A DNA stretch of 44,603 nt. It comes from Paramuribaculum sp. GTDB taxonomy: Bacteria; Bacteroidota; Bacteroidia; Bacteroidales; Muribaculaceae. The stretch is from the NCBI GenBank assembly GCA_029060545.1, contig JAIDTT010000017.1, positions 1-44,603 on the forward strand, given 5' to 3'. This document shows, one piece after another, positions 1 through 44,603 of this stretch. The notes under the pieces were generated by a model, which saw only the letters and a list, made by a program, of their open reading frames with translations, had not been told where the DNA came from and ran no database searches. The position numbers were made by a program, and so were the translations under genes. Every line of letters starts with the position of its first letter. The first letter of the stretch is position 1.

Positions 1-108
1 GGGTCACTATTGTTACATCTGCATCAAAGGTTTCCTACGACCATCAACAAAGACGTGGCATAGTGGGCTCACGTTTTTATTGACTTTAGGAAGAATAAAC
101 TAATCGAA
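1..108. other. Left edge, possible tail of an upstream gene
   Basis: No gene can be assigned here. Two forward frames are open from the window edge and stop at about 61 and 81, so either could be the last 20-26 codons of a gene cut off by the window. Neither tail is recognisable. The 25 bases before the ATG at 109 are AT-rich, which fits Bacteroidetes translation starts. I see no strict TAnnTTTG box, so the promoter of the following cassette may lie outside the window. Confidence 0.3.
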
Positions 109-1758
109 ATGACATCATTTATAGGAAATATTGAAACATTTATGCCCAGTTCAAGGAACGAAAGCGCATTTGAAACTCTCTTTCATGAATATGAAAGAGT
201 GATTATTCAAAGTCTCATTTCTTCATTTGGATTGGATTTTATAGTTAGGGATCAACATGGTGGAGATGTTGATACAATCCATAATGTGCGTAAAATTGGG
301 ACTGATGACAAGATGCATTATAAGGATTCCGCTAATGAACAGGCATACAGAAACCGTGGAGGATATGATGGGGTGACATATCATAGTGATAGGCGTTTTG
401 CTGATAAAAAGGCTGCTGCCAGACAAGATTACAATAACCATGGAACTTTGATACAAGATGCATACACTGGACAAAATCTAGAATACACAAAGGCCTCGGC
501 GGTTCCTAAAGACCGGCGAGTCGAACTTGATCATGTCGTCGAATGTAAGGCTATTCATGATGACAGAGGACGAGTATTATCTGGAATAAGTGGCGTTGAT
601 CTTGCGAATCAAGATGACAACTTAGCTTGGACTAACAAGAGCCTTAATGCTTCAATGGGCGCATGGGCTCGTGGAGTAAATGATAAGTATAAGAGAGAGC
701 ATGGATGCGATGCACCAATGGATATGGTTGACATGGAGGCCTACGTTCGTGCGCATCCCGATTTGAAAGAGCAGACAGTCAATAACATGCGCGCTCAATA
801 TGCACAGTCACGAACAGCTTATGAACAACGTATCAGTTTCGGATATTATACCAGTTCATCATTTATGAAAGCAACAACCAAGGCTTCTGCAAAGGTTGGC
901 TTCAAAATGGGACTAAGACAAGCTTTAGGGGTAGTGTTTAGTGAAATATGGTTTGCAGTACGTGATGAGATTAAATTGGCAAAAAGTTCTTCTCAAAGTC
1001 TTCTTACTGCAATAGGTAATGCTATAAAACGTGGTTATGAAAACTCAAAGACTCGATATAAAGAAATTTGGAATCAATTTATCAGCGGCTCCATCGCGGG
1101 AGTCTTTTCATCGTTAACCACAACGATTTGTAATATTTTTTTCAGTACTGCTAAAAATATAGTCCGGATATTACGTCAATCTTGGGCCTCCTTAGTCGAA
1201 GCTGCAAAAATATTGTTTTTCAATCCAGACTGTCTACCGGTTGGTGAGAAGTTTCGTGCTGCATCAAAAATAATAGCAACAGGTGCATCGGTAGTTATTG
1301 GATCTCTGATTGGTGATATGATACAAAAAACAGGAATAGGTGCAATTCCAGTGGTTGGAGAAATTGCGACAGTGTTTTGCTCATCTCTTGTTACAGGCAT
1401 AATGAGCTGCACCCTTCTGTATATGCTTGATCATAATTCGGCGATAAACAAGCTCATAGACATCCTCAATAAGATCCCATCTGTAGCTAATTATGTTGCC
1501 TATTTTAGACAACAGGCCGCCTTATTAGATGAATATGCAGCTCGGCTCTTTGATATTGATTTAGCATTATTCAGAGCCGAGACATCCTTGTATGTTTCTA
1601 CGTTGTCTAAACTTGAATGTGTCTCTAATCCTATTGAGATGAACCGAGTCCTACGAGACGTGTATTTTAATAAGTTTAAGTTCAGTTCTCCGTTTGGCAG
1701 GTATGATAATATTGACAGCTTTATGTCTGATCGGTCTGCTGTTTTAACATTTTCGTAA
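109..1758 (+). CDS. HNH-like nuclease domain protein with C-terminal membrane segments
   Basis: First gene of a three-gene cassette. Residues 138-181 read as an HNH-like (His-Me finger) core: VELDHVV with Asp141-His142, His150 in KAIHDD, then LANQDDNLAWTN with Asn171 and a final Asn180. The third metal-site residue is uncertain. Residues about 385-440 are hydrophobic and Gly-rich (IIATGASVVIGSLIGDMI, then a second stretch to LLYML), which suggests two membrane helices or a pore hairpin. Residues 240-370 are amphipathic and basic. No signal peptide is visible. The stop overlaps the next ATG (TAATG at 1756-1760), so the two genes are translationally coupled. Codon use is AT-rich, unlike the genes to the right, which suggests horizontal transfer. 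A nuclease domain joined to a membrane module suggests a toxin- or defence-type effector. That role is inferred; I do not recognise a named family. Confidence 0.6.
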   Translation: MTSFIGNIETFMPSSRNESAFETLFHEYERVIIQSLISSFGLDFIVRDQHGGDVDTIHNVRKIGTDDKMHYKDSANEQAYRNRGGYDGVTYHSDRRFADKKAAARQDYNNHGTLIQDAYTGQNLEYTKASAVPKDRRVELDHVVECKAIHDDRGRVLSGISGVDLANQDDNLAWTNKSLNASMGAWARGVNDKYKREHGCDAPMDMVDMEAYVRAHPDLKEQTVNNMRAQYAQSRTAYEQRISFGYYTSSSFMKATTKASAKVGFKMGLRQALGVVFSEIWFAVRDEIKLAKSSSQSLLTAIGNAIKRGYENSKTRYKEIWNQFISGSIAGVFSSLTTTICNIFFSTAKNIVRILRQSWASLVEAAKILFFNPDCLPVGEKFRAASKIIATGASVVIGSLIGDMIQKTGIGAIPVVGEIATVFCSSLVTGIMSCTLLYMLDHNSAINKLIDILNKIPSVANYVAYFRQQAALLDEYAARLFDIDLALFRAETSLYVSTLSKLECVSNPIEMNRVLRDVYFNKFKFSSPFGRYDNIDSFMSDRSAVLTFS

Positions 1759-2003
1759 TGTTTAGCTGTGATAAGTGCGGTGAATGCTGCAAACATCTTC
1801 ACTTGAGTTCTTTGTATGCAGACTTAGATCGAGGCGATGGAGTATGCAAGTATCTTGTCAACAATTTATGTAGTATCTACCAGAATAGACCTATAAAATG
1901 CAGAATTGATGAGTCATACAAGCTATATTTCAGAAAAATCTATTCTCTTGAAGAATTCTATAAAATTAACAAAATAATTTGCAATAAACTAAAACAGTTA
2001 TAG
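1758..2003 (+). CDS. Small YkgJ-like cysteine-cluster protein
   Basis: This 81-residue protein begins with a CxxCxxCC cluster (Cys4, Cys7, Cys10, Cys11), followed by Cys30, Cys38 and Cys48. The last lies in NRPIKCR, which matches the RPxxCR signature of the YkgJ/CxxCxxCC zinc- or iron-sulfur-binding family. It is shorter than many relatives and looks like the bare cluster domain plus a charged helix. The start overlaps the upstream stop by one base and the next gene begins two bases after the stop, so it sits in the middle of one transcript. Its job is unknown. Metal binding is expected from the family, and a role in maturing or sensing for its two partners is inference. It could not act as a lone housekeeping gene in this arrangement without the neighbours being expressed too. 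Confidence 0.65.
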   Translation: MFSCDKCGECCKHLHLSSLYADLDRGDGVCKYLVNNLCSIYQNRPIKCRIDESYKLYFRKIYSLEEFYKINKIICNKLKQL

Positions 2004-2005
2004 AT

Positions 2006-3037
2006 ATGCCATTACCATTAATACTTGGAATTGCAGCAGCCGTCGCTGGTGTAACTGGAGTAGGTCTTGGTATCAAAGGTGCCGTTGACATGGCGGATGC
2101 CAATGATACACTTAATAAGGCTAAGAAGCGTGACGAAGAAAATCTCAAACGTCACAAAAACACAGAAACTCGCACTCTTAAAATCATGGATGAGTTGGGT
2201 GCAGCAGAGATAAATGCTCTAAAGAATCTAGATAGTTTCTCAAAACTTTTCGAGAAAATTCACAATAAGCCTAAGTTCGAAAAAATCCTAGGGACTAATG
2301 TCAAGATTACTCCTTTTACTCCCAATGAGCTTAATAACGCATCTGTCGGGGCAGCGGTTCTTGCAGGAGGACTTGGCGGTGCCGCTTTAGGTACTGCTGG
2401 TGGTTTCGCTGCTGCAAGTGCTACGACTGCTGCTGTTATGGCTCTTGGCACAGCTTCGACTGGCACAGCAATTTCGACGCTCAGTGGTGTTGCTGCCACT
2501 AACGCGACATTGGCAGCATTGGGTGGAGGCTCATTAGCAGCTGGTGGTGGAGGAATGGCTCTAGGTACTACGATTCTTGGTGCATCCACTTTAGGGGTAG
2601 GACTTCTTGTAGGCGGTATCATCTTTAGCCTGTCTGGCAGCTCAATCAATAACAAAGCAGATAAGGCTCATCAGCAAATGTTAGATAACGAGAAGAAAGT
2701 TAATACTATCTGCCAGTTCTTGGATGAACTACACACTGCAGCTTCCTCATATCTTAATACATTCCGTAGAGTAGTTACGATTTATAACCACTATCTTTCC
2801 AAGATGCGTCGTATCATAGAAGTAACCCACTCTACCAATCCAAATTGGAATCTGTTCTCATATGAGGAGAAGAAAACCATAGAGAATACTGTTCTTTTGG
2901 TTGGCGTAATCTACAACATGTGTAAGGTCAAACTAGTGTTATCCGATGGTGGAAAGGATGTCAATCGAGTTAATAACTTAGAAATTGGCAAAGCCACTAA
3001 TATGGCAAAAGACACCATCGCTTCTATTGATTTATGA
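2006..3037 (+). CDS. Glycine-zipper membrane protein with flanking coiled coils
   Basis: Third gene of the cassette, 343 residues. Residues 3-26 form a Gly/Ala-rich hydrophobic helix (ILGIAAAVAGVTGVGLGI). Residues 30-95 are charged and helical (DANDTLNKAKKRDEEN), likely coiled coil. Residues 113-211 are almost entirely Gly, Ala, Ser, Thr and Leu, with GxxxG repeats such as MALGTASTGTAISTLSG and GGGSLAAGGGGMALGT; this is a long glycine zipper able to insert into or span the membrane. Residues 215-300 are helical again. I recall proteins with this MALGTASTGTAI-type core as widespread but poorly described. The architecture resembles pore-forming or membrane-remodelling proteins, so a membrane effector is a fair inference. 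The base composition is AT-rich like the two upstream genes, and a hairpin at 3036-3067 follows directly. Confidence 0.6.
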   Translation: MPLPLILGIAAAVAGVTGVGLGIKGAVDMADANDTLNKAKKRDEENLKRHKNTETRTLKIMDELGAAEINALKNLDSFSKLFEKIHNKPKFEKILGTNVKITPFTPNELNNASVGAAVLAGGLGGAALGTAGGFAAASATTAAVMALGTASTGTAISTLSGVAATNATLAALGGGSLAAGGGGMALGTTILGASTLGVGLLVGGIIFSLSGSSINNKADKAHQQMLDNEKKVNTICQFLDELHTAASSYLNTFRRVVTIYNHYLSKMRRIIEVTHSTNPNWNLFSYEEKKTIENTVLLVGVIYNMCKVKLVLSDGGKDVNRVNNLEIGKATNMAKDTIASIDL

Positions 3038-3067
3038 TTCTACATTAAAATCATATATTGTAGAATC
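3036..3067 (+). terminator. Hairpin closing the three-gene cassette
   Basis: GATTCTACA at 3036-3044 is the exact inverse of TGTAGAATC at 3059-3067, with a 14-base AT-rich loop. It starts inside the stop codon of the glycine-zipper gene. There is no strong T-run after it, so termination is likely but not certain. Confidence 0.45.
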
Positions 3068-3111
3068 TCAATATAATTCCATAGAAACTTTACTGTGAGT
3101 TAGTACACACA

Positions 3112-3151
3112 AACGCCACCGATTAAGTCTCCCGCATCTCTCGGTGGCGTT
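3112..3151 (-). terminator. Stem-loop ending the leftward operon
   Basis: AACGCCACCGA (3112-3122) pairs perfectly with TCGGTGGCGTT (3141-3151) around an 18-base loop. Read on the - strand it is followed by TTTGTGTGT, so it fits an intrinsic terminator for the operon that runs from 11353 down to about 3157. It lies tail-to-tail with the hairpin that ends the + strand cassette. Confidence 0.6.
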
Positions 3152-3156
3152 ATTCG

Positions 3157-3273
3157 TTAGTGTAATTGTGGCCCTTTGCGGCGTTGCTTGGCTTTTTGCT
3201 CGTCTCGATAGCGGTGAAGGGCTTCGTCAATGCTGAGACCGGGATGACGGCTCAACCACAGTTTGAAAAGCAC
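3157..3273 (-). CDS. Possible 38-residue basic protein
   Basis: A short open frame starts at GTG (3271-3273) and stops at TAA (3157-3159). The product is VLFKLWLSRHPGLSI followed by DEALHRYRDEQKAKQRRKG, an amphipathic helix with a strongly basic tail. It is in the same frame as the preceding gene, separated from it by that gene's TAA and two codons, and the stem-loop at 3112-3151 follows immediately. The reading looks protein-like and the terminator placement fits a real last cistron. It might instead be the old C-terminus of a longer gene or a chance frame. No family recognised. Confidence 0.3.
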   Translation of the reverse strand: MLFKLWLSRHPGLSIDEALHRYRDEQKAKQRRKGPQLH

Positions 3274-3279
3274 CGGTAG

Positions 3280-4497
3280 TTAATGCACGAGGGCTTTGGT
3301 GGTGCGGGAGCCGCGGCGGATGATGTAGAGGCCGGGGGTGAGGCGGTGGCTGGTGACTTTCACGCCCTGAAGGTTATAGTATTCTGCAGGTTCTTCTCCG
3401 ACGGTGATGGTCTCTATGCCTGCAAGCCCTTCATTCTCGTCGATATATGTGATCCGGATGCTGCCGCAGCGACAGTAGTCGCTGAATACGAGCGTCAATC
3501 GGTTTACGATCCCGTCGTCGGGCGCATTCCATGTCTTGTCAATCAATGCCGATGCGCCCAGATTTGTGCTAACGGACGCGTCTAAATTATTGTAATACGT
3601 GGCATTAGCATTGCCTTGCAGAAATTTCACTTCGAGCAGTCGGCATCCGTCTTTAACCGTCGTAAACGTCATTGTGTTGTCGGGATTAAGTCGTAACTCC
3701 GGGCTGATTGTGTTAGATTCCCACCATCGGGGCGTGATGCTGCCGTCGGCTTTTGAAAGGCTTACGCACACATCGCCTACTTCAAATACTGCGCCGTCCA
3801 AATTATTTGTGCCCGATTCTGCGTATTCACTGCCGGAAGCAATGGTGCCATCATTCGAATAAGCTGCGACAATACACTCTTTATCAGTGAAATCAAGTGT
3901 CCCGCAATGCTTACCCTCAACCTCCTCCTCCGGTACAGGAAAGTATTTCAGTGAGTTTACGGAAAAGACTCCTTCCGACGATACCTTCGGCATCTCGACA
4001 CTTAGCCGATAATACATATTCCCTGCAGGGGCGGCAACGGGGATTGAGATAGTGACCGCAGTCCCCGTGGAGGTGGGTAGTCCTGAAATATCGGCCGGAT
4101 AAGAGGTCGCGTTGCTCATATCCGCATTGGGCGACACGAGCAGCGACATCGACGTCATCCTGTTGGTTGACCCGGTTTTATACCGACTTACCTCTACGTC
4201 GACGCTGCCTATCGGATCGGTTATCGCAAAGTCGGTAGTGATCGTTGCGGTTGTCGCGCCGGTTTTAGCGCCACAACGGATGTTATCCCAGGCGCTGTTG
4301 TTGTTATTAAAATTTTTTGCAGTCCAAGTCCGGCCACTTGTGCGGTCGATCAACTTAAACTCCTTATCATACCCGGTGACGTACGATCCTTGATTGGCGA
4401 TCTTGGTGGCAATCACCACAACCGGATCTTGTGCCGATGCGCGGGTCGACGCAAAAGAAATAATTGTCAATAGCAGGAGGAGTGATAATCGTGGCAT
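3280..4497 (-). CDS. Secreted protein with sorting-like C-terminal tail
   Basis: This 405-residue protein has a clear signal peptide (MPRLSLLLLLTIISFASTRA, cleaved near ASAQ). Its C-terminus reads AEYYNLQGVKV ... LTPGLYIIRRG ... TKALVH. That matches the YxLQGxxV...PGLYI..G pattern of secretion tails related to the type IX (Por) sorting domain that is common on Bacteroidales exported proteins. The middle is beta-rich, with SVDVEVSRYKTGS-like strands and repeated Thr/Ser/Asn, suggesting one or two beta-sandwich domains; no enzyme motif is visible. It follows pyrC after 30 bases on the same strand and is probably the last large cistron of the operon. It probably acts at the cell surface or outside the cell, with an unknown binding role. 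Confidence 0.7.
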   Translation of the reverse strand: MPRLSLLLLLTIISFASTRASAQDPVVVIATKIANQGSYVTGYDKEFKLIDRTSGRTWTAKNFNNNNSAWDNIRCGAKTGATTATITTDFAITDPIGSVDVEVSRYKTGSTNRMTSMSLLVSPNADMSNATSYPADISGLPTSTGTAVTISIPVAAPAGNMYYRLSVEMPKVSSEGVFSVNSLKYFPVPEEEVEGKHCGTLDFTDKECIVAAYSNDGTIASGSEYAESGTNNLDGAVFEVGDVCVSLSKADGSITPRWWESNTISPELRLNPDNTMTFTTVKDGCRLLEVKFLQGNANATYYNNLDASVSTNLGASALIDKTWNAPDDGIVNRLTLVFSDYCRCGSIRITYIDENEGLAGIETITVGEEPAEYYNLQGVKVTSHRLTPGLYIIRRGSRTTKALVH

Positions 4498-4527
4498 GAT
4501 GATTTAGTCTGGGGAGAGTGAGAGATA

Positions 4528-5904
4528 TTATCGAAGGTAAGAGAGGGGACGGGCGGCTGAGGTGGAGAAGGTGAGACCGTGGCGATAGACGATTGAGCCG
4601 TTGACCACAGTCATCTCCACTCGGTTGCCAACGGTGAGACCTGCCAATGGTGTCCAGCCACATTTACTGGCGGCCCAGGCGTCGGTGATGGTATAGGGCT
4701 CGCAATCGTTGTCGACGATGGTGAAGTCGGCGAAATAGCCGGGGCGGAGGAACCCGCGTCGGTCAATAGCGTAGATACGTGCCGGATTGTGAGCCATCTT
4801 GTCAATGACGGTTTTAAGATCGAGCATACCCTCCTCCACCATCTGGAGCATCAGGGTGAGGGAGAACTGGATTAGCGGCATACCGGACACGGCTGTAAGC
4901 GCCGTACCGCATTTCTGCTCGAGTAGGTGTGGGGCATGGTCGGTGGCGATTGTGTCGATGCGTCCGTCGGCTACTGCGCGGAGCAGTGCCTCGCGGTCGG
5001 CCGGACGCTTTATAGCGGGATTGCATTTGATACGGGCGCCGAGCATCGCATACTGCTCATCGCTGAATGCGAGATACTGCGGGCAAGTCTCGGCCGTGAT
5101 GAGTTTTTCGCCTAACGGAGCGTCGGAGAGCATATCAGCCTCGGCCCCGGTGGAGATGTGGAGCAGGTGCAGACGTCGCGAATATTCGCGGCATAGCGCT
5201 GAAATGCGGCGTGTGGCTTCCACACATACCTGATGGTTGCGTATCACCGGGTGAAACTCCATCGGGAGTTGCTCACCGTAGCGCTCTACTATGGCGCGGC
5301 GGTTGGCTTCGAGCAGAGCTTCATCCTCTGCGTGGACGGCAAGTAGCGGAATGCTGTCGGTGGCCACTAGCCTACGCAGAGCTTCCTCATCGGCCATGAG
5401 CATATTGCCCGTTGAGCTGCCCATGAATAGCTTCACAGCGGCGATCCGTGTGTAATCGGCCTCGGCAAGTTCATCAAGGTTGGAATCTGTGGCACCAATA
5501 AAGAAACCGTAGTTGGCCATCGACGTCTCGGCAGCTCGCTGCATTTTCTCTTCCACGAGGGCGCGGGTAGTAGTGGCCGGCTTCGTGTTGGGCATATCGA
5601 TGAAAGATGTCACGCCTCCCATCACGGCGGCACGGCTTTCGGATGCTATGTCGGCTTTATCGGTAAGACCCGGCTCGCGGAAGTGCACATGTGTGTCGAT
5701 GATGCCGGGCAGAAGCAGATGGCCGCGGGTGTCGATCACTTTTGCCTCGGTCTCAGAGCATCGGCGCAGGAGATCTTCGGGCACGACGCCTCGACCAACC
5801 TCGGCAATGACGTCGCCTGCGACGGAAAGATATCCTTCGAAGGCTTCACCTTCGTTGACTATCACCGCATTGTGGATCAATAGCGTGGGTTCATTCACCT
5901 TCAT
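4528..5904 (-). CDS. pyrC: Dihydroorotase
   Basis: Catalyses ring closure of carbamoyl-aspartate to dihydroorotate, the third step of pyrimidine synthesis, in the cytoplasm. At 458 residues it has the class I (long) form. Metal-binding motif DTHVHFREPG gives His72 and His74. The lysine in AAVKLFMGSSTGN fits the carboxylated bridging Lys. LLHISTGAEADML and ITAETCPQYL carry further His ligands and substrate contacts, and TIATDHAPH holds the catalytic Asp. The ATG at 5904 lies inside the end of the upstream glycosyltransferase gene (14-base overlap), so the two are coupled. The allantoinase family is related, but the FREPG and TDHAPH pattern and the bacteroidal context favour dihydroorotase. Confidence 0.93.
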   Translation of the reverse strand: MKVNEPTLLIHNAVIVNEGEAFEGYLSVAGDVIAEVGRGVVPEDLLRRCSETEAKVIDTRGHLLLPGIIDTHVHFREPGLTDKADIASESRAAVMGGVTSFIDMPNTKPATTTRALVEEKMQRAAETSMANYGFFIGATDSNLDELAEADYTRIAAVKLFMGSSTGNMLMADEEALRRLVATDSIPLLAVHAEDEALLEANRRAIVERYGEQLPMEFHPVIRNHQVCVEATRRISALCREYSRRLHLLHISTGAEADMLSDAPLGEKLITAETCPQYLAFSDEQYAMLGARIKCNPAIKRPADREALLRAVADGRIDTIATDHAPHLLEQKCGTALTAVSGMPLIQFSLTLMLQMVEEGMLDLKTVIDKMAHNPARIYAIDRRGFLRPGYFADFTIVDNDCEPYTITDAWAASKCGWTPLAGLTVGNRVEMTVVNGSIVYRHGLTFSTSAARPLSYLR

Positions 5905-6652
5905 AGCGGGGATATTTGCGGAACCAGCTGTCCCATTTCAGACGTATCACGCCAAACACGGCTTCGCCGAAGATACCGCTCGACATCTTGCTGACACCGT
6001 TTTCGCGGTTGACAAAGATGATCGGTACCTCCTTGATCTTGAAGCCGCACTTGTGGGCGGTAAACTTCATCTCTATCTGGAATGCATAGCCTTTAAATTT
6101 GATCTTGTCGAGCTCGATGGTCTGAAGCACCCGGCGGCGGTAGCAGGCGAAGCCGGCCGTAGTGTCGCGGATTTTCAGACGTGTGATCATACGCACGTAG
6201 GCCGATGCGTAGTACGACATCAGTACGCGTCCCATAGGCCAGTTGACCACATTGACACCGGTGATGTATCGCGAGCCCACCGACATATCGGCACCCTCCA
6301 CCGCACACGCATTGTATAGCTTTATCAGATCGGCGGGATTGTGGGAGAAGTCGGCGTCCATCTCGAAGATGTATTCATATTGCGGACGCTCCAGCGCCCA
6401 CTTGAATCCGGCTATATAAGCCGTGCCGAGGCCGAGCTTGCCTGAGCGTTCGAGCAGATGTATGCGACCCGGATAGCGCTCCATGCGGCCGCGCACGAGA
6501 TCTGCCGTGCCGTCGGGGGAGCCGTCGTCTACGATCAGTATGTCGAAGTCGTGGGGCTGACCCATCACGGCGTCGATTATTGCTTCAATGTTTTCTTTTT
6601 CGTTATACGTGGGTATGATCACCACGCTGTCGGATGCGGATGTGGATTGCAT
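5891..6652 (-). CDS. Polyprenol monophosphomannose synthase-like glycosyltransferase (GT2)
   Basis: A 253-residue family 2 glycosyltransferase of the dolichol-phosphate-mannose synthase type. It should move a sugar, probably mannose from GDP-mannose, onto a polyprenyl phosphate at the inner face of the membrane. Motifs in order: VVIIPTYNEKENI (nucleotide-sugar site), ILIVDDGSPDGTADLV, FEMDADFSHNP (the DxD metal site), VGSRYITG and DTTAGFACYRRRVL. There is no C-terminal membrane domain, matching the short DPM1 form. It begins one base after the stop of the barrel gene and overlaps pyrC by 14 bases, so it is in mid-operon. Its product could feed protein O-glycosylation or envelope glycans. The exact sugar is inferred from the family. 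Confidence 0.88.
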   Translation of the reverse strand: MQSTSASDSVVIIPTYNEKENIEAIIDAVMGQPHDFDILIVDDGSPDGTADLVRGRMERYPGRIHLLERSGKLGLGTAYIAGFKWALERPQYEYIFEMDADFSHNPADLIKLYNACAVEGADMSVGSRYITGVNVVNWPMGRVLMSYYASAYVRMITRLKIRDTTAGFACYRRRVLQTIELDKIKFKGYAFQIEMKFTAHKCGFKIKEVPIIFVNRENGVSKMSSGIFGEAVFGVIRLKWDSWFRKYPRYEGE

Positions 6653-6653
6653 G

Positions 6654-8360
6654 TCAGAACTGATATGATGCGCCTATGAGGCCTGTGATGCCCTGTCCGG
6701 GTATCAGGCCGGGGAGCATGAATGAGCGGTTGAGGATATTGTCGATGCTGCCTTCGATGGTGAACTTCTTGGTCACGGCATACGAGGCCGAAGCACGGAG
6801 TTTCGATATAGTACCGAGGCTACGTAGCTCAGCCGTGGCAGGCGTGGCGGAACTGAGAGCATCGATGGTAGTCACTGAGCGACCGGAGCGGAAATCCCAC
6901 CCTACGGTCACCGAGAGCGGGCGCAGGGGGCGTACGGTGAGGTCGGCGCCGGCCACTGTAGTGGCGCGGTCCATCCACAGATAGTAGCCGCGTGTCTGCT
7001 TGCCCGGAGCCTTTTCGAGGTATGCCTCTACGGTGGCGATATCCTTAAAGGAGTAGCCGGCGCCCAGATGCAGGAGGCAGCCTTTGAGGTTCAGGGGGGA
7101 GAAAGAGCAGTAGCCTGCGGTAGGATCCTGAAGAGGCATAAGCCAGTCGTTGGCCTGACTGTAGGATGCGAAAATGTTGGCGTACAGTCCGTGCCAGCTA
7201 CCTACAGTAGCTCCCACGGTCACTTCAAATGGGATGTTGGAGGGGCGTGCGCCTGCCGACGGAGTAAGGTACGGCGCCGCGTCGAGCATTGAGGAGAGTG
7301 TGTTCTGACGTACTCCGCCGGTAGCCGAGCCGTAGATTTTCAATACCGATGCAGGTACCCACACCGCTTTTACGTCGGGGGCGATATGGAAGACCGTGCC
7401 AGCGCCGAACGTAAGGTTCACCTTGGCGCCCAAATCCAGATGGATTTTATTGAGGTCTAGGCGATAATAGGGATTGAGGGTGAGTAGAGTATTCGACATG
7501 CTCACCGGAGCCGACCAAAATACGTCTGCGTCGCGGTCAACCGACGAGGTAAAGCTCTGATGCGATACCGTAGCTGTCAGCCCGGCGGCCGACGAGCCTG
7601 CGAATGCGCCTTTGATGAATGCCATGCCACCGACACGGTTTTCGTTTGGCACCGCGAATATCGGATTGGCGATGTGAAGGTAGTGATAATCGGCGCCCAC
7701 GCCGAAGTCGAGAGCGCGGTGGCGCTGGGTCCACAGAGCCGATGCGTTGAGGCGGCCGGTAGTGCGACCGTCCGTAGCATAAAGATTGTCTGCTTCACGC
7801 GCGCCCACTGTATTCCGGCCGTATGTGTAGTCGAGTCCGGCGTCGATAAATGATTCGCGCCCTACGGCCTGATGGAGCGTAGCGCCTATGGTGGCGGCGT
7901 GATTGTGTACGAACCGGCTGCCGAAACCCGGATCCCGGCTATAACTGCCGCGATAGGCCGATGCGTCGTATTGCAGCCACGCACTCAGTCGGGTGCGGTC
8001 GGTATCAAATATTTTGTATCCGGCCGATGCATCAACGTTGAAAATGCTCATCAGCCCCAGTCGCGCATATCCGCGGCTTGAGATTGTGGCAAGGGTGTCG
8101 GCTATCGCCGCCGGCTCAAGGGTGCCGTATGATGCCGGCACCGGCACGGAGAGCGACTGCAGCGAATACGACAGGTAGTTCTGACCGCCTGCCGGAGTCT
8201 GCGGGAGTGCGGGAGTAAACGGCAGAGGGTTGGTGGCGGGTATCACTATCGAGTCGGCATATTCGCCACGGATGCGGGTAGTGAGCTGCTGTGCGGATGC
8301 TGAGGTGCCGAAGATTAGGGCGCCCCAGATGAGATATGCTGTGAGTCGGTTGGTCTTCAT
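6654..8360 (-). CDS. Outer-membrane beta-barrel protein (TonB-receptor-like barrel)
   Basis: This 568-residue protein starts with a signal peptide (MKTNRLTAYLIWGALIFGTS, cleaved near SASAQ). After that come long runs of alternating hydrophobic and polar residues typical of barrel strands, for example FDFRSGRSVTT-type and NAHYD-type turns, ending in ITGLIGASYQF with the C-terminal Phe expected by the Bam machinery. The late part (LRASASYAVTKKFTIEG, DNILNRSF) resembles the last strands of TonB-dependent receptors, but no plug domain is present. It is therefore a barrel alone, perhaps a channel or an anchoring partner. Its ATG overlaps the TPR gene's stop (TAATG at 8360), so the two products are probably made together and may form a complex. 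Confidence 0.75.
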   Translation of the reverse strand: MKTNRLTAYLIWGALIFGTSASAQQLTTRIRGEYADSIVIPATNPLPFTPALPQTPAGGQNYLSYSLQSLSVPVPASYGTLEPAAIADTLATISSRGYARLGLMSIFNVDASAGYKIFDTDRTRLSAWLQYDASAYRGSYSRDPGFGSRFVHNHAATIGATLHQAVGRESFIDAGLDYTYGRNTVGAREADNLYATDGRTTGRLNASALWTQRHRALDFGVGADYHYLHIANPIFAVPNENRVGGMAFIKGAFAGSSAAGLTATVSHQSFTSSVDRDADVFWSAPVSMSNTLLTLNPYYRLDLNKIHLDLGAKVNLTFGAGTVFHIAPDVKAVWVPASVLKIYGSATGGVRQNTLSSMLDAAPYLTPSAGARPSNIPFEVTVGATVGSWHGLYANIFASYSQANDWLMPLQDPTAGYCSFSPLNLKGCLLHLGAGYSFKDIATVEAYLEKAPGKQTRGYYLWMDRATTVAGADLTVRPLRPLSVTVGWDFRSGRSVTTIDALSSATPATAELRSLGTISKLRASASYAVTKKFTIEGSIDNILNRSFMLPGLIPGQGITGLIGASYQF

Positions 8361-11353
8361 TATTCTTCAGGATTAAGACGCGTTTCTATCATCTGGAATA
8401 TTTCGGGCTCCTGGCCGGGATAGTTCTCCTTTAGCACGCGCAGATACTCTTCTGCCTCGAAGGTCTTGCCCTGAGCGCGGAGCGCGTCGGTGTAGACTAT
8501 GAATCCGCGGGCTGTCCAGTAGTTGTATGGCGATCCTGCGTCAAGAAACGCCTTGGCTGTGGCTGCGGCGCTATCCTTGTCGCCTTGCGCGAGCTGCGCT
8601 TCGGCCAGAGCCACGGCGCTCATGGAGCCCGCCAGAACGGAAGGATTGGCACTGAGTTCAGTCCATAGGGCTATCGCGCCGCCGGTATCGCCGGTGCGGT
8701 TCAATGCCACTGCGCGGCTGTATTTCACATTGTCGAGCTCGGCCAGAGCCGAAGTCGACTGCATCAGCCACGCCGTTGCGGAGAGCACATCATTGTATCG
8801 ACCCAGATCCATAGCCGTGCGCATCAGTCCGAGATTGGCAGAAGTGGCGAGCGATGCGTCAGCCGTCATTTCGGCCAGAGCCTTATACGACGCCAGAGCC
8901 ATCTCACCTTTTCCGAGACTCTCCTCGGCTTCACCCTTGATCAGCATACCCTCTTCGGCCTGCGGAGTGTCGGGTGCGGTGGCCACGAGCTGTTCGGCAT
9001 ATTTGGCAGCTGTGCGGGTGTCGCCATTGTCCATGGATTCCGATGCAAGAATCAGCAGCGCTTCGGCCACATCGGCGCCGGCGGGATATTGCTCGACATA
9101 CGTGGCGAGCAGAGCCGTGGAGCCGGTGGAGTCGTATGAGTCCTGCGCCGCAGCAAATGCCTGCGTCTCGGCTTCGGATATGTCGATCTGCGGAGCGTCG
9201 GGCACCGAAGCGAGAAATGATGTCAGCTCGGGCAGACGGCCTTCCTCGGCATATAAGGTCTTGAGATAGGATATCGCTGAGCGCGCTTCGGTGGAAGTAG
9301 GATAGTTGGACACCACTTCACACAGCCCCTTTACAGCCTGCCCGCGACGCCCGGCATTGAGATCCGATACCGCAAGCATCAGCATCGCTTCACGAGCCTG
9401 TGATGTAGCCGGATAGTCGGTGAGCAGCCGGCGGTAAGCCTTAGAGGCATCGTCGGGATTACCCAGTGCCGTGGCCGCATCCGCCTTGGCAAGCAGAGCC
9501 GCCGGAGCATAGGCCGACGTCGGGAACTTCGTCAGCAGCAGATTCATCGACTGCGCTTTGCTGTCGTTGCGGCGCAGATAGCCGTTGACCATACCCTGCT
9601 GATATATCGCGTAGTCGCCCGTTTCCGGAAGAGCCTCGTAGGCACTCTGGTATGATGCGGCCGCATCAGTGAGGCGTCCGGCTTCGAGCTGAATGTCGGC
9701 GATGCGGTTCAGGGCGTCGGCTCGCATAGTGGCAGGAGCCTGAGAGTTGGAAGCTACCTTGCGGAAACTACCGATGGCCGCATCTCCGTTGCCCGTCTCT
9801 TTCTGGCTGTAGCCCAAGCCATAATAGGCTTGCAGCAGATTGGGGTCATTGGCAGGAGCACCGTTGATGAATGCTTTGTAAGCCTCTACAGCCTCCTCAT
9901 TGCCTCCGAGATCGTACAGCGCCATAGCCTTCCATAGCATAGCCTGCAGCGCCACCTCCTTTTCGGCGCCACGCATAGCGGCAGCCTTCTTGAAATTATC
10001 GAGCGATGCGCTCACCTCGCCGTTGCGGTACAGTTTGGAGCCTTGCAGCAGAAGCAGTCGTGCGTGTGTAGCCTTCACGTGAGCCGACGGGTTGGATATC
10101 TGACTTATGAGCTCGAGAGCGCGGTCATACTGGTCGTCGGCAAGATAGCCGTCGACGAGCGATTCGCGCACCCGGTCAGCGTGATTGCCGCGAGGATATG
10201 TTCTGACAAAATCCTCCATCATAGCCGAAGTGGCCGTGAAGGGCATACGGTTTCCGTCGAGGCGGGTCACCAGATAATTGTAGGCCGCCGATTCAGTCAC
10301 CGCATCGTCGTATTTCATACTGCGCGCCTTGTCAAAGGCCAGAGCCGCAGCCTCGCGGTCGCCCGTGCGCACGTATGCCTGTCCGAGATATAGAGCCGCA
10401 TTCTGACCCATAGCGTTTGACTCCGACGAAGCGCGCTGGAAGAGCGGTATCGCATCCGTGAAATTATCCTGATCATACTCGCTCATACCGAGTATATAGT
10501 AAGTCGTGGGGCGCACATCCTCCGCATTACACGCTGCTATGTAGCGGCGGAGATAAGATATCGCCTCACGTGATTCGCCCATCTGGAAGAGCGACTCGCC
10601 GGCGATGCGTAGCAGCTCCGGGCGGAATGCGGCTATAGCATCTGCCGTCAGAGCCTTGCGCGCACCCTCATAGGCATCCTTCCACTTACCGTCGATATAG
10701 TCCATCTGAGCCACATAGTAGGGCACCGCAGCCCCCGGCTCACTCTTCGGATCCACCTGCTCCATCCAGCGGCGCGCCTCAGCGAAATTGCCAGCCTGAT
10801 AAGCCATGTAGCCGCGGTAGAATCGGGCCGCATCGGCATACTTCCCGGAGTTGAGTAGACCATTGAAAAGATTTGCGGCCGCATCATTCTCGCCCAACAT
10901 CATATAGCTGTAGGCCAACCGGTAGGCCACATCGTCGGCAGCCGTCGACGTCAGCGCGTCACGATCCACCGCCAGATAAGCACCGATAGCATCGCCATAG
11001 GCCGCGCGGGTGAAGTGATAGTCGCCAATCGAAGCCTTCACGCTCTCCGTGAGCGGACTCTGCGGATAGAGGCGCAGATACTGTCTGAGCAGATCGAGCG
11101 ACTCATCGTCGCCACTGTAGAGCGTCGACATCGCCATATAGTAAAGTCCCCGTTCCTGCTCCGAAGCATCAGGGTGAAGCTGCGGAAGATGAGAGAGTTG
11201 ATCGATCGAACCATTGTAGAGCGTGTGGTCATACATAGCCACGCCGCGGGTCAGATATCCCGGTGCGCGCCACGAAGTAGCCTGACCGGCTGCATTCAGA
11301 GCCGCCAACAGCGTAGCCGCGCCCACGCAGCTTATAGCAATAAATCTTTTCAT
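8360..11353 (-). CDS. Large exported TPR-repeat protein
   Basis: A 997-residue protein built almost wholly of tetratricopeptide repeats, seen as repeated patterns such as YYGLGYSQKETGNGDAAIGSF, AYEALPETGDYAIYQQG and ALLAKADAATALGNPDDASK, each about 34 residues. A signal peptide (MKRFIAISCVGAATLLAALN, cleaved near AAGQA) sends it across the inner membrane, so the repeats act in the periplasm or at the outer membrane as a scaffold. The ATG at 11353 is preferred over an upstream TTG at 11362, because MKRF begins the signal peptide and a TATCTTTG -7 box lies just upstream. It leads the operon with the barrel protein, glycosyltransferase and pyrC. I know of similar TPR-barrel pairs in Bacteroidales, but not of a proven function. 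Confidence 0.82.
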   Translation of the reverse strand: MKRFIAISCVGAATLLAALNAAGQATSWRAPGYLTRGVAMYDHTLYNGSIDQLSHLPQLHPDASEQERGLYYMAMSTLYSGDDESLDLLRQYLRLYPQSPLTESVKASIGDYHFTRAAYGDAIGAYLAVDRDALTSTAADDVAYRLAYSYMMLGENDAAANLFNGLLNSGKYADAARFYRGYMAYQAGNFAEARRWMEQVDPKSEPGAAVPYYVAQMDYIDGKWKDAYEGARKALTADAIAAFRPELLRIAGESLFQMGESREAISYLRRYIAACNAEDVRPTTYYILGMSEYDQDNFTDAIPLFQRASSESNAMGQNAALYLGQAYVRTGDREAAALAFDKARSMKYDDAVTESAAYNYLVTRLDGNRMPFTATSAMMEDFVRTYPRGNHADRVRESLVDGYLADDQYDRALELISQISNPSAHVKATHARLLLLQGSKLYRNGEVSASLDNFKKAAAMRGAEKEVALQAMLWKAMALYDLGGNEEAVEAYKAFINGAPANDPNLLQAYYGLGYSQKETGNGDAAIGSFRKVASNSQAPATMRADALNRIADIQLEAGRLTDAAASYQSAYEALPETGDYAIYQQGMVNGYLRRNDSKAQSMNLLLTKFPTSAYAPAALLAKADAATALGNPDDASKAYRRLLTDYPATSQAREAMLMLAVSDLNAGRRGQAVKGLCEVVSNYPTSTEARSAISYLKTLYAEEGRLPELTSFLASVPDAPQIDISEAETQAFAAAQDSYDSTGSTALLATYVEQYPAGADVAEALLILASESMDNGDTRTAAKYAEQLVATAPDTPQAEEGMLIKGEAEESLGKGEMALASYKALAEMTADASLATSANLGLMRTAMDLGRYNDVLSATAWLMQSTSALAELDNVKYSRAVALNRTGDTGGAIALWTELSANPSVLAGSMSAVALAEAQLAQGDKDSAAATAKAFLDAGSPYNYWTARGFIVYTDALRAQGKTFEAEEYLRVLKENYPGQEPEIFQMIETRLNPEE

Positions 11354-11373
11354 CAGAGGCAATATATATTTTG

Positions 11374-11381
11374 CAAAGATA
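11374..11381 (-). promoter_or_regulatory. -7 box (TATCTTTG) for the TPR-pyrC operon
   Basis: CAAAGATA on + reads TATCTTTG on -, a perfect TAnnTTTG. It lies about 20 bases before the ATG at 11353, giving a very short leader. No clear -33 TTG element was found. Confidence 0.6.
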
Positions 11382-11488
11382 ATTCACTTTCCGCATAATA
11401 TCACCATCGCCCCAGCGAAAATTCACCAAGTCCGTTTTCAGTCGGTCCTGGGCTGATTGGTCGACCCACAGCGGCCGAGATGCCGCGG

Positions 11489-12168
11489 TCAGAGGGCAGG
11501 GAAGTAGGTGTGCTCCGGGGTGTAGAGATCGTCGGAGAAGTGGTTGATATCGTAGATTTTCTCGAATCCTTCATAGCATTCGAGCAATTCGACGTAAAGC
11601 GGTTCGTATACGCCGGGCCATGACAAAGGCTTTTCCTCCATCTCACCACGCAGCGCGCCGATGCCTTCTACCCAATAGTCGTGATCCTCGCAGCCTTCAC
11701 GCTGCACACGTATGGCGCGTCGTGTCTTGCCTTCGAGCACTATTGTGCCGTAGCTTTGCAGTAAATAGTCATACTTGCTCATACGGAGGTCGTCGGGGTC
11801 TACTGTAAAGCTTAGATACGGTTCGTTGTTCCTGTTGAAGTTTATTCTATACAGAGTGCCTCCATTCTCTATATAAAATCCTCTCGCGGATTCAAGATTG
11901 TTGTAGTTGGAGTTAATGTTGTAGAACGACCACGATTTCTTGCCGTCAAACGTCTGTCCGTTGTATGCGCAAATCTCTGTCCACGTTTTGTTTTTGCTTT
12001 GACATTCGGGATTATACACGCTGCGGCGCACCCACTTCTTGTTTTCGCCAAACAAGGTGCGTATTTTTTACGGTATTCACGAGTGATGGGATGTATGGCG
12101 GGGTGATCAATCCGCTGTAGTTGTAGTCAGTGGGATCCCGGCTGACGCTGTGATTTACCGGGTGGGTA
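11489..12168 (-). pseudogene. Frameshifted, 5'-truncated hypothetical gene
   Basis: Two - strand frames join into one protein-like reading. Upstream frame: TDYNYSGLITPPYIPSLVNT (about 12064-12168). Downstream frame: FGENKKWVRRSVYNPECQ to DLYTPEHTYFPAL (11489-12055). They are out of register by one base at a run of six T (12064-12069 on +). Dropping one base reads on smoothly as VNTVKIRTLFGENKK. The downstream part alone has no ATG start, only TTG, and TAA precedes it. The upstream frame runs into the end of the ATPase gene and shows no signal peptide, so the true 5' end seems lost. The product is rich in aromatic and acidic residues (GFYIENGGTLYRINF) and resembles exported hypothetical proteins of Muribaculaceae. 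A sequencing error in the T-run could explain the shift but not the missing start. Confidence 0.55.
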
Positions 12169-13491
12169 TCAATGCGATGGCTCGAGGATCTGCCCATTCT
12201 GAAAGTAGAACGGGATGGAGAATAATGGGTAATTGGTGAGAGTGCTTTGGCGCTTGAATCCGGCGAGAGAAAAACGGATACCTCTATATTCGGGATTGTC
12301 TTTAATAAACTGGCTCAATGACTTACCTCTCACATTCACGGAGGCTTTTACCTCCACGGGAATCGGGCCGTCGGCGGGTGTCGAAATTACGAAGTCGAGC
12401 TCTGCCGGCGTATTTGTATTCGACCAATAATATGGCTTGAAATCGGCGGCCACCAACTGCTGGCATACGTATTGCTCGGTGAGCATTCCCCTGAACTCGA
12501 CCAATGATTCAGGTGACAGCAGGAGCGAAGCAGCGTCTACTCCGGCCATACATCCGAGGAGCCCTACGTCCAGGAAGAAGAGTTTGAACGCTACAATATC
12601 TTGGTAGAATGTCAGAGGAGTGGCGATTTTGGATACGCGCGGTACTTTGTAAACCAGTCCGGCATCTGCCAACCACTGTATTGCAAGCTCAAAATCGGCT
12701 GCTCTGGCTCCCGGCTTGGCCGCCCCATATACAAACCGCTTGTTTTCTTTCGCCAACTGCGATGGAAGTGACGCGAGCACCTGTCCGATACGTATCGATT
12801 CACGCTTCGATGCGTGCTTGGAGATGTCGCGCCTATAAGCCTCAAACAGATTCACCTGAAGCCTTCGCACTTCGGTAAGATCATTATTCCTGATAAAAGA
12901 GCTGACCACTTCAGGCATCCCCCCCACGAAATAATATCTCCTCAACAGATCGGTAAGTTTGGCGTCGAAAGGTGCTACCATTTGCGGATCACGATGCTCA
13001 AGTATATCCGTAAATGCGCCTTCACCAACACCGTCAATAAACTCCTCAAAGTCCATCGGATATAAATTCAGCATATCAATCATGCCGACGGGGAAGGACT
13101 CATGCTCCGACAATGTGACGCCAAGCAACGAACCGGCTGCTATCACATGATACTCCGAGGCTTTCTCTCTGAAATATTTCAGGCTGTGCAATCCTCGCGG
13201 AGCCTCTTGCAATTCATCGAGTATTATCAACGTACGACCCGAGACAATAGACTGCCCCGATATCGCTTGAAAACTCAGTAAGAGCCGATCTATATCATAA
13301 TCGTTAACAAACAATTCGCGGGTGAGAGGCTCGTCATCGCAGTTGATATAGACATAGTTATCGTATTCATTTTTGCCAAACTCTTTCATCAACCAGGTTT
13401 TACCTACCTGACGTGCTCCGAGCAGCAACAATGGTTTGCGATCTTTCGATTCTTTCCATTCCAGCAGTTTGCGATACAGTTTTCTTTTCAT
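12169..13491 (-). CDS. AAA_14/DUF4143 ATPase
   Basis: A 440-residue P-loop ATPase. Walker A is GARQVGKT at residues 25-32; Walker B is TLIILDELQEA near residue 110, followed by the AAGSLLGV sensor region typical of AAA_14. The C-terminal half is the DUF4143 domain and ends with ELDFVIS ... PIPVEVKASVN, a PD-(D/E)xK-like core (D and ExK). The family is common in bacteria and archaea and often sits alone in accessory DNA. Proposed roles include stress or mobile-element biology, but no reaction is established. The gene is intact, with its stop just before the gene remnant. Three phased repeats lie directly upstream of its start (13521-13603), so it may be under dedicated control. Composition is intermediate between the AT-rich flank and the core genes. 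Confidence 0.88.
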   Translation of the reverse strand: MKRKLYRKLLEWKESKDRKPLLLLGARQVGKTWLMKEFGKNEYDNYVYINCDDEPLTRELFVNDYDIDRLLLSFQAISGQSIVSGRTLIILDELQEAPRGLHSLKYFREKASEYHVIAAGSLLGVTLSEHESFPVGMIDMLNLYPMDFEEFIDGVGEGAFTDILEHRDPQMVAPFDAKLTDLLRRYYFVGGMPEVVSSFIRNNDLTEVRRLQVNLFEAYRRDISKHASKRESIRIGQVLASLPSQLAKENKRFVYGAAKPGARAADFELAIQWLADAGLVYKVPRVSKIATPLTFYQDIVAFKLFFLDVGLLGCMAGVDAASLLLSPESLVEFRGMLTEQYVCQQLVAADFKPYYWSNTNTPAELDFVISTPADGPIPVEVKASVNVRGKSLSQFIKDNPEYRGIRFSLAGFKRQSTLTNYPLFSIPFYFQNGQILEPSH

Positions 13492-13513
13492 TTAATATTA
13501 TATTGATAATGTG

Positions 13514-13521
13514 CAAATTTA
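13514..13521 (-). promoter_or_regulatory. -7 box (TAAATTTG) for the AAA_14/DUF4143 gene
   Basis: CAAATTTA on + reads TAAATTTG on -, 22 bases upstream of the ATG at 13491. It sits in a near-palindrome GTGCAAATTTACAC and directly abuts the first of three phased repeats. Confidence 0.55.
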
Positions 13522-13603
13522 CACAAATTCGATGATAGTTTGTGATAAAAACTACACAAATCTGATGATTCGTTTTGTTAAAACATACACAAATCAGAGG
13601 ATA
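13521..13603 (+). repeat. Three direct repeats with exact 33-bp spacing
   Basis: Copies begin at 13521, 13554 and 13587, each starting ACACAAAT. The first two continue NNGATGAT; the third reads CAGAGGAT. The first two units also match through much of the remaining 17 bases, including a shared AAAA tract. A 33-bp period is close to three helical turns, so bound proteins would face the same side. The array lies immediately upstream of the -7 box of the ATPase gene, which suggests an operator. Confidence 0.7.
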
Positions 13604-13671
13604 AATCGGAGGAATGCATAATACATAATGCCCAATCAAGAAATGGGGAATTTGGAATGTTGAATTTTGTC

Positions 13672-13704
13672 GGAGCCAGGATTGCTACGCAATCTGTAGG
13701 CTCC
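13672..13704. repeat. Nested inverted repeat
   Basis: GGAGCC (13672-13677) pairs with GGCTCC (13699-13704), and inside it GATTGC (13679-13685 region) pairs with GCAATC (13689-13694) around a three-base loop. There is no T-run on either side, so it is not an obvious terminator. It could be a small mobile palindrome or a structured RNA fragment. Confidence 0.5.
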
Positions 13705-13762
13705 GTTCCCGGCTGACGCAATGGAAATAATTTTGAATGCGGGATGTTGAAGTGTAAGGCGC

Positions 13763-13792
13763 TGATGTTGATTGATGTTGATTGACGTTGAT
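13763..13792 (+). repeat. 10-bp tandem repeat, three copies
   Basis: TGATGTTGAT occurs twice without gaps and a third time as TGACGTTGAT. It lies in non-coding DNA. It may be a short variable tandem array. Confidence 0.75.
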
Positions 13793-13891
13793 TGGACAGT
13801 TGAAAGGATAAGTATTCAATTTTTGAAATCAAATTTTCAAGCATAAGTACACGACGAAATGCATTTTTAACATTTTGCCATAGAAAAAATG

Positions 13892-13919
13892 AAGAGGCTG
13901 CGCGTGGGCGCAGCCTCTT
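13892..13919. terminator. Strong bidirectional intrinsic terminator
   Basis: AAGAGGCTGCGC (13892-13903) pairs perfectly with GCGCAGCCTCTT (13908-13919) around a GTGG loop. T-rich tracts flank both sides (TTTTT on +, ATTTTTT on -). On - it ends the SusC/SusD/lipoprotein operon 30 bases after the last stop. Confidence 0.9.
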
Positions 13920-13948
13920 TTTAGTAATTTATGGAATGATCCGTTGGA

Positions 13949-14884
13949 TTATTCGCGATCCCAGGTTACATCATAGTATCCATTCCAGTAGCCCAGACCT
14001 CCAAGATAACCACCGGTGCCGTTCTGAGCCATAGCGTAGCCCATAAGAGCGTATTGCTCGGGCCAGATTAGCTGCGATTCATCTTCGTTGATATCTATTG
14101 CAAGAGTTCCGCGACTATATGCACCTCCTTCATAAAGGTCTAATGCATAGAGAAGGATATCAAGGATGTATGTGCCGTTACCATAATTGTAGTCAGCAAG
14201 CATAACTTGTCCGAGGGGTACTGCCAGCGCGGGTGTGCCGTCGGAGTATTGTGTCAGATAAGCCTTGAAGGAATATGTGTTGCTGTCGCCAACGGCGCGG
14301 AAACTGATGGTGAGTTCTTCGCCATAGCCTTCTTCACCGGGGTTAACGCCGGAAACAGTAGCCATACATACGGTAGGTACTTCGTCATCTTCGAAGGGAT
14401 CGAGGCCATTCATTGTCCAACTACCCTGCAGACGGCCATAGAGAAGCGCATCGTTGTCCTTAATAGTTACCTGGCATGTGGAAGTCTGACCCTTTGTCGC
14501 TCCGCTTACGTTGGTAATGGCGAGATCAAATTTACGGTCATCATTGAGGAAACGGTCGTTTACGACCTTCAGCTCGATGTAACCAACATCCTGACCTTCG
14601 CCTATGATGAGGCGCTTGTCAGTGAGAAGATAATGGATGTCTTCTTTGGCAGGTGTCTGGCCAACCTCGGTCACGGTGACGTTCATCGAGATTTTTCCAT
14701 TTGTCTTGCCGGTTACCTTCACGGGGATTTTCACCAGACCGTCGGTTTCTTCGAGCGACAAGGTGGCGGTCTCGAAGTTTACTGTCACTCCGGATGCGGT
14801 GTTCATGCCGGAGTCATCGTCGTCGGAGCAGGCCGTCAGAGTGAGGGCTGCAAGGGCGATGGCAAATATTTTATTTAATTTCAT
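13949..14884 (-). CDS. Surface lipoprotein with Calx-beta-like domain (SusE/F position)
   Basis: This 311-residue lipoprotein has signal MKLNKIFAIALAALTLTAC with the lipobox Cys at residue 19. The acidic run after it (CSDDDD) fits the Bacteroidetes lipoprotein export signal for surface display. Residues about 30-150 look like a Calx-beta domain: VNFETATLSLEETDG, DIHYLLTDKRLIIGEGQ and TCQVTIKDND. The second half is beta-rich with many Tyr, Trp and Gly (YNYGNGTYILDILLY, YWNGYYDVTWD), suited to binding a ligand. It follows SusD by 30 bases, the usual slot for a SusE/SusF-type glycan- or peptide-binding partner. The ligand cannot be told from sequence. Confidence 0.78.
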   Translation of the reverse strand: MKLNKIFAIALAALTLTACSDDDDSGMNTASGVTVNFETATLSLEETDGLVKIPVKVTGKTNGKISMNVTVTEVGQTPAKEDIHYLLTDKRLIIGEGQDVGYIELKVVNDRFLNDDRKFDLAITNVSGATKGQTSTCQVTIKDNDALLYGRLQGSWTMNGLDPFEDDEVPTVCMATVSGVNPGEEGYGEELTISFRAVGDSNTYSFKAYLTQYSDGTPALAVPLGQVMLADYNYGNGTYILDILLYALDLYEGGAYSRGTLAIDINEDESQLIWPEQYALMGYAMAQNGTGGYLGGLGYWNGYYDVTWDRE

Positions 14885-14914
14885 ATTGTACTATTGATTT
14901 ATAGTTACACACTA

Positions 14915-16456
14915 TTAATAGCCGGGGTTCTGCTGACCAGCGAGGTTGGGGTTGGTTGTCATTTCAGCAGAGGGGATAGGCCATACGAGCTGATAAGCGC
15001 CGGGCTGATAACCGTAGGTATTTGTGCCGAGGTCAATGATGAAGCCGGGCATTGTGGAGAGGCTTGCGGGATAGGCGGAAGTACGGGTGGAGGCAATGTT
15101 CCAACGACGGAGCTGACCGAGACGGAAACCTTCACCAATGAACTCCTTAACCCACTGGTCGCGTATTTCAGTAGTGAGTGCTGCGCCGGTAAGAGTCTGA
15201 GGAGTATAGTTGCTTACACGTTCACCAATGAATTCGTTGAGATAATCCGAGGCGTCTGCCTTACCCAGAGCTGCACCGGCCTCTGCAAGGATGAGGTACT
15301 GCTCAGATGTACGGAAGGGCTTGGGAAGATTCTTGAATTCATTGTAATTGCCACTATTGTAGGTAGATTTACCGGGGAACTTATTGAATCGGAGTACTGT
15401 CAGCGATGCGCCCGAGAACTTCACGCTGGTTGTGGAGAAGAATGCAGAAAGGCGGATGTCGTCGGAAGTATACTTATTGTATGCGTTGGCAGTTGCAGTC
15501 CACAATACGTTGTTGGGGCTACCCTGATTGAACATAGTATAAGCTGTGACTGAGCCACGCTGCGAAGCATCGCCATAAGGCTGGAAGATGAGCTCGGAGC
15601 CTGCGTCGTTGCGCCACATACCGGTGTAGCTTGCACGGGTGGTGAGGGGGAACTCGCCGGAGTCAATGATTTCCTTAGCGGTGTTGTAGGCAACGAGGAG
15701 TGAAGCCTGAGTACCTTTCCAGAGAGCTACACGAGCCTTGAGAGCTTTAGCAGCATAGGAGTTGAGGTAGCCATTGCCACCTGCTACGAGAGCGCTCATA
15801 TCGTTTTCTTCCCATGCTTCGAGGCCTTCGATAGCAAGTTTGAGGTCTTCCTCGATCTGGGTGTATGATTCCTCAAGGGTGCTACGTGAAGGATAGGTGC
15901 CACGATTCTGGCTGGGCTGATATTTCACTACCAAAGGTATACCGGTGTGGGGCTTGGAAGCGGTAGAGGCATCGTAGTTGCCGCACCAGTAGTACACAAG
16001 CAGAGAGTTGTAGTAGGCACGCATGAAGTATGCTTCAGCAATGTCGCGATCGATAGTAGCAAGGTCTTCAGCTGTAAGGGTTTCTTCCTTGGCTGTTTTG
16101 AATTCGGTCACTGCTTCGAGGAAGAAGTTGGTCTGCATCAGTCCGGAATAGAGACCGTAGAAGATGCCTTCGACATCTTCGTTGTTGGTCTTCAGCTGGC
16201 CGGTAAGGAATTCGAGATAGGAGTTACCGGAGTTGCGGGTTGCGATGAAGAGGTCGGTCTGCAAGTCGGAGAGTGTGGTGTAACCGCCGCCACTGCGACC
16301 ACGCAGGAAGGAATAGAGGCCGTTGCGGAGCGAGTGTACGTCGGCCATTTTGGTACAGGCGTTGTTGATGTCGATGCTGCCGTCGGGAGCCTCGTCCATG
16401 TTGCACGAGGTAAGTACGGCTGCCGCCATGAATATGCTTAATAATATTTTTTTCAT
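14915..16456 (-). CDS. SusD/RagB family nutrient-binding lipoprotein
   Basis: A 513-residue SusD-like protein that caps the SusC channel at the cell surface and captures glycan or peptide. Signal MKKILLSIFMAAAVLTSC gives a lipobox Cys at 18, followed by NMDE. The N-terminal SusD-like region contains DVHSLRNGLYSFLRG and the helical RAYYNSLLVYYWCGNYD segment (TPR-like scaffold). The C-terminal RagB part has FRTSEQYLILAEAGAALG, VKEFIGEGFRLGQLRRWN and ends LVWPIPSAEMTTNPNLAGQ with NPGY, the common SusD ending. It lies 18 bases after SusC and before the lipoprotein, so the three are one operon. The substrate is unknown because no enzyme gene is linked. Confidence 0.95.
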   Translation of the reverse strand: MKKILLSIFMAAAVLTSCNMDEAPDGSIDINNACTKMADVHSLRNGLYSFLRGRSGGGYTTLSDLQTDLFIATRNSGNSYLEFLTGQLKTNNEDVEGIFYGLYSGLMQTNFFLEAVTEFKTAKEETLTAEDLATIDRDIAEAYFMRAYYNSLLVYYWCGNYDASTASKPHTGIPLVVKYQPSQNRGTYPSRSTLEESYTQIEEDLKLAIEGLEAWEENDMSALVAGGNGYLNSYAAKALKARVALWKGTQASLLVAYNTAKEIIDSGEFPLTTRASYTGMWRNDAGSELIFQPYGDASQRGSVTAYTMFNQGSPNNVLWTATANAYNKYTSDDIRLSAFFSTTSVKFSGASLTVLRFNKFPGKSTYNSGNYNEFKNLPKPFRTSEQYLILAEAGAALGKADASDYLNEFIGERVSNYTPQTLTGAALTTEIRDQWVKEFIGEGFRLGQLRRWNIASTRTSAYPASLSTMPGFIIDLGTNTYGYQPGAYQLVWPIPSAEMTTNPNLAGQQNPGY

Positions 16457-16474
16457 AATCGGATTGTCTACAAA

Positions 16475-19400
16475 TTAGAAGGTTACTTCAAATCCAAATT
16501 CGTACTGACGTGTGTTGGGGTAGAAGAAGAGCACACGGTTGACGGAGGGCTCGGGATCCTCACCTTCGAAGCTGGTGATGGTCCAGAGGTTACGGCCTGT
16601 GAAGTGGAAGTTAAGACCCTTCAGACCGATCTTCTGGAGAGCGGTGCGGGGCAGGGCGTAAGCTACGGTGAGGTTCTTGAGGCGCAGATAGGATGCGTCG
16701 CTCACGTAGCGATCGTCGAATTCGGGTTCCTGACTTGCTACGGGGATATCTGTTATCTGTCCGGGATGCGTCCAGATGTTGAGCATATCTACAGACTGGT
16801 TCATACCCTGAAGGTAGAGGTCGATACCTTTAACGTAACGGAGGTTGTTGTTCATGAGGTACTTCTGAGCGCTCCAGTTCCAGTCGGTACGGATGCTGAA
16901 GCCCTTGTAGCGGAGGTCGATACCGAAGCCACCGTTCCAGGGAGCTACGCTGCTCTTGCCGATGAACTGCTCGAGTTCTTCTTCGTTGAACTGCTTGGTG
17001 AGGTTGCCTTCCTTGGTGTACCACATCTGGTAACCGTCGCGAGGATCGACACCTGCATATTTGGCGTAGTAGTATTCGTTAGCGGGGTGACCGATTTCGA
17101 AGCGGGTACCGGTGTTGGGGATGGTGTAAGCACTAAGACCGTCGAAGAGTTCGGTGATCTCATTCTTATTGTAAGCGAAGTTGACGCGAACGCCAGCATA
17201 CCAGTCGGCGGTGCGTACGAGATCGGCCTTAACGTCGACTTCTACACCGGTATTGGTCATGGCTCCTACGTTGCCCATCTGCGAACTGAAGCCGGTGGTG
17301 TAGGACCAGGGAATTGACATGAGGAGGTCGGTGGTCTTCTTCTTATATACGTCTACGTCTGCGCTAACGCGATCGAAGAGACGGAAGTTCAAGCCTACGT
17401 CCCAGGAGGCGGTGCGTTCCCATGTGAGGTTGGGATTACCGGGGGATGATACACCGGTGCCGGATACACTCTGCGATGTGGGACCATAGTTGCTGGTCGA
17501 ACCGATAAGACCCCAGTAGAGGTAGTTGCCGATACCGGAGTTACCCACAGTACCGTAGTTGCCGCGAACGGAGAGTTCGTTGAGCCACTTCACGTTCTGG
17601 AGGAATTTCTCAGCCTTCATGTTCCAGCGGGCACCTACAGCGTAGAAGGTAGCCCAGCGGTGGCCGGGGGCGAACTTGGAGCTGCCGTCGCGACGTACGG
17701 ATGCGTCGAGGAAGTAGCGGCCATCGAAGTCGTAGGAGAAGTTACCGAAGTAGGAATTCATCACGGTCTTCGACATCGAACTGCTGATGGAGGAGCCGGG
17801 GGTCACTGTGGGAGCCTGATCAAGAAGCATCTGGCGAGAGTCAGTGTAGCCTGTACCATACGCTCCGAAGGAGTTGCTCTTGGAGATGATTGACTCCTGA
17901 CCGAGGAGGATGCTGAAGTTGTTCTTCTCAGCTACTGTGAAGCGATATTCGGCAGTGTTGGTGTAGGTGAAGGAGTAGTAGCGGGCGAAGCTCTCTTGAG
18001 CAGAACCTGTCATATACTCACCAACTGCGGGTTGGGGGTTGGACTGGGGGAAGATATCACCCATAGGAGTCTCCTGGACAAGGCGGGGATAGTTGCGGGC
18101 GCTTAGACGCTGATCGTAGGCGTCAACGCTCTGCTGTGCGCGGAGAGTAAGACCACGCACGGGGGTCAATACTTCGTAGAGACCGGCATTGACAGTTACC
18201 TTATTACGGTTTACGTCGGCCTGGCTAACGAGATAGTCGGGAGTAACGGCACCAGTGTAGTGGAGGTACTGAGCTTTATCATGGAATACCATGTCGCCGT
18301 TATCGTTGAAGGTATAGTAATAGGGGGAATCCCACGGACGAGCAAAGTACTGATACATCGAAGGGGTGTAGATGTACGGGCCGTTGGGGATATTGTTGTC
18401 ATAAATGGTGTTAGAGTAGGTGTTGGTCTCATACTTGGTGTAACCGAGGTTGCCCTGAGCACCTACGCGGAACCAATTGTTGACCTTCGAGTCGAGAGCG
18501 AAGCGAAGAGTCTCACGATGCATACCGGACTGGGTGATGATACCGTCCTGATCGTAGTGGTTGAGCGAGAGGTAGTAGCTGAACTTGTCGCTACCGCCCT
18601 GTACGGCTGCTTCGAGAGAGTAGGTGAGAGCAGTGTGGAACATCTCCTTGGTCCAGTCGGTGGAGATACCGTAGGTGTCGACGAGGTCATATACGTCCTG
18701 AGTGAAGGGGTTACCTACCCAGGGAGCTACCATATCGGCAAACTGGAGGAGCTGCTGAGAGGACATCTGCTTGATGTTGGAGGGGAGCTTGGTACCCCAG
18801 CCTACATTAGCGCGTACGGTGACCTGAGCAGACTCACCGAAGCGACCCTTCTTGGAGGTGATCACGATCACACCGTTGGAAGCACGGCTACCGTAGATGG
18901 CTACGGATGCGGCGTCCTTGAGGATGGTGATGCTCTCGATATCGGAGGGGTTGAGAGTGGTGAACACGCTCTGCGATACGGGTGCGCCGTCGAGAATATA
19001 AAGAGGAGTGGTGGAAGCGTAGATGGAGTTGACACCACGGATCATCACGTCGTTGTCTACGCTGGAGGGGTCACCGGAGTTGGAGAAGATAGCAAGACCT
19101 GCTACCTGACCCTGAAGAGCGTCGACGAAGGTTGCGGAGGGGGTGTTTTCGAAAGTCTCCTGACCTACAACGGATACGGCACCTACTACGGAACCGAGTT
19201 TCTTACCCGAACCGTAACCGGTGACTACGATACCTTCAAGAGAGGTAGCGTTGTTGTCGAGATATACGGTCATACCTTCGGAGAGGGGCGCGAGAGCCTC
19301 CTTCATGCCGAGATAAGTTACTTTCACCTCTTTCACTGAGGCAGGAACTGTGATAGTGAACTGGCCGTCCAAGTTGGTGATGACACCACCCTGAGCGCCA

Positions 19401-19537
19401 ACGGGAACGACCGAAGCACCTACCAGAGGCTCTTCGTCGGCCGAACTCATCACCGTGCCATGGTAAGTGCGGTTCTGAGCCGATGCACTTAACGCAAGGG
19501 TAACGATGGCTGTGAGTAGTAAAAACAGCTTTTTCAT
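16475..19537 (-). CDS. SusC/RagA TonB-linked outer-membrane transporter
   Basis: A 1020-residue TonB-dependent importer, the channel half of a SusCD pair. Signal peptide MKKLFLLLTAIVTLALSASA; carboxypeptidase-regulatory-like beta-sandwich at about 24-100 (HGTVMSSADEEPLVGASV); the family signature VVTGYGSGKK at about 104. The plug domain follows (VDALQGQVAGLAI, DVMIRGVNSIYAS, PLYILDGAP, ESITILKDAASVAIYGSRAS). The rest is a 22-strand-type barrel that ends YEFGFEVTF with a terminal aromatic. Codon use is strongly biased, as in highly expressed genes. A TACTTTTG box about 190 bases upstream implies a long leader. No anti-sigma, hybrid two-component or SusR regulator is adjacent. Confidence 0.96.
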   Translation of the reverse strand: MKKLFLLLTAIVTLALSASAQNRTYHGTVMSSADEEPLVGASVVPVGAQGGVITNLDGQFTITVPASVKEVKVTYLGMKEALAPLSEGMTVYLDNNATSLEGIVVTGYGSGKKLGSVVGAVSVVGQETFENTPSATFVDALQGQVAGLAIFSNSGDPSSVDNDVMIRGVNSIYASTTPLYILDGAPVSQSVFTTLNPSDIESITILKDAASVAIYGSRASNGVIVITSKKGRFGESAQVTVRANVGWGTKLPSNIKQMSSQQLLQFADMVAPWVGNPFTQDVYDLVDTYGISTDWTKEMFHTALTYSLEAAVQGGSDKFSYYLSLNHYDQDGIITQSGMHRETLRFALDSKVNNWFRVGAQGNLGYTKYETNTYSNTIYDNNIPNGPYIYTPSMYQYFARPWDSPYYYTFNDNGDMVFHDKAQYLHYTGAVTPDYLVSQADVNRNKVTVNAGLYEVLTPVRGLTLRAQQSVDAYDQRLSARNYPRLVQETPMGDIFPQSNPQPAVGEYMTGSAQESFARYYSFTYTNTAEYRFTVAEKNNFSILLGQESIISKSNSFGAYGTGYTDSRQMLLDQAPTVTPGSSISSSMSKTVMNSYFGNFSYDFDGRYFLDASVRRDGSSKFAPGHRWATFYAVGARWNMKAEKFLQNVKWLNELSVRGNYGTVGNSGIGNYLYWGLIGSTSNYGPTSQSVSGTGVSSPGNPNLTWERTASWDVGLNFRLFDRVSADVDVYKKKTTDLLMSIPWSYTTGFSSQMGNVGAMTNTGVEVDVKADLVRTADWYAGVRVNFAYNKNEITELFDGLSAYTIPNTGTRFEIGHPANEYYYAKYAGVDPRDGYQMWYTKEGNLTKQFNEEELEQFIGKSSVAPWNGGFGIDLRYKGFSIRTDWNWSAQKYLMNNNLRYVKGIDLYLQGMNQSVDMLNIWTHPGQITDIPVASQEPEFDDRYVSDASYLRLKNLTVAYALPRTALQKIGLKGLNFHFTGRNLWTITSFEGEDPEPSVNRVLFFYPNTRQYEFGFEVTF

Positions 19538-19724
19538 ACTTAATAATAATTAGACATATAATTTAATTGGTTTCTTTTCGAAGTGAGGGCTGAGGAGGAT
19601 TGGTGACTCGAGGCCCGATAGTTGTTTTTTTGCTTTGTTTTGTCGTCTTTTTCCTTTCTGTTTGATTTCTTTTTTACCTATTTCGTTTCACATTGCTTTT
19701 TTATCCTATTGGGGATAGATTTTG

Positions 19725-19754
19725 CAAAAGTAGTAATAATTATTAACATTCCAA
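19725..19754 (-). promoter_or_regulatory. Promoter of the SusC-SusD operon
   Basis: On - the -33 TTGG (19751-19754) and the -7 TACTTTTG (19725-19732) are 18 bases apart, a good match to the Bacteroidetes consensus. Transcription would begin near 19718, leaving a leader of about 180 bases before the ATG at 19537. Confidence 0.7.
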
Positions 19755-19835
19755 CACTTCTCAGCATTTATTCTCAGATTTTAACATAAAAATGTCACGT
19801 TTTTGTGTCGCAGGGATGTGTTTTATAACATACGG

Positions 19836-19891
19836 GCGATTTGGCAATCGCGCGCGGGTGTAGTATCTTTGTTGCGGGAATTGCCAATCGC
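19836..19891 (+). promoter_or_regulatory. Thioesterase promoter flanked by repeated motif
   Basis: The -33 TTTGG (19840-19844) and the -7 TATCTTTG (19864-19871) are 19 bases apart. An 11-base motif, TTGSCAATCGC, occurs at 19841-19851 and again at 19881-19891, overlapping the -33 box and just after the start site. The first copy is also half of a palindrome GCGATT-TGGC-AATCGC (19836-19851). This is a plausible repressor operator. Confidence 0.6.
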
Positions 19892-19918
19892 ACGTACACC
19901 TTATTATATATAGCAGAT

Positions 19919-20701
19919 ATGAGACTGATGAAGGAATATACCCGCGAATACGCGCTCTCGGCTGCGCTCTGCAATGCGCAGGGTGAGCTGGCGCCGGCGC
20001 AGCTGGTGCAGGAGATACTTGAGGTGGCTACCGAGCACGCCGATGCGCTCGGTGTGGGCTTCGACCGTCTGGCCGAGGATGGCAATCTGTGGGTGCTCTC
20101 CCGGATCGCTATAGAGATGAACCGATATCCGCGGCTCCACGAGCGCTATGCGCTCACTACCTGGATCGAGGACTACAACCGCCACTTCTCGGAACGCAAC
20201 TTCGAGATCACTTCGGCCGACGGTGGCGAGACTCTCGGATATGCCCGCACTATCTGGGTGGCGATCAATATAGACACGCGCCGTCCGGCCGACCTTACGT
20301 CGATAGAGCATCTGCGAGGTACGGTGAGCGACCGCCCCTGTCCGATCGACAAGCAGGGTAAGATTCGCCCCGTGGCGGAGCCGCAGATCCGGAATACGTA
20401 CACTTTCCGCGTGAGCGACATCGATGTGAACCGCCACGTGAATTCGGCGCGCTATGTGGAGATAATACTCAATCAGCTCGGACTTGAGGAGTATGACCGA
20501 TGCCTGCTTACGCGCTTCGAGATAGAGTATCGCCGCGAGGCGCATTACGGCGACACGGTAGAGGTGGGGTCGACGCCCGATGGCACCGGCATCATCACCG
20601 CGCTGACCATAGCCGGCACCCCGGTGTGCCTCTCCCGCTCCGTCCTCACGCCGCGTGTCCTCATCGCCGGGGCGACGCCGGGGAACGCGTCTGTGCTGTG
20701 A
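19919..20701 (+). CDS. Acyl-ACP thioesterase
   Basis: A 260-residue double hot-dog thioesterase of the FatA/FatB-like family (acyl-ACP thioesterase). It frees fatty acids from acyl carrier protein in the cytoplasm. The N-terminal hot-dog holds ILEVATEHADALGVGFD and the WVLSRIAIEMNRYPR strand. The C-terminal hot-dog carries the catalytic-type motif DIDVNRHVNSARYVEI, with the expected Asn-His pair, followed by FEIEYRREAHYGD. The ATG at 19919 is chosen because a perfect promoter ends about 45 bases upstream and residues MRLMKEYTREY match the family start; frames further upstream cross the promoter. Bacteroidales use such enzymes to tune membrane or exported fatty acids. Specific chain length cannot be read. 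Confidence 0.88.
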   Translation: MRLMKEYTREYALSAALCNAQGELAPAQLVQEILEVATEHADALGVGFDRLAEDGNLWVLSRIAIEMNRYPRLHERYALTTWIEDYNRHFSERNFEITSADGGETLGYARTIWVAINIDTRRPADLTSIEHLRGTVSDRPCPIDKQGKIRPVAEPQIRNTYTFRVSDIDVNRHVNSARYVEIILNQLGLEEYDRCLLTRFEIEYRREAHYGDTVEVGSTPDGTGIITALTIAGTPVCLSRSVLTPRVLIAGATPGNASVL

Positions 20702-20733
20702 TTTGCTAATTAGCGCTTTTTTTGCTACATTTG
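20702..20733 (+). promoter_or_regulatory. Promoter of the subtilisin-like protease gene
   Basis: The -33 TTTG (20702-20705) begins just after the thioesterase stop, and the -7 TACATTTG (20726-20733) follows 20 bases later. A 10-base palindrome GCTAATTAGC lies between them and may be an operator. Confidence 0.7.
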
Positions 20734-20798
20734 CACGCTATATCCAATCATTACCTTGCATTCTACAATCAATCCGAATAAAACCGATCCATAACGAT

Positions 20799-23120
20799 AT
20801 GAAAAAACATCTTCTCTTGCTCCTCACTCTGGCCGGTACAATACTCTGCACCTCAGCCCAGAACAAGATTTCCCTCACTGGTCTGTCTGTGCTTGATGAA
20901 TTCAAGCAGAACGGCTACATATTGCCTCCCTCGATTACCCCCGGCTTTGACCGCAACTCCAATCCCAGTGCGGCATTATCCCCCATGTCGACCGTCGCTG
21001 CCGAAGCCGGTATGACCTCCATCCCTGCCTTCGTGGAACTCGAACCGGATGGATCCGCCGCGATGCTCGAAGAATTAGGACTTAAGGTTAATACGGATCT
21101 TGGTGACATCGTAGTGGTGAATCTACCATTGGCTCGTGCCGAAGAGATCGCATCTCTCCCATGGGTAAAACTACTTGACTTCGGTGGCGTGTCTACCCCT
21201 ATGCTCAATTTTGCACGTCAACAGGGCAACGTCAACACTGTGCAGACAGGTTTCAACTACGACGGCAAGACTATGAGTTTCGACGGCACCGGCGTAGTGT
21301 GCGGAATGATGGACACCGGTCTCGACCCCAACCATATCAACTTTAAAAACGACGCGGGCGACATCCGTATTCAGCGTTTCTGGTGGATGAATACCCAATA
21401 TGGCGGTTCGATAGAGTACAACCCTGAAACAATACCTTCATTTTCTACCGACAATACGAATCAAACACACGCGACCCACGTGGGCGGCATCATCGGCGGT
21501 AGCTACAAAGGAGAATCATATTTCTATTCACTAAGCACTCCTGATGGTACTTCCGGTGCTAATCATCTCACTACTCCCGGAAATATGCCCTACTACGGCG
21601 TTGCCACAGGTGCCGACTTAGCATTCGCGGCTGGAGATCTATATGACGCTAACATCACGACCGGTGTTGATAATATTATTGAATATGCCAAATCTGTGGG
21701 CAAACCCGTAGTGGTAAACCTCTCTCTTGGTAGTACCACCGGACCGCACGACGGCACCGATTCCTACAGCAAGGCTCTGTCTAACCTCGGTAAAAAAGGC
21801 ATCATCTGTATGTCAGCAGGCAACGACGGCGACGAGCCCATATCGATAGTCAAGAAGTTTACAGCTACTGCAGCCGGCAGTTATGTACTTACAGGCGTAG
21901 CCTATCCCCTCTCGGGTGTAGTAACTGCCAATTATGCCAGTGGCGCTTTAGATATTTGGGGAAACAACGATGTGCCGCTTACCGTTCGAGTTGGTATCGC
22001 GAATGGCAGTCGAAATTTTATAGAACTGATGGCTAATAATACTGACAACAAAAACCTACAGTCTTTTTCAGCATCCGGTTCTGATTTCACAAGCAGGTTT
22101 AGCGGGGCAGTGACTATGACGGCTCAAGTTGAAAGCTTCAACAACCGCTTCCATGCGCGTATCACCTTCAATAGTATGCAACCATCTTCAGGTCTTGCAA
22201 GTAGCGAAAATTTTGCTATATACGTAAGTGGAGCATCCGGACAGACCGCATATTTGTATGGTTCCAGCAGTGTGCTTTTCCCTGACGAACCCAACTTTAA
22301 GGTTAATATTGACGGTGCCCTCAAAACCTCATCGGGAGGTAGCGCTTCCAACTCCATTAACAGCGGAGCATGCGCTGAAAACATCCTCTCGGTTGGAGCT
22401 TCCGTGTCGCGTACCAGATGGGGTGCTCTTGATGGAGGTGTTTATAGAAACAACAGTAATGATTACTATGTGGGACAGATAGCTCCTTTCTCCTCCTATG
22501 GGACGAGCTTTCAAGGAGCTCAATTGCCCTTGATAGTGGGGCCCGGCTCGCAGATTATGTCAAGCTACTCAACTCCTTACCTTGATGCTCATACATCGCT
22601 CAAAAACACTATGGTAGGTCAACAGGACGAAGCCACACGCACTAACTACTGGGGTGCGATGCAGGGTACGTCGATGTCGTGTCCGTTCGTCACCGGCACC
22701 ATCGGTCTCTGGCTTCAGGCCGACCCCACCCTCACCTACGATAGAATAATCGATGTGCTTGAGCATACCGCCGTGACCAACTCCGATACCCAACTCGCTC
22801 CCGAGCGCTGGGGCTACGGCCTCATCGACGGCGAAGCCGGCATGCGCTACGTGCTCGCACAGCGCGCCGACATCGGACAGGTATGGGCTGACGATGATCA
22901 GCGCCTGATACTCTCGCGCTCCGAGGGCTCTCTCGATGTATTTGTAGCCGGTGAGACAGCACTTACCGTAACACTCTGCGACATACAGGGTCGCACGGTA
23001 GCATCGGCCAAAGCTGCGGGCGATCGTCTGACGCTCAATACTGCAGGCCTTGCCTCCGGCGTCTATATCGTACGTGTAGGGGGCGACACCGCCACCTTCA
23101 CCCGCAAACTCACACTCTGA
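20799..23120 (+). CDS. Secreted subtilisin-like serine protease (S8) with sorting tail
   Basis: A 773-residue exported peptidase. The signal peptide is MKKHLLLLLTLAGTILCTSA. The catalytic triad reads Asp172 (MMDTGLD), His224 (THATHVGG) and Ser625 (GTSMSCPF), with the oxyanion Asn342 in SAGNDG. An N-terminal propeptide-like region occupies about 25-140. The catalytic domain is split by an insertion of roughly 200 residues (about 350-550) rich in Ser, Gly and Asn, which looks like a beta-sandwich, often substrate-binding. The C-terminus (VTLCDIQGRTVASAK ... GLASGVYIVRVGG ... FTRKLTL) is a type IX secretion-type sorting domain. The ATG at 20799 is preferred over frames starting in the thioesterase gene, since it begins the signal peptide and follows the promoter. 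It likely degrades host or dietary protein at the surface. Confidence 0.93.
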   Translation: MKKHLLLLLTLAGTILCTSAQNKISLTGLSVLDEFKQNGYILPPSITPGFDRNSNPSAALSPMSTVAAEAGMTSIPAFVELEPDGSAAMLEELGLKVNTDLGDIVVVNLPLARAEEIASLPWVKLLDFGGVSTPMLNFARQQGNVNTVQTGFNYDGKTMSFDGTGVVCGMMDTGLDPNHINFKNDAGDIRIQRFWWMNTQYGGSIEYNPETIPSFSTDNTNQTHATHVGGIIGGSYKGESYFYSLSTPDGTSGANHLTTPGNMPYYGVATGADLAFAAGDLYDANITTGVDNIIEYAKSVGKPVVVNLSLGSTTGPHDGTDSYSKALSNLGKKGIICMSAGNDGDEPISIVKKFTATAAGSYVLTGVAYPLSGVVTANYASGALDIWGNNDVPLTVRVGIANGSRNFIELMANNTDNKNLQSFSASGSDFTSRFSGAVTMTAQVESFNNRFHARITFNSMQPSSGLASSENFAIYVSGASGQTAYLYGSSSVLFPDEPNFKVNIDGALKTSSGGSASNSINSGACAENILSVGASVSRTRWGALDGGVYRNNSNDYYVGQIAPFSSYGTSFQGAQLPLIVGPGSQIMSSYSTPYLDAHTSLKNTMVGQQDEATRTNYWGAMQGTSMSCPFVTGTIGLWLQADPTLTYDRIIDVLEHTAVTNSDTQLAPERWGYGLIDGEAGMRYVLAQRADIGQVWADDDQRLILSRSEGSLDVFVAGETALTVTLCDIQGRTVASAKAAGDRLTLNTAGLASGVYIVRVGGDTATFTRKLTL

Positions 23121-23155
23121 CGTAAGACAATCCACACTTATACTATAGCAACCCC

Positions 23156-23182
23156 GAGGCCGTGTCCACCCGACGCGGCCTC
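23156..23182. terminator. Terminator between convergent genes
   Basis: GAGGCCGTG (23156-23164) pairs with CGCGGCCTC (23174-23182), with one T-G wobble, around a nine-base loop. TCCATTTT follows on +. It lies between the protease gene (+) and the Crp-type gene (-) and may serve both. Confidence 0.65.
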
Positions 23183-23204
23183 TCCATTTTCCCGCATCAT
23201 CGGA

Positions 23205-23888
23205 TTATGCATCAAACGATAGCAGTGCTACCATCGCGGCGCGGTCGTGGATCTGCATCGAGCGCGAAGTGTAGTCGATAAGGCCGCGCTCCTTCATCGA
23301 CTCAAGTACGGAGATGAACGACGAACGCTGCACGCCAAACATCGAGTAGAGATCCCTCTGTCGGCATTCGAGCACAATATCGGTGCCTCCCGGCTGAGTT
23401 AGCGCCGATATCCAGTAGGCGATACGCTGTTCCAGGCTCCCCGCTGTCACTGCAAGAACACCGTCGACAGCCTTCTGCGCGTTGGCCGACAGGGTATTGA
23501 GATAATTATACAGGAACACGCTGTCGGCACCAAGCATCTTCACATAGTCCTGCTTGTCGATCTGCAGAATACTCGTCGGCTCCGCGGCAACAGCCGTGCA
23601 GGGGTACACCGTGGCGCGTCCGAACAGATAGTCGGGGCTGATCACACACGGCGCCGCCAGAGTCTGCGACACCCGAAAGCGGCTGTCGGCACTCTCGATA
23701 CTCATACGCAGCGAGCCCGAGATTGCAAACTTGATATGGGTACATGGATCGCCGACTCCGACAATACGTTCACCCTCAAGATATTTCAGGAAGTGAAATT
23801 TTGTCTTGCCCACCACATCCGAGAGCTTTTCGTAGCTTACGCCGCGAAACAGAGGCAAAGCCATCAGTATTTCATACATCGAATTCAT
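23205..23888 (-). CDS. Crp/Fnr-family transcription regulator
   Basis: A 227-residue regulator. Residues about 10-120 form the cyclic-nucleotide-binding-type beta-roll (FHFLKYLEGERIVGVGD, HIKFAISGSLRMSIES), then a dimerisation helix. The C-terminal winged helix includes RDLYSMFGVQRSSFISVLESM, the recognition helix. No Cys cluster is seen at the N-terminus, so it is not an Fnr-type iron-sulfur sensor; the effector is unknown. The start at 23888 is favoured because AAGGAG, an unusually good Shine-Dalgarno for this group, sits just before it; MYEIL at 23879 is the alternative. It diverges from the DUF4494 gene and shares a 117-base spacer with it. It may regulate that gene or itself. Confidence 0.88.
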   Translation of the reverse strand: MNSMYEILMALPLFRGVSYEKLSDVVGKTKFHFLKYLEGERIVGVGDPCTHIKFAISGSLRMSIESADSRFRVSQTLAAPCVISPDYLFGRATVYPCTAVAAEPTSILQIDKQDYVKMLGADSVFLYNYLNTLSANAQKAVDGVLAVTAGSLEQRIAYWISALTQPGGTDIVLECRQRDLYSMFGVQRSSFISVLESMKERGLIDYTSRSMQIHDRAAMVALLSFDA

Positions 23889-23936
23889 TTTCTCCTTTTT
23901 ATATGTAAACGTGCCGGAGCGCCCGGATGTTTTCCG

Positions 23937-23965
23937 CAAAGTTAGTCGAATTTTTATTACCTTTG
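23937..23965. promoter_or_regulatory. Divergent -7 boxes for the crp-type and DUF4494 genes
   Basis: On -, TAACTTTG (23937-23944) faces the Crp-type gene. On +, TACCTTTG (23958-23965) faces the DUF4494 gene. The two boxes are only 13 bases apart, so polymerase can probably use just one side at a time. Neither has a clear -33 element. Confidence 0.55.
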
Positions 23966-24005
23966 TCGGAAGAATTACACCAAAACATAAATACGACACA
24001 ACAAT

Positions 24006-24467
24006 ATGGCCAACTGGTTTGAATGTAAAGTACGCTACGACAAAATGATGGAAAACGGCGTACCCAAGAAAGTAAACGAACCCTATCTCGTCGACGCCCT
24101 CTCCTTTACCGAGGCTGAGTCGCGCATCATCGAAGAGCAGACACCCTTTATCTCGGGCGACTTCTCCGTAAGCGCCGTGAAGCGCACCAAGATCAGCGAG
24201 ATATTCCGCGACGACACCGCCGACCGCTGGTATCTCGCCAAAGTAGCCTTCATCACCATCGACGAAAAGACGGCCACCGAGAAGCGTACCGTGAGCCAGA
24301 TACTCGTGGCCGGAAGCGACTTCGACAGTGCATACAAGAACTTTTTGGACGGCATGAAGGGTACTTTGGCCGACTTCGACCTTGTGTCGCTCTCCGAGAC
24401 CCCTCTGATGGATGTATACGGTATGAAAGTGACCGGTTCCAACCCCGCACCCGCCACCGAAGAGTAG
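24006..24467 (+). CDS. DUF4494 domain protein
   Basis: A 153-residue cytoplasmic protein that matches the Bacteroidetes DUF4494 pattern: starts MANWFECKVRYDKMMENG, then KKVNEPYLVDALSFTEAESR, FSVSAVKRTKISEIF, RWYLAKVAFITIDEK and KRTVSQILVAGSDFDSAYKNF. It is alpha/beta with no signal, membrane or catalytic motif. It is conserved next to the YggS gene in related genomes as far as I recall. The stop touches the start of that gene without a gap, so the two are translationally coupled and probably work in one process. The molecular function is unknown. Confidence 0.85.
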   Translation: MANWFECKVRYDKMMENGVPKKVNEPYLVDALSFTEAESRIIEEQTPFISGDFSVSAVKRTKISEIFRDDTADRWYLAKVAFITIDEKTATEKRTVSQILVAGSDFDSAYKNFLDGMKGTLADFDLVSLSETPLMDVYGMKVTGSNPAPATEE

Positions 24468-25133
24468 ATGATAGCCGATCGCCTTGCCTGCCTGCGCCGA
24501 CAGCTGCCCGAAGGGGTGGAGCTCACTGCCGTGAGCAAATTCCACCCGGTCGAGGCGCTCCGCGAGGCATACGACGCCGGCCAGCGTATCTTCGGCGAGA
24601 GCCGCGTGCAGGAGATCACCTCTAAGATCGAGGCGATGCCCGATGATACCGTATGGCACTTTATAGGCCATCTGCAGACCAACAAAGTGCGTCGGCTGCT
24701 ATCCACGCGCCGCATAGCTCTGATCGAGAGCGTCGACACCGACCGTCTACTCCGGGCCATCGACGATGAGAGCCTGCGGCTCGGTATCGTCACCCGGGTG
24801 CTTCTGCAGGTACACGTGGCACGCGAGGAGACCAAATTCGGCTTCTCGCCCGACGAACTCATCGAGTTTTTTACCTCCGGTGCTTTCGAATCGCTCCGTG
24901 CCACACACATCTGCGGACTCATGGCTATGGCGTCCAACACCGACGACACCGCTCGCGTAGCCGACGATTTCCGGCGGGTAGCCGCATTGATGGCCGACAT
25001 ACAGCACCTGCGTCCCGACCTGCGAGGATTCGACACACTCAGCATGGGTATGAGCCACGACTATCCGCTTGCCATAGCGGCCGGAGCCAACCTCGTACGC
25101 ATCGGATCGCTCATATTCGGCGATAGAGTGTAA
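24468..25133 (+). CDS. yggS: YggS-family PLP homeostasis protein
   Basis: A 221-residue protein of the YggS/PROSC family, which binds pyridoxal phosphate and keeps free PLP and amino-acid pools in balance; it has no known enzyme activity. It has the alanine-racemase-like TIM barrel. TAVSKFHPVEALREAY carries the PLP-Lys (VSK), then FGESRVQEI, WHFIGHLQTNK, LLQVHVAREETKFGF, ICGLMAMAS, and SMGMSHDYPLAIAAG with the phosphate-binding GANLVRIGSLIFG. Length is typical. It starts immediately after the DUF4494 stop. A stop and a new promoter separate it from the sugar permease downstream. Confidence 0.93.
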   Translation: MIADRLACLRRQLPEGVELTAVSKFHPVEALREAYDAGQRIFGESRVQEITSKIEAMPDDTVWHFIGHLQTNKVRRLLSTRRIALIESVDTDRLLRAIDDESLRLGIVTRVLLQVHVAREETKFGFSPDELIEFFTSGAFESLRATHICGLMAMASNTDDTARVADDFRRVAALMADIQHLRPDLRGFDTLSMGMSHDYPLAIAAGANLVRIGSLIFGDRV

Positions 25134-25173
25134 AAAAATCGACACAAATAGCGGGCAACCCGAAAAATTACAT

Positions 25174-25181
25174 TAACTTTG
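25174..25181 (+). promoter_or_regulatory. -7 box (TAACTTTG) for the sugar permease gene
   Basis: Perfect TAnnTTTG located 55 bases before the ATG at 25236. No good -33 TTG is seen. The leader is A-rich just before the start codon, typical of well-translated Bacteroidetes genes. Confidence 0.6.
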
Positions 25182-25235
25182 CCCTCTACTGCTCACCATG
25201 AACGAACTAAACCAAAATAAATCCTTTTAATCAAA

Positions 25236-26555
25236 ATGACAACCAATCAAAAACCGAACTACACATTACCTATCATAGTAATGTTTTTCCTGTTCGCGAT
25301 GATCTCATTCGTGACCGGATTCCAGAATCCCTTTGGCGTAATCCTTAAAGAGCAGCTCGGCCTCTCCGCACTCCAGTCGCAGCTCGGCAACGCCGCCAAC
25401 TTTATCGCCTACGCATTCATGGGTCTGCCCGCAGGTATGATCCTCCAGAAGAAAGGCTACAAATTCTCGGCCATCGCTGCCGTACTCGTAGGCCTCGTAG
25501 GTGTAGTCTTCATGTTTATCTCGAGCTTGCTCGATGGCGACGACCTCATCTTTTGCGTTTACCTCGTGGGCGCATTCATCGCAGGCTTCTCCATGTGTAT
25601 GCTCAACACCGTGGTCAACCCCATGCTCAACACCCTCGGCGGTGGCGGCAAGAAGGGCAATCAGCTCCTTCAGTTCGGTGGTGCCACCAACTCTCTGGCT
25701 GCTACCATCTGCCCCGTGCTCGTAGGCTATCTCATGGGTGGCTCGCTCCAGGGCCTCACCCTCGTTAAAGCCCAGCCCGCACTCTGGGTAGCCATGGGTA
25801 TCTTCGCCATCGCACTCGTAGTGCTCCTCCTCTCCAAGCTCCCCGAGCCCATCCTCGAAGAGCTCCGCAACGCTCCCAAGAAGCAGGAGAAGCCCTCGCT
25901 CAGCGGTGCCCTCAAGTTTAGCCACTACGTAGGTGGCGTCATCGCCATCTTCCTCTATGTAGGTATCGAAGTTGGTATCCCCAGCATTGCCAACCTCTAT
26001 ATGACCAACGATCTCCATATCGACACCGCTCTCGCCGGTTCGCTCGTAGGCGCCTACTGGTTCCTCATGCTTATCGGCCGTCTCGTAGGCGGTTCGCTTG
26101 GCAACGTGCTTTCGCCCAAGATGATGCTCGTCATCGTGTCCGCAGTTGCTCTTGTGCTCCTGCTTGGCGCAATCTTCCTCAGCCCCGAAGTCACAGTCAC
26201 CGTGCCCTTCCTTGATGCTGAAGCACCCCTCAATATCTTTATGCTCATCCTCTGCGGCCTCTGCACATCCGTAATGTGGGGCGGCATCTTCAACCTCGCC
26301 GTAGAAGGCCTCGGCAAATACACTGCCGTAGCATCCGGCTTCTTCATGGTGATGGTATGTGGCGGTGGTATCCTCCCCCTCATCCAGGGATGGGTAGCCG
26401 ACCTCACCGGCTCCTACCTCGTAAGCTACTGGGTACTCTTCGTAGCCACAGCCTATCTCCTCTATTACGCCCTGATCGGCTCCCGTGTCACCAAGCGCGA
26501 CGCTTCTGCCGAAGTAATTGAAGAAGAAATCAAACAAGGCGTGATGGAAGATTAA
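25236..26555 (+). CDS. FHS-family sugar permease (FucP/GluP-like MFS)
   Basis: A 439-residue major-facilitator transporter of the fucose-galactose-glucose:H+ symporter type, in the inner membrane. Twelve hydrophobic segments are visible, starting with YTLPIIVMFFLFAMISFVTG and the FHS-type QNPFGVILKEQLGLSALQSQ. Family motifs include GLPAGMILQKKGYKFSA between the second and third helices, NPMLNTLGGGGKKGNQLLQF and GAYWFLMLIGRLVGG in the second half. Codons are very strongly biased (mostly C-ending), which marks high expression and creates long false frames on the other strand. The exact sugar cannot be told; glucose, galactose, fucose or N-acetylglucosamine are possible. A strong terminator follows. 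Confidence 0.88.
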   Translation: MTTNQKPNYTLPIIVMFFLFAMISFVTGFQNPFGVILKEQLGLSALQSQLGNAANFIAYAFMGLPAGMILQKKGYKFSAIAAVLVGLVGVVFMFISSLLDGDDLIFCVYLVGAFIAGFSMCMLNTVVNPMLNTLGGGGKKGNQLLQFGGATNSLAATICPVLVGYLMGGSLQGLTLVKAQPALWVAMGIFAIALVVLLLSKLPEPILEELRNAPKKQEKPSLSGALKFSHYVGGVIAIFLYVGIEVGIPSIANLYMTNDLHIDTALAGSLVGAYWFLMLIGRLVGGSLGNVLSPKMMLVIVSAVALVLLLGAIFLSPEVTVTVPFLDAEAPLNIFMLILCGLCTSVMWGGIFNLAVEGLGKYTAVASGFFMVMVCGGGILPLIQGWVADLTGSYLVSYWVLFVATAYLLYYALIGSRVTKRDASAEVIEEEIKQGVMED

Positions 26556-26583
26556 TCCTCCGACACTCAGTAAGTTTAAGTAT

Positions 26584-26623
26584 AAAGATGCCGTGCGACT
26601 CCAAATCCACGGCATCTTTTTTT
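26584..26623 (+). terminator. Intrinsic terminator after the sugar permease gene
   Basis: AAAGATGCCGTG (26584-26595) pairs perfectly with CACGGCATCTTT (26608-26619), followed by a run of seven T (26617-26623). Confidence 0.92.
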
Positions 26624-26632
26624 GCTCTAACT

Positions 26633-26664
26633 TTTGCCAAAGTGCACCCCTTTAAGTACTTTTG
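26633..26664 (+). promoter_or_regulatory. Transketolase promoter
   Basis: The -33 TTTG (26633-26636) and the -7 TACTTTTG (26657-26664) are 20 bases apart. This is one of the best promoter matches in the window. It starts right after the permease terminator, so the two genes are separate transcripts. Confidence 0.75.
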
Positions 26665-26716
26665 TATTAAATTTCGTTGCTCAAGCAGTGGCGACACTAT
26701 AAACCAATACAAAGTC

Positions 26717-28747
26717 ATGGACAAGAAACTTATGGATTCGGCTGCCGACAATATCCGAGTACTCGCAGCCTCGATGGTAGAAAAAGCCAAATCAGGCCAT
26801 CCCGGTGGCGCAATGGGAGGTGCCGACTTTATCAACGTACTTTACAGCAAGTTCCTTGTCACAGACCCTAACGATCCCCTCTGGATCTCGCGCGATCGCT
26901 TCTTTCTTGATCCCGGCCACATGTCGCCCATGCTCTACAGCGTGCTTGCCCTCTGCGGTTACTACACCATCGAGGAACTGCAGCAATTCCGCCAGTGGGG
27001 TAGTGTCACTCCGGGCCATCCCGAGCTCGACCCCAAGCGCGGTGTAGAAAACACCTCCGGTCCCCTCGGCCAAGGCCACACCATGGCCGTAGGCGCAGCT
27101 ATCGCCGAGCGTTTCCTTGCAACACGCTTCTCTGAAGTTTGGGCTCACAAGACCTATGCGTTTATCTCCGATGGCGGCATACAGGAGGAAATTTCCCAAG
27201 GCGCAGGTCGCATCGCCGGCTATCTCGGATTGAGTAACCTCATAATGTTCTACGACAGCAACCGTGTGCAGCTTTCCACCAACGTCGACGCCGTCGACAC
27301 CGAAGACTGCGCTGCAAAATATCGCGCATGGCACTGGAACGTGCTCGAAGTCGACGGCACCGATCCCGTAGCCATCGCCGACGCACTCGAAGCAGCCCGT
27401 GCCGAGCAGCACCGCCCCACACTCATCATCGGCAACACCGTGATGGGTCGCGGAGCCGTCACCGCCGAGGGCGAAAATTACGAAGGCCAGTGCTCCACCC
27501 ATGGTCAGCCCCTCAGCAAGTCGGGCGCCGATTATGCCGCCACAGTGCGCAATCTTGGTGGTGATCCCGAAAATCCCTGGTTGCTGCGTCCCGAAGTAGT
27601 GGCGCTCTATGCCGACCGCCGTGCCGAGCTTGAGAAGATCGTAGCCGAGCGCCGTGCCGAGCAAGCCGAATGGGAGAAACAGCATCCCGACGCAGCCGCA
27701 GAGCTCCGCGGGTTCATCGAAGGCCGTCTCCCCGAGATCGACTACTCCGCCATCGTACATAAAGCCAATGTGGCTACCCGCACTGCATCGGCCGACGTTC
27801 TCGCCGTACTCTCCGAGAAAGTAAAGAATATGATCGTATCGAGCGCCGACCTTGCCAACTCCGACAAGACCGACGCCTTCCTCCGCCATACCCACGCCCT
27901 CACCCACGGCGACTTCTCCGGAGCATTCCTCCACGCAGGTGTGAGCGAACTCACCATGGCTTCGATTATGAATGGCATCGTGCTCCACGGAGGTATGCTC
28001 GCCGCCTGCGGCACCTTCTTCGTATTCTCCGATTATATGAAGCCCGCCGTGCGCATGGCAGCCCTGATGGAGCTCCCCGTGAAATACGTATGGTCGCACG
28101 ACGCATTCCGCGTCGGTGAAGATGGCCCCACCCATGAGCCCATCGAGCAGGAAGCGCAGATACGCCTTATGGAGCAAATACGCAACTTCGCCGGACGCCG
28201 CTCTGTGATGGTACTCCGCCCTGCGGACGCCGCCGAGGCCACCATCGCCTGGAAGATGGCTATGGACAATTGCTATACACCCACAGCGCTCATATTTACC
28301 CGTCAGGACGTGCCAGACCTGCCCACCGTCACCGGTTCGCGCTACGAAGAAGCCAAGGGAATGCTTCGCGGCGGTTACGTAGTGGTTGACTGTCCTGAGC
28401 CCAAGGTCACACTTGTCGGCAACGGTTCGGAAGTAGCCCTTCTCTGTCAGGTAGCCGAGTTGCTCGAGCAGGAAGGCATCTGCGCACGCGTAGTGTCCGT
28501 GCCCTCTGTCGGTATCTTCGAAGATCAGGATGCCGAATATCGTCATAGCGTCATCCCGCAAGGCGTTCCCACCTTCGGTCTCACAGCCGGACTTCCCTCT
28601 ACCCTCGCTCCCGTAGTCGGAGCCACTGGTATGGTCTACGGTATGGAGCGTTTCGGAGCATCAGCCCCCTACAAGGTCCTCGATGAGAAATTCGGCTACA
28701 CCCCGGCCAACATCTTAGCCGTGGTCAAAGCCTTCATTGGTGCTTGA
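26717..28747 (+). CDS. tkt: Transketolase
   Basis: A 676-residue thiamine-diphosphate enzyme that moves two-carbon units between ketose and aldose phosphates in the pentose phosphate pathway. Motifs: KAKSGHPGGAMGGADF at the N-terminus; HPELDPKRGVENTSGPLGQG; the cofactor loop ISDGGIQEEISQGAG (SDG where many relatives have GDG) followed by the Asn of FYDSNRVQLS; the pyrimidine domain with FFVFSDYMKPAVRMAALM and HDAFRVGEDGPTHEPIEQ; and the C-terminal VRVVSVPS-type fold. The ATG at 26717 follows the promoter at 26657; earlier in-frame starts would lie in the leader. The glucosaminidase gene begins 17 bases after the stop and is probably read through. Confidence 0.95.
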   Translation: MDKKLMDSAADNIRVLAASMVEKAKSGHPGGAMGGADFINVLYSKFLVTDPNDPLWISRDRFFLDPGHMSPMLYSVLALCGYYTIEELQQFRQWGSVTPGHPELDPKRGVENTSGPLGQGHTMAVGAAIAERFLATRFSEVWAHKTYAFISDGGIQEEISQGAGRIAGYLGLSNLIMFYDSNRVQLSTNVDAVDTEDCAAKYRAWHWNVLEVDGTDPVAIADALEAARAEQHRPTLIIGNTVMGRGAVTAEGENYEGQCSTHGQPLSKSGADYAATVRNLGGDPENPWLLRPEVVALYADRRAELEKIVAERRAEQAEWEKQHPDAAAELRGFIEGRLPEIDYSAIVHKANVATRTASADVLAVLSEKVKNMIVSSADLANSDKTDAFLRHTHALTHGDFSGAFLHAGVSELTMASIMNGIVLHGGMLAACGTFFVFSDYMKPAVRMAALMELPVKYVWSHDAFRVGEDGPTHEPIEQEAQIRLMEQIRNFAGRRSVMVLRPADAAEATIAWKMAMDNCYTPTALIFTRQDVPDLPTVTGSRYEEAKGMLRGGYVVVDCPEPKVTLVGNGSEVALLCQVAELLEQEGICARVVSVPSVGIFEDQDAEYRHSVIPQGVPTFGLTAGLPSTLAPVVGATGMVYGMERFGASAPYKVLDEKFGYTPANILAVVKAFIGA

Positions 28748-28764
28748 TTACACCGCTTCCGGTA

Positions 28765-30906
28765 ATGAACCGCTTTATCGTCGCACTATTGCTTGCGGCC
28801 ATAGCAGTTGCAGCCCGCGCATCGTCCCCACTTCCGGGACTTATGGAGCGTATATCCCCCGGGCTCTCGCAGAAGATTGAGATCCGTATTGCGCCGGGCG
28901 ATTCCACCGATTGGTTCATTCTTGCAAGAGCCGGCGACAAGCCGCTCATCCTCGCCAATAGCAATCTCTCGGCAGCCGCAGGCCTCTTCCATTACCTATC
29001 CGACTATTGTCACGCACGCCCCGGGTGGATGCAGCCGCGCATCGATCTGCCGGCCGAACTACCACTCGTCACTGAGCCGGTAGCTCACCGTTGCTGTGCG
29101 GATCTCCGCTATTACCTCAACTACTGCACCTACTCTTATTCGATGCCATTCTGGAGCTGGGAGCGCTGGCAGCAGGAAATCGACTGGATGGCACTTCACG
29201 GCATCAATATGCCGCTGGCTATTGAAGGCACCGCTACCGTATGGCGCAACACCCTCCGCCGCCTCGGCTATCCCGAAGAATCCATAGATCGGTTCGTGGC
29301 CGGACCTGCCTTTCAGGCATGGTGGCTGATGAACAATCTCGAAGGATGGGGTGGCCCCGTATCTGAGGCCTACTATGAGCGGCAGTCATCTCTACAGCAA
29401 CGCATTCTCGCCGAAATGCGCGCATGGGGTATGGAGCCCGTACTACCCGGCTATTCCGGTATGATACCCCACGATGCCACCTCTACACTCGGTATACCTA
29501 CGGCCGACGGCGGTAGTTGGCTCGGCTTTACAAGACCCGCTGTCATTCTCCCCACATCGCCCGACTTCGACCGCGTGGCCGATATATACTACGAAGAGCA
29601 GGCACGTCTCTACGGCTCAGCCCGCTACTACAGCATGGATCCGTTCCACGAAGGAGGCTCCACCGAAGGCCTCGACCTCAATGCCTGCGGATTAGCCATT
29701 TATCAAGCGATGGAGCGTCACGCACCCGGCTCTGTTTGGCTCCTGCAGGGATGGCAGGAAAATCCTCGCAGCGCACTACTCGGATCGCTCCCCGACGGCG
29801 CCGCAATGCTCCTTGACCTTCAGGCCGAAAATGAGCCGATGTGGCGTAAGCGTACCGATATATTCAGCCGGCGTCCGTGGATCTATTGTATGCTGCTCAA
29901 CTTCGGCGGAAACGAAGGCCTTTACGGCAAGACCGATGCCCTTGTCGCAGGTTATGTGGATGCACTCGCCCAGTCGCCAACACTCTGCGGTGTAGGGTTC
30001 ACAATGGAAGCCATCGGCAATAATCCTATAATGTACGATTTGCTCACCGAGCTACCATGGATATCCGATGACGTCAAACCGGACAGCCTGATCCACGGCT
30101 ATGTGCGATCATCTTACGGCACAGCTCCCGACTCGACACTTTGCGCGTGGCGGCTCCTGATGAAGAGCGTCTACAATTCTCCCGCCGACTCATCTCAGCA
30201 GGGCACCACCGAATCGTTCTTCTGCGCCCGACCGGCTGACCGGTTGCGCCAGGCCTCTGCGTGGGCTAACGTAAAGGATTATTACGATCCGCGCGATGTG
30301 ATCCGCGCCGCCTACCTTATGCTTGCCGATGGCGATCTCCTCCATTCGCGTGATGCCTACCGATACGACGCCGTCAATACAGTCAGGCAGGCTGTCGCTG
30401 AGTGCGGTCGACTTCTACTGCCGCGCATCGACTCAGCGCGTATCGCTGGTGACAGCACTGAATACCGTCGCCTCGCCTCGGGCTTCCTCCGCCTCATCGA
30501 CCTACAGGATTCCATCACCGCCATGCACCCTGCTATGCGGCTATCAACATGGCTTGAGGAAGCGCGGGCTGCCGCACCAACGCCGGCCGATACCACACTT
30601 TGGCAGACCAATGCACTGCTGCTCATCACCACCTGGGGACCACGCGTAGCCGCAGATCAAGGCCGCCTGCGCGACTATTCCCATCGCGAATGGAGCGGAC
30701 TGCTCGGCTCTCTCTATCGTCGCAGATGGGCCACATGGTTCGATGCTCGCCTGGCCGATCTTCAGTCGTCCGAATCACCGCAGATCGACTTCTACGCCCT
30801 CGAATCCGAATGGATAGCAGATCCGCAAATCACCCGACCCGACACAACATTCTCTACCGCGCGCCTGCGCAGTCTCCTCGACTTAGCCATCACCATCATC
30901 GAATAG
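28765..30906 (+). CDS. Secreted alpha-N-acetylglucosaminidase (GH89, NAGLU-like)
   Basis: A 713-residue glycoside hydrolase family 89 enzyme. It removes terminal alpha-linked GlcNAc, found in heparan-type chains and some mucins. The signal peptide is MNRFIVALLLAAIAVAARAS. Family motifs: FWSWERWQQEIDWMALHGIN, LAIEGTATVWRNTLRRLG, YYSMDPFHEGGSTEG with Glu296 as the likely acid/base, WLLQGWQENPRSALL, LLNFGGNEGLYG, and GVGFTMEAIGNNPIMYDLL with Glu415 as the likely nucleophile (they correspond to the two catalytic Glu of human NAGLU). The ATG at 28765 is chosen over an upstream TTG because it opens the signal peptide. It is close behind transketolase and ends three bases before a convergent gene. 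No terminator separates them. Confidence 0.93.
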   Translation: MNRFIVALLLAAIAVAARASSPLPGLMERISPGLSQKIEIRIAPGDSTDWFILARAGDKPLILANSNLSAAAGLFHYLSDYCHARPGWMQPRIDLPAELPLVTEPVAHRCCADLRYYLNYCTYSYSMPFWSWERWQQEIDWMALHGINMPLAIEGTATVWRNTLRRLGYPEESIDRFVAGPAFQAWWLMNNLEGWGGPVSEAYYERQSSLQQRILAEMRAWGMEPVLPGYSGMIPHDATSTLGIPTADGGSWLGFTRPAVILPTSPDFDRVADIYYEEQARLYGSARYYSMDPFHEGGSTEGLDLNACGLAIYQAMERHAPGSVWLLQGWQENPRSALLGSLPDGAAMLLDLQAENEPMWRKRTDIFSRRPWIYCMLLNFGGNEGLYGKTDALVAGYVDALAQSPTLCGVGFTMEAIGNNPIMYDLLTELPWISDDVKPDSLIHGYVRSSYGTAPDSTLCAWRLLMKSVYNSPADSSQQGTTESFFCARPADRLRQASAWANVKDYYDPRDVIRAAYLMLADGDLLHSRDAYRYDAVNTVRQAVAECGRLLLPRIDSARIAGDSTEYRRLASGFLRLIDLQDSITAMHPAMRLSTWLEEARAAAPTPADTTLWQTNALLLITTWGPRVAADQGRLRDYSHREWSGLLGSLYRRRWATWFDARLADLQSSESPQIDFYALESEWIADPQITRPDTTFSTARLRSLLDLAITIIE

Positions 30907-30909
30907 CCC

Positions 30910-31479
30910 CTACGGCAGGCGCACGGCAAGCACTTCCGTGCCGGCGAGCGATGCCTTGAACTCCCTGCGCCGTATGAGGGGAAATTCCGCCGCCAAGGCC
31001 ACCGGCATCAGTATATCCCCGGTCTTAAGTGTAGAGTAGTGCGACAGAGCAGCGATAGCCTGCGCAGCTGCCGTCAGAGGAGAATCTATTGTTACCGAAA
31101 GCCCTTCGACATCCACCGTCACCTCACGGTCGTCGGCCGGCAGATCGATCCATCTACCCATCACCACAGCGCCGTCGAAGCATCCGCTAAGACCAGCCGG
31201 ACGGCACTGACCCTCCAGTTCCTCATGTAGCGCCAGACTGCGGGGTACCAGGGCAAGAGTCATGGCATCATAGTAGCGGCTTGCGAATTTCTGTGCTATC
31301 CCCTTGCCCAGACGGCTTATGCGGAAGGCAAGCATCACGCGTCCCGTCCAAGCCTGGTCGAAGTCGGGGAGAAAAAGCGGATGCCCGGGCCACACGATTG
31401 CCGAATCTGCTATCAGTTCGATGGCCGGCGGCAGTTCCAGAGCAGTGGCCTGTGGATGGTGAAACGCTACTACCTTCAT
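30910..31479 (-). CDS. FAH-fold protein lacking metal ligands
   Basis: A 189-residue protein that follows the layout of bacteroidal fumarylacetoacetate-hydrolase-family proteins: ADSAIVWPGHPLFLPDF, RISRLGKGIAQKFASRYYDAMT, and SHYSTLKTGDILMP. The metal-binding residues of that family are missing. The ExE pair is replaced by Arg47 and Met49 (GRVML), and the third acidic ligand by Val78 (LALVPRS). The TGTPxG loop near the C-terminus has also gone (PVALAAE). It is therefore likely an inactive relative, perhaps a binding or structural protein. The ATG overlaps the Rex stop by four bases, so the two are coupled. The alignment is from memory of the family and was not computed. Confidence 0.6.
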   Translation of the reverse strand: MKVVAFHHPQATALELPPAIELIADSAIVWPGHPLFLPDFDQAWTGRVMLAFRISRLGKGIAQKFASRYYDAMTLALVPRSLALHEELEGQCRPAGLSGCFDGAVVMGRWIDLPADDREVTVDVEGLSVTIDSPLTAAAQAIAALSHYSTLKTGDILMPVALAAEFPLIRRREFKASLAGTEVLAVRLP

Positions 31480-32132
31480 ATCCCGGTATCGTCGAGGCGG
31501 TTGTACATTACTGCCAGATCTGCGTAGATCGACGTGTTTTGTATCACGGTATTACCCTCGGTGCGGATGCGGAAGGGCGTGAAATTCCACAACGCCGGTA
31601 TTCCGGCTGCCACAGCCATATCGGCCGATGCCTGGGCGTGATCCACCGGCACGGCGATGATAGCTATTTCGGCACTATAGGCTTGCGAGATCTCCGCGAA
31701 GCGGTCGATCGGGAATACGGCCACATTCTTTAGCGTCGAACCGATTATATGAGGGTCGACATCGAAGCCGGCCACGATATTGAGGCCGAAGCGGTCAAGG
31801 CCCCTGTCGGCGATAAGTGCCGAGCCCAGCGAGCCTACGCCTATTATCACGGCATTGTGCTGGCGATGGAAGCCGAGGAAATTGCGGAGCGAACTTTCAA
31901 GAGAGATCACATCGTAGCCGATGCGTGTCTTGCCACGAAGCTGGAGTACCGACAGATCCTTGGCTATCTGCGATGCATCCACATTGATCTCTCGGGCTAT
32001 GGCCGTCGACGACACGTACTGTACGCCGTGATGGCGCAGCAGCGTCACATAGGCCAGATACCACGGCAGGCGCCGCAGCGTCGGCTCCGGTACCTGGTTT
32101 TTCGCTATATTCTGTCGGGCAATAGTCATCAT
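31476..32132 (-). CDS. rex: Redox-sensing transcriptional repressor Rex
   Basis: A 218-residue Rex protein. It senses the NADH/NAD ratio and represses fermentative or respiratory genes when NADH is low. The N-terminal winged helix has LPWYLAYVTLLRHHGVQYVS, INVDASQIAKDLSVL as recognition helix and GKTRIGYDV as wing. The Rossmann domain has AVIIGVGSLGSALI (GxGxxG) and GFDVDPHIIG. The C-terminal swapped helix is SIYADLAVMYNRL. ATG at 32132 is preferred; an upstream TTG at 32156 would add only eight residues. It is preceded by the Ig-like lipoprotein gene (41-base gap) and followed by the FAH-fold gene. PFOR, a classic NADH/ferredoxin-linked target class, is the next gene cluster upstream. Confidence 0.93.
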   Translation of the reverse strand: MMTIARQNIAKNQVPEPTLRRLPWYLAYVTLLRHHGVQYVSSTAIAREINVDASQIAKDLSVLQLRGKTRIGYDVISLESSLRNFLGFHRQHNAVIIGVGSLGSALIADRGLDRFGLNIVAGFDVDPHIIGSTLKNVAVFPIDRFAEISQAYSAEIAIIAVPVDHAQASADMAVAAGIPALWNFTPFRIRTEGNTVIQNTSIYADLAVMYNRLDDTGI

Positions 32133-32173
32133 CTGTGAGTGTTCATGATTTGTCAATAAGGGAGAGCCTACCG

Positions 32174-34246
32174 TCAGCGCAGCATACCGTTCGAACTCCG
32201 GTAGCCCGCGTTACCGCGGCCGCCGCGATTGTTGAGATTAGAGTCGCGCTGATTCTTGCGTTTGCCGAATGGGTCGTCGGGATCCACGGCCGGATTACCG
32301 AATTCGTCGTAATACTGGTCATCCTCATCTCCGTAAGGATTGTCCTGCTCGCCCTTCTTCGTCTTTGGCTTATTCTTCTTTATCTCGTTGGGCTTCTGAA
32401 GATCCACAGGTGTATCGTTGATATCCCACGCCTGCTCCACAGCCCAGTTCTTGCGTAGCTGCAGACGCTTCGGGTAGTAGTACATATCCTCCGGTATCAA
32501 GGTATCAGCCAACGAGCCGATGTCAAACTTCCCGTTGTCGTTGCGGTCTATGAACAGGCGCGCGTAGTAGTTGCCGGGCGAGATGTACGGTATCTTCACC
32601 GCCCTATTACCGCGACCGGTCACCGTGCGCACCGGTTTATCCTGTTCCGACAGAAGCTGAATCACGAAGGCCGACGTATCCACACCCTCCACATTAAACG
32701 TAAGTGTGGAGTATTCGCTCAGGTCGCGTACCGTGAATTTGGATGTGAACGGGTCATTGTGGGCACCGTATATATCCTCAAGCATCAGAGAGTCGATCGT
32801 AAGCTGGTACTCGGCGCCGGGCTCCCATTCATACGTGGCAGTATATATCAGGTGATGCATCGAATCAGCCATGGCAAACACCGGAGGGTCTATCTCCTCC
32901 CACAGCGTATCCACCTTAATGGCGAGTTTCACCACCGACGAGTCGGGCCCGTGTAGCAGAGGTTTTTCAAACTTTAGCGTCAGAGGCGAATACACATCGA
33001 GCGTAGATCCTCCACCCGATACCTTTATAGCGGGAATCGGAGGCGGAGCCACTTTAGCCGAATCATTTGCCGTAGTATCGGCATTATCTTTGGTACGGGT
33101 CTTTTTCTTCTTCGTCTTTGACGGGCGGATGTTCATACGCAGCGTATCGGTCGTGTATGAGAGCTGGTCGAGCGTATCAGTACGCAGATACGTCATGGCG
33201 ATACTCAGCGAGTCGCGACTGTATAGAGCCGAGTCGGTAATCCAGTAGTCAAGCGTATCGAGCTTGGCCGAAGCTTCTATCACTGCAAGTTCAGCCAGAT
33301 CTCTGCCATCGAACTCCGAGCCTACTATAGCGATACGGGGTAGTTCGGTGGCCGGTGCACCCATTTCGAAATGCAGTCGGTAACGCTCCGGACGCTCGTA
33401 TTTCGACAGATACTGAGCCTTGTAATTGAGATTAAACCATGTGAGCAGCACATCATCGGGATAGAAGTGCGTCACATTGCGCATCACTATCGAATCCTGC
33501 CCATTGGCATCCTTCAGCGTATCGGCTTCCTCCACCACCTTGGCGGTAGGGACGATCGGCGTAGGCCAGAAGGCGATATTCTCCGAGCGATCCCAGTGAT
33601 TGTCGCGGTTCTTGTCGTCGACAGCGAAGATATGATACTCGCCCGGTGCCAGATTGCGGATCGTGAATTGTCCCAACTTGTTGGTGCGGGTCACGCGTTC
33701 AAATGGCAGAGTCGTGATAGCCGTGTCCGACAGATTGGAATACACGCCCACCGTCATACCCTGTGCCGGTTCAAGAGTTTCCGCTTCGAGCACCATACCG
33801 GAGATGCAGAGCGAGTCGATATAGTCGCCGGTGGAGAAATAGACAGCAAAACCGTCGAGTTCATTACCCTCATTAAGATCCGATATACCGTCGGTGAAGT
33901 CGATAGTATATGTAGTGTTGGGTAGCAGCGTATCGGCCAGATCGATTCGTACGGAGTGACCTACGGCGCTGACCTTCGGAAATATCTTCTGCGCCGGCGA
34001 CACCACTACGGTATTGAGAGCATCCTTAATCTGCACATTCTCGTCAAATTGCACGATTATACGGTTGTTGCTCACATTGGTGGCACCTATCGCAGGATTG
34101 GCGCGCACAAACACCGGGGGCACTTCATCCTCGGGGCCACCCGTCGGATGGCCTATACTTGCGCACGCCGCCAGAATGTAGCAGCATATCGTCCCGATGA
34201 TCAGATGGGAGATACTTAAGTGTTGTAGAATCCTTTTCACTGTCAT
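32174..34246 (-). CDS. Ig-like (Big_5) domain lipoprotein
   Basis: A 690-residue lipoprotein. A signal with the lipobox ILAAC ends near residue 28, followed by ASIGHPTGGPEDEVPP, a start I know from conserved Bacteroidetes Ig-like lipoproteins. Residues about 45-145 form the SbsA/Big_5 Ig-like domain (ANPAIGATNVSNNRIIVQFDE, NTTYTIDFTDGISDLNEG). Further Ig-like repeats fill the middle (QFTIRNLAPGEYHIFAVDDK, TFNVEGVDTSAFVIQLLSEQ), and the C-terminus is highly charged and low in complexity (Asp, Glu, Lys, Asn). The function is unknown; an envelope or gliding-related scaffold is possible. A TTG at 34261 is an inferior start, since the ATG at 34246 fits the signal peptide. Confidence 0.8.
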   Translation of the reverse strand: MTVKRILQHLSISHLIIGTICCYILAACASIGHPTGGPEDEVPPVFVRANPAIGATNVSNNRIIVQFDENVQIKDALNTVVVSPAQKIFPKVSAVGHSVRIDLADTLLPNTTYTIDFTDGISDLNEGNELDGFAVYFSTGDYIDSLCISGMVLEAETLEPAQGMTVGVYSNLSDTAITTLPFERVTRTNKLGQFTIRNLAPGEYHIFAVDDKNRDNHWDRSENIAFWPTPIVPTAKVVEEADTLKDANGQDSIVMRNVTHFYPDDVLLTWFNLNYKAQYLSKYERPERYRLHFEMGAPATELPRIAIVGSEFDGRDLAELAVIEASAKLDTLDYWITDSALYSRDSLSIAMTYLRTDTLDQLSYTTDTLRMNIRPSKTKKKKTRTKDNADTTANDSAKVAPPPIPAIKVSGGGSTLDVYSPLTLKFEKPLLHGPDSSVVKLAIKVDTLWEEIDPPVFAMADSMHHLIYTATYEWEPGAEYQLTIDSLMLEDIYGAHNDPFTSKFTVRDLSEYSTLTFNVEGVDTSAFVIQLLSEQDKPVRTVTGRGNRAVKIPYISPGNYYARLFIDRNDNGKFDIGSLADTLIPEDMYYYPKRLQLRKNWAVEQAWDINDTPVDLQKPNEIKKNKPKTKKGEQDNPYGDEDDQYYDEFGNPAVDPDDPFGKRKNQRDSNLNNRGGRGNAGYRSSNGMLR

Positions 34247-34251
34247 AACAG

Positions 34252-34282
34252 AGGGGCGCAAAGCCCCTTCCGTACAAAATTA
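34252..34282 (-). promoter_or_regulatory. Promoter and leader hairpin of the Ig-like/rex operon
   Basis: On -, TAATTTTG (34275-34282) is a perfect -7 box 29 bases before the ATG at 34246. A small hairpin, AGGGGC-gcaaa-GCCCCT at 34252-34268, would lie at the very 5' end of the message and could protect it or tune translation. Confidence 0.55.
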
Positions 34283-34400
34283 CATCTAATAACCGAATTA
34301 CGGAATTTTTTCGCGATTTTTTCGCACTTACCTTCAGCTGTATCTCCGTTATTGAAAGGTATTAATACGGTCGGATACCGGTCTGGTGGAAAATAAAGTG

Positions 34401-34430
34401 AGGAGGCGGCGCCTGTGGGCGTCGCCTCCT
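34401..34430 (-). terminator. Terminator after the PFOR gene
   Basis: AGGAGGCGGCGC (34401-34412) pairs with GCGTCGCCTCCT (34419-34430), with one G-T wobble and a six-base loop. It is 25 bases after the PFOR stop. The T-run on - is short (CACTTTAT), so efficiency is uncertain. Confidence 0.7.
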
Positions 34431-34454
34431 TACGTTTATGGTCGGGGGATCAGA

Positions 34455-37400
34455 TTACTGGGGAAGGTTTCCTACCTCGGGATCCACGCCCCACTGCTGC
34501 TGGGCGAGACGGCGGTAGTTGTTGTAGCGCCACTGTGCGTTGGCCTTGGCTGCTTCGAAGAGCTGCTGTGCCTCGGCGGGGTACTGCTTGAATACGGATG
34601 CGTAGCGCACTTCGCCTTTGAGGAAGTCCTCAAACTTATCCCACTCGGGCTGCTTGCTGTCGAGCGAGAAGGGGTTCTTGCCTTCATCTTCGAGCGCGGG
34701 ATTGTAGCGCCAGAGCTGCCAGTAACCGCATTCTACGGCGCGGGCCTCTTCCTGCTGCGATTTGCCCATGCCGGCACGTATACCGTGGTTGATACAGGGT
34801 GCGTAGGCGATCACGATCGAGGGACCGTCGTAGGCTTCGGCCTCGCGGAGAGCCTTGAGGGTCTGAGCCTGATCGGCGCCCATGGCGATCTGTGCGGCGT
34901 ATACATATCCGTAGGTAGTGGCGATGAGGCCGAGGTCTTTCTTGCGGATGCGCTTGCCTGCGGCGGCAAACTTGGCGATGGCACCCATCGGGGTGGCCTT
35001 GGATGCCTGACCGCCGGTGTTGGAATATACCTCGGTGTCGACTACGAGCACGTTGACGTTCTTACCCGAAGCGAGCACGTGGTCGAGACCGCCGAAGCCG
35101 ATATCGTAGGCGGCGCCGTCGCCGGCGATGATCCACTGCGAACGCTTCACGATGAAGCCCTTGAGAGTGAGAATCTCACGGCATACGTCGCAGCCGCACT
35201 GCTCGCAGAGCGGGATGAGCTTGTCGGCTACCTCGCGGGTCACTTCGGCTGATTCGCGGTTGTCGAGCCACTGCTGAGCGAGTTCCTTGATCTCGGCGGA
35301 GCAGTCGGGGCAGGCGAGAGCCTTGGTCATGGTGTCGGCCAGACGGGTGCGCATCTTTTCGGTAGCGATGCTCATACCGAGACCGAATTCAGCGAAGTCC
35401 TCGAAGAGGGAGTTGGCCCATGCCGGACCGTGGCCCTTGGCGTTGACAGTGTAGGGGGTGGAGGGCACGGAGCCGGAGTAGATGGAGGAGCAGCCGGTGG
35501 CGTTGGCTACCATCTCATGGTCGCCGAAGAGCTGGGAGATGAGCTTCACGTAGGGTGTCTCGCCGCAGCCGGAGCAAGCGCCGGAGAACTCGAAGAGGGG
35601 AGTGGCGAACTGGGAGTTCTTCACGTTGAGTTTGGTGTCTACGAGATCCTGCTTGGAGGTGACTTCCTTCACGCAGTAGTCCCAGATCGGCTGCTTGTCG
35701 AGCTGTGTTTCGAGGGGCTTCATTTCGAGAGCCTTCACGCCCTTCTTGCCGGGACAAACGTCAACACAGTTGCCGCAGCCAAGGCAGTCGAGCACGTCAA
35801 CGCTCTGGATGAAGCGCATACCTGCGAATGTCTTGCCGATAGCGGGGAGAGTGGCGTCGGCAGCCACGGGTGCGCCTTCAAGTTCCTTCTCTGTGAGCAC
35901 GAAGGGACGGATGGCAGCGTGGGGGCAGACGTAGGCACACTTGTTGCACTGGATACAGTTTTCAAAATTCCATTCGGGAACGAAGGCTGCCACACCGCGC
36001 TTCTCGTAGGCGGCAGTGCCCTGATCCCATGTGCCGTCCTCGCGGCCGAGGAATGCCGATACCTTGAGGTCGTCGCCGGCCTGAGCATTGATGGGGCGTA
36101 CTACCTCGCGGATAAACTTGGGATCGGTGGTGTCGTGCTCCTCGACTACGGTGAGTTCGCTCCAAGCCTTATCTACGGGGAGCTGACGGTATTCACCGCC
36201 GCGGTCAACGGCCGCATAGTTCTTGTCTACTACGTCCTGACCCTTCTTGCCGTAGCTCTTTACGATGAATTTCTTCATCTGCTCTACGGCGAGATCCACG
36301 GGGATCACTTCAGTGATGCGGAAGAATGCGCTCTGGAGGATGGTGTTGGTGCGGTTGCCCAGACCGATCTCCTGAGCTATCTTGGTGGCATTGATATAAT
36401 ATACGGTGATGTTGTGGTCAGCGAAGTATTTCTTGACCTTGGCGGGGAGATTCTTGGCAAGTTCCTCACCTTCCCAGATGGTGTTGAGGAGGAATGTACC
36501 ACCGTCGCGCAGACCGCGTGTCACATCGTACATGTGGAGGTAGGCCTGTACGTGGCAGGCTACGAAGTTGGGGGTGTTGACGAGATATGTGCTGCGGATG
36601 GGCTCATCGCCGAAGCGGAGGTGCGAGCAGGTGAAGCCGCCCGACTTCTTGGAGTCGTAGGCGAAGTATGCCTGGCAGTATTTCTTGGTGTTGTCGCCGA
36701 TGATCTTCACGGAGTTCTTGTTGGCACCTACGGTACCGTCGGCACCGAGGCCGTAGAACTTGGCTTCGAAAGTCGACTCGCCGCTGAGCGCGATCTCCTC
36801 AACCGGGGGAAGGGAGAGGAAGGTGACGTCGTCGACGATACCCACGGTGAATTTGTCCTTGGGTTCGGGGAGGGCGAGATTGTCGAATACGGAGATGATC
36901 TGGGCGGGTGTGGTGTCCTTCGATGCCAGACCGTAGCGGCCCGATACGATGCGGGGTGCATCGGGACGTCCGTAGAAGCATTCGGCTACGTCGAGATAGA
37001 GGGGCTCGCCGTTGGCGCCGGGCTCTTTGGTGCGGTCGAGCACTGCGATGGTCTTGGCGGTGGCGGGCACGGCCTTGAGCAGGTGCTTGGCAGAGAATGG
37101 ACGGTAGAGGTGAACGGATACCATACCTACTTTCTCACCCTTGGCCATGAGGTAGTCGATGGCTTCCTGGGCGGCCTGGGTCACGGAGCCCATGGCGATG
37201 ATCACGCGCTCGGCTTCGGGGTGGCCGTAGTAGTTGAAGAGGTGGTATTCGCGGCCGGTGATCTTGGAGATCTCAGCCATATAGTCTTCTACGATTTCGG
37301 GAACGCGTTCGTAGTACTTGTTGCATGATTCGCGGTGCTGGAAGAATACGTCGCCGTTTTCGGCCATGCCGCGGGCTACGGGCGATTCGGGAGTGAGGGC

Positions 37401-38024
37401 GCGCTTGCGGAAGTCGGCGAGAGCCTCACGGTCGAGCAGGGGAGCGAGATCGTCCTGATCCATAGCTTCGATCTTCTGGATCTCGTGGGAGGTGCGGAAT
37501 CCGTCGAAGAAGTTGACGAAGGGCACACGGCTCTTGATGGTGGAGAGGTGGGCTACACCGGCCAGATCCATCACTTCCTGTACGGAGCCTTCAGCCAGCA
37601 TGGCGAAGCCTGTCTGGCGCACGGACATCACGTCCTGATGGTCGCCGAAGATGCTCAGGGCGTGGCTGGCGAGCGTACGGGCTGATACGTGGAACACGCA
37701 GGGGAGGAGCTCACCGGCGATCTTGTACATATTGGGGATCATCAGCAGCAGGCCCTGCGAAGCGGTGTAGGTAGTGGTGAGGGCACCGGCCTGAAGAGAG
37801 CCGTGAACTGCGCCTGCGGCACCGCCTTCGCTCTGCATCTCCTGCACGAGCACGGTTTCGCCAAAGATGTTTTTACGGCCGGCGGCAGCCCATTCGTCGA
37901 CATACTCCGCCATGGTCGACGACGGAGTGATGGGGTAGATGGCTGCAACTTCCGAGAACATGTAAGATACGTGAGCTGCGGCCTGGTTGCCGTCGCACGT
38001 CAAGAATTGTTTTTCTTTACTCAT
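34455..38024 (-). CDS. nifJ: Pyruvate:ferredoxin (flavodoxin) oxidoreductase
   Basis: A 1189-residue single-chain PFOR. It turns pyruvate and CoA into acetyl-CoA and CO2 while reducing ferredoxin, the main anaerobic pyruvate exit. Start FLTCDGNQAAAHVSYMFSE with YPITPSSTMAEYVDEW (pyruvate and TPP half). Two ferredoxin-type clusters follow: CIQCNKCAYVCPHAA and CLGCGNCVDVCPG. Then CSGCGETPYVK with ATGCSSIYSGS ligates the third cluster, and the cofactor loop GDGAAYDIGFGGLDHVL with SNTGGQASKATP binds TPP. Length is normal and nothing is broken. Heavy codon bias indicates high expression. It is transcribed alone from overlapping divergent promoters shared with bioB. Confidence 0.97.
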   Translation of the reverse strand: MSKEKQFLTCDGNQAAAHVSYMFSEVAAIYPITPSSTMAEYVDEWAAAGRKNIFGETVLVQEMQSEGGAAGAVHGSLQAGALTTTYTASQGLLLMIPNMYKIAGELLPCVFHVSARTLASHALSIFGDHQDVMSVRQTGFAMLAEGSVQEVMDLAGVAHLSTIKSRVPFVNFFDGFRTSHEIQKIEAMDQDDLAPLLDREALADFRKRALTPESPVARGMAENGDVFFQHRESCNKYYERVPEIVEDYMAEISKITGREYHLFNYYGHPEAERVIIAMGSVTQAAQEAIDYLMAKGEKVGMVSVHLYRPFSAKHLLKAVPATAKTIAVLDRTKEPGANGEPLYLDVAECFYGRPDAPRIVSGRYGLASKDTTPAQIISVFDNLALPEPKDKFTVGIVDDVTFLSLPPVEEIALSGESTFEAKFYGLGADGTVGANKNSVKIIGDNTKKYCQAYFAYDSKKSGGFTCSHLRFGDEPIRSTYLVNTPNFVACHVQAYLHMYDVTRGLRDGGTFLLNTIWEGEELAKNLPAKVKKYFADHNITVYYINATKIAQEIGLGNRTNTILQSAFFRITEVIPVDLAVEQMKKFIVKSYGKKGQDVVDKNYAAVDRGGEYRQLPVDKAWSELTVVEEHDTTDPKFIREVVRPINAQAGDDLKVSAFLGREDGTWDQGTAAYEKRGVAAFVPEWNFENCIQCNKCAYVCPHAAIRPFVLTEKELEGAPVAADATLPAIGKTFAGMRFIQSVDVLDCLGCGNCVDVCPGKKGVKALEMKPLETQLDKQPIWDYCVKEVTSKQDLVDTKLNVKNSQFATPLFEFSGACSGCGETPYVKLISQLFGDHEMVANATGCSSIYSGSVPSTPYTVNAKGHGPAWANSLFEDFAEFGLGMSIATEKMRTRLADTMTKALACPDCSAEIKELAQQWLDNRESAEVTREVADKLIPLCEQCGCDVCREILTLKGFIVKRSQWIIAGDGAAYDIGFGGLDHVLASGKNVNVLVVDTEVYSNTGGQASKATPMGAIAKFAAAGKRIRKKDLGLIATTYGYVYAAQIAMGADQAQTLKALREAEAYDGPSIVIAYAPCINHGIRAGMGKSQQEEARAVECGYWQLWRYNPALEDEGKNPFSLDSKQPEWDKFEDFLKGEVRYASVFKQYPAEAQQLFEAAKANAQWRYNNYRRLAQQQWGVDPEVGNLPQ

Positions 38025-38116
38025 AAGTTTCGGTTATTGTATGGATTCTCTAAGATTAATAGTCGGAATTACAATGCGATGCGACCGGGGGTGAAAGAAT
38101 TGGCCGCTTTTCACGG

Positions 38117-38149
38117 CAAAGATAATGAAAAATAAGTAATTTTGTCCAA
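38117..38149. promoter_or_regulatory. Overlapping divergent promoters of PFOR and bioB
   Basis: On -, TATCTTTG (38117-38124), with TTGG at 38146-38149 about 21 bases upstream, faces PFOR. On +, TAATTTTG (38137-38144) faces bioB, 35 bases before its ATG. The two promoters share the same 33 bases, so their use is probably mutually exclusive. Confidence 0.6.
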
Positions 38150-38179
38150 TCCAAACTCTCATAATTCCACTATTTGGCA

Positions 38180-39145
38180 ATGGATATCCGCATACTTAAA
38201 GAAAAAATACTTGCCGGGCGGCAGATCGAAGCCTCCGAGGCACTTGTGCTGGCCCGGCTCGATGCCGCAGAACAGAAGGAATTGCGTGAGGCGGCCGCAG
38301 AGATCACTGCTCACTTCCACTCCCGCAAATTCGACACCTGCTCGATAGTCAATGCCCGCTCCGGCCGCTGCTCCGAAAACTGCAAGTGGTGCGCACAGTC
38401 GGCCCATTACTCCACCGGAGTAAAGGAATATGAACTTGTGGACCATGACACCTGCATCGATCTGGCACTCTATAACCGCAGTCAGGGCGTGGGGCGATTC
38501 TCATTCGTCACCAGCGGCCGCCGTCTGGGCGGCAAGGCTTTCAGCACGCTGCTCGACTATTACCGCGAGCTCAACGACCGCCATTCGATCTATCTTTGCG
38601 CTTCGATGGGTCTGCTCGACGAGGAGCAGTTGCGTCAACTCCGTGAGGCCGGTGTGAAGCGGTATCATTGCAATCTGGAGACGGCGCCCTCTCATTTCCC
38701 CTCGCTCTGCTCCACCCACTCGATCGACGACAAGATGGCCACAATCCGCGCCGCCCGCGCCGCCGGACTGGAGATATGCAGCGGCGGTATCATCGGCATG
38801 GGTGAAACGATGGAGCAGCGTGCCGAATTCGCACTGAAACTGCGCGAGGCCGACCCCGTGTCGATTCCGATCAACATACTTCATCCCATACCCGGCACTC
38901 CGCTCGCCGATGCTCCGGCTCTCACGCCCGATGAGGTGCTCACTACGGTAGCGATATTCCGCATGGTGCATCCGCGGGTAGTACTCCGCTTTGCAGGCGG
39001 TCGTGACCGGCTCGACGTCGACACGCAGAAGGAGGCTATCCGCATCGGCATCAACGGCTCGATAATAGGCGATTTACTCACTACCATCGGCTCACGTATA
39101 GCCGAGGACAAACAGATGGTGGCTGACTGTGGAATGGAATTCTGA
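38180..39145 (+). CDS. bioB: Biotin synthase
   Basis: A 321-residue radical SAM enzyme that inserts sulfur into dethiobiotin, the last step of biotin synthesis. The SAM cluster motif is GRCSENCKWC with Cys64, Cys68 and Cys71. Downstream are the family pattern FDTCSIVNARSG, SHFPSLCSTHS and SGGIIGMGET, and the C-terminal LRFAGGRD motif with the Arg that binds the second, sulfur-donating 2Fe-2S cluster. The ATG at 38180 is chosen over a TTG six bases earlier. The last 17 bases overlap the ThiF-like gene. Other biotin genes are not in view, so the pathway must be completed elsewhere or from scavenged dethiobiotin. It depends on cluster assembly, provided by Suf nearby. Confidence 0.95.
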   Translation: MDIRILKEKILAGRQIEASEALVLARLDAAEQKELREAAAEITAHFHSRKFDTCSIVNARSGRCSENCKWCAQSAHYSTGVKEYELVDHDTCIDLALYNRSQGVGRFSFVTSGRRLGGKAFSTLLDYYRELNDRHSIYLCASMGLLDEEQLRQLREAGVKRYHCNLETAPSHFPSLCSTHSIDDKMATIRAARAAGLEICSGGIIGMGETMEQRAEFALKLREADPVSIPINILHPIPGTPLADAPALTPDEVLTTVAIFRMVHPRVVLRFAGGRDRLDVDTQKEAIRIGINGSIIGDLLTTIGSRIAEDKQMVADCGMEF

Positions 39146-39833
39146 ACGATACCGCGGTCACACCGCCCTGTGTGAGATCGACCTGCCCGGACAGAAGAGA
39201 ATAGCAGCAGCTACGGTGGCCGTGGTCGGTGCCGGCGGCCTCGGCTCTGCGGCTCTGATATATCTTGCGGCGGCCGGTGTAGGCACTCTGCGCATTATAG
39301 ATCCCGACATTGTGAGCAAGAGCAATCTGCAGCGTCAGGTGATACACTCTACCGCCGATCTCGGACGGCTCAAAGCTGACTCTGCGGCCGACACCGTCAG
39401 TTCGCTCAATCCCGACGTGAAGGTGGAGAGTTATCCCGAGCGGCTGACGGCTGAAAATGCTCCGCGGCTGCTCGATGGCGTCACGGTGATGCTCGACTGC
39501 ACCGACAATTTCGCCGGCCGTATGCTCCTCGACGATATGAGCGGACGGCTTGGCATCCCCTACGTCTACGGCGCTGTGTCGCGCTTCTCCGGCCATGTGT
39601 TCACGCGCATAGGTGATTCGGCGGGATTCCGCCGTATCTTCGGGTCTGAGCAAACGGAGCCTGACTGCGACTGCGCCGCCAACGGGGTGCTTAATACACT
39701 CGTCGGCACCGTCGGCACTCTTCAGGCCACAGAGGCGCTGAAGGTGATAGCCGGCACGGGCGATCCGCTCGTAAACCGTCTGTTGGTGCTCGATCTTCTT
39801 ACTATGGAATTCAGCACTCTGCGCTTAGGATAG
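39129..39833 (+). CDS. ThiF/MoeB/HesA-family adenylyltransferase
   Basis: A 234-residue E1-like enzyme that uses ATP to adenylate the C-terminus of a small sulfur-carrier protein. It has the nucleotide loop VAVVGAGGLGSAALIYLAAA (34-40 GAGGLGS), the acidic and Arg finger motif DIVSKSNLQRQV, and DCTDNFAGRMLL. The NGVLNTLVGTVGTLQATEAL helix is typical, but the CxxC pairs that bind zinc in many relatives are only partly seen (DCDC). It starts at GTG, 17 bases inside bioB, so the two are coupled. Its carrier could be ThiS or MoaD; neither is in the window. Its stop overlaps the sufS stop by nine bases. Confidence 0.82.
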   Translation: MEWNSERYRGHTALCEIDLPGQKRIAAATVAVVGAGGLGSAALIYLAAAGVGTLRIIDPDIVSKSNLQRQVIHSTADLGRLKADSAADTVSSLNPDVKVESYPERLTAENAPRLLDGVTVMLDCTDNFAGRMLLDDMSGRLGIPYVYGAVSRFSGHVFTRIGDSAGFRRIFGSEQTEPDCDCAANGVLNTLVGTVGTLQATEALKVIAGTGDPLVNRLLVLDLLTMEFSTLRLG

Positions 39834-41063
39834 CATCGGAGCTATGCGTCGGAGGGCTGCGATGAATGCGTCGGCTTCCTCTACGGTATTGTAGAGGGCG
39901 AAGGAGGCGCGCACGGTGCCTTCCACTCCGAGTGCATGCATCAGAGGCTGGGCGCAGTGGTGGCCGGTGCGCACGGCAATGCCGAGTTTGTCGAGAAGCA
40001 GTCCGGTATCATAGTGGTGGGCGTTGCCGATAAGGAATGAGATGATCGCTTCCTTGCCCGGTGCGGTACCGAATATCCGCATGCCGGGTATCTCCATCAT
40101 GCGCGGCGTGAGATAGTCGAGCAGCATCTTCTCGTGGGCGGCCACGGCGTCGATGCCGGCGTCGCACAGGAAGTCGACGGCGGTATGCAGGGCGGCTATG
40201 CCTACATAGTCGGGTGTGCCGGCCTCGAACTTGAAGGGGAGATCGGCATAAGTGGTGTGCTCGAAGGTGACATGGCTTATCATCTCGCCACCGCCCTGGT
40301 AGGGGGGCATCTTTTCAAGCAGCGAACGGCGTCCGTAGAGCACTCCGACGCCTGTCGGCCCGTACATCTTGTGGGAGGAGAATACGTAGAGGTCGGCATC
40401 GAGAGCGCTGACGTCGATATGGCGGTGGGCGATAGCCTGAGCGCCGTCGATCAGAGCCACGGCTCCGGCATCGTGGGCGAGGCGGATTATCTCACCGATG
40501 GGGTTGACGGTGCCGAGCACGTTGGATACGTGGGTGATGGCTACTACCCGTGTACGCTCGTTGAGCAACCGGCGGTATTGCTCCATATCGAGCGAGCCGT
40601 CGGGGAGCATACCCACTACCCGGATCACTATGCCGCGGCGCTCGCGCAGCAGTTGCCACGGCACGATGTTGGCGTGGTGCTCCATAACCGAGAGTATCAC
40701 TTCGTCGCCTTCGGAGAGCAGGCTGCCGTAGCTCGACGCCACAAGGTTGATGGCTTCGGTGGTGCCGCGTGTGAAGATCACCTCCTGAGTGGACTCGGCT
40801 CCGATGAAGCGGCGCACTCGCTCACGGGTGGCCTCCATCATCACAGTGGCTTCCTGAGAGAGGGTGTGGACGCCGCGGTGCACATTCGCCTTGTGGTGGA
40901 GGTACACATCATCTATCGCGTCGATTACCTGCCGCGGTGTCTGAGTCGAGGCTGTGTTGTCGAGATACACGAGCGGATGATTGTAGATGCTGCGCTCCAG
41001 GATTGGGAACATGCTGCGGTAGCGCGCTACGTCGAAGGCGGAGGTGTCGGAGGCCGGGATCAT
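39825..41063 (-). CDS. sufS: Cysteine desulfurase SufS
   Basis: A 412-residue PLP enzyme that takes sulfur from cysteine as persulfide for cluster assembly. Motifs: HPLVYLDNTASTQTP, HHKANVHRGVHTLSQEAT (SufS-type), VILSVMEHHANIVPWQ, VVAITHVSNVLGTVNPI, the PLP Lys in VFSSHKMYGPTGVGVLYG, and the persulfide Cys in VRTGHHCAQPLM. The ATG at 41063 overlaps the sufD stop by four bases (ATGA), so this is the last gene of the suf operon. Longer frames upstream only shadow sufD. It ends inside the end of the convergent ThiF-like gene. Confidence 0.95.
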   Translation of the reverse strand: MIPASDTSAFDVARYRSMFPILERSIYNHPLVYLDNTASTQTPRQVIDAIDDVYLHHKANVHRGVHTLSQEATVMMEATRERVRRFIGAESTQEVIFTRGTTEAINLVASSYGSLLSEGDEVILSVMEHHANIVPWQLLRERRGIVIRVVGMLPDGSLDMEQYRRLLNERTRVVAITHVSNVLGTVNPIGEIIRLAHDAGAVALIDGAQAIAHRHIDVSALDADLYVFSSHKMYGPTGVGVLYGRRSLLEKMPPYQGGGEMISHVTFEHTTYADLPFKFEAGTPDYVGIAALHTAVDFLCDAGIDAVAAHEKMLLDYLTPRMMEIPGMRIFGTAPGKEAIISFLIGNAHHYDTGLLLDKLGIAVRTGHHCAQPLMHALGVEGTVRASFALYNTVEEADAFIAALRRIAPMLS

Positions 41064-42433
41064 TGCTGAGGGGTGAAGTGTTCGTTGCAGTTGGGCATAC
41101 AGCCTTCGGTGCATCCGGAGGCGTGGCGGGCGGTGAAGCGGCGCTCTACGAGGTGGCGCAGGCGGTCGCGGAGTCCCTCGATGCGCACGGTATCGATCAC
41201 GTCGGCCATGAATGCCTGCATGAGCATGTGGCGCGCTTCGGCTTCGGGAATGCCTCGGGTCTGCATATAGAAGAGGGCTTCGGAGTCGAGCTGACCGGTG
41301 GTGGCGCCGTGGGAGCACTTTACATCGTCGGTATATATCTCAAGCTGGGGCTTGGTGTGCATACGTGCCGTAGAGGAGGCGAGTATGTTGCGGTTGGTCT
41401 GAAATGCATCGGTGTAGGGAGCTTTGGCCGATACGAGTATACGGCCGGAGAAGGTTCCGCGGGCTTCGTCGTCGAGCACATACTTGAAGTGCTGGCGGCT
41501 TGATGTGTGAGGCGCGAGGTGACGCAGCACGATATTATTGTCGACAGTCTGGCGGCCAGATGCGATAGCCATTGAGGCGAGTTGGGCGGAGGCTTCGGCA
41601 CCGGACAGGTCGATGGAGAAATTATTGCGCGTGGTGCCGCAGGTGAGTGTGGCTTCAGTGAAATGGAAGTCGGAGCGTTCGGCCTGGCGCACGTAGATGT
41701 TGGCGTGGCGGGCTGTCAGCGCCGACGACTCTTCGATGTGGCACACGTCGAGGCGCGCATCCTCGGCCACAATTATTTCGGTGACGTTGGCGTCGAGATA
41801 GTGCGTTGAATTATCCTGAGTGTGGTCGCAGATCAGAATTTCGGCCGATGAGCCGCGCTCGGCTACGATGAGCACGCGGCGCGGGGCGAGCAGCGATGTT
41901 GGAGCCGAAAAGATGTTGACGAGCTGCAGGGGCTTTTCGAGGCGCACCCCTTCGGCTATGTGGATCAGCACGCCGTCCTGGCATAGCAGGGTGTTGAGGG
42001 CTGTGGCCGGATCTGAGAGGTCGGCGGCGGAGCCATAGGCGCGCTCCACGAGCTGCGGCATCTCAATGGCCGCGCGGCGGAGTGACAGGAAGCTGACACC
42101 CTGCGGACAATTGTCGCGCAGCGTGCGCGATGGCGCGAATGTGTCGTTGACCACTACTCCGAGCAGTGTCGACATATTGGGCACACCGCATCGGAAGGTT
42201 CTGGCGGTGTCGGCGGGGAATGCAAGTCGGCTGAGGTTGAGTCCGTAGTCGAATGCATAGATGTCGGCCGGCGAGGTGTGTACATAGTTCTCGTCGCCGT
42301 GTGCCGGGAGCGTGGCGCTGCTGAGCACTTCATAGGCCTCGGGGCGAAGCCGGTTGAGAAGCGGAGCGCTGTGGGCGTCGATCAAGTCCCGCTCTCCGGT
42401 GTAGATATCGAGATATTGCTGTAGACTGTTCAT
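41060..42433 (-). CDS. sufD: Fe-S assembly scaffold subunit SufD
   Basis: A 457-residue SufD, partner of SufB in the SufBC2D scaffold on which clusters form. It shows the right-handed beta-helix pattern and the conserved C-terminal region: NNFSIDLSGAEASAQLASMA, NNIVLRHLAPHTSSRQHFKYVLDDEARGTFSGRI, KAPYTDAFQTNRNILAS, and CSHGATTGQLDSEALFYMQTRG with the family His. A Cys-rich tail (ASGCTEGCMPNCNEHF) is an unusual extra that could bind metal. The start follows sufC by 11 bases. Confidence 0.92.
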   Translation of the reverse strand: MNSLQQYLDIYTGERDLIDAHSAPLLNRLRPEAYEVLSSATLPAHGDENYVHTSPADIYAFDYGLNLSRLAFPADTARTFRCGVPNMSTLLGVVVNDTFAPSRTLRDNCPQGVSFLSLRRAAIEMPQLVERAYGSAADLSDPATALNTLLCQDGVLIHIAEGVRLEKPLQLVNIFSAPTSLLAPRRVLIVAERGSSAEILICDHTQDNSTHYLDANVTEIIVAEDARLDVCHIEESSALTARHANIYVRQAERSDFHFTEATLTCGTTRNNFSIDLSGAEASAQLASMAIASGRQTVDNNIVLRHLAPHTSSRQHFKYVLDDEARGTFSGRILVSAKAPYTDAFQTNRNILASSTARMHTKPQLEIYTDDVKCSHGATTGQLDSEALFYMQTRGIPEAEARHMLMQAFMADVIDTVRIEGLRDRLRHLVERRFTARHASGCTEGCMPNCNEHFTPQQ

Positions 42434-42444
42434 CGCCGTGGGTC

Positions 42445-43197
42445 TTAGTCTTTAAGCCAGTCGTAGCCGCGTTCTTCGAGTTCGAGTGCGAGTTCGGGAC
42501 CTCCGGTGCGCACGATGCGACCCTTGTAGAGTACGTGGACGAAGTCGGGCTTGATATAGTCGAGCAGACGCTGGTAATGTGTGATCACGATGGTGGCGTT
42601 GCGGTCGGTGCGGAGTTTGTTGACACCGCCCGACACGATGCGCAGCGCGTCGATGTCGAGACCTGAATCAGTCTCGTCGAGAATCGACAGACGGGGTTCG
42701 AGCACGGCCATCTGGAATATCTCGTTGCGCTTCTTCTCGCCGCCGGAGAATCCTTCGTTGACGGAGCGCGAGGCGAGCTTGTTGTCGAGTTCGACGATGG
42801 CGCGCTTCTGGCGCATCAGCTTCAGAAAGTCGGTGGCGCTCATAGGCTCCTCGCCGAAATACTTGCGCTTTGCGTTGAGTGCGGCGCGCATGAAGTTGAC
42901 CATCGACACTCCGGGTATCTCCACCGGGTACTGGAAGGAGAGAAACAGACCTTCGTGGCTACGGTCCTCGGGGGAGAGGGCGAGCAGATCGCGGCCACCG
43001 AGGGTGGCGGTGCCTTCGGTGACGGTGAAGGCCGGATTGCCGGCGAGTACCTCGCTCAGTGTGCTCTTGCCCGAGCCGTTGGGACCCATTATGGCGTGTA
43101 CTTCCCCCTCACGCACGGTGAGGTCGATGCCTTTGAGTATCTCCTTGCCTTCGATGCCGGCGTGGAGGTTGCTGACTTGTAGGAGTATATCTTTCAT
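42445..43197 (-). CDS. sufC: Fe-S assembly ATPase SufC
   Basis: A 250-residue ABC-type ATPase that drives the SufBCD scaffold. Walker A is GPNGSGKST, the ABC signature is GFSGGEKKR, Walker B with the switch residues is LSILDETDSGLDIDAL, and the Q-loop lies in LSFQYPVEIPGV. It has no membrane partner in view, as expected for this soluble ABC protein. It is 33 bases after sufB and 11 before sufD. Confidence 0.96.
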   Translation of the reverse strand: MKDILLQVSNLHAGIEGKEILKGIDLTVREGEVHAIMGPNGSGKSTLSEVLAGNPAFTVTEGTATLGGRDLLALSPEDRSHEGLFLSFQYPVEIPGVSMVNFMRAALNAKRKYFGEEPMSATDFLKLMRQKRAIVELDNKLASRSVNEGFSGGEKKRNEIFQMAVLEPRLSILDETDSGLDIDALRIVSGGVNKLRTDRNATIVITHYQRLLDYIKPDFVHVLYKGRIVRTGGPELALELEERGYDWLKD

Positions 43198-43230
43198 TGT
43201 GGTAATTATTTTCCGGGTTAATGGGTGGAA

Positions 43231-44603
43231 TCAGCCTACGGAGCCTTCGAGAGAGATCTGAAGTAGCTTCTGAGCCTCGACGGCAAACTCCATCGGCAGC
43301 TTGTTCATCACTTCGCGAGCGTAGCCGTTGACGATCAGGCCAACGGCCTCTTCGGTCGGGATGCCTCGCTGATTGCAGTAGAAGAGCTGATCTTCCGATA
43401 TCTTGGATGTGGTGGCTTCGTGTTCCACGATGGCGGAGTCGTTTTTCACATCGATGTATGGGAAGGTGTGGGCGCCGCAGTGGGGCGAGAGCAGCAGTGA
43501 GTCGCACTGTGTATAGTTGCGGGCACCCTCGGCTTTGGGTGCCACGCTCACGAGGCCACGGTAACTGTTCTGACTGTAACCTGCGGAGATACCCTTGCTC
43601 ACGATGGTGGATCGGGTGTTGCGTCCGAGGTGTATCATCTTTGTGCCTGTGTCGGCCTGCTGGCGGTTGCGGGTCACGGCCACGGAGTAGAATTCGCCTA
43701 CCGAATTGTCGCCGGCCAGAATGCATCCGGGATATTTCCAGGTGATGGCCGAGCCGGTCTCGACCTGTGTCCACGATAGCTTCGAGTGGTCGCCGCGGCA
43801 GAGGCCTCGCTTGGTGACGAAGTTGTAGACGCCGCCGTGTCCTTCGGCATCGCCGGCATACCAGTTCTGCACGGTGGAGTATTTCACTTCGGCGCGATCC
43901 TCGACTATGATCTCCACTATGGCTGCGTGGAGCTGATTCTCGTCGCGCTGCGGGGCGGTGCAGCCTTCGAGATATGATACGTAGGCGTCGTCGTCGGCCA
44001 CGATGAGCGTGCGCTCGAACTGGCCGGTACCCGATGCGTTGATGCGGAAATAGGTCGACAACTCCATCGGGCAGCGCACTCCCTTGGGGATATATACGAA
44101 TGAGCCGTCGGAGAATACGGCGGAGTTGAGGGCGGCATAGAAGTTGTCGGTATAGGGTACTACCTTGCCAAGATAGCGGCGTACCAGATCGGGGTAGTCC
44201 TTGACGGCCTCCGATATGGAGCAGAAGATGATGCCCATTTTGGCGAGTTTCTCGCGGTGGGTGGTCTTGACGCTCACCGAGTCCATCACGGCGTCGACGG
44301 CCATGCCGGCGAGCAATTGCTGCTCTTGCAGCGGTATGCCGAGCTTGTTGAAGGTGTCGATGAGCTGGGGATCCACTTCGTCCATGCTCTTCGGCCCCTC
44401 CTTCTTCTTCGGAGCAGCGTAGTAGCTTATGGCCTGAAAGTCGATGTCGGGGATATCAAGATGCGCCCACTTGGGAGGCGTGAGCGTGAGCCAATGGCGG
44501 AATGCCTTCAGCCGGAAGTCGAGAAGCCAGTCGGGTTCGCCCTTGGCCTTTGATATGAAGCGCACCACCTCTTCCGACAGGCCCGGGGGCAGTATGTCGG
44601 TGT
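43231..44603 (-). CDS. sufB: Fe-S assembly scaffold SufB (5' end cut by window)
   Basis: The open frame runs off the right edge. The visible part reads [20 protein letters not shown] from the edge, which aligns with the early part of SufB (about residue 25 onward), so roughly 25 residues are missing. Conserved segments follow: [125 protein letters not shown], and [22 protein letters not shown]. SufB receives persulfide from SufS and builds the cluster. A GTG at 44568 could be taken as a start, but the family alignment shows the gene begins further right. Confidence 0.93.

Follow-up and report, generated by a model that had tools for sequence, protein, structure and literature searches.

Three genes lie end to end at the start of a 44,603-nucleotide stretch of Paramuribaculum sp. 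DNA, the whole of which is referred to here as the window, and they raise the question of whether they make up a single functional unit and what such a unit might do for its carrier. A preliminary description had taken them for a compact cassette of a nuclease-like membrane protein, a metal-cluster protein and a glycine-rich membrane protein, closed by a hairpin. The features that bear on this question are as follows.

1-108, + strand: 3' half of a structured leader RNA, placed by alignment and truncated at the contig start, close to the apical hairpin tip
109-1758, + strand: gene A, 549 aa; predicted HNH core and hydrophobic C-terminal part
364-702, + strand: putative HNH segment of A; D141, H142, N171 and N180 invariant
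1084-1431 (about residues 326-441), + strand: hydrophobic part of A, possible membrane segments, from hydropathy and alignment
1758-2003, + strand: gene B, 81 aa; CxxCxxCC (YkgJ-type) metal-binding family
2006-3037, + strand: gene C, 343 aa; hydrophobic N-terminus followed by two predicted long helices that flank a Gly/Ala-rich centre
2339-2635, + strand: Gly/Ala-rich centre of C, containing its most conserved motif, ASTGT.I..L.G.A..NA..AA.GGG..A.GG
3036-3067, + strand: inverted repeat just 3' of C, 9-bp stem
3112-3151, + strand: second, stronger hairpin, 11-bp stem

As had been described, A and B overlap by one base, B and C are separated by a gap of two bases, and the cassette is AT-rich, with a GC content of 0.401 against 0.555 in the remainder of the window; none of 387 other 2,929-bp windows had a GC content as low. 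The closing hairpin turned out to be two, and a sequence resembling the second of these was seen by eye 3' of C in two related loci (L006 and L007). A terminator scan of positions 1-3400 reported three sites, with neither 3036-3067 nor 3112-3151 among them. Because the contig begins at window base 1, the upstream side of the cassette is cut, inside the leader RNA, and the known upstream sequence of A amounts to 108 bases. The cassette is present in one copy in the window's genome.

Linkage of the genes was counted over 20 close-family loci (the window, L006-L014, L021, L022, L025-L029 and L035-L037); L090, where A is incomplete in the stretch, was kept outside the count, as were the more distant L015-L017, L019 and L030-L034. 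C was found in the same gene run as A at all 20 loci, either directly before A or after B, and a CxxCxxCC protein was found directly 3' of A at 18 of them, including one in which it runs off the record end (L010) and one in which it follows a frameshifted A (L026); in the phage loci L021 and L022, a protein other than B follows A. The Bacteroidota copies, L006 (binned as Clostridia) and Clostridioides difficile (L009) have the genes in the order A-B-C, the Pseudomonadota copies in the order C-A-B. B is 60-91% identical to the Bacteroidota and Clostridioides copies. A TerB-like gene scoring 20.3 bits, below the Pfam cut-off of 24.4, lies between B and C in L008, and an annotated TerB gene precedes C in the Vibrio copy (L011). 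The trio keeps together even where the carriers are distant relatives: rather than occurring only singly and unlinked, the homologues are linked across three phyla (Bacteroidota, Bacillota and Pseudomonadota), and A and C do so in two Aeromonas jumbo phages as well.

Comparison of the window with L007 over the first 12,000 bases revealed shared sequence in the cassette alone (window 7-3035); of the codon changes in gene A, 154 are synonymous and 42 non-synonymous. The leader core of L007 is preceded, at a distance of about 430 bases, by a tRNA gene. The sequence shared with L006 extends to window base 3236. A of L006 is 93% identical and has transposase-like frames alongside (by eye), on a contig whose assignment to Clostridia may reflect either transfer or mis-binning.

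In E. coli, DNA of C and A was present in 379 of 5,426 complete genomes at 411 places, all chromosomal, with 368 of the 379 covering at least 80% of the query; DNA of B, counted separately from the C and A list, was present in 373 of the 5,426. A or a distant variant occurred in 69 of 72,556 plasmid records, and C in 40 records when the E. coli C was the query and in one with the window's C. Seven of 50,697 phage records, belonging to four Aeromonas jumbo phages, carry A, and the same number carry C; in two of these phages (L021 5949-8545 and L022 4949-7545), C and A are adjacent and B is absent, with a YadA-like gene a few genes away. Scans of viral contigs returned no relative, although seven Aeromonas phage records hold A and C, and a scan of genome contigs returned three (L006-L008). 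Within 395 Bacteroidota genomes, the A profile matched three, including the window's own and one weak match, and the C alignment matched two, the window's own and one weak; in the host's family, the A protein was found in 2 of 198 genomes, namely the window's own and one with a distant variant.

Distant relatives of A were seen in other company. A variant in the window's genome (contig C44, L015 8445-12425) is followed by a coiled-coil protein and then an AAA ATPase, possibly a second system. Distant plasmid variants (L030-L034) have other glycine-rich or coiled-coil proteins as neighbours and in one case follow a WYL gene, and TerB-like parts were suspected there by eye only. A small, free-standing HNH-like protein next to a glycine-rich one (G470, L019 1483-1920) is perhaps a split form of A.

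The surroundings of the cassette differ between copies. All five E. coli regions viewed were islands with an integrase, beside which a tRNA was annotated in four (three tRNA-Phe and one unspecified). PADLOC profiles were run on ten chosen neighbour proteins at chosen loci; matches were obtained to type I restriction in L027, a cytosine methyltransferase in L026, SngA, SngB and SngC of Shango in L028 (5438-11262, on the E. coli island that also carries the cassette) and a PDC-S26 candidate in L012, and three of the ten proteins were without a match. Known defence systems (type I restriction and Shango) were thus present in two of the five E. coli islands viewed. P fimbriae lie beside the cassette in L025 and a Ter operon in L029, and a WYL regulator precedes the genes in L009, L010 and L011 by annotation and in L010 also by Pfam. 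The expectation that the trio would lie near known defence genes held for some copies (L027 and L028), but not for the window and L007, the neighbours of which are mostly housekeeping-like by eye.

A Pfam search with protein A returned no family over its cut-off, its HNH-family hits lying below theirs. In an alignment of 18 relatives, D, H, N and N were the sole invariant columns, and D-H, N, N is the HNH catalytic pattern of Cas9. A profile of the HNH segment of A matched Cas9-type HNH_4 domains taken from genomes of the host's family with a probability of 91.9 to 94.9 and a score of 44, compared with at most 16.4 in 200 column shuffles and 13.9 with the reversed profile. This match drops to a probability of 5 when only the rows of the window and L008 are used, so that the HNH claim rests on the family; the window's A has NASM where most relatives have NxSK. 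GmrSD_C was considered as the nearest HNH family of A and set aside, since it gave weak Pfam hits yet only 1.7 in hhalign. Taken together, these comparisons support, at the level of the family profile, a predicted HNH core in A. In the C-terminal part of A, the Gly-rich hydrophobic stretches are borderline by hydropathy, lying near the membrane threshold; A of L011 has zero segments over that threshold. The AlphaFold model of A (pLDDT 46, pTM 0.39) is too poor to show an HNH fold or membrane helices. Against PDB sequences, the sequence of A gave a single chance hit (E 0.59) and its profile no match up to E 5. The names "cobalamin adenosyltransferase" and "ATPase" given to A in public records are unsupported by any Pfam family over its cut-off, and a Pfam BPD_transp match to A (0.041) and phage tail matches to A (best 0.005) and C (best 0.00091) were regarded as composition noise.

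B scored 27.8 bits against the Pfam CxxCxxCC family (PF03692), over the cut-off of 23, and the cysteine pattern is present in the alignment, in agreement with a metal-cluster protein; B matched no PADLOC model, and its profile gave no match to PDB sequences up to E 5. C is a glycine-rich protein with a hydrophobic N-terminus and a conserved Gly/Ala-rich centre between long helices, as judged from hydropathy, alignment and a weak AlphaFold model. Fold searches with this weak model returned nothing reliable, its structural resemblances, cytolysin A included, being within noise, and the C profile gave 38 matches to PDB sequences, mostly helical or coiled-coil, the best of which (0.0041) was a designed filament. 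The public-record name "chemotaxis protein" for C is unsupported by any Pfam family over its cut-off.

The 108 bases before A belong to a leader RNA, members of which were located as follows.

L006 428-680: complete leader before gene A
L082 1480-1715 and L083 1480-1720: leader before unrelated genes in the window's genome
L090-L119: further members of the family

The leader is complete upstream of A in L006, L007 and L008 by alignment, and from these relatives we infer what the window's leader would look like when intact; in the truncated copy of the window, the covariance model found no match. Folding was stronger than in shuffled sequences, with z of -6.29 in L006, -5.49 in L007, -6.02 in L082 and -2.61 in L008, where 3 of 200 shuffles were as good. 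Rfam gave no match at E up to 1 in L006 or L001; in L082, L083, L007 and L008, the element was likewise unmatched, with a cobalamin riboswitch and a tRNA recognised elsewhere and a sub-threshold match on that tRNA. A covariance model built from five copies, with a capped number of candidates scored in each genome, placed the leader in at least 189 of 247 genomes of the host's family and at least 27 of its 30 genera, but in only at least 10 of 295 genomes of the class, of which four were of the same order and strong and six were outside the order and weak (E 7e-6 to 2e-9). The leader of L008, from a MAG named Rikenellaceae, scored 105 bits in a rescoring from which six weak opposite-strand matches were left out by a stricter limit.

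In an alignment of 30 distinct leader sequences, which are the best-scoring loci and no random sample, 94.3% of cells pair, compared with at most 51.2% for slid structures; having been fitted to the model, the alignment is biased towards it. Cells changed on both sides numbered 101, compared with 37.8 (sd 6.0) in shuffles, and four of five covariation measures exceeded all 500 shuffles; the fifth, further pair types, lends the structure no support (49 vs. 49.0, 314/500). Near-duplicates (L097, L112 and L118) were dropped from the rescoring, promoter-box, pseudoknot and reading-frame analyses, as was L090 from the rescoring and L008, in which no first strand was recognised, from the pseudoknot test. 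A helix of at least 6 that would form a pseudoknot 3' of the leader core was found in 24 of 29 copies, although swapped partners reach 6 in 63%; the permutation sum (0/2000) is in favour of the pseudoknot, and the cassette copies L006 and L090 are without it. The 5' end of the leader can pair over the start of A in L006, and in the L090 copy a local 5' hairpin competes with start-codon pairing.

The box TAnnTTTG, which we take to be the Bacteroidota promoter consensus, was found in 29 of 30 copies at up to 120 bases from the leader core on its 5' side, and in 26 of them the distance is 43-50 bases, compared with 46 of 753 background stretches. An ATG frame of at least 60 codons starts no more than 83 bases after the leader in 26 of 27 copies tested; a simple rule recognises a signal- or membrane-like start in 17 of these, and the 26 frames have a median length of 168 aa, some being cut by the end of the stretch. 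From the promoter spacing and the downstream frames, the leader looks cis-regulatory, for accessory and often exported proteins, and the cassette looks to have come under it; in the Bacteroidales copies, the leader would control the operon. The leader RNA family is an unexpected novelty, the most novel part of this work, and is better supported than a defence role of the cassette.

As to that role, the preliminary description had proposed a defence or conflict module that would damage membranes or nucleic acid once triggered, a proposal that is supported in part. The gene cluster is conserved, the HNH residues, the CxxCxxCC motif and the hydrophobic parts are present, and the setting is mobile and partly rich in defence genes. 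We tentatively favour, at somewhat short of even confidence, a mobile accessory module directed against invaders, most likely phages, in which A would be an HNH nuclease associated with the membrane, C a scaffold or sensor within the membrane that works with A, and B a small metal- or Fe-S-binding partner that may mature or gate A. The arrival of foreign DNA, or a membrane disturbance sensed by C, would cause A to cut nucleic acid at the membrane. Membrane location, contact between A and C, trigger, target and protection are all predictions of this model. Carriage by plasmids, integrative islands and phages, together with the WYL regulator and the defence neighbours in two of five islands, fits such membrane-nuclease defence, and the cassette is a credible conserved defence candidate. 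The fuller proposal, that a new leader RNA family has captured the HNH, CxxCxxCC and glycine-zipper defence module and made it switchable, the module being one coherent system, is possible, and we hold it with some doubt.

Within a defence role, the same parts could instead act by abortive infection, with C and the C-terminal part of A forming a pore when triggered and killing the infected cell while the nuclease adds damage; we consider this unlikely, yet worth keeping in view. It is likewise on the unlikely side that the module mainly excludes rivals of its carrier, be it a plasmid, an island or a jumbo phage, with any benefit to the cell secondary. The carriers (the 69 plasmid records, integrase islands and jumbo phages) are those that such competition between elements would call for, but the same picture is expected of any mobile defence system, and all 411 E. 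coli places are chromosomal.

A response to metal or envelope stress akin to that of Ter systems would account for the TerB-like gene of L008, the annotated TerB gene of L011, the Ter operon near L029 and the membership of B in a metal-binding family. However, a TerB gene lies within the cluster in only 2 of 20 loci, an HNH nuclease would be odd in such a role, and Ter systems have themselves been linked to conflicts (PMC7824862); we judge a stress response rather improbable. More improbable by far is a secreted toxin with its immunity proteins. This would suit a nuclease core joined to hydrophobic parts, and an SMI1/KNR4 gene precedes one distant A variant and a hemolysin secretion gene lies downstream of one copy (L014); however, the nuclease core sits in the N-terminal half of A and is conserved across phyla, and no recurrent secretion or immunity gene accompanies the trio in the annotated regions viewed.

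Were the defence module real, it would span E. coli (379 of 5,426 complete genomes), Klebsiella plasmids, a Clostridioides plasmid, gut Bacteroidales and jumbo phages, and the nuclease residues of A would be ready for mutation. The leader would represent a new family of regulatory RNAs, one that is common among a family of gut bacteria, and the signal it senses would be directly testable.

Set beside known systems, the leader resembles riboswitches and other structured leader RNAs in its arrangement of a promoter, a folded leader and then a gene, but differs in that it is without an Rfam match at E up to 1; the strings Bacteroid, Muribacul and Rikenell are absent from the main text of PMC11109978 and PMC8632094. 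A shares with Cas9-type HNH_4 and GmrSD_C domains a D-H ... N ... N layout, often preceded by a YTG motif, and with HNH_4 also a profile match; it differs from both in falling below the Pfam cut-offs, in a longer stretch from DH to the first N and in being joined to a hydrophobic region. B is over the Pfam cut-off for YkgJ/YcgN-type CxxCxxCC proteins (PF03692), for which we know of no established function, and is distinguished by being a fixed neighbour of A. SNIPE, Zorya and Kiwa are defences in which a nuclease is placed at the membrane, and the cassette would share with them an action on DNA at the membrane, whereas none of their PADLOC models matched it. The preliminary description knew of no named system with this trio, and the searches agree, except that PADLOC already carries A and C as separate candidates: A matched PDC-M40B (1e-40) and C matched PDC-M09A (1e-33), as did the E. 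coli and phage relatives. A literature search, beyond the reach of which lay most subscription papers and preprints, found no paper naming PDC-M40 or PDC-M09. The cassette thus resembles these entries strongly in A and C and differs from them in that they are two separate and unproven candidates and that B is not covered by PADLOC; if our reading is correct, the two would become one testable system.
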